Positions 1 to 64,000 of a stretch of 64,000 bases of DNA are shown here, piece by piece. Source of the stretch: Gibbula magus (Eukaryota; Mollusca; Gastropoda; Trochida; Trochidae); NCBI GenBank assembly GCA_936450465.1, contig OW388296.1:42822448-42886447 (forward strand), given 5' to 3'. Made by a program: the position numbers and the translations under genes. The notes beneath the pieces were generated by a model. That model searched no databases. It worked only from the letters and a program-made list of their open reading frames with translations, and was not told where the DNA came from. The stretch's first letter is position 1, and each line of letters begins with the position of its first letter.

Positions 1-1440
1 ATTGTATCTGTTTAATTGTAAAGGATATCTTTTCAATTACCATCAACATTATTATTTAACTTTGCTCAGTTTTATTTTGGATAGTGGTTTTGAAAATCCG
101 CATAATTGATTTATGCTACACAGAACTAACTTGTCTGTGGAAGTAACGTACAGTTAGGAATACTAATATCCCTCGACTGTGCATACAGATACAATGTATA
201 AGGTTATTTTTCACCATAAGAGTATATGTACATGTGGCACATACTTGAACACTTTTCTCAATTATATTCACAAATCGGTCGAGACTGAGTGTGCTGCTCA
301 CGACACATACAGATGTACTATGTACTCTAATATTGATCGATTGACTACAACATTTAGTGTAAACTTATTAACTGAATAAATGTTAATAAATTCAGACTTT
401 GCAATGTAAGCGATATGCTCTCTGCTGATTGGATTAAACAAGGTCATGTGACCGATATACATTCTTATAAACACGAGATTGACAGCTGTAAAGGAATACC
501 TTCATTCTCTGTCGTTTACAAAATATAACCTGCAGTACTACCCTCACTGCATCATTGCGCAATTATGACACTGCTATCACATGCTCTTTTCTTGATTATA
601 CTATTTAAAAACCTTACAACGTGCATTCCAATTGTAGTTTGATTGAAAATTGGATTAAAACAACATGTTTGAACGAAAAATTAAATACTTTAATCATATT
701 TCCTGTGAACACATGTGAACACTGTGTGACACATAAGTGATGCGATATAATTGTGGGCGGAGCTTAGGCCTGATCTAAGACTACACTAAACATTTGTTTT
801 ATCATGCACTGTACATTTTTGTGCAGAGATTTTTTTATATTCAAAAGTTTATTTACTGATTAGAAATCGCTTAAATCGCAAAGTGTGAATTTATAAGAAA
901 TAGATTTGACCCTTACCTCGTATGCTTCTGAATGTTACAATTCCTGTATACATGGGCCCGATAGGCCCAGCGACATTTCTTTGTGATGTAACAACATTTC
1001 TTTGTGATATACGTGATAGAAAAACAACAAACGGTCTTCCATGGGTGCCAGTGAACAGTTTTTAAATAAAATGTATTGCTTTAGTAAATATTACATCAAT
1101 TTATTTTATCTAAAACTATTAAATCATATATTATCTCAGTCTCATAATGTCCATGTTACAAGAACTTTCCCGCACCATACATGTATCCTGTTGCATCATG
1201 TTTCCGGACGTTTATGTATGGTCAACTTGTGAGTAAAATTGTCATAGTTGCCCTTCATTATCCCTTTGATACCACTTTGTCGTATTTCAGTAACAAACGT
1301 GATTTTATGGTAGTCTAAATGAAGACTTCGACTTTCAAAGAGGAAACAAGAAAGTATGTATTAAATTTTTTAATTTTATGTATTAAAAGTATTGTCATGG
1401 CTTCAGGTAAAGTTGTAGATGGATGAGCATCTGGCAACAT
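1..1440. other. No gene recognised
   Basis: AT-rich sequence with frequent stops in all frames. A short near-duplicate (acaacatttctttgtgat, twice near 975-1005) is the only internal repeat I noticed. I see no coding stretch, RNA gene or transposon end that I can support. Confidence 0.5.
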
Positions 1441-1441
1441 G

Positions 1442-2243
1442 TCACATTGTAGTCGTGTAGTCGTTGTGTGGATCGCACTTCTTCAGGTTATCGACAGTGC
1501 TGTTTGAAGAAATTTCCGTCGTTTTTGTCCTGTAAAGTTGACGTTCTTTACTTTTCATGCACTGTAGGAGGCAATGTCTGCAATAGTTAACATGCTTGCA
1601 AAACTCACTAGAGGCCATATATTGATTTGTCTCTTTGTCAACGCCACCTTTGGTTCCAGTCAATTCCATTTCAGACTTCTTCTTCTGTGACAACCACGGC
1701 TTTATATCAGATTATCAGATGTCTTGAAAAGGAATAAACTGGTCCCAGCTTTCCCATACAACTCTCGTACCCACCATGTAGGCAAAAGAAACAATCTCTT
1801 TTACCATGTCCGCATTCACAAACAGTTTGAATATATCATCTTCATAGATAACATGATCCGCATTGACCATCCTTTTCAGTGAACCCATTATGTTTGGTTG
1901 ACCATGTTCTTCCATCTTTTAAACAATAAACATTTGTCAAGGTTCATGAATATCAAAATAGTATCACTGAATCATGTGGCATCTGTGCAGTACAACATCA
2001 CTGACAAATATCCTGTCTTCTGTGAAAAGTGCTTCTGCTTTTTCATTGACCTCACAGTTTGTTAAACGTACCATTATATCATCCAAGTCATCATTCGCTT
2101 GTTCATATTGAAGCAACGAATCCCTAATGTCGACTAGGACTTGCCATTGACGTTTTGGAATTAGTTCACATAGATAATGTACAAAAATCCAAGGCTTACT
2201 GAGGATAGTTTGACTGGAATCAACGAGTGTCAGAATACCCTAA
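1442..2243 (-). pseudogene. Unidentified coding-like stretch, possibly a broken gene
   Basis: Three open stretches lie in one minus-strand frame: about 2243-1964, 1915-1715 and about 1711-1442, separated by stops at 1964-1966 and around 1712-1717. The first has no ATG of its own and reads like an ordinary soluble protein, mixed hydrophobic and acidic (…KPWIFVHYLCELIPKRQ…). The second starts MEEHGQPNIMGSLKRM and is again rich in acidic and hydrophobic residues; the third is Lys/Cys rich. A GTCAGT donor inside the first stretch and an AG just before the second ATG would join them in phase 0 across about 85 bases, so the first stop may be intronic. The stops after IPFQDI have no such rescue. I do not recognise the family. 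It could be a decayed gene, a gene fragment, or chance open frames. Confidence 0.3.
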
Positions 2244-2380
2244 TATTTGATTATCATGCAAATTCATGCTTCAACAATTATTAGCAAAAGAATGAACATA
2301 TCTAAAACACATAACTGCCTTTAGCAGTGATCTCAGTGACGTCATAGCCCGTGATGTCATAGGATTGACTGTATAATATT

Positions 2381-2425
2381 GTAGCGATATCTACAATGTA
2401 TATAGTGCTTGTAGATATCGCCACA
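2381..2425. repeat. Short perfect hairpin
   Basis: GTAGCGATATCTACAA is followed after a short spacer by TTGTAGATATCGCCAC, forming a stem of about 14 bp. It sits at the left edge of the inverted-repeat region that follows and is probably part of the same repeat cluster. Confidence 0.55.
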
Positions 2426-2477
2426 CACGATATAAACTGTTTGAGCCAGTTTTGTATGATAAAATACGATTAGTAAT

Positions 2478-2782
2478 GTCCCCGGGCCTGTCGGGCCCGC
2501 TTACGCACTTAACGTACGTAAAAACTTAAAATAGACCCATAACATTAATGAGTACCCTTACCTTGTATCACGGGGCCTCAGAGGCCCATGAGCCTATTTT
2601 CACTTCTATATCTTTGAAACAAATTAGAATTTATAGCTGACAATTTATGTATTCCTCAAGTTCTGGGAGTTCTTTCATTTCGAAAGTGTTCATTAACAAC
2701 TAATTACTAATTAATGTTTTGGGTCTTTTTTTAAGTTTTTACCTACGTTAATTGCATAAGTGGGCCCGACAGGCCCGGGGAC
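2478..2782. repeat. Inverted repeat with GC-rich ends
   Basis: The left arm begins GTCCCCGGGCCTGTCGGGCC (2478) and the right arm ends GGCCCGACAGGCCCGGGGAC (2782). Similarity continues inward through the ACGTACGTAAAAACTT / AAGTTTTTACCTACGT segments. The GC-rich arms stand out from the AT-rich surroundings. This looks like a foldback or MITE-type element; no target duplication was established. Confidence 0.6.
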
Positions 2783-2784
2783 GT

Positions 2785-2903
2785 TTGTTCACTGGCTTAT
2801 AAACGGTTTGAAAGTTCAAGTAAAACTGTAGTATAAATGCCGTCGACAAGCTCCGGCATTTATACCAATTTAACTTGCACCTGTATAAGCCAGTGATCAA
2901 ACA
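2785..2903. repeat. Imperfect palindrome
   Basis: GTTCACTGGCTTATA on the left pairs with TATAAGCCAGTGATC on the right, and the inner parts (CAAGTAAAACTGTAGTATAAATGCCG-type against CGGCATTTATACC) also pair, giving a nearly continuous stem of about 50 bp. It abuts the preceding inverted repeat. Confidence 0.55.
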
Positions 2904-3179
2904 CATAATGAAATCTAGTTTTCAATGGCATTGAATATCGATTTAGCATACTTTATACTTCAACCATTGTCTTCAGATTGTTTAATATGAACGATATTTA
3001 TTTACGATATATTGGATTTATATACATTTCTACTTGCAAAATGTTCAGGTCTTATGTTACTTTTCATTTTTGGAATATCATTAATAAAACTTAAAACTGC
3101 AAAATTAACAATCACGAATAAAATATAAATATAATAAATTAAAATAAATTAATAAATAAATATAAACGCTCATTTCTCT

Positions 3180-3395
3180 TTGCCGTTGCACATAAATGGA
3201 ATGCTCTTCCACGAACTATTCTCCTGCTCTGACTATCAAACTTTAAAAAGCCTCCTGAAAACCCACTATTTCCTTTCAGCTTTCTGTTGACTTTCCTGTA
3301 ACTTCTTTGGCTCTATTTGTGCGCTTTGAGCAGGATATTCAGCCTGAAAAAGCGCTATATTAGTGTTCTGATTATTATTATTATTTATTCGGTTT
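3180..3395 (+). mobile_element. 3' end of a LINE (decayed)
   Basis: Plus-strand reading gives the typical last residues of a non-LTR retrotransposon ORF2 (HKWNALPRTI, then SNFKKPPENPLF after a frame change), with stops and frameshifts. The stretch ends in GCGCTATATTAGTG followed by ATT repeats, a common LINE 3' tail. Only this 3' fragment is present. It resembles the 18.7-19.2 kb fragment. Confidence 0.55.
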
Positions 3396-3804
3396 CATTC
3401 TTTTAATCATTAAATTTCAACATGTTGGTCAAAATATGAAATTGTTTTGCATTAAAAAAAATACGTTTTAAGACAATTTAATCACAAATATTGTTAGTTA
3501 TGGATTTAAATTAAAGGAAAAAATTCTTTGTTTTTATGTTAATCAGTAGATCTGTACTGTATAACATTATTCTAGCATCTGCTGAATCGTTGTAATGAAT
3601 TGGGTCTATTTTTGCAATCCGCTAAGGTACCTGCGTAATATATTAAATAATGTATGGTGGTTTTAACCCTTGTTGTTATAATTTAAAAAGGGACCCTTTA
3701 CTTCACTACAGATAAAATCGCCAATTGCCTGAGACATTCGAAAACGAAACGAGCTGTACGAACTGAATGAAACTGAATGAGTGACACAATATCAAGAAGA
3801 GAAT

Positions 3805-4230
3805 AGTAAAACTGCACGAGCTACACAAACTGCACGAGCTACACAAACTGCACGAGCTATACCAACTGCACGAGCGACACGAGCTGCATGAGGTACACAA
3901 ACTGCACGAGCTACACAAACTGCACGAGCTACACGAGCTGCATGAGGTACACAAACTGCACGAGCTACACAAACTGCACGAGCGGCACGAGCTGCATGAG
4001 GTACACAAACTGCAAGAGCGACACAAGCTGCACGAGTTACACAAACTGCACGAGCGACACGCGCGCGTACGAGCTGCACGAGCTACACACACTGCACGAG
4101 CGACACGAGCTGCATGAGCTACACAAACTGCACTAGCTATACAAACAGCGCGAGCTACACGAACTGCACGAGCTACACGAGCTACTCGAACTGCACGAGC
4201 TTATAAAGCTACACTAACTGCACGAGCTAC
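3805..4230. repeat. GCACGAGCTACAC minisatellite, block 1
   Basis: Tandem variants of a 6- to 18-base motif (ACTGCACGAGCTACACAA with ACGAGCGACACGAGCTGCAT variants). The period is a multiple of three, so several frames stay open and spell low-complexity Cys/Ser/Thr- or Ala/Arg/Val-rich peptides on both strands. Those are repeat artefacts, not genes. Related blocks lie at 4955-5385 and 19431-19585. Confidence 0.85.
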
Positions 4231-4239
4231 TCAAGCTGA

Positions 4240-4950
4240 AATGGCTTAAACATTGGGAATTTAGTGGGACGTCTCTGAATTGGCATTCATTTTCAGCATT
4301 GTTATAGCATATTGAACTTGCCAACGCTGGTCTCGTCTGTTTACAGACGAAGCGATGACGTCAAAATATTATATTACAGTATAGATATATACGTCTCACC
4401 AAAGTATTATCATGTCTATCAAGCCATTGTCTCCAGTTAATTACCAAGACTGTAGTGGAATAATATAAGCCATAACAGATTTGCAGAATGTTGTTGCTAT
4501 GGGCAATGTTAATTTATGGCGCTATATCTCTCTTAAAGAGGGTCATATCGTCTACTAAAGGCCATCACGATGTCTTCAGAGTTCTAACATATAACTGGCA
4601 GTTACTGTATGCTTTCTTGTGCACTGTATGTTTGCTTGTCAGCTGTCACTTCGTTTAAGTAATTGAAATAAATTAAGGGGCAAAAGAAACGATATCAACA
4701 AAAAAAACAAGAACTCTTTAATCCATCATGTGTCCAGAAATCTCATAAACTACATTTTCAAATTGTAAAAATTGATCTCAAGAAAAGATGAATAAGTGTT
4801 AGCAATGGCTAAATAATACTCCTGAATAAATAAAAAGTGTTCTAAAACGAATGTTCATTGTTCGGTTAATTCTACTGTATAAACATTTAATAATAAATAG
4901 TCAATTTGAGAAAACAAAATGTGTAAAAAAAGTGCTACAGCGCCGATAAG
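4240..4950. other. No gene recognised
   Basis: Spacer between the two minisatellite blocks. It is AT-rich, with no convincing open frame or repeat end. Confidence 0.45.
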
Positions 4951-4954
4951 ATAT

Positions 4955-5385
4955 GCACGAACTGCACGAGCTATACACGAACTGCAAGTGCTGCACGAGC
5001 TGCACGAGCCACACGAGCCACACGAGCCACACAAACTGCACGAGCTATACACGAACTGCAAGTGCTGCAAGAGCCGCAAGAGCTACAAGAATTGCACGAG
5101 CTGCACGAGCTACATGAACTGCACGAACTGCACGAACTGCACGAGCTACACGAATTGCACGAGCTGCACGAACTGCACGAGCTGCACGAGCTGCACGAGC
5201 CACACGAATTGCACGAGCTGCACGAACTGCACGAGCTGCACGAGCTACATGAAGTGAACGAGCTGCACGAATTCCCAAGAGCTGCACGAGCCACACGAGG
5301 TGCGAGAACCGCGCGAGCTGCACGAACTACACATACTGCGCGAGCTGCACGAACTACACATACTGCGCGAGCTATACACCAGCAC
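4955..5385. repeat. GCACGAGCTGCACGAACT minisatellite, block 2
   Basis: Dense tandem array of GCACGA/GCACGAACT/GCACGAGCTACA words. In one plus frame it reads a run of Leu-His-Glu triplets; on the minus strand it reads Cys-Ser-Ser. Its right edge joins a LINE fragment directly (5395 onward), so the array has replaced or invaded the 3' end of that LINE. Confidence 0.85.
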
Positions 5386-5394
5386 ATCTGCTCC

Positions 5395-5760
5395 ACATCT
5401 GTGGACGTAAAGGAATGTTCTCGTTCTGGGGACAGTAACAAGACATTCATTCTCAGACCGTAGCGACCGTGCTGGATGACATCGATGCATCAGCTCTTGC
5501 AAGTATGGTGGAGCATTTCCATGTAGGGCCTTGAAAGTGTAGGTTAAATTGTTTTGTTCTCTTCGAACATGTACGGGTAGCCGGTGCAGGTTTTCCAGAA
5601 TCGGAGTGATATGTTCACCTTTGTGTGAACGAGTTGTCAGGCGAGCAGCTCTGTTCTGCACAAGTTGCAGTCTGCCCAGAAGATATTTTAGTAGGCCATT
5701 TAGTAAGGCATTCCCATAATCCAGACGGGAAACCACAAGAGTCGGAACCAGCTTCCTACA
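5395..5760 (-). mobile_element. LINE ORF2 fragment (C-terminal RT/thumb region)
   Basis: Minus-strand reading is open for about 110 residues and matches the usual non-LTR retrotransposon segment after the RT core: VVSRLDYGNALLNGLLKY, then LQLVQNRAARL, HITPILENLHRLPV and TYTFKALHGNAPPYLQEL, ending at VPRTRTF. The expected WNxLP segment is missing because the sequence runs into the minisatellite. It is truncated at both ends and is a dead fragment. Confidence 0.8.
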
Positions 5761-6384
5761 GGATTATGAACGAAATTTGGAATAAATGGAGTGCATTTTA
5801 GCAAAGGCATCCAAAACTGGGTTCCACAAGAACAGGGCCATCGCCACTACTTGATTGGTTTAATACTTGGACGAAACTGGTCAAGGAATTTTAAACACAA
5901 ACCTAGTTACATCCTTTCCATTTCATGGACCATGCGTTTAGCCTATTCTTATTTATTTATCTCAGCTGCGATGTAAGCGGGTGTATATGGCGTCATTCTG
6001 TCCGTTTGTCCTTCCGTCCGATCTTCACTCTTCAGTCAGGTAAATTCTCTCAAACACCGTTAGGTGTATACCAAACAATGCCTTTACTGTTGACTATGTT
6101 CTTCCCATCCCGTAAGGCCCATTTTCTGTTTTCTGGGAATTCAATGTGTTGATGTTTCCATGGAAATGCCACCTTTTTACATATTTGTTAGTGTTCAATA
6201 GGAACAACATTTCTCGGAAACCTATTTGAATGAAAGTTTATCGAGTGCCAAGTCTTGTTCTGAGTAATTAGTTTACGAAGTAGTGGTCCTTGAATCCGAA
6301 TCCGCTGTGAACAGACCTTTAAAATGAATCTGTTTCCAGAAGTCATTAGTTACTGTGACATCGATGATCTTTTTTTTCCTTAAG
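5761..6384. other. No gene recognised
   Basis: No open frame I would call coding. A short palindromic word (TTTCCATGGAAATG near 6155) is present. It may contain parts of dispersed repeats but I see no boundaries. Confidence 0.4.
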
Positions 6385-6600
6385 AACAGGACTAAGTGAC
6401 TATGGAGCAGTGTACATCCAAAGTCAGCTCGTGGATGAACACAGACCAGTTAAACTGTGAAAAGACAGATGGTTTGCTTATAGGATCTAAAAGAAGGCTG
6501 CAAAAGTACAACGCCACTTGTTTAATAGTTGGAGGAGCAACAATGGCTAAACACTCGGTATTAAGCTAGACCTTGGACTGAGGAAGAATACTGATAACCC
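6385..6600 (+). mobile_element. LINE reverse transcriptase fragment
   Basis: From the ATG at 6401 the plus strand reads CTSKVSSWMNTDQLNCEKTD followed by GLLIGSKRRLQ. This is the conserved segment after the RT YADD block of many CR1/L2-like LINEs (…W…N.LK.N..KT..LLIG). A stop follows about 55 codons in, and the sequence beyond decays. There is no RT core upstream, so it is a fragment. Confidence 0.65.
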
Positions 6601-7342
6601 AGTGATATTCCATAGATGTCCCATTTATACTCTATTGATATCATAATGATATCCTATTGATTCCTCATTAATAACAAATTGATATGCTATTTATTTCCTA
6701 TTGATATACCATTATTACATCCTACTTAGACCTCGTTGTCCGTGACAACCATTCATAAAGCGCCCTGTGCATTATCGATATCAGGACGTTTTTTGGCTGA
6801 AAGATTCCTGATATCTGATACACGGATACCTTTTGAAAACTATTTTTAACAAGGTTAATTTTTTTAAATCAACGACGAATACATCAACAACGAGTTAAAT
6901 GTTTCATTGAATAATATCATGACCCAATAACACGAATTTTGATGCTTCATCTACGAATAATATCAAAACAAATTTGAATTTAATCAACGTATTGGATTTG
7001 GCAGATATTACGCTGAAAAGACTTGAACGAGCAAATAAACATATGTTCTGATAAACCTTGATCAACCACATTCGCAATTATAGTAAATCAAATGTTAATG
7101 TATAAATATATGAATAAACTAGTTTTAAACATAAATCGTTTAATGAAATAATAGTAATACATATCAAAAAAAGAAACATGAAGTTTAAGTTAGTGACAGT
7201 CCAAGGCCTCGGACAGGGCCTCTTGGACAAACAGAGCTGGTATTTCCCGATACAACTCGGAAACTATGGTAGGAACTATTACCTAGCCTATTGAAATTCG
7301 ATTAGTATCCGACTGATAACCTATTCAAAGTGTATGTTCTAG
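6601..7342. other. Upstream of the first visible SLC17 exon
   Basis: AT-rich, with several GATAT/ATTGATAT repeats near 6600-6720. It should contain the intron leading to the first visible SLC17 exon (acceptor TTCTAG ending at 7342). I could not identify the exon with the start codon. Confidence 0.4.
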
Positions 7343-28928
<21,586 letters not shown>

Positions 28929-31126
28929 AACTTGGCAGAAGATTCTGAATTTACTTGTATGTGTTTGTCATAAAGGGTTTGCAAGTTACAGGTGTAATAA
29001 CTTCATACACCAGAAATTGAATTGAATTGAAATGGTAAATGTTTATTCAATGAATGTGCGAAATGTCATTATTTCTCCAGAAAACTGGAAAAGAACTATC
29101 AAAATTACAAATTCGATGTTGAAAAATAATGAATTGGTTACAAGATTGAACTGTTCAATGCAACATTTTGTCGACGAAAGGGTTGACTGTTTGTAAGATT
29201 ATATTCATATATGCGTTGTATCAGGCTTTCCCGACCTGATGAAGTAAAATTTGGCACAAATGCATTTCCTACATTGGTGATGTTAAGTATTTCACAATAA
29301 TACGATCTTCTTTAATACAATTTTTTTTTAATTCGTAATGACACCGAAATGTTTGGATAAATTTATTGAAATGATATTTGTATGTAATAATTATACACAT
29401 ATGTCTTATTAATTGCTCACGATGTTGTTTGAAAGATGTATTCATGTCTTCCCTCACTTTCACGTACATATACCAACCTCCAAGTCAGGACGCTCTCCCC
29501 CCGAGTAACTCTACGGTAGTGACACTGTCATTGTTGTCAATCCAGTTGACAACAATTGAATATAGCCAAGAACCATAGGCTTAGTCAACATACCGAGTAA
29601 TCGGGTGTATTATGCGTTAGGCATAGGAATATAAGTATTGTCTCTGTTTTTTGGTTAAATTTATCATGTTTAATGATCTCGGCAAATGAACGAAAAATGT
29701 ATTTGTTTCAATAATGCGATGTAAAATATACAACCACAACAATATTCGATTGATGGCCTCTTTTCTGGTGTCTTTGTACGGAGTTATTTTGCGAAGCGTA
29801 TGAGTTAGAAGTTTGCCTTTTGGAACGTGACAGCAATCACTGGCTGCACGCGCTGCATTGGAGCTTTCTTATCCGATCACCCTCTGATGGCAGCGAGTAT
29901 ATTAGTCATTGCAAATAAAGTACTTTTGTAAAGTATTTTGACGAGAACTTTTCACTATATGTGCAAGAAACCAAGTATCTGAAACTTTGTTTGACATCAA
30001 CCATGTCATATAAAATGTTACATTTTCACTTTCACAAAATGTAATTCTCAATCGACTATTATATTGGAAACTTTCTTGTCCAAACAACGTCAGGAAATAA
30101 TCCAATGTTAAAAACGTTAATCGCTGATAAATTGCTGAGATTCGGGATGTGCCTTGTTCATTAAACTTGACTGAAATGATGGAGTGCAAATGTGTAGCTT
30201 CACATCTATATTAGGAGTTTGTATTCTGAGTTGTACAGTTAAATACATATTATATAATAGTGATCTCGTACCATAAAATTTATATATGAAAATAAAGAAT
30301 TGAAAATGAATTGGCTTTTTGGACATATTATTAAGCATTTAAGCTTAGAAAATATGAAAACTTGAAATTAAGTAAATTAAATGTACCTTCTTGTGACATG
30401 TTGACGCTTTTGGTACTGTCAGACATAAAACAAGCATAAACAAGCCATATGTCACTTTCCTATATCGCTCAGTGATAACATAACATATAACAAAACTCAG
30501 ATAAGCTCAGATAACAACTGAATTTGAAAATGCTTCGTTGCTTTATAAGCAATATCTCATTTGTTTAAAACTGGAACTTTTATTTTTTCGGCATTACCAT
30601 CTACAGTAGAACATGGATATAGCGAACACGGATATAGCGTACAAACGGATAAAGCGAACACATTTACAAGTCCCGTCAAAAGCCTATGTAATATGCCAAA
30701 CGCGAATAGCAAACACCGGATGTAGCAAACTGAATTATTTGGACCCTTGAAGTGAGTTATATTCGTTTTCTACTGTATATAGCACAGACAAACAGCAGGG
30801 CTAGTTGATTTAATATAGCAAAACCATCTGTATGGGTATGGCGGGTATGGGACAACAAATGTTTTGGATCCGCCACTGCAGACACATGAACCTATAAAAC
30901 ATCAAAGTGCAATAAGAGCCATCATCACAGTACTGAAATAAGCTCTAAAGCAGACTATTGTCAGTTAACTGGTTTCATCATATGAGCATGTTTATGATTA
31001 TAAGTCAATAACCATTATCTGACAATAGAAGCAGGCTGATTGCGAGCAACGCCTAGAGCAGTACTTGTATTGTATCTTTGAACCCGTCATGTAAACGTTC
31101 TTTTGGTAATGTATAGAGGATATTTG
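28929..31126. other. 3' flank of SLC17 and intergenic sequence
   Basis: Holds the SLC17 3' UTR without an obvious near AATAAA; the first candidate I see is GCAAATAAAG near 29915. Apart from one small MITE (30603-30777) I see no gene or repeat boundary. Confidence 0.4.
30603..30777. mobile_element. Small MITE with TA-flanked CAGTAGAA ends
   Basis: Begins TACAGTAGAACATGG and ends CGTTTTCTACTGTA. Inside are imperfect GGATATAGCGAAC repeats. Short terminal inverted repeats flanked by TA fit a Tc1/mariner-derived MITE. Confidence 0.6.
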
Positions 31127-31505
31127 TCTTTTCTTGACTAATACCATGTTTATCTCATCGAGTGAGGTAGAAAGGTTATATTTTAACGAGTGGCGCAGCC
31201 ACGAGTGAAAATATAGAACTTTCGTACCCAACGAGATGAGATAAACATGGTATTTGTCAAGAAAAGAAAATTTTCTATTTATTATATGACCAAATCCTTG
31301 CATATTCACCGAAATCGACTTGCATTTACGTTAAGTCGGCTCCAGAATGAGTCTGTCGCCTCAGCAACAATGTGACGTCATGAACGTGTCATGACGTCGG
31401 AGCATTGTTTTATGACGTCAGGTCACTGTTATATCAGTCACTAATGACTGATAACATGGTTTATTTTCATTGATAGATCCCGGTATTTCACCTGCAATCA
31501 TATAA
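31127..31505. repeat. Foldback repeat family, copy A
   Basis: The hairpin (TCTTTTCTTGACTAATACCA … TGGTATTTGTCAAGAAAAGA, to 31267) is followed by a part with several TGACGTCA-like palindromes and a TATTATATGA / TCATATAATA inverted pair. The same arrangement occurs at 40853-41155. Confidence 0.7.
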
Positions 31506-32042
31506 TAAAATATTATATATCTTGTACCATGGTGGATTTTATTCAGAGAAAGTACATCGAGGTCAATTCGTGTAATTTTCCCACATTTTCTCCCCATGTG
31601 ACATCCTTGGTTTGAAGATTTTTTTGTATGTTTTTATTCCCAGGAAAGCACATTACATGGCATATGTATACAAGCATAATGACAATGTTTACAATTGTTG
31701 GTACAGACGGAATAAAACATACAATCCTTGTTGATTTGCATGTCATGTTAAAGAGTGTTGACAATCATAATACACAATGATATGGTCTAATCATTGTAAA
31801 CAACAGTTTATTCCAGCACATTGTAAATAAAAGGATTGAGTGGAGGAAAAAGATGGTCATTAAGTTTAAGGTTATTGATATTATGGAGTGATGACCAAAA
31901 CGCAAAGAATGTTGTTCATTGTTTGAGTAAGCAATGTATTTGCATAATTAATATTATCTGTTTATGATTGAAATTTGGCTTTAAATCTTTTCTGCTTAAA
32001 TTGTAAATGGGTTTTTTTCACAATCAGGCAGATTACATTTAA

Positions 32043-33695
32043 AGGGGCAGTAGCACATTTTTTGCAAATTTTATTTTTTCAAATTTCCCATTTATAATGA
32101 TTTTGAGGGTTAAACATCTTATTACACAAACCAATTATTCATAGTGGTAATAAAGGCAAGGGTCGAACATAACACTCGTCCACTCGTATTGACGAGTGAC
32201 ATTTGACTCGGGCAAGTGGAAAATGTAATATTGCTCGTCCTGTAGGACGAGTGCTTTTTCTGACCTGAATGTTTGAGATTATCAATCTTTAAGGTCATAT
32301 ACTTCTTTTAGATTCACTCAAAACTCTTTTAGAAACCACACAAGTCTTTAAAAATTTCTAGATATTGCGAGTGTTGGCTGTTTATCTTTATCTGATAATC
32401 ACACGCGCTTATTTATCCATCAGCCAATCAGAACGGGCATCCCCGAAAACTTGACCAATCAGCGATTGACAGGTCATCAGGGAATTCCCTGCTTATCTGT
32501 TTACTGTACAGTTGACTACCGAAGAATACGTTTGAGTTTTCATGAAGACTGACATAAATACAAATATTTGACGAGGATTTGTGTTGGTATTTCAATTAAA
32601 TTACCAATTTCGGTTATTATGACAGTTGTTATATTGTGTTATGTTTTGAATATCTCCCTTTTCAGCCATCGCCGTAACATGAATGTAGGTCACTCATACA
32701 CGATCTTTCATCTCTTCCAATGATTTTGATATCTAAATCCTTGATCTCTTCATAGCGTTTTAAATCTGTACTTTAAGGAAACACTAAAAAACATATTATT
32801 CAATATTACGAAAGGATAAAATATCCAAAATTCATTTTGACAACAAAAGACAAGTTTCTCTTGGTTTTGATTTGAGTGTGACTTGAAGATGATCAAATTT
32901 ATTGTCAATTTTGCTCATTTCCTATGTCGTGTATTATTACAGTATTATACAGTTAGAAGAAGGTATTCACCACATCTGCACATGGAATAAAACAAGAACA
33001 TGTGAAAATGTAGGCTAAATTCAACAAACTGTCGTGTGACAGAATATTTATTTCAAAATATACGAACATGATTATGGACTGTCTGTTGAACTTGTGAGTT
33101 TGATTTAGTCTAATGTGACATCTTGATTGGATATCATACAGCAATGAATCATTCTTGTCAATAGTATACGTATACTGTAACAACTGGTGAACAGTGCCAC
33201 TGCCTTTGGTACACTGTATTGTCAAAAACACTTGTATCAAGGGTTTACTTATGGCAGAGATATAAGATTCAGATTTATATCAAAGTCAGTTTCAATGTAT
33301 TTAAATTGTATTATGACAAACACATATTTTAGACTAAATATAAGTTCAATTTGCATTCATTGTTCGTTATTGTTTGATTTTGTAGGACCAGTACAATTGC
33401 AGAAGGACTAGTAGAAATTATTTATCACTTGCCCTGCAGGGCAAGTGCAGTTTTTAACTATTTTCGACCCCTGAAAGGTGTTGCGTAAAAAGCAAAAATT
33501 GCATGGCGGCCATTTTATTGTGAACACATTTAATTATTTCGAATGACAAAAACGATTCCCATGACTTTACGAAACCATGTACACTCATTTTTAACTTGAT
33601 TTTCCGAAGAGGGAAGGGTGTTTTACTATTGGTGACATTATCTTTCAAATTCATTTCATCGACTTATTTGAGGGAAAAAACGTGCTACTGCCCCT
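32043..33695. mobile_element. TTAA MITE interrupted by another transposon
   Basis: Terminal repeats AGGGGCAGTAGCAC (left) and GTGCTACTGCCCCT (right), flanked by TTAA at 32039-32042 and 33696-33699. The body matches 34823-35165 but is split by a 1.3-kb insertion (32157-33473). Its right TTAA contains the stop codon of the P450 gene. Confidence 0.85.
32157..33473. mobile_element. Non-autonomous DNA transposon nested in the MITE
   Basis: Ends CAAGGGTCGAACATA and (reversed) CAGGGGTCGAAAATA; AAAGG directly flanks both ends (32152-32156, 33474-33478). Each end carries a subterminal palindrome: CTCGTCCTGTAGGACGAG on the left and CACTTGCCCT…AGGGCAAGTG on the right. No transposase frame is present. 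CAGGGGTC ends are hAT-like, but the 5-bp duplication does not fit the usual 8 bp, so the superfamily is uncertain. Confidence 0.75.
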
Positions 33696-33909
33696 TTAAG
33701 GGGTCCTCGGTTTGAAGATGATTTTATACTGTGGTGCAGTCAGCAGTCCGCTGACGTCGAATGTTCTGGGGTCAGTATCTGGCAGTGGTTGAGAGGGGTC
33801 AGGAACCAGGTCAAAGTTCTGTAGAATGGCAGCACAGGCCAAAAATATTCTGAGTCGAGCTAATACTTCTCCAAGACACATCCGTTTACCAACTCCAAAT
33901 GCAATCATT
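33696..33909 (-). CDS. P450 exon 6 (haem-binding loop, C-terminus)
   Basis: Acceptor CAG ending at 33910 on the minus strand, phase 2. It encodes MIAFGVGKRMCLGEVLARLR with the haem cysteine, and ends …FKPRTP then TAA. The TAA is part of the TTAA that flanks the MITE. Confidence 0.94.
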
Positions 33910-36900
33910 CTGAAAACACATATTTAAGAACGAAGTTGAACTATATGACACATAAACAACATCTTAGAAATTTGTTTTTTCTCATAATAATCGAAAATAA
34001 TTTTGAAGAAACATATCTTGCATTAGGGATAAAGGAAGGATCGTGTTAAAAATACAATATTCCAACCTTTAAATTTTAGGATGTCCTCTTTTATAGTCTC
34101 TGCATATTTTTCTTGATAACTTCTGAATTCTTTATGAACGACGTACATGTAGGAACTTTTATCCCTCTTTCATAACCTCGTACTTCAAAACTGTAGCTGT
34201 TGTGAAACGTGTTTCTGAACTTCAAACACAGTACATTCTTCTTGCGTATGACATATGACTATCAACACATTTATTTAACGTAATATTGCAAAATGAAATA
34301 CTACATGAATGCTGACCATGTAAGTCACACTTCCAAAACAAATAACATATCAATATTACTTTGAAACGTCGTCTTACCTTTGACGGCGTCCATCTTCAGG
34401 TGGTATGAGTTCACCTGTGTTGTCAAGGAAACGAGATGGTTTGAATTCCCAAGGAGACTCCCAGAAGTTTTCGTCATGGAGAACACCCCAGATGTTGTAA
34501 AATATCTACAATTAAATATGAGTCGTCAAATGATTGATAGAAACTTTTCAATTATATCATTAATACATATACATGTAGATGAACTGGCGTAAATAACATG
34601 ATATACACAGGCAAACGTTAAATATTCAAGCTTTCACTCATCGAATTTGTATTATTTAGTATATGTTAAGTTAAACTAACACATTAAATAATATAAGGCA
34701 TAATCAAGTGGTATTTATTACAGGTGACAGTCATCAAACTAACACTTCACAATCCACATTGATAAGGCATATAATCACAAAATCTAGTTATTCTAGACAT
34801 TTGGTTGAAACATGGATTTTAAAGGGGCAGTAGCACGTTTTTTTGAAATTTTATTTTTTGAAATTTCCCATTTATAATGATAGTTTATGTCATTAATGTT
34901 TACTTTAGAGGATAAAACATCATATTACACAACCCAATTATCTGTAGTGGTAATAACGGTGTTGCTTATGAAGCATTGCATGGCGGCCATTTTATTGTGA
35001 ACACATTTTATTATATTGAATGACAAACATTATTTCCATTTCTTTACGGAAACATGTACACTCATTTTTTAACTTGATTTTCCGAAGAGAGAAGGGTGTT
35101 TTTACTATTGGTGACATTATTTTTCAAATAAATTTCATGGACCGAAAAAACGTGCTACTGCCCCTTTAAGGGTTTGGTCTCTATAGGTCAGACCATGCCA
35201 CAAACCTATCTGACATAATATGTGTGTTGAGCAAGGAAATATCTTTAAAAGTCCAAAGTGAAAGTGGCAAATATTAAACTGGCTTTAACCAAACACAATG
35301 AATTAGAACTGCATTTAATGTGTCCTTGTTCGCGGTAAGATGAATATAGAAACACTGTATTTACTATTTCCCTTTAATACATTTGGAAGTAAATTGGTTA
35401 TTACCTGATACAGCAAAACATGAAATAATCTGTTTCAAAGTGTAGTAGTAATATAATGTCTAACTAGAGAACAGAACGATTTTCCTTTCTTGCCTTTCTT
35501 ACAATCAACTTAGGCATGACGTTAATATCCAAATGACGAATTCAGTTACTATGTTTTTATATATTAAAAATCATTATCATTACACACAGCGCAATATGTA
35601 CAGGTATAACTCAATTCACATATGATAATATCCTATGGTAAGATATAACTTCTAACAGTTACTTGTTAAGTAATATCAACAGGGATAATGTCATGCACAT
35701 ACCATACTATCCTTGGATAATAAGTAACCTCTAAAAGTTAAATCCTGAGCAATATCTAATTGGGGTATCATTCACATACCATTCTATCCTTGGTGAAGAG
35801 TAACCTCTTAAAGTTAAATCCTGAGCAATATCTACTGGGGGTATCGTTCACATACCATTCTATCCTTGGTGAAGAGTAACCTCTAAAAGTTAAAGCCTGA
35901 GCAATATCTACTGGGGGTTTCATTCACATACCATTCTATCCTTGGTGAAGTGTAACCTCTTAAAGTTAAATCCTGAGCAATATCTAATGGGGGTATCATT
36001 CACATACCATTCTATCATTGGTGAAGAGTAACCTATCAAAGTTAAATCCTGAGCAATATCTACTGGGGGGTTCATTCACATACCATTCTATCCTTGGTGA
36101 AGAGTAACCTCTAAAAGTTAAATCCTGAGCAATATCTACTGGGGGTTTCATTCACATACCATTCTATCCTTGGTGAAGAGTAACCTTTAAAAGTTAAATC
36201 CTGAGCAATATCTACTGGGGGTTTCATTCACATACCATTCTATCCTTGGTGAAGAGTAACCTCTAAAAGTTAAATCATGAGCAATATCTACTGGGGGTTT
36301 CATTCACATACCATTCTATCTTTGGTGAAGAGTAACCTCTAAAAGTTAAATCCTTAACAATAGCTACTGGGGGTTTCATTCACATACCATTCTATCCTTG
36401 GTGAAGAGTAACCTCTAAAAGTGAAATCCTGAGCAATATCTACTGGGGGTTTCATTCACATACCATTCTATCCTTGGTGAAGAGTAACCTCTAAAAGTTA
36501 AATCCTGAGCAATATCTACTGGGGGTATCATTCACATACCATTCTATCCTTGGTGAAGAGTAACCTCTAAAAGTGAAATCCTGAGCAATATCTACTGGGG
36601 GTTTCATTCACATACCATTCTATCCTTGGTGAAGAGTAACCTCTAAAAGTTAAATCCTGAGCAATATCTACTGGGGGTATCATTCACATACCATTCTATC
36701 CTTGGTGAAGAGTAACCTCTTAAAGTTAAATCCTGAGCAATATCTACTGGGGGAATCATTCACATACCATTCTATCCTTGGTGAAGAGTAACCTCTAAAA
36801 GTTAAATCCTGAGCAATATCTACTGGGGGTATCATTCACATACCATTCTATCTTTGGTGAAGAGTAACCTCTAAAAGTTAAATCCTTAACAATAGCTACT

Positions 36901-39900
36901 GGGGGTTTCATTCACATACCATTCTATCCTTGGTGAAGAGTAACCTCTAAAAGTTAAATCATGAGCAATATCTACTGGGGGTATCATTCACATACCATTC
37001 TATCCTTTTGATGAAGAGTAACCTCTAAAAGTTAAATCCTGAGCTATATCTACTGGGGGTTTCATTCACATACCATTCTATCCTTGGTGAAGAGTAACCT
37101 CTAAAAGTTAAATCCTGAGCAATATCTACTGGGGGTATCATTCACATACCATTCTATCCTTGGTGGAGAGTAACCTCTTAAAGTTAAATCCTGAGCAATA
37201 TCTACTGGGGGTATCATTCACATACCATTCTATCCTTGGTGAAGAGTAACCTCTAAAAGTTAAATCCTGAGCAATATCTACTGGGGGTTTCATTCACATA
37301 CCATTCTATCCTTTGTGAAGAAGTACCTTTAAAAGTTAAATCCTGAGAAATATCCACTGGGGGTATCATTCACATACCATTCTATCCTTGGTGAAGAGTA
37401 ACCTCTAAAAGTTAAATCCTGAGCAATATCTACTGGGGGTATCATTCACATATCATTATATCCTTGGTGAAGAGTAACCTCTAAAACTTAAATCCTGAGC
37501 AATATCTACTGGGGGTTTCATTCACATACCATTCTATCCTTGGTGAAGAGTAACCTCTAAAAGTGAAATCCTGAGCAATATCTACTGGGGGTTTCATTCA
37601 CATACCATTCTATCCTTGGTGAAGAGTAACCTCTTAAAGTTAAATCCTGAGCAATATCTACTGGGGGTATCATTCACATACCATTCTATCCTTGGTGAAG
37701 AGTAACCTCTAAAAGTTAAATCCTGAGCAATATCTACTGGGGGTTTCATTCACATACCATTCTATCCTTGGTGAAGAGTAACCTCTAAAAGTGAAATCCT
37801 GAGCAATATCTACTGGGGGTTTCATTCACATACCATTCTATCCTTGGTGAAGAGTAACCTCTTAAAGTTAAATCCTGAGCAATATCTACTGGGGGTATCA
37901 TTCACATACCATTCTATCCTTGGCGAAGAGTAACCTCTAAAAGTTAAATCCTGAGCAATATCTACTGGGGGTTTCATTCACATACCATTCTATCCTTGGT
38001 GAAGAGTAACCTCTAAAAGTGAAATCCTGAGCAATATCTACTGGGGGTTTCATTCACATACCATTATATCCTTGGTGAAGAGTAACCTCTTAAAGTTAAA
38101 TCCTGAGCAATATCTACTGGGGGTTTCATTCACATACCATTCTATCCTTGGTGAAGAGTAACCTCTTAAAGTTAAATCCTGAGCAATATCTACTGGGGGT
38201 ATCATTCACATACCATTCTATCCTTGGTGAAGAGTAACCTCTAAAAGTTAAATCCTGAGCAATATCTACTGGGGGTATCATTCACATACCATTCTATCCT
38301 GGGTGAAGAGTAACCTCTAAAAGTTAAATCCTGAGCAATATCTACTGGGGGTTTCATTCACATACCATTCTATCCTTGGTGAAGAGTAACCTCTAAAAGT
38401 GAAATCCTGAGCAATATCTACTGGGGGTTTCATTCACATACCATTCTATCCTTGGTGAAGAGTAACCTCTTAAAGTTAAATCCTGAGCAATATCTACTGG
38501 GGGTATCATTCACATACCATTCTATCCTTGGTGAAGAGTAACCTCTAAAAGTTAAATCCTGAGCAATATCTACTGGGGGTTTCATTCACATACCATTCTA
38601 TCCTTGGTGAAGAGTAACCTCTAAAAGTGAAATCCTGAGCAATATCTACTGGGGGTTTCATTCACATACCATTCTATCCTTGGTGAAGAGTAACCTCTTA
38701 AAGTTAAATCCTGAGCAATATCTACTGGGGGTATCATTCACATACCATTCTATCCTTGGTGAAGAGTAACCTCTAAAAGTTAAATCCTGAGCAATATCTA
38801 CTGGGGGTTTCATTCACATACCATTCTATCCTTGGTGAAGAGTAACCTCTAAAAGTGAAATCCTGAGCAATATCTACTGGGGGTTTCATTCACATACCAT
38901 TATATCCTTGGTGAAGAGTAACCTCTTAAAGTTAAATCCTGAGCAATATCTACTGGGGGTTTCATTCACATACCATTCTATCCTTGGTGAAGAGTAACCT
39001 CTTAAAGTTAAATCCTGAGCAATATCTACTGGGGGTATCATTCACATACCATTCTATCCTTGGTGAAGAGTAACCTCTAAAAGTTAAATCCTGAGCAATA
39101 TCTACTGGGGGTATCATTCACATACCATTCTATCCTTGGTGAAGAGTAACCTCTAAAAGTTAAATCCTGAGCAATATCTACTGGGGGTTTCATTCACATA
39201 CCATTCTATCCTTGGTGAAGAGTAACCTCTAAAAGTTAAATCCTGAGCAATATCTACTGGGGGTTTCATTCACATACCATTCTATCCTTGGTGAAGAGTA
39301 ACCTCTTAAAGTTTAATCCTGAACAATATTTACAGGGATAGTACATTTGTATTCACATATCATAGTATCCATGGGTAGGATATACGTCTTAAAGTTAACT
39401 CCTAAACAATATATACATGGTATATCTTCATTCACACACCATACATGTAGATCCTTGGTGAGGAGTAACCTCTACAAATTGAATCCTGAACAATATTTAC
39501 AGGGATAATATTTGCATTCACATACCACGCTATCCTTGGGCATGCAGTAACCATCAAACGTTAAATACTGAACATTATTTACAGGGATAATTTCATTAAC
39601 ATACCATAGTAACCTTTGGTAGGAAGTAACCTTTAAAAGTTACATTCTGGGCATATTCTACAGGGATAATTTCATTGCCATACCATAGAATATTTGGATA
39701 AACAGTAACCTAAACGTTAAATCCTGAGCAGTATCTGCAGGGATTATTTCATTAACATTTAAAAACATACCATGGTATCCTTGGGTAAACAATACCCTCT
39801 GAAAGAAACATCCGCCATGGTGCAGCGTGGTGTGGTGATTGGTATGGACGGGTACAGACGGAATGTCTCCCACATGACAGCCTGGGTATAGGGCATGGAG

Positions 39901-42757
39901 TTCTTGTCATTGGAGCAAGGGAGACGACTCTTGCCAACAACCTTGTCAACTTCCTGTTGTATTTGCCGCTGTACTTCCGGTTTGGCTGTCAGGATCAGGA
40001 ACATCGAATAGAGAGCTGTACGAGAGGTACCAGTGCCTGGTAGGAAAGTGGAAGACCGTTTTATGCAGTGGAATTTTATATTTAAACAACAAGTTGACTT
40101 CTTACATGGGTACCTGCGTGAGAGTACTAGGTCTACACAGTGGCACAGGAAATATTTTGTTCTGACCCTGCTTAAAACACCTCCACAAAATGAATGATCA
40201 ATTTAGGCACCATTTCGGTTGAGACATCTATGATTTACAGAAATAAGGATTTACAAAAATGCTAAGACATTTTAAAATCTAGTTATGTATACATGAAGAA
40301 ATAATCTTAAACGGAACCATGGGGTCAAAGACAGGAGGGATGAAATATAAATTGCGATTGAAACCCGAAATATAAAAATCACAACAAAAATAATAATAAT
40401 ACAAATCATCATTCTCTTATTGCGATGTTATACTGTGTTTTCAGTGCCGTCTACAGCTGCCTTGATGATTAAATCAATGGCAAAATAACACAACATGTAC
40501 CTGCCATCAATAAGTTCATCATAACACCAGACACAGTATCCTCAGAGATGTTTCCTCGATCCTTTTCCTCCAGTAGGTAATCCAAGAAACAACGTTTCCT
40601 CTCCAAGTCGTCAGTTCTCTGCGTTTTCAAGAATTGTGGTAAATGCGAATATAGAAATAGGAAACAAGAAATAGTTTCTATATTATCCTATTATCAAACT
40701 ACAACTAATCGAGAATTCTCTATTCATGCGATTTCAAACATGGGCATAACCATAGCCTTATGAATTAAACTAGTGTCTCAGTTCATTCAAAACGATGCAC
40801 ACGAATATTGCCTTGGCAGCACTTTTTGTCTAAATTACATAGGATATATCTGTCTTTTCTTGACTAATACAATGTTTATCTCATCGAGTGAGGTAGAAAG
40901 TTTATACTTTTCTACCTCACGAGATGAGATAAACCTGGTATTTGTCAAGAATTGACGGATATTCTATGTATTATATGATGTTATCCTTGTAATACGTGAC
41001 GTCATAAGCGAATTCGCTACGTCAGACCGTTTTTTGACGTCAAATGATATCACTGATCGCCGTGAAAATATAAGTTATTTTCACTGTAGTTTGATAATCA
41101 GTTTATTTCACTGATAAATCCAGTATTTCATTGTTCGTCATATAATAAAAAATCTTTATGTTTCAGTTTCATCTCATATTATTTTTTATTTGAATTTTTG
41201 TTATCTTCCCCTTTGAAGAAATGACGAAGAGCATATGAAATACCATGAATTTATCACTTTAGTATAGCAGTAAGTAAACATACCTTTGGGATGTTACTGT
41301 ATTTCCATTGCCAACTTTATAAACCTGATATACACAGTACACTTTACTGAGTTTATATGTTATACAAGTATATATATTCGATTGAAAATTTTAAACATTA
41401 TCAAGAGGCAGATACATGCCACTGTGACTAACATAGCACCCCCTATTTATGTGTCTAAAAGGCATTGACCAGCCTAAAAATATCATTCAAAATAAAATAA
41501 AAAGTAAAATAAAATAAGAGAAAATAAAGAATTGAACAATTAAGAACAATATTGAAATATATAATGAAAGTACCTTTTCTTTTTCGTTGTTGAATTTCAG
41601 ATGTGACATATATTTCTGTAACCGTTGATAAACCTTTCCACACCCCAGTGGGATATGACGTAGGAATGGCAATGACGTCATCAACTGTGATGTTTGTGGA
41701 CTCAGCAGGTAGTTCAGCGAGTCCGTTATATCAGCATATAACTTCAGTTCTTCGTCTTCTTGCTTCAGATGTTTACCGGTCAGCTTGAAATATAATTATG
41801 CATATCAAAGTTTTATTAGCAGGAACCTACTTGTAGCTACTGTAACTCATCAAAGACAAAGATACTTAATTATTGGAATCTTGATCATGTTCACCACATT
41901 GAAGAGTTTATTGCTGCAGTGACCACTTGCTGAATCTTGACATGAAATCCTGTACTAAAATAGTCTGTATAGGTTAAATGGTAGGTTAAATGGTAGGTTT
42001 ATCAATGATTCGAGTGCATGTTTTGGCACATCCTTATTTTAAAAGTTTATGAATATTTATAAAGACAATGACTTTCCTGGAGATAAACAAAATGAATAAA
42101 ATCACACTTCATATCTGTTATGGTATATAGTAGTTAAATACCAGGTACTGGACTCGTGCGATCACTACCATCAGTCAATGCACTTGAAAGTAAATTCATA
42201 ATTACCAGCATTGAGACGATGCTTGTGATGTATCCACTTATGAAATCGAAGGGATCCACCGGCTTCCCAATTTCTCCTTTAATCCTTGTTACAAGATATT
42301 CAAGCTCGGTCTGAACAAGGTCCTCCACGTCCTTCAGGTGAGTTCCATAAGTCTTCAGCCCTCGCATCACAAGTTTCCTCAATGCCACCCATTCTTCGGA
42401 GTAGGTCGAGAACACCTCGTCACCCCTCATGACGTAACTCCCAACAAACGTTGGTGGTCTGCCGCTCATCAGATCAGCATAGTGAGGGGAACTCAGCGCT
42501 TCCTTTATAACGTCGAACGAGTTGAGCACAACGTAGTCTTCTTGGAAGATTTTGATTGTATAAGCATCTCCATACTGTTTTCCTACGTCCGTCATGTTGA
42601 ACATGAATTTGTCTTTTCCAAACTGAAGAGCATTGCCGAATATAGGAACGCCTCTTGGTCCAGGAGGAAGTTTCTTGTTTCTTCCTGGTTTTAGATGTTT
42701 GTACAGGACATATAGGAATACAGCGAGACACGCTATGCTTGGTATTGTGACCTCCAT
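33696..42757 (-). CDS. Cytochrome P450, CYP2-clan type, complete six-exon gene
   Basis: Six exons: 42757-42206, 41783-41574, 40618-40501, 40036-39771, 34505-34378, 33909-33696. They sum to 1488 bases, 495 residues, the normal length of a microsomal P450, and all phases match. N-terminal signal anchor (IACLAVFLYVLY) and proline hinge LPPGPRGVPIFGN place it on the ER membrane, where it would oxidise small molecules with electrons from P450 reductase. Landmarks: C-helix WVALR (W123, R127); I-helix AGTGTS (293-298); ExxR as ETFR (350-353); FKPSRF; haem loop FGVGKRMCLGE with Cys436. The I-helix lacks the usual acidic residue (AGx[D/E]T), which is unusual. Intron 4 (34506-39770) contains a 76-bp tandem array and a MITE, and the stop codon overlaps a MITE target site. 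It converges tail-to-tail with SLC17. The substrate is unknown; I cannot name the CYP subfamily. Confidence 0.93.
34378..34505 (-). CDS. P450 exon 5
   Basis: Phase 0 to 2, acceptor TTGTAG, donor GTAAGA. It encodes IFYNIWGVLHDENFWESPWE FKPSRFLDN…, the PERF-region of P450s. Confidence 0.93.
34823..35165. mobile_element. TTAA-flanked MITE, reference copy (343 bp)
   Basis: AGGGGCAGTAGCACGTTTTT … AAAAAACGTGCTACTGCCCCT between TTAA (34819-34822) and TTAA (35166-35169). The long terminal inverted repeats and TTAA sites are piggyBac-like; no coding sequence. It lies in P450 intron 4. Confidence 0.88.
35620..39770 (-). repeat. 76-bp tandem array in P450 intron 4, derived from exon 4 end plus splice donor
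   Basis: About 47 well-kept units of 76 bp lie between roughly 35770 and 39340, with several diverged units on both sides. On the plus strand each unit reads CATACCATTCTATCCTTGGT … AGTAACCTCTAAAAG … TCCTGAGCAATATCTACTGG. The authentic end of exon 4 with its donor (39766-39805) reads CATACCATGGTATCCTTGGG … AATACCCTCTGAAAG, and the intron just beyond it carries TTAAATCCTGAGCAGTATCT. So each unit copies about 33 bases of exon end, the GTATGT donor and about 36 bases of intron. The most exon-like units are the diverged ones next to exon 4, which suggests outward growth from the exon. Rare shared variants recur at 532 and 836 bases (7 and 11 units), showing higher-order duplication. Confidence 0.92.
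39771..40036 (-). CDS. P450 exon 4 (I-helix end to K-helix)
   Basis: Phase 1 to 0, acceptor TACCAG, donor GTATGT. It encodes TGTSRTALYSMFLILTAKPE, the ExxR segment VMWETFRLYPSIPI and RGYCLPKDTM at its end. Its last ~33 bases are the apparent source of the intronic array. Confidence 0.94.
40501..40618 (-). CDS. P450 exon 3
   Basis: Phase 0 to 1, acceptor ACGCAG, donor GTACAT. It encodes RTDDLERKRCFLDYLLEEKD and GVMMNLLMAG, the start of the I-helix. Confidence 0.92.
40853..41155. repeat. Foldback repeat family, copy B
   Basis: Hairpin TCTTTTCTTGACTAATACAA … CTGGTATTTGTCAAGAA (to about 40950), then TGACGTCA palindromes and the TATTATATGA / TCATATAATA pair, as in 31127-31505. It lies in P450 intron 2. 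Confidence 0.7.
41574..41783 (-). CDS. P450 exon 2
   Basis: Phase 0 to 0, 70 codons, acceptor TTCAAG, donor GTACTT. It encodes LTGKHLKQEDEELKLYADIT and SLPFLRHIPLGCGKVYQRL, matching the F-G region of CYP2-type P450s. Confidence 0.88.
42206..42757 (-). CDS. P450 exon 1 (membrane anchor to E-helix)
   Basis: Starts at ATG 42757 and ends at donor GTAATT (42205), 184 codons, phase 0. It encodes the signal anchor, proline hinge and the WxxxR C-helix motif. The frame stays open past the donor, but only this donor gives a family-like join to exon 2. Confidence 0.92.
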
Positions 42758-43480
42758 GGTGTGTGGTCAGTGTAAACGTATTACAGTAAGACGACCAGAA
42801 TGAATGAATGCAGAGCCGTTGTTGTGTTGTCAGTTGACCCCTTTCGTGTAAAGATAGTCAGATAGGCTATCCGTATTTTTCTGTCTCACTCAACCTAGAC
42901 CTCTTCACATTTCCCCTTCTATCAAAATAATAACGTTTTGAAAATACCACAATTTCAGGAATAGAAATACGATTCAAAGGTACATTTTCGGAAGCAATAT
43001 CCCGATATTATATCTCAACATCATGGGATTAAATCTATATATTTTAGAAAAAAAATCTCAATTGTTTAACAAAACCCTACGCTAGCACGATCTAGAGTCT
43101 CAAGATAGGAAATTGAGAATATCCAATATATTACTGTACACTGTGTATTAACAGTATCATATGGCTACTGTACACAAATAGTCACTTGTTTGACCATTGG
43201 TATAATTAGGCATGGATACTTTTATCTACATTGCATTCAGAAAGACGTCAGGCATTCACCATTTCCTCTTGGTCTCATGGACATGAAAAACGTGAGTATA
43301 TTACTGATAGCCTTACTAACTGTGACTTGAATTTTGTCCAGCTGTTAACGCGTGAATGTAGGTCAGAGACTAGAGATACGTACTTACTTGGTCTCGCTCG
43401 GACAGCTGAATTATGTATGTGTAGATCGTGTTTGATGTGAACTTTAGGTTCATTTGCAGGTCACATGTACAGTACAGTTG
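42758..43480. other. P450 5' flank
   Basis: Should contain the P450 promoter and 5' UTR. I see no clear TATA box. No other gene is recognised. Confidence 0.4.
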
Positions 43481-43484
43481 CCGT

Positions 43485-43520
<36 letters not shown>
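43481..43520 (+). repeat. (CA)n(TA)n microsatellite
   Basis: A run of CA followed by TA dinucleotides directly left of the telomere-like element. Confidence 0.9.
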
Positions 43521-43525
43521 GGAGC

Positions 43526-43733
43526 AACTTTAGAATTGGTTCGCCACCTTGAATACATTCTAAAGATTAACCCTAACCCTAAACCTAACACTACCCCTAA
43601 CCCTAATACTAACCCTAAACCCTAATAGTATAATACTAACACTAACACTAAACCCTAATACTAACCCTAACCCTAAACCCTAATACTTACCCTAAACCTA
43701 AACCGTAATAGGTGGCGAACCAATTCTAAAGTT
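43526..43733. mobile_element. Telomere-like repeats inside terminal inverted repeats
   Basis: AACTTTAGAATTGGTTCGCC opens the element and GGCGAACCAATTCTAAAGTT closes it, about 24 bp of near-perfect inverted repeat (AACTTTAGAATTGGTTCGCC then ACCT). The interior, 43567-43707, is variants of CCCTAA (CCCTAACCCTAAACC, CCCTAATACTAA). It is about 208 bp, non-coding, MITE-like; no convincing target duplication. Confidence 0.75.
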
Positions 43734-43878
43734 ATACCACAATTTACATATATTATTATTTAATATTTATAAATATATGATTATAATTACATATTATCTT
43801 ACATTTGAAAAATATATATTAACCCTCCCGGATTTACTTAACGTGCTGTGTTGTCATTGCAAAATTCCAGCCACAGGC

Positions 43879-44370
43879 TTACTCATAATCATGACTGGTA
43901 TTGCTGAAAATAAGACGTCCTAAATCAAAAACTTCGTTCTCTGACACCTACCTACAAACAAATAAATAAAGGAATGTAACCCCTCCTCGTTCCAGCCCGA
44001 ATTCTGGCTTGGGAAATAAATAAATTTATCCGATCGAAAGCGGTAATTTTGTGAGGCAGGTTTTTGGTGTATTCGTGAAACAAAATATGGTCTTTTCTCG
44101 AGTTTCCATCAATATAGCTCGGCCAAAAGCGAACCGATTTTGATAATTTTGCATTCAATCGAAAGAGAATTTATCTGGCTTTAATTATGTATGCACGACT
44201 GTGTTTTCTTTATTTCCCAAGAAGCTAGAATTCGGCCCGGAACGAGGAGGGGTGCTTGGTTGCGTTACATCCCTTTATTTATTTATATGTAGGTAGCTGT
44301 CAGAGGACGATTTTTTTATATTTAGGACGTATTAGTTTCAGCAATACAAGTCCCTGTGCTCATAATAATA
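43879..44370. repeat. Foldback element with ~180-bp arms
   Basis: Left arm: TACTCATAATCATGACTGGT, TATTGCTGAAAATAAGACGT, CTACCTACA…, CCCCTCCTCGTTCCAGCCCG. Right arm: its reverse complement (CGGCCCGGAACGAGGAGGGG … AGCAATACAAG … CATAATAATA). Long arms with a short centre and no coding content. Confidence 0.78.
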
Positions 44371-45527
44371 TGTACTGAAATATCTCCCTGAGACAAACAA
44401 TCAATCATTTCATCAAACATAATCATTTATAGTATACCTATATTCGACTGATTATGACTATGTGTATATTTTGGTTTATCACTGGAAGTAAGGCAGCATG
44501 GATCTATTTTAGTCCGAGGATATGACCTGGTTACAATATCGCCGTGTAGTGGTTGATATTCTTTGAGACTTTAGAACTATACATATGCGTTCTCTCCATT
44601 TTTGTTTTGTTTTATATAAGAACATGATTCACTGTGGTGAACACATTATCAGTACGTTGAGTACAATACACACGTATAATTATGTAATTGGCCTTTAAAA
44701 AGTTGATAAGCAACTTGAAGGTTGGCGTACGCGTATTTCATTTTTTTTAAACAAAATTGAACATACACATGCTGATAATAACGAGGACAAAAACATAAAA
44801 TACTTCATTCTAGTATTAATATCAAACATAAGCTAATTAGAAAATCCTACATGCTACATCCTACATGCGACTCTCTGTAAGAGTGGATATAGATTAAAAA
44901 GTAACACAGATAGAGGAAATTCGAAATAGCCATTCGATAGAACATAATGTAATGAGCATCTCAGCCAAGTTTGGTCCTGAAATATGCAGTTTGAAGTACG
45001 TTATTAGCCTCGCTGTCAAGGTCTGTATGTTGTGCTCTTCTTTGACTTAAAACAAATTTCCGTGATTTTTGGCCAAATTGGCTATGCGATTCTCTGTAAG
45101 AGTGAAAATAGATTAAAAAGTAAGACAGATATAGGAAATCCGAAATAACCATTCGATAGAACACAGGGTAATGAACATCTCAGCCAAGTTTGGTCCTGAA
45201 ATATGAAGTTTGAAGAACGTTATTAGCTTCGCTGTCAAGAAATGTAGTTTATTGTAAGTAACTAGGTCGATATAGTTGTGTTAAGATATAGTTGTGGATA
45301 AAAAGCAGGGATACGTTTTTCAGGGATTTGCTAGAGCCGAAACACTGTTCGCATTAGAACAGAGGTTACGATAGAAAATCTGAAGGAAGTTCGGTGGGAA
45401 AAGAATTAGGGGATAGGGAGTAGAGAGATAATTTGACTTATTCTTGAAGTTACTCCTCTCCTGTCGTGGTTTTAAAAATTACACGGTTGAACTCTTCGTC
45501 TTTACAATCAAATGTTTGTGTGATTCC
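44371..45527. other. Intergenic, with one tandem duplication
   Basis: No gene recognised. A 150-bp segment is duplicated at 44866-45020 and 45087-45240 (CTCTGTAAGAGTG, CATCTCAGCCAAGTTTGGTC, TCGCTGTCAAG shared), about 221 bases apart. Confidence 0.5.
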
Positions 45528-45929
45528 TTAAAAGGAGGGTTCTATTGGGGTATTTTTTGTGGAAACGAAATTCGAGAGGATATTCCTGTTTACACATATA
45601 TTTTATTAATACATGATGAAAACAAATTGAAATATAGTAATGAAGGTAATATTTTGATTACTTTATATTTCACAACTTGATAAACACAAGCGGTCATTTG
45701 TTGAAAAATAAAACCAGAGAGAACTGAAGCCATTCATCGGCGAGTCAGGAAAACTTCGCTACAGCATAAAAGCAAAGTTTTTGTTAGTTTTATGACATGT
45801 TATGTGTTACTATGTGTATAGTGCATGTCTTTAGTTATTCAAAAGATGCAAAATAAGGTACAATATGGCGTGTTTTAATTTCATGTAATTAAAACAAAAT
45901 CCAAGATGGCGACAGAACTCTCCCTTTAA
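45528..45929. mobile_element. Second TTAA-flanked MITE family
   Basis: Left end TTAAAAGGAGGGTTCTAT, right end GACAGAACTCTCCCTTTAA: short inverted repeats between TTAA sites. A related partial copy follows at about 46010-46258 (…CGACAGAACTGCCTCTTTAA) and another at 24598. Non-coding. Confidence 0.65.
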
Positions 45930-46009
45930 GAGTTGAGGACATTTCTGTTTACTCGCATTTGGTATTAGTCCATGCTTATTGCAAAATCCATGTGAAACAT
46001 ATTACTGAG

Positions 46010-46258
46010 GGTAATGATCAAAAATAAAAACAATGAGTAGTAAAGCCATTCACCGGCGCTTTTAGTGTAAACAGATTTCTTACGGCACAAAAAGACATTG
46101 TTGATAAATTTAATAATACAATATATGTTACTTTGTTAATATTCCATCAACGTATATGGTTCATTTTTGGAAAAACAGGAAATATAGCGCTTTTTATTTA
46201 ACGTTTTGCAAAAAAGCAAGATGGCGGACAATCAACGACAGAACTGCCTCTTTAAAGT
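46010..46258. repeat. Partial copy of the second TTAA MITE family
   Basis: TAAAGCCATTCACCGGCG, CAAGATGGCGGACAA and AGAACTGCCTCTTTAAA match the right half of the preceding element. Confidence 0.5.
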
Positions 46259-48057
46259 CATGCAATGTGAATTCACTCTTGATGCAACTGGTATGAAGAT
46301 TAAGAACATTGTATTTCAAACTCGTGTTTGCAATAAGCAATTGTATATACTCGTTAATCATAGGGGGGGGGGGAGGGGAATCTTTGTTACCTTTTTCGCT
46401 CCGTACGAGCGCTACATTGAGCACTCACTGTGCTGGGAAATCGGGGTCCACTATATGCATTTCAGGTGCTGCGATCCACTATCTATATATATAGCTATGC
46501 ACGGCAAAGCTAGGGAAATACTGCAAGGCCTGAATCAGCCAGTAATGGAGACTGGCAACAGTTATGCCTTGCTTTGGGAAGTTGGAGTTTAATATGAGAT
46601 CTTGAAATCTTGTGATATGACAACTGACATCCAAATAGTTAAAGGATTATCAGCTATGAGGCAAGGTAACAGGATTGCTCTTTCAATATGGAGTTACCTC
46701 CCTTTAATTGACATCTCTTCATAAAGGCTAGCAAATCGATTACTCACTGGTGGAAACCTTTGCTAAACTTAAGGTAAGCCCTTAAGGGGACCTTTGCTTT
46801 TCGACCGAATGATGTTAATAAACACACCATGATTTCTCTAAGACTTGATTTGTATTGATTAGATGTTCATGTTTGTAATGAGTTTGTCACGTTGTTGAGA
46901 TGTTTGTTCTGTCTACATATTGTTTTAAGTGTGTGAGATATTGTACCTATTTTCTGTTCACTTCAGTTACGTTATTCCTTCCTTTTGTATATGTTCGTGC
47001 TACTACCTGTAGTAACGTTAATATCATTCTCTTCCAACAGCGGTTACTCCCACCGATTTTCGAACTTAACCTCTGTTCTACATTGCCTTAATTTCAAGGT
47101 TTCAGCAAAATCCTACAAACAAAGAGATGAATAGTTAGTGACATGATAAAGTGTTTTGAATTGGTAAATATCCCCCGGAAAGCGGTAACAGTTAAATATT
47201 TTGTTATCCAGGCAATTGTGGTTACTTAAAGCACTGTTGCAGGCCAATTGTTTAAGATATAACTAACGCACAGATAAAGCATATCCCTTTAAACAAACGA
47301 TCTGTCCTAACGGTAATGTACCAGATACATTATCTAGTATATATATAAATATTTAGTATTCAGGTTTTAAAGTTATTTTTTTTAAACGGAGGTAATTAAT
47401 GCAACGTTGCATTAAATCAGCATGAACTACAAAAACGGCAATATTCAATTTTTGTACACAACCTGAAGAATAAAAACGGCAGACGCTATAGTTAATGCAA
47501 CATGGTGTATTACAAATTGACGAAGTAACAGATATACCTCAATGAAGACTATTTCATTCTTTGTTGTCAGTTAAGAGATTAAAGTAAAGTGTAAAGCTTC
47601 ACAGAATCTCTAGTTCAACCGTTTTCAACAACCTGAATTCTCATTTTGTTCACAAAGGACTCTTTATGATTTGTGTAATCTGACTTCGGCTGTTTCAATG
47701 TTTTCATTATCGATTGAAGATTAATTAATTGTGAAGAATGTAAATGTTTTATGGCATCGATAGCTAAGAAGGTACAGTTGTCAGTCATATGATCTAGAAT
47801 AGCTAATTTGGCCACGAAAAAAGCCTTTAAAGCCAGACAGTTTAACTTCAATCTTAATGCATGTCTTGTAAACTTTACAGAGGTTGTATATTGTATTGTC
47901 ATTGGTGGCCACCATTGTTCTCTAAAGAACGAGCATCTAGTAGCTCATGGCACTATATCAAGCGCTCGTGTCCATGTGTCGTCATGGTGTCAGTAGTTAC
48001 CGATCGTTTCGTTACGCTTGTTGAACACATCCCAACCACTGTGTGTGTGAATATAGA
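46259..48057. other. No gene recognised
   Basis: AT-rich intergenic DNA with a short G-run near 46363. A 128-codon open frame overlapping 46206-46592 begins inside the MITE copy and shows no family features. Confidence 0.4.
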
Positions 48058-49800
48058 AGAAGAAGAAGAAGAAGAAGATTATTTTATTAAAGTGTCACAC
48101 ACATTAAAAGTGTCCGGCCAATATGGCCTATGAGACACTAAAATCTTCATGGTGCATATATAAAATATATTATAAACAGATATATCATAAAATACAAGTC
48201 ATACCACACAGTCAAATAATACATATGTATAATGGTAAAATACTACATTACTGGCTCATATTCCTTAAAGTAAACATATTGTAAACCATTGCGGCGATGG
48301 ATTTGATATGAATCCTGTCAGAAAATAAATATATTGCCTTACTGATTGGCGACAAAGTGCTGAAAGACCTATCATAAATACTTAATTTATCAAAAAGCTC
48401 CGTTCTGATGACCTTATAAAAACTACATTCAACAAGGAAATGAACCTCGTCTTCGATGGAGTTACTGTTGCAGAATTTGCATATACGATTATCTAATGGG
48501 GTTACAGGCCGAGTGAAACGTCCAACTTCTACTTCAAGTGGTAATGATCCGCATCGCAGCTTGCTGAAGACACTACGGTGTGAACGGTTAAGAATAGCTT
48601 GAACATAATACTCTACAGACAGAGTGTGCTTGAAAAGACGATATGTGCGTAGTTTGTTGCCATTCGGGAGGTTGTGGTCATTCCACAGTCCAGCAAGCCA
48701 GTCATTGTGATCCTTCAAAATAAGCCAGTCTTTAACATATAAGTATTCATTATCAGTAATTGCATATATATCATTAAATGTAAATTGCGAACTCAAAAAG
48801 TCTTTGATTCTGTTATGCCACGATTTGCGATACCTGGTTGACCACTGGTTTATTCTACAAGCGATTCTGTCAGAGTCCATACTGCATAGCTTACGCCAAA
48901 GTTTGATAGATTCGATCTTGTTACTCGTGGAGGGCGCCGTCCAACCCAGTTCACCTCGTACAGACAGATTTGGGGTTTTTCGTCCAACAGCAAGGAAGAA
49001 ACGGCAGGATTTGTTCTGTATAGAGTTGATGGATGAATATTCTCTTGTTCCCCATATAGCGGACCCATAAGAAAGAATTGGTTGAACCAAGTTATTATAT
49101 AATTGAGTAAAAACATCGTAAGCCATTCCACCAGCAGATTTAAATTTACATATTATTACGCCAAGGGCTCATTTGCTGACTTAGCGATTTCTTTAGTTGT
49201 AAAGTTGAGGTCAAGGTGCTCTTCTAACCAAATGCCGAGGTACTTGTAGGCGTGGCTAACTTCAATATCATCTGTTCCTATTTTATATGGATACGACGAC
49301 CGGGGCACAGATGGGGTACGATAGTGAACAACTTTCTTTGTAATCGCCACCTGGAGCACCAGCTCGCTATACAGTCCAGCATACGTTGGAGAGATTTTTC
49401 ATTTGGAGCAATTACAGCGATGTCATCAGCATACAATAGAATACTCAGCATCTTATTGTCGATGTTAATACCACAGTCCAAGTTGTTGATTTCCGTAGCA
49501 AGGTCGTTAACGTATATAGAAAAGAGAGATGGAGATAAAACACAGCCCTGGCGAACTCCTGATAGCACTGGGAACGAGTCTGTTAAACAGTCATTCACAC
49601 GGACACTTGACCATGTGTCATCATACATTGCCTGAACTGCGTTCAGAAATTTACCGTGTATACCAAGTTGTTGAAGTTTATACCATAGGCATTGGCGATT
49701 AACACTGTCAAAAGCTTTCTTTGCATCGATAATATATCAGGCTTCGAGTGAAACAGACTTTGATAAGGTGATGTGGACATTTTTGTATAACTGAAATTTG
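48058..49800 (-). mobile_element. Decayed, 5'-truncated LINE
   Basis: The minus-strand 3' end is AATAAAATAATC followed by TTC repeats. Reading 5' to 3': KKAFDSVNRQCLW (about 49720) preceded by a stop, RT GVRQGCVLSPSLFSIYVNDL and LYADDIAV (49560-49420), a frameshift near 49340, YKYLGIWLEEHLDLN, then an open 292-codon stretch from 49126 to 48248 with QPILSYGSAIWG and a terminal Cys/His cluster (CKFCNSNSIEDEVHFLVEC). The architecture parallels the LINE at 9071-12006 but it is a different, older lineage. At least two frame breaks, endonuclease absent. Confidence 0.9.
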
Positions 49801-50914
49801 TAGGGTGTAGCATGTGTCATTTTAGAGAGCATGCAACTGAGTTGCTCTCAAATGTAGGGTTACCTCCCTTCAATCGATAGTAAATCGATCGTTTACATAG
49901 GCTAATCTTCCTGAACCCAAGTGTGTAATATAACACAAGTTAAGGCAAACATACATATGCAGGTTAGCACAATGTGGAATTAAGTCTGGTATGAAACTGT
50001 TGTGACGTTTCAATAAAAAATGTACATGAATTTTGAAACAATTGTAAAACACCGAGTTTTGTTTAAATATAATTAAACAGTACGTTTATCATCTCATGGG
50101 GTCATATCTTAGAATGTTAACGCGTAGCACGGGCGGGTCTTTGTTGGGGAAGGACCGGTTACTCACATCGAATTTTCATGCAAAATTGTCAAAATGACAA
50201 GGGGTAGGAGCGCTGTGACCCCATCAATCCCCTCCCCCTCCCCCATCCCCCAGCAACCTCTTAATCACACAAAGCATAAACATAATATTATTTGCTATTA
50301 TTGAGCGCTTAGCATCATTCAGGATTGGACACATGACAACAACCCACTTACCCCGCAAGACACAACTCTAACAGTCTCTATCACTGAATAATGCCAGCCT
50401 TGCTGTATACTCTTGACTTTTCTGTGCTAGTGTAGTGACGCTGCACCTGAAATTCATAGGTCTGCTGACTTGGCTTGCTTATGATTTGACGTTAATGTAA
50501 TGATTTAATGTAGAAGTGGACGTTTGTCTGTGTTTACATGTTGTTGTTCTGTGATAGTGTATTTATTTCATGTTTACCTCATTTCCTTTATACCTTACTT
50601 TTGTGCATTTTATAGTAGGTTAAGATGGACGTTTTCACTTAATTTTCGAATTTTTCAAATGACATTAAAATTGAAATAATAGCAACTTGACACGTTTCAC
50701 TTCACAGTATATTTATTATTCATAAATCACAACATGTAGGACTTACAAAACATATGTTATGATAAATAACGTCTGTGTCTATTCTTACGCGAACGTGTTA
50801 TCACAGCAAATGTACATTCTCAAGTAAAATTATTAAAATTTTTTATATATGTTTATCACGCGTCAATTAAGAATGCCCAGAAAAGAGATCGTCTTTGAAT
50901 AAAATTGGCGCTGA
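49801..50914. other. No gene recognised
   Basis: Intergenic. It holds a C-rich tract (CCCCTCCCCCTCCCCCATCC near 50230). No open frame of note. Confidence 0.4.
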
Positions 50915-51402
50915 AGCACGTTTTAATGTTTTTTTTTCTCAAATTTGCCATTTGTCTTTGATGTTTATACAATATATCGTTACGTCAGATGGTGAAACAT
51001 TGTATTACAACCTCCTCAGCCGTATCCATAGAAAATGGTTATCCTTATTAGAATAAAATGGTGCGACGTAAAAAGCGACAGTGCTGTGGGAGAGAGATTC
51101 GTAGGTATCATGCAAATAAAGAGCCAGATTGTTAATAATAATGGTGCAATAATAAAACTCTACTCGGAGTGTCTATGTATCGCTACATCAGTTAGATGAC
51201 TTGCACCTTCGAGCGGCCATTAAATGTGAACACATTAAAATGGCCGCTCAATAGGAAAGGATTATCATGGTTTAACCGAACCAAGTACATTTATTTTGAA
51301 ATTCTTTATATTGATTGGGGAGTATTATTCAGCCATTGTAATATAAACCTTTTCGTGATATAACATTATTTGACTGAGAACGTCGTGCTATAGCACCTTT
51401 AA
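50915..51402. mobile_element. Diverged relative of the first TTAA MITE
   Basis: Body words (TTTGCCATTTG, GCGGCCATT, TGTGAACACATT, CGTGCTATAGCACCTTTAA) parallel the 343-bp MITE, but ends and spacing have drifted. The left boundary is uncertain. Confidence 0.45.
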
Positions 51403-51507
51403 AACGTATCTAGGTGCAGATGTTGAATGAATGTATGTCGATTTAATTTAGAAAAGGACGCCTCGATCAATAGAGCACAGATACTTTTGTGTCTATTTCT
51501 TTGTGGA

Positions 51508-52634
51508 CTATTTGGTAACAACGCCACCGACAACACCAACAGCTTTGCCAACAATCCCCGGCAGAACTGCTGCAACAGCATGGAACAGAACTTTGAAGAG
51601 GAAGCCCATGACTTCAGAACTTTCCTTATTAACTTCATCCCTTGCCCTCTCCCTATCTTCCTCTCTCGCAATCTTCTCGACCTTTCTTTCCATTGTCAGC
51701 CTCTCAGCCTCGAGCTCCTTCTTCACCTTCTCATTCTCTTCTGCAAGCTGTTTGACAACGGACTTCAAGTTTGTTATCTCCTGTACAATAGAGTTGCTTG
51801 CTTTCTGTTTGGTTTCATCCTCCATCTGTTTGATTCTGTTTTGGAGTTGTGCTGCCTCAAGTTCATGCTTTCTATTTTCAGACCTCATTTTACTCTCGAA
51901 CTCTTTCCTAATTTGCTCTCGCTCTCCCTGCCGTTTTCGCTCGTTTTCCTTTCTCAGCTGTTCTTCCCGCTGTTGCATGTTCTTCTCCGCTTCTACGAAC
52001 ATATCACTGGTGTAACAGTTGCCCCCGTTTTGCATCAGAATGGTATCAATCAAGTCCATGAACTCACTGACTTCTTGATCGCGTTCAGATGTCGACCCTC
52101 TATTGTTGAAGGCTATGCATCGGTTGTTACAAGCCTGGAGAAGATCCTTAAGTTCCTTGGGAACATTTTGTACGTATTGAGAAAGGGTTGTGTTGTCATG
52201 GATGAGGTCATCTTTCCTCGTGAATAAAACCAGCAAATAATCTATCATCCCCTCGCCGAAAACTTGTATGAAGTGTTGAACTGTTTCCTGTTCCTCTTGT
52301 GTGAAGTGATCGATTCTGACCACCAGAACGAAGGCATGGGGACCGGGCGCCGTCATTCCAACACATTTGACAATCTCCCTTGTAATATCAGCATTGGTCA
52401 TGCCAGTGTCAAATAGACCAGGACTGTCAATTATGTGTATGTTGCGACCAAACCTAACGGCAGTTCCTCTTTGACATTTCTTAGTCACTGACGATCCACA
52501 TGCACTCGATTCAAATACTTTCTTGCCCAAAATGTTGTTTCCGGAAGCACTTTTGCCCGATCCTGTTCTTCCGAGGAATACAATTCTTCTTTGCTCTGCG
52601 GGACATACCTTTGAAGTCCATCCGATTTGTCCAG
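51508..52634 (-). CDS. GIMAP main exon (GTPase, coiled coil, C-terminal hydrophobic segment)
   Basis: Acceptor TTTTAG before 52634 (minus strand), phase 1; ends at a stop at 51508. The whole GTPase and tail are in one exon, as is common for GIMAP genes. Confidence 0.95.
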
Positions 52635-55600
52635 CTAAACATAAAAACACCACAGGTAAAATGGGATTAATATAAAATGATCGTGTATTCAATCTTTGCT
52701 AACCAATTCTCATAATTCTCATGATGCACATAAACCATATATTAAGGAATCCAAAGGAAACTTAAAATCACATAATCAAAACTTACTAATGCCAATCAGC
52801 GACGAAGCTAGGAGATACTCAGTTCGATTTGAAACGATACCAACTTTCAACAGATCTTATATGTATGTGATGAGGATATATAATTCGTGCAGATAAATAC
52901 ACATGGGGTGCTAAATTTGCTATTTCAAATGGGCTCAAACGGAAATAATGTTTTGTATTTAAGGTGGAAGTTTGTGAAATGGGGAAATTTTGTTAGTACA
53001 ATATGATGTAGTCATATCTTCTTGGATGACGCATCTTATCTGAAGGTCTCTCCTATCTCAACTGGTTAAGGATATTTCAAACGATGAATAATCAAAAGTC
53101 GTGTTTTCCAGAAACGTAAATATTTTAAAAATTAAAATTTAATTTAAGTTGGCTTTAAGAGACAGAGTACAACTATGTGTCAGTCGTAACTATATCTTAT
53201 GGATTAACATAGCAATCATCTTTGTTGGTATTGTTTGAATACGTTTAAAGTTTTTAGATTTTAAAGGCTTGCCATGCATTTTTTTAGGACGAATGGTCAG
53301 GGCCATATGTATAGCCTTGGTACCGCCAAACAAAATTTGAGATTTAGCGATGGAACAGTTCTGGTGGAGTCGAAAATGTGAAATGATGACGATGGATTGT
53401 TTGATAACATGTAATGTTGAAGTAGTTGGATAGAAGAAAACAATTTTGAATCAAGTACCACTGAGAGCTTTTTTCTTTATCTGTTTCACCATGTTACAGA
53501 TAAAACAATATGAATACATTTTGAATCTACGCAAAATATAACAAGATGTGATTGTTAAACTCTGATTCCCCGAGGATAAAACCATAGTATGGATGAAAAT
53601 ACCGATACAATTCCCTAAGGAGAACACTGTAGGGAGGCACCGCTGTATCTCATTATTTGTTTTATTAATAATTGACTCATAAATCAGTTTGTTGTAACAA
53701 GATCGTCAGTTTTATTGAACAAGCGACAGTTGTGACAAATTGAAAATGCAAGTAATATTATGGACTGCCAAATTCTAGATGGGTCGCCATGTTTTTTATG
53801 TTTTTTCATATACGATTGAACACTTTATTTCAAAGTTGGATTTTTCGAGTATAGCCATTGTGAAAAGTATTACAGGTCAAAGGGTCACTAACTTTACATC
53901 TATTAATACGCATTTGCCAGGTTTTTTGACATCACAAATGTAAACAATACTTTTGACTGCCACACTCCCAAAAAAGCCTCGATGTTGCATGCTCTTTGAC
54001 AGGTTATAAACAAAAGCGTGAACAATCATGATATATTACCCACCTGTCGTTGCTTGGTTACCAGATTGGATATCTGAGTGGAAACATTGAATGGGGCTTC
54101 CTGATGAGTAACTACTGCATGAACTCGACTCACTGTCCCAGGTATCTGAAACAAGGATTGTGTATGTGATGTAACGGTTTTCTTATCTCCACTAGCTGTG
54201 AGATGAGGCATTTTTAGTAGAACAGTACTTACTTAGAAATACTAAATACTTTAGATATGGCTAGTGGTCTGAGTGGTATGGTAACAGGGAAAGGTGTTTC
54301 CTGCTGAGTAACTACAACTGGACTCACTGTCACAGTTGACTGAAACACGAATTGTGTATGTGTTTTTTTTATCTCCTTTGGCTGTGAGATGAGGCATTGT
54401 CATATTTACAATATTATTTCAATCAAATAATGTGGCTGGTTTTATAGTTGTAGAAAGGCCATAACAATATACAATATGGTTGCCAAAAGCAAATGTAAAT
54501 GCAAAATGCAAATGGTTCGTTTTTACTCAATTCCATCTTCATATTGAAACCTATGAAGCTGGTTCAAAATGAAAAACTCAGTTACCTGCTGTTAGTTCAT
54601 CAATGTCAAACTGCTGACCACTGGGCGACGAATTCAGATATAACTTCTGCCATCTTGGCATTCCTTGGTCCGGACTCTCTTGGCCTGACCATGAACGATG
54701 TATATTTCAATCTTTAATAATGATTATCCTTCAAACTTTATTCAGAAAGTGAAAGACCATATAAACTGCTTTAATTCCTTGAAAAACTACTCTACAGCCA
54801 AATTGATTTTGATTTGAACCGATTGATTTCAACCAAATGGACATTCTCCCTTTTATTGACACAACCACCTGACACGGTCAAACTATATTTATCGAATGTT
54901 ATTTTTTTTTAAGGAGAGATGCTACCCAGAAACCGAACTCACGATTACATTTTGCAATAATACTTTATTGTTGTGAATAAACAGGAACATATATGCATTA
55001 CTTTCGTTGGAATATTGGCTTGTCTGTACACTAATGGAACTCCCTAAATTTCCTTAATGCCCTTTAATGGTTATTTTACGACATGCCGTATGGCGTCATC
55101 CTCACCTATATTCGCGGTAGATGATATTTTGTTTGTTATTCCAATTACATGCAAACCTCAGATTCATGATGAATTTAAGTTGCCTGATATAATCTACTAA
55201 AAGTTGTTATTTCACGATGTATTCTAAGACTGATGGTGTATTCAGAAATAAGTACACGATAATAAGTAACACTTGAATTGATCAAACCTCCTGTAACGTA
55301 GGGATTTTACAATTAAGTAGATAATTTAAATAATGGTGTTAAAGTGATGGAAAACATTCGGTGACCACGAGTTATTATTCTTGAATATATTATTTGCATT
55401 TAAAATGTATCACGAAATGGTTGTTGAATGAAACTGACAATCTTGTGTATAACTAATTGAGTGCATTTGAAGAGCTATTTGTCGATCCCATCAAAACACA
55501 TAAGCATAAATGTTGCATCATGTAATATGTAATCATCAAATGGACACATTGCCTGCCTGCAAATGAAACATGATTTGTAAATAGGTTTTATCAACAACCC

Positions 55601-56551
55601 TTCTTAACAACTATAATCCTCTTTAGCCACGAGAACATGTACACAACATTTTATCAAACTACAACTCTTTCTCAAGGAACAACGGAGGGAGGAACTACTA
55701 GTATTTCAACCATGTAATGTATAATCAATAATGTACTCACTCAATTAGTTATACACAAGAGTGTCAGTTTCATTCAACAACCATTTCGTGACACATTTGA
55801 AATGCAAATAATATTTTAGACTGCCATACTCTACACACACTCAGACGTTTTACAGGTGGTAAACAACAACGTGAAGATGACAATCATGATCATCTACCCA
55901 CCCGTCTTGTCTTGGTTACCAGATTGGATATCTGAGTGGAAACATTGAATGGGGCTTCCTGATGAGTAACTACTGCATGAACTCGACTCACTGTCCACGT
56001 TATCTGAAACAAGGATTGTGTATGTGATGTAACGGTTTTCTTATCTCCACTAGCTGTGAGATGAGGCATTTTTAGTCGAACAGTACTTTACTTAGAACTA
56101 CTAAATACTTTAGATATGGCTAGTGGTCTGAGTGGAAACATAGAAACGGGTTTCCTGCTGAGTAACTACAACTGGACTCACTGTCACAGTTGACTGAAAC
56201 ACGAATTGTGTATGTGGTGTAAGGTTGTTTTTTTTTTATCTCCATCGGCTGTAAGATGAGGCATTGCCATATTTACAATAATATTTCAATCAAATAATAA
56301 TTTACCCACTCAATTAGTTATACACAAGATTGTCAGTTTCATTCAACAACCATTTCGTGACATTTTCGTGTCTTAAAAAAACATAACACATACACTTTTG
56401 AAATAGTTCGTTAGACATCTCATTCTAAATAGCAAGTAAAAGTCCAACAATTTCTAAAAAGTATTACATTATCAATAAAACGATTACCGTTAATTGGTTG
56501 TTCATCTGTTTGTGAACCCTCTTCATTTATGTGTAGAGTGTCCATGATCAT
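51508..56551 (-). CDS. AIG1/GIMAP-type GTPase
   Basis: Four exons join in phase 1: 56551-56488 (from an ATG), 56003-55902, 54145-54044, 52634-51508; total 1395 bases, 464 residues. The large exon holds the AIG1 GTPase: P-loop GRTGSGKS (about 111-118), DSPGLFDT (about 159-166) and FTRKDD (about 227-232), followed by FNNR. A long charged coiled coil follows (EEQLRKENERKRQGEREQ onward), then a hydrophobic end VLFHAVAAVLPGIVGKAVG that may bind membrane. GIMAPs form membrane-associated GTP-bound scaffolds and are often expanded in mollusc immune responses. The two short exons encode almost identical Ser-rich linkers and are products of a local duplication. The first exon overlaps the frame of the upstream Schlafen-like gene. 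The GTPase exon is certain; the start and first exon are inferred from phase only. Confidence 0.85.
52635..54043. other. GIMAP intron
   Basis: AT-rich intron sequence. Its right part (from about 53690) resembles 55755-55900, as part of the duplicated exon module. Confidence 0.5.
54044..54145 (-). CDS. GIMAP linker exon C1
   Basis: 102 bases, phase 1 to 1, acceptor TTTCAG, donor GTGGGT. It encodes a Ser-rich linker (WDSESSSCSSYSSGSPIQCF). Nearly identical to 55902-56003. Confidence 0.7.
54275..54339 (-). pseudogene. Decayed linker exon D1
   Basis: Acceptor TTTCAG and VNCDSESSCSSYSAGN match the linker exons, but the frame meets a stop and no GT donor stands where C1 has one. Partner of D2 (56193). 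Confidence 0.6.
54380..55390. other. Spacer between duplicated linker modules
   Basis: No coding sequence recognised. One 72-codon plus-strand frame (54499-54717) has no family features. Confidence 0.4.
55391..55810. repeat. Inverted repeat, with a third copy at 56308-56362
   Basis: TCACGAAATGGTTGTTGAAT … ACAATCTTGTGTATAACTAA at 55409-55466 is reversed at 55738-55795 and appears again at 56308-56362. It marks the edges of the duplicated exon module and may have mediated it. Confidence 0.75.
55902..56003 (-). CDS. GIMAP linker exon C2
   Basis: 102 bases, phase 1 to 1, acceptor TTTCAG, donor GTGGGT. It encodes DSESSSCSSYSSGSPIQCFH as in C1, differing at both ends. Confidence 0.7.
56130..56193 (-). 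pseudogene. Decayed linker exon D2
   Basis: Starts after TTTCAG with VNCDSESSCSSYSAGN and reads FLCFHSDH then a stop. It lies 190 bases upstream of C2, as D1 lies 194 upstream of C1. Confidence 0.6.
56488..56551 (-). CDS. GIMAP first exon (putative)
   Basis: ATG at 56551 (and a second at 56545), reads MIMDTLHINEEGSQTDEQPI N and meets donor GTAATC at 56487 in phase 1, matching the linker exons. Its frame is open upstream to 56683, overlapping the end of the Schlafen-like gene by 53 bases. It could instead be part of that gene's 3' UTR. Confidence 0.45.
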
Positions 56552-56627
56552 ACGAGAAGAAACCTCATGTTGTTCTGGAGTACCATGATACACTGATATA
56601 TAAATCGTTTGCAAGTGTTTGAACTCC

Positions 56628-57742
56628 CTATTCCTGGGGAGTATTGTTTTCTCCGTCGACTTGTTCAGGTATACGGATGGTTCTCATTCGACGCAGCCAT
56701 TCTTCTTTCTCCATTCGCTTGGTGAAATCGTTATCCCACTGGTATGTTCTAGGTCCCTGTTTATCATAAAACACGACGCCACAAAAATGGGCTATGGCCA
56801 CCTCCAGAATGTACTTATGTGGGTTTTCATGAACAGTATGAAACTGAATGTCAACTTTATGTTCATCAAAATCTTCATAATCTTTTCCTGACAAAACACA
56901 CAAGTCTGTTGAAAACTTTCTTTTCAACCCTTGCACAAACTCTTCCTTCTTTACATGCAATTCGAAGCCTACTACTTTTGTCTGTTTTGTCTTGTATGGT
57001 CGTGAGACAGTTACTTCTTTTAATCCAACAATAAAGGAACCGCCTCCTTTGACCTTTGAGAGAGAAGTTATATTATCTTTGAGTTTCAGATTTGACCATA
57101 TATATGCGAGGAGAGCTTCCAAGTTGGATTTTACTGAGTTGTATTCTTCTACGTCCGGCTTAATTGATTTCAGTTCGACATGTCTCGATTCTTCAATAGA
57201 AATATGCTTTCCTTCTATTGGTTGGAAAGATCCAAGTATGGGATTTGGACAACTAGGTTTTGATTTAAACTGAAGTAATGAAAGAATGTTAATGCACAAA
57301 GGTTTTATATTTTCAAAGTCGCTTCTCAATTTTGTATTGAAGTCCACTGTTACAACTCCTTCCGTTTTCTTCACTTCAATCAGAAGACAGTCAGTGAATT
57401 GGTCAAAGCCTTCTAATGAGGAAATCCAGTACCGCTCGCATGTGTTTGTGAATAGTTGCCCACCTTCAATTTGCTCCTCGATACACTTGCCAAAACATTG
57501 ATCAAAGTCTTCGAGATTTCTATCCCAGGCTTCCTGACCAAGGATGTGGAGAATAAGAAAACCCCCGTCAGTGTTTCTCAACGCAGCTATAGTTTTTTCA
57601 AATTTTCTCTGAAATCTTCTCTTTTTTTCGAGTTTATTATTGCCTTTGATGGTCCCAATATCCGTGTGCTGTACCACAAACGTTGTGAATCTGAGTTCAG
57701 TTCTGCTTTGGATTTTTAGTTGTGAACAGGTATTACAGTTTT
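56628..57742 (-). CDS. Schlafen-like main exon
   Basis: Acceptor TTTCAG (minus strand) before 57742, ends at TAG 56628-56630. The frame is open further upstream into the intron, but no ATG there fits; the short upstream exon supplies it. Confidence 0.85.
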
Positions 57743-58416
57743 CTGAAACACACAAACAAGAGATATCCGTAAACAACTGACGGCCAAAGCTATTTGAACT
57801 TATAATACAATCTTTCAAAAAATAAACGCATCCAAACGTTTTGAACTGTGTTCACTTCGCCCTTGTGAATATCACGGACACAAGGGTCGATAAATAAACT
57901 CACATGAAGTAAATAATTTTTTAAGGCACGTACATGTGTCATTCTGAGTACAATCAATACATTCAAATATTATATCTGTTGTAAAATCTCGAAGTTATGG
58001 ATGTTATATTTGCATTTTCTAAGGGTGTATAAAAAATAAATTCCTATCGTCCCACTGTTCATCTTGAAACAGTATTACCCTGTATCAACATTTTGGCCAA
58101 AGATATATAGTTTTTGAAAATCATGGTCAAATTTCATCAGTATGGTCTGTGACAAGGAATACATAAGTCAAGTATCAAACGCCTATAAATGACCAATCGT
58201 AGGTAATCACAAGATAAAATCTCCATGATCTCATCTGAATGATCTGCTAACAAAGGCTCCAATCTGAATAGATATACTCCTATTTCATTTCACGCGACCT
58301 TTATTTTGTATTTTCCAGGCAATGGATTCCTTAACATAGATTACCTCATACAGATAGAAATATAAACTTTGAATAACTAAAGACATCAGAATCACGGAAT
58401 GACACTCACCATCCAT
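56628..58416 (-). CDS. Schlafen-like protein
   Basis: Two coding exons: 58416-58410 (ATGGATG, donor GTGAGT) and 57742-56628, phase 1, giving 373 residues. The protein has two similar lobes, as in the Schlafen core: lobe 1 has ELRFTTFVVQHTD … AALRNTDGGFLILHI; lobe 2 has EESRHVELKSI (E187, E192), GGGSFIVGLKE (about 234) and, near the end, EVAIAHFCGVVFYDKQGPRT and EKEEWLRRM. The last two match the Schlafen C-lobe (FCCAVFSE…, TTEEWV.MM). Vertebrate Schlafens cleave or sequester tRNA and restrict viruses; two glutamates of the nuclease triad appear present, while the usual third acidic residue after GG..FIGV reads LKE. There is no helicase domain, so this is a short form. It sits directly upstream of the GIMAP gene on the same strand. 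The family call rests on motif similarity. Confidence 0.75.
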
Positions 58417-58453
58417 CCCAGACTATCGTGTCACATAAAGCGATATGCATATT
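58410..58453 (-). CDS. Schlafen-like first coding exon with upstream ORF
   Basis: Acceptor TTTCAG before 58453 and donor GTGAGT after 58410, so a further 5' UTR exon is expected. Only the last seven bases (58416-58410) are coding. An earlier ATG in the same exon opens a 13-codon upstream ORF that, after splicing, ends in TGA overlapping the main start. Confidence 0.6.
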
Positions 58454-59230
58454 CTGAAACAAAAGAAAACGACATGTTATAATTAAGTTTGTTGAAGTCA
58501 ATAAGCCATGCAGAGGCGTAGAAATGGTATGACATAATAATCAGGAATATATTGTAACAGTTTATGTTGTGAATGGCTAGTAGTACTTTTCATTCATATA
58601 TATATTCACGTAAATATGGCAAAGGGAGGTAACTGAAAATCAAATCAAAAGCTGTAGATGAATTCGTACCAAAACAAATTCGTTACTATATGGCAGAGTG
58701 CCAAAAACCGTCGACAGAAGAAATTTTGATGTCACTTTCATATTTGATATCAATATAAGGGTTTTCATACAGTAATAGTAACATTGGTTACGAAATTACA
58801 TATTTATTGTGAATATTTATTTTCATTTTGTTATAAAAGTGGTAAATTATCAACCAGTGATTCAACCCGAATATTTTCTAAGATCTCATTTCGGTATAAA
58901 ACACTCAAAATGCAAACATTAAATACTATCATTATCTATAACAAAATGATGATGACTTGTTACATTACGATACCATTAGCATAGGTAATAAATAACTCTT
59001 ATTACCCATATGGTTGACAATAACCGAGTTAATATTATTGATATGAGCACATGTGCACATATCATGTTTGCCTAGCAACCATTGTTTCACCGCGACCTCC
59101 CGTATTTTGTCGTCTGTGACGTCATAAAACGATTGTTCGTGACGTCACTGTAGCTTGCCGTCCCAAGAGAAGTGGGCCGTTTCCTGGTTATTTTAAAGCG
59201 AATCAAATGGAATAAAATGGATAATAAAGA
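58454..59230. other. 5' flank of the Schlafen-like gene
   Basis: Should hold the 5' UTR exon and promoter. Not resolved. No other gene recognised. Confidence 0.4.
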
Positions 59231-59371
59231 AATTATTACACTCGAAAGTGTGTCATATGACGTTTACGAAACTCGTGCAAATTTATGTATAACCCTCGGT
59301 CTCGCTCGGGAAATACAAACATTCACACTCGTTTCGTAAAAGTCATATGACACACTTCCTCGTGTAATAAT
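59231..59371. repeat. Foldback repeat
   Basis: ATTATTACACTCGAAAGTGT, GTCATATGACGTTTACGAAA on the left pair with TTTCGTAAAAGTCATATGAC, ACACTTCCTCGTGTAATAAT on the right. TGACGTCA-type motifs lie just upstream (59115-59145), as in the 31-kb and 41-kb foldbacks. Confidence 0.72.
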
Positions 59372-62300
59372 CTCTATATATTTACGTACACGTATTACAT
59401 TTTTCTAACAAAACACCATAATTCCGTGAGATAAGACCTCTAGTATTTATTTACCTAAACGTTAAACTGCTTTTTCCAGCACATGTATTGGCATGATAAC
59501 AGGATGAAAAATGTTGTTGTGAATTGCATTTTTAAGAGTTTCTTTGGGAAAATAAAACAGTCATTAAGATTGCATTTTGCTATGATTCTATTTCTCAATG
59601 ACCATTGTTATGGTTGAGATAATAAGAAATATATTTCAATTGTCGAAGTTTTGTAATGTTTGTGCTAGTGGAATTAGCACACTTTTGAAAATGACCGATA
59701 TGTGAAATATTTCAGTCCTTTTCTCTATAATGTTTCATTGATGGAAAATCCCACCAGTCCCAGACATGAGATTTTAAGATTGAACACTCAACCGCAAAAG
59801 AAACGTGTGTGAAAAAACGAATTACTGCTAATGGAGAAAGTCGATTTTGAATGATTTTTTATAGGGACATAATCTATGAAGAAGTGCCCGCTATTTCATA
59901 AAATATAATGTGTTTATATTTATATATGTTCAAGTAGACTTGGAGTGTTGGAATCGCCCTTTAAAAATGGGTTTTGGTCAGAATGTGTGGCATTTAACTT
60001 AAAAATTCATAAAATGAAGAATTTCTATTAATAAAAGAATATGTTGACATAAATAACCTTCTTGGACTCACATGTGTTAACGCGTCTGTACTTGTACGTC
60101 ATAAAACAAGCCCAAAAAGTCCTTTTTAAGTCTCATATCTCGTCTAGTTAAGGACAAACTTGTTTTCTTAGAAATATGAAAAATAATTGTTTTGAAATTT
60201 TAAGCAGAACGCAGGCAGTTTGGGATGAAGGCAGAACGTGAACCATCCGTGCCAGGCTCCTCCCCATAATATTTAATCTTTGGGGATGTTGCGGTTCTGG
60301 TCGTAAATATGAAAAGTTTACAGACGACGCAATGCCCATACTATAAGCCGATCTGGCCTTTACCGATGATATATTTCCCGATGTAGTCGTACCAATTTTA
60401 TATTTTGAAAGAAAATATTTAGCAGCTATATATCTCGTATGTTGAAGAATGAAAATAGCGTGTTTGGCATTATGTAGCAATAGTATATAATGGCATTTAC
60501 TAACACAACTTCTTCATACAATCATTCGTTTAACTTATATCCTATGATACACATGTGATAGATCGATGATCTTAGGAATATTATCATTTCACATAAAACG
60601 AAAACAATGCAATATATTGAAAGGACAAGCATCACAGTGAAACATGAATTAAATACACTATTATTTCACCATGATATGTTCTACACTTTAGGCAAATAAA
60701 CACAAGATATATATCATGATCCGAAATGAAACAAAATATATAGTTATAGATCAGTAATGTATATGCAGTTAGTAACATGCAGTACCTAATTTCATGTTCA
60801 ATTACAAAGTTGTATGGTAACAATGTACGATATAAATATTTAATGAAAAGTTTCTTTCATTAATCAAATTCAAGTACTGTGTTGTTACAACATTCTTACA
60901 AGGGAGGCTACTCTGCAGTTTTCATAACTTTACGGGGGACTGCATGCCGATCGATGCAATCGAGAGTCGGCAAAACTAGGGAACCCGAACTCAACTGAAG
61001 CACTGCCTTGGTTTATTTGTCCAGCAGATGTGATAATATATAACGCTCTCCTGTTTCCTATTTCTTTAGTTAGAGACTCTGGTCTATATCACTATAACTA
61101 TAAGTTCCAAACTATGTTCAAGCTTTTTTGAAAAAAAATATTAAACTTATTCTGAAAAATGTTTTTTACTTTCAATATTTTGACGTGAAAAATGCACATG
61201 ATCGTCTGGTTTACGGAAACCAGGAAATTAGAAAAAGGTGTCTGGGATCCATAAACAAATTTGGGCAATATCTACAAAATTTAAAAAAACAGAAATAGCA
61301 TTCTAACATTTCTGATGCAAATGAATAACTTTTTAGGTAAAATACCTTCATAATATGTTTAGAAAAAGTTTTCAACCTCAAAACACTGCCATGTAGCATT
61401 TCTAATAGACATTGTCATTAAAATATGTAAGATATGACAAATTAACAGCCATGCAATTGTCAGGAAATAGCTAGGTAATTTTAAAAATATATATTAATAT
61501 TAAAACATATCAAGACCAAAGAAAAACATTAGGTCAATAGCTTCACAACTGCAAAATAAATACTAAAATCTCATATAGAAAAGCTCTGTTATAGGTTAAG
61601 ATATGAGAAAAGGTTGCATGTAATTGATATGGAGAGACGACGTACCAAATTTGGCGAGGATTCGACAAGTAATTTGCTCTGCAAACGAAGAGAACGTAAA
61701 TGCTGTCGTAGTGACCAAACAAAATGTCTGCCAACGTTTCTCGGCGAGGAAGGTTTGTTAATAAAGAAGTCAAATCAAGATGCTTATTCACAGCAAATTA
61801 GCATTAATGTATGTTCATTGTGCCTACATGTACCTATTGTTTCTTTTACAGATATGATTAAATTGTTACTAAGTTTAGTCATTTCAAATAAAACCAATCT
61901 TAAAATATTCAAAATATAAATAAAGAAAAAAATTGGAATAATCAAAGTCTGAAATACATTAAGATTTAGAGGCGTAGCGAACTCAGGAAAAGGAGCTGCA
62001 AAGCTAGATACAGCTGTTATACGTGGCCCTATTAGCCTAGATTATAATGCACAGCAGTTTTAGCGCGTAATTTCATGATAAAAGTTTGAAAATATAGTAT
62101 AGTCAACAATACCCTCGAGACTGGGGTTTTCAGCTATTTTGGACAGTCAACGAAGCGTTTCTGTCCTTGACCTAAACTCACCTGGAAACTCACATTGGAA
62201 CGGTGACTCCTGATTTCCGATAAACTGGAATCTGCATTGAACGATCTGATGAGCTGGGTTCCCTTCCCAAACTCACACACGCTACATCATGTAAATTATG

Positions 62301-63496
62301 TATGTCATGTAAACATCCGTGTTAGACAAAACCGTTCGCACGACAGCGGCGTCAATATGAATCAGACACAACCATTAAACACAGCTATCGCTCGGCGTCC
62401 TCATATCCCGAATTTGCCCGAGATCTGCCGAGCAGTCGAGACATATCACGTGATGTCACATATCACAAGGGGAGGGTCATGAAACAAACTTGGAGAGGGT
62501 CGAATTAAAATATACAGTAATAAAACCATATTTCTTACACACTGGAAATAGGCCATGAAAATTATCATAAAGCATTTGTTTAAAGTAGGAGCGTAAAATA
62601 TATGAAGTTCAGGATTTGAAAAGCAAGACTGTTTAATATTAAAAGCTGATGTGTGTAAACAAAAAAATATGACATGTTCATTGATAAAGTGGAAAAGAAG
62701 ATATACTGGACTGACAGTTTTTGTCAGGAAGGTACTTCATAATTAAGGGTTATGTTACTTTTTTTTAATTTTAATAGATGCATTTAATCACTTGAGAGTC
62801 TTATACATTGATAGGAGCTTAGTGATTTGGTAAAATTTTAATGAATATAATATAATATAATCTCAATGATACTGTTAAAATATGGTACAAATAAAGTATC
62901 GAACATATTAAAACTCTGTTAAAATTTGAAAATTACTTGAATTTTGCAAATCTCTTTCTACACTATTTTCAAATATATTAAACAGGCAAATGATAATAAA
63001 TTCCAATGTTGATGCATGTATATATTGAACACCAAGGAACAGAATGCTATATAACCTGACGGGCAAAAGAGAGTATAACACTCACTTGTTTTTTTATTAA
63101 TTCAATATTTAAAAAAAGAAAGAGATGCATTTGCTTATGGCACGATACAATAACACCTCTCGGCAGTAGTTTGAATGACTTAATTGGTGACTGTTTTATT
63201 TTTTATCACCCAAAACTGTGTTCCACAGGAGATATCGCTTGTATGAGATCAAACGATATCTCCTAGGAGATATTGTGTGGCAGTAGATTTTGCACAATGC
63301 CCGGAGGCTGTCACCGTCAAATACATGACATCACAATGTTTTTACATCATCGAGTAATGACATCACAATGCTATGTATGACTTCATCATACAATGCTATG
63401 ACATCACCGCATTGGAAGTCAAATAGCATAGATGTGCTCAGAAATGTACACTTTTTTCATTTAAACATAATAAGAATGATTTTGGATGATAAATAT
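59372..63496. other. No gene recognised
   Basis: About 4 kb of AT-rich sequence. A 110-codon minus frame (60148-60480) and a 101-codon plus frame (61614-61919) are the longest; neither shows family motifs, exon boundaries or composition I would trust. A short palindrome AACGATATCTCCTAGGAGAT sits near 63255. Confidence 0.4.
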
Positions 63497-63639
63497 AATC
63501 TCACCCTCGTATCTCCTGATATCAAATATATCAACACTCGTTGATAAAAGTAAAAATAACCTCAGCAAGCCTCGGATATTTGTAACTTTTATCAACTCGT
63601 GTTTATATATTTGATATCAAAAGACACTTTGGTGAGATT
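63497..63639. repeat. Foldback repeat
   Basis: AATCTCACCCTCGTATCTCC, TGATATCAAATATATCAAC on the left; GTTTATATATTTGATATCA and CACTTTGGTGAGATT on the right. The design is like the 59.2-kb foldback, with different sequence. Confidence 0.68.
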
Positions 63640-63654
63640 CTCTATTTAACTGAA

Positions 63655-63960
63655 ATATCATCATTTAAAGTAGACAGGGGTAAGAAATGAAATTTACACC
63701 AACATGACCCCTACCATGTTCAAAATGCTGTAATTGTGTGCAGGACGAAGCACATTTATTGATTTTCACACAGAGTATGTGTTATATGTATATGAACGGT
63801 TGTGTTTTATCAAACTTAATTTGGGAGAATTTCAAAATTTTAATTTTAAATTTAATTTTTAAAACATCAAAACGCGTAGAGGTATTCTTTGACTGATTTC
63901 ACAAACTACTCCGTTTTTTAATACGACGTCGAAAACTCGAGATATTTGACTTTGAAAATT
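63655..63960 (-). repeat. Dispersed repeat, copy 3
   Basis: Minus-strand match to 21865-22150: GGTAGGGGTCATGTTGGTGT, CTTCGTCCTGCACACAATTA, CATATAACACATACTCTGTG. The two copies share at least 250 bases. Confidence 0.7.
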
Positions 63961-64000
63961 ATACATATGATAAATACAACTGAGCCATATACTTTCTTTT

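Follow-up and report, generated by a model that had tools for sequence, protein, structure and literature searches.

The window analysed here, 64,000 nucleotides of Gibbula magus DNA, carries on its minus strand an intact cytochrome P450 gene with six exons, GT-AG introns and 495 codons plus a stop, and its fourth intron contains a tandem array of units resembling the end of the preceding exon. The features are as follows, in the order of transcription.

42206..42757, minus strand: P450 exon 1 (gene model, joined frame; Pfam p450)
41574..41783, minus strand: P450 exon 2 (gene model)
40501..40618, minus strand: P450 exon 3 (gene model)
39771..40036, minus strand: P450 exon 4, 266 nt, ending in ...DVSFRGYCLPKDTM (gene model)
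39771..39812, minus strand: last 42 nt of exon 4, from codon GAT, the exonic half of the seed of the repeat (alignments)
34506..39770, minus strand: intron 4, phase 0 (gene model)
39765..39770, minus strand: authentic intron 4 donor GTATGT (gene model, donor comparison)
35626..39770, minus strand: array of 54 head-to-tail units of exon end, donor and intron, inside intron 4 (Tandem Repeats Finder; split at the donor)
39278..39770, minus strand: proximal units u1 to u6, of which u1 to u5 are strongly diverged (unit split, tblastn, profile)
39605..39683, minus strand: unit u2, P450 frame kept (profile)
39526..39604, minus strand: unit u3, P450 frame kept (profile)
35780..39277, minus strand: homogenised core units u7 to u52 (unit split, identity)
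35703..35779, minus strand: distal unit u53, intact P450 frame, composed of CAG, DLTFRGYLLSKDSM and GTATGT (profile, codon reading)
35626..35702, minus strand: distal unit u54, decayed, donor lost (unit split, donor comparison)
34378..34505, minus strand: P450 exon 5 (gene model)
33696..33909, minus strand: P450 exon 6, with FGVGKRMCLG and the stop codon (gene model)

The host gene encodes a full P450 domain, with a Pfam p450 match over residues 31-489 (E 4.6e-102) and with ETFR and FGVGKRMCLG, which we take to be the ExxR and heme-cysteine motifs of this family. A search of PDB, made with a query whose exon joining was slightly wrong, returned CYP2B as the best matches, and we refer to the gene as a CYP2-like P450. 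No close annotated protein was found among the 120 listed of 170 matches, the best identity being 33%. Exons 4 and 5 meet in the protein at LPKDTM/IFYN. Set against the observed CYP2B alignment, this junction lies past the K-helix but before the PSRF (meander) motif, and not at the K-helix/meander boundary, where the first-pass annotation had placed it.

Tandem Repeats Finder delimited the array at 35691-39736, with a period of 76, 52.9 copies and 92% matches. The period of 76 bp proposed in the first-pass annotation is thus correct, but cutting the array at the donor between exon 4 and position 35626 yields 54 units instead of about 47. The array spans 4.1 kb, leaving 1.1 kb of intron 4 beyond it. 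All but one of the 46 core units are 76 nt long, and a base present in the exon is missing from them. Mean pairwise identity is 0.965 among 45 core units versus 0.725 among seven outer units; with its many head-to-tail copies, homogenised interior and diverged ends, the array is a minisatellite. Its two ends differ in age, since u53 still shares 0.88 identity with the core. Units separated by 11 positions were identical in 9 of 35 cases, with 2.7 expected, a value reached in 3 of 5,000 shuffles of unit order and, when 19 lags were tested jointly, in 109 of 5,000; this lends weaker support to a duplication of 11-unit blocks. A three-unit higher-order pattern was discarded, as lag 3 (7 of 43 pairs identical, 179 of 5,000 shuffles) was surpassed by lag 11. 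Elsewhere in the window, the array matched only stretches of 10-11 bases. The exact core 30-mer was absent from viral contigs, nothing in Rfam reached the gathering score, and ARAGORN, run with bacterial settings, detected no tRNA.

The units descend from the end of exon 4 and its donor. In alignment, each unit follows the order of the gene itself: first the final 42 nt of exon 4, then the donor and some 37 nt of the adjoining intron. The derivation proposed earlier holds, with its exonic part growing from about 33 to 42 nt. The final 60 nt of exon 4, extended by GTATGT, aligned to the doubled core unit with a score of 41, which none of 2,000 dinucleotide shuffles (maximum 26) and none of 4,762 window stretches (maximum 26; taken every 25 bases on both strands, with the array region left out) attained, bearing out the expectation that the unit would align to exon 4 better than shuffled sequence does. 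Without the donor, the exon letters scored 29, against maxima of 27 in the shuffles (0/2,000) and 26 in the window (0/4,762). This narrow lead over the best shuffle, together with the loss of the P450 frame in the core units, would suit an unrelated satellite that resembles the exon by chance, or an exon that has borrowed repeat sequence. We nevertheless regard such an origin as extremely unlikely: no further copy occurs in the window, and it is contradicted by the outer units, whose P450-like codons at both ends of the array depart from the exon (F or L for its C) and yet fit the profile of the family.

For this profile test, all 54 units were scored in the donor frame against 120 other P450s, with ten scores printed, and 109,516 42-mers served as background. 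The coding frame of the exon, absent from the core because of the lost base, is carried by u2, u53 and u3. The decayed outer units u2 and u53, one from either end of the array, retain the P450 frame (NVTFKGYFLPKVTM and DLTFRGYLLSKDSM) and scored 20.1 and 15.8, values that no background 42-mer matched. Scores were 7.2 for u3 (1 background 42-mer as high), 2.0 for u5 (18) and -5.5 for u1 (288), whereas u4, u6, u7, u52 and u54 did not stand out. Weak tblastn matches agree with these results, the host protein touching u2 and u3 (E 0.28 each) and three of eight other P450s touching u2 (E 0.29-0.65). The pattern GY..LPKD..M followed by GTATGT, drawn up from the exon and the outer units themselves, occurred with at most two mismatches at five places in the window, namely exon 4 and four units, and not at all in 100 shuffles. 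Homology of unit and exon, together with the frame kept in u2 and u53, indicates that the exon seeded the repeat.

Could the copies be maintained as coding or splicing elements, as the first-pass annotation had suggested with its decoy donors and microexons? Codon changes, donor columns and acceptor-like sites lend this no clear support. Six in-frame outer units showed 14, 9 and 11 changes at codon positions 1, 2 and 3, without clear bias, and 21 of their 29 changed codons alter the residue, versus one of five in exon 4 compared with the same consensus, where four changes are synonymous (Fisher p 0.042, a weak test). The consensus of 10 codons was assembled manually from these same units; the test omitted u4 and u6, which have lost the frame, took only 9 codons of u1 and 8 of u5, and followed u54 in a shifted frame of its own.

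The donor 9-mer ATGGTATGT of the authentic site recurs in 48 of the 54 units, and GT occupies the donor position in 51. Within 45 core units, the donor is the quietest of four segments (1 of 270 cells changed) and only one of its nine columns varies, which could hint at constraint. The unit donor is not exceptionally conserved, however, as 9 of 76 circular nine-column windows in the core and 8 of 73 in the outer units are equally invariant. It is conceivable, though quite unlikely, that the donor copies regulate splicing, binding U1 or competing with the true donor and thereby tuning the splicing of intron 4 or blocking early polyadenylation. Beyond the recurrence of the 9-mer, computed U1 pairing is in keeping with this idea, being -6.1 kcal/mol for the unit donor and -5.3 for the authentic one, and GT sites that pair at least as well as the authentic donor make up 52 of the array's 232 (12.5 per kb) but 3 of the 73 in the rest of the intron (2.7 per kb). 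Yet the minus strand as a whole, array included, has 371 such sites in 64 kb (5.8 per kb), which leaves the array only about twofold denser. Of the seven AATAAA or ATTAAA signals that the intron carries on its transcript strand, one falls in the 4.1-kb array and six in the 1.1 kb beyond, but the scarcity in the array probably just follows from the letters of the unit. We consider it decidedly unlikely that the array acts as a donor bank, in which some 50 replicas of the gene's 5' splice site would rival or assist the true donor and copy number, possibly varying between individuals, would set splicing efficiency or the yield of rare isoforms.

The acceptor-like side of the unit is less regular than first described. 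TTTTAG, reported 27 bases before every donor, stands there exactly in 30 of the 54 units, with TTTAAG in 14 and any AG in 45. The microexon-like 27-nt segment between AG and GT does exist, free of stops in 43 units and encoding RLLFTKDRM in 37, although not in all; owing to the base missing from the core unit, it is out of the P450 frame except for its last codons. These stop-free segments, and the AG lying exactly 42 nt ahead of GTATGT in the P450 frame of u2, u3 and u53, as in real cassette exons, might suggest that unit exons of 27 nt, originally 42 nt, are sometimes included and add residues at KDTM/IFYN. We think this very unlikely, since three further AGs (CCCAG, GTAG and CTCAG), 15-28 nt upstream of TTTTAG in the core unit, would be met first, and since a mere 49 nt, below the usual size of animal introns, would separate the donor of one unit from the TTTTAG of its neighbour. 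Moreover, the acceptor hexamer is the most changed of the four segments in the 45 core units (16 of 270 cells, including 13 in a single column; the exon-like part as a whole, 42 of 1,890), and the added residues would probably fall in a conserved part of the fold. Mutually exclusive or duplicated cassette exons were rejected, as the unit holds just 42 of the 266 nt of exon 4, those at its 3' end. The copies are thus most likely harmless repeat DNA, to judge from their sequence, rather than usable mini-exons.

Taken together, the array very probably stems from a tandem duplication that crossed an exon-intron boundary, was tolerated and grew into an intronic minisatellite. We infer that a single duplication of about 79 bp spanned the exon 4/intron 4 boundary, taking in 42 exonic nt that begin at GAT and about 37 intronic nt, the donor included, and joined CAG to GAT. 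The gene could tolerate it, since in the upstream copy the exon still ends at a working donor and all later copies, being intronic, would be removed. The duplicate, presumably free of selection, may then have expanded by unequal exchange or slippage to the 54-unit, 4.1-kb minisatellite, where a variant lacking one base would have taken over and homogenised the interior, leaving older units to decay in situ at both ends. The unit donors and acceptor-like AGs would accordingly be inherited by-products, used rarely at most.

Intronic minisatellite and satellite arrays with a homogenised core and decayed edges are a known kind. The array in the P450 gene shares with them head-to-tail units, a concerted core, signs of block duplication and diverged ends, but differs in that its seed is traceable to the end of an exon and donor of its host gene and in that some outer units remain in frame. 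In potato, a tandem duplication across the 3' end of an intron is reported to have given rise to a new intron; there too, a duplication crossed an exon-intron boundary and splice signals were inherited from the parent boundary, whereas the P450 array involves the 5' boundary and about 54 copies within an existing intron, where any new intron or exon would be hypothetical. OGDH exons 4a/4b (PMC7969005) are likewise alternative coding segments that sit, with splice signals, next to each other in a single gene, but here the 3' end of an exon alone was copied and a unit could add, not replace, residues. The U1-trapping pseudo-5' splice sites reported for HMGA1a and the estrogen receptor gene (PMC6002489) resemble the units as extra donor-like sequences near a real donor that could hold U1; the P450 gene differs in having dozens of identical copies within a single intron, where any trapping would be hypothetical. 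Among the matches listed in a search of mainly open-access literature, judged by title and opening lines of the abstract, none described an intronic array seeded by an exon boundary.

The array provides a clear record of how a gene's own splice boundary can give birth to a satellite, which the gene tolerates as its exon is made whole again by the first copy. Intron 4 is also a natural test of donor choice, in which 48 exact copies of nine bases follow the one true donor. If splicing is faithful, position and exon context would decide, not the letters of the donor.

The array lies within a cytochrome P450 gene that is intact and runs along the minus strand of the window, with six exons, a 495-codon frame plus stop, GT-AG borders in five of five introns and a product matching Pfam p450 (E 4.6e-102). 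The gene model is as follows.

42757-42206, minus strand, P450 exon 1
41783-41574, minus strand, P450 exon 2
40618-40501, minus strand, P450 exon 3
40036-39771, minus strand, P450 exon 4
34505-34378, minus strand, P450 exon 5
33909-33696, minus strand, P450 exon 6

With a 494-amino-acid exon joining as query, slightly off relative to the 495-codon model, CYP2B proteins were the best PDB relatives, and among the best 120 of 170 protein matches the top three came from two gastropods and one chiton (30-31% identity), followed by birds (32-33%). Intron 4 is placed after LPKDTM, at exon end 39771; in vertebrate CYP2 genes the putatively corresponding intron follows PK, three codons earlier. A telomere-like TAACCC/TAAACCC tract (43568-43710) lies about 0.8 kb upstream of the start codon.

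Elsewhere in the window, a Gypsy-type LTR retrotransposon (8520-18518) carries an uninterrupted 1510-codon frame (12693-17225, minus strand) and also has a SCAN-like Pfam match. Its LTRs are arranged as follows.

~17370-18518, whole LTR
8520-9070 and 12007-12614, second LTR in two pieces, 99.3-99.5% identical to the whole LTR

A LINE-like reverse-transcriptase element of about 2.9 kb separates the two pieces; aligned to the whole LTR, they share about 10 bp, as expected of a target-site repeat. For one of the window's retrotransposons, identity to a Haliotis protein was 71% across residues 700-1500; together with the P450 matches, this makes a gastropod mollusc the probable source of the DNA. 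A piece of a further reverse-transcriptase element (49278-49736, minus strand; RVT_1, E 2e-23) adjoins a frame at 48248-49168 that matched no Pfam family. The window also holds an AIG1/GIMAP-type GTPase frame (51508-52698; Pfam AIG1, E 1.3e-68) and two arrays of 9-bp units such as CTGCACGAG (3809-4238 and 4954-5373), with repeat-coded frames, e.g., ELHELHELH.

Within intron 4 (34506-39770), TRF counts 52.9 copies of a unit of 76 bp, and cutting at each donor yields 54 units of 76-87 nt; the overall array length presumes a correct assembly. The first-pass annotation had placed the array correctly, and its count of about 47 units was too low. Each unit is homologous to the exon from the exon 4 codon GAT through the 42 nt up to the donor, and to the intron for about 37 nt past it; the intron copy adjoining exon 4 has an extra 10 nt. 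The exon-like part of the core unit, the homogenised inner type (u7-u52, numbered from exon 4), lacks one base, so that its frame is no longer P450-like and was initially read as RLLFTKDRM. About 460 bp from the distal array end lies a MITE-like element of about 350 bp (34821-35167) with terminal inverted repeats AAAGGGGCAGTAGCACGTTTTTT.

The earlier proposal that the units were copied from the exon 4 end and its donor was borne out. Exon 4's final 60 nt, extended by GTATGT, scored 41 against the core unit, a value reached by none of 2000 dinucleotide shuffles and none of 4762 window stretches sampled in 25-base steps along the two strands, with the array excluded (maximum 26 in each); for the exon letters alone the score was 29, the maximum being 27 in the shuffles and 26 in the window stretches. 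A satellite unrelated to exon 4 is extremely improbable. We also scored the 42 nt preceding the donor in all 54 units (individual scores given for 10) with a 14-column P450 profile built from the best 120 of 170 protein matches, host gene excluded, using 109,516 42-mers from outside the gene as background. Unit u2 (NVTFKGYFLPKVTM) scored 20.1 and u53 (DLTFRGYLLSKDSM), 3.9 kb away at the opposite array end, 15.8, with no background 42-mer as high; u3 (YLTFDGYCMPKDSV; 7.2), u5 (2.0), and u1 (-5.5) were equalled by 1, 18, and 288 of them. Units u4, u6, u7, u52, and u54 were unexceptional on this profile, each equalled more than 4000 times. A motif-plus-donor pattern occurred at five window sites, namely exon 4 and four units, and in none of 100 shuffles. 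From these scores and this pattern we infer that the repeat descends from the P450 exon end and that units at both array ends keep an older state than the core.

It is unlikely that the unit donors act as decoys or a U1 shield, although some observations agree with such a role. In 48 of 54 units the donor 9-mer is identical to that of the true donor, with one of nine columns varying in the core, and the hexamer is the least variable of four segments (1/270 cells; intron part, 31/1260; exon-like part, 42/1890). Computed U1 pairing is slightly better for the unit donor than for the true donor (-6.1 versus -5.3 kcal/mol), and the remaining four donors of the gene span -5.1 to -9.5 kcal/mol. However, 9 of 76 circular 9-column core windows and 8 of 73 windows in the seven outer units are as conserved as the donor, and sites pairing at least as well as the true donor, at 12.5 per kb in the array, already average 5.8 per kb along the entire minus strand with the array counted in. 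Across six outer units read in frame, changes from a hand-made 10-codon consensus are spread over the codon positions (14/9/11), and 21 of 29 changed codons alter the residue; for exon 4, four of the codons that depart from this consensus are synonymous and one is not (Fisher p 0.042, with u4 and u6 excluded and u1 and u5 read partly). Rare use of the units as microexons is highly unlikely: three outer units keep AG, 42 in-frame nt, and GTATGT, but TTTTAG, supposedly 27 bases before every donor, was found there in 30 of 54 units and is the most variable segment (16/270 cells, 13 in one column). As far as sequence can tell, the data favour unit decay without selection.

Mean identity was 0.965 among the 45 core units with a length of exactly 76 nt and 0.725 among the seven outer units (u1-u5, u53, and u54), whose identity to the core was 0.88 for u53 and 0.69-0.78 for the other six. 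Identical units recurred at a spacing of 11 (9/35, 2.7 expected; matched in 3 of 5000 order shuffles), and the largest such count over 19 lags was equalled in 109 of 5000. This pattern fits unequal exchange or block duplication that may have homogenised the middle.

Among the titles and abstract openings searched, no exon-boundary-seeded array within an intron was described; the closest event found was a potato RdRp gene intron gained through tandem duplication over an intron-exon boundary (PMC4974935). A duplication starting in an exon and ending in the next intron would be safe, because the upstream copy would still provide the exon end and donor and everything beyond it would be intronic. 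Exon-end origin together with essentially neutral growth is, in our judgment, quite probable, and such a duplication might easily be fixed and be free to grow.
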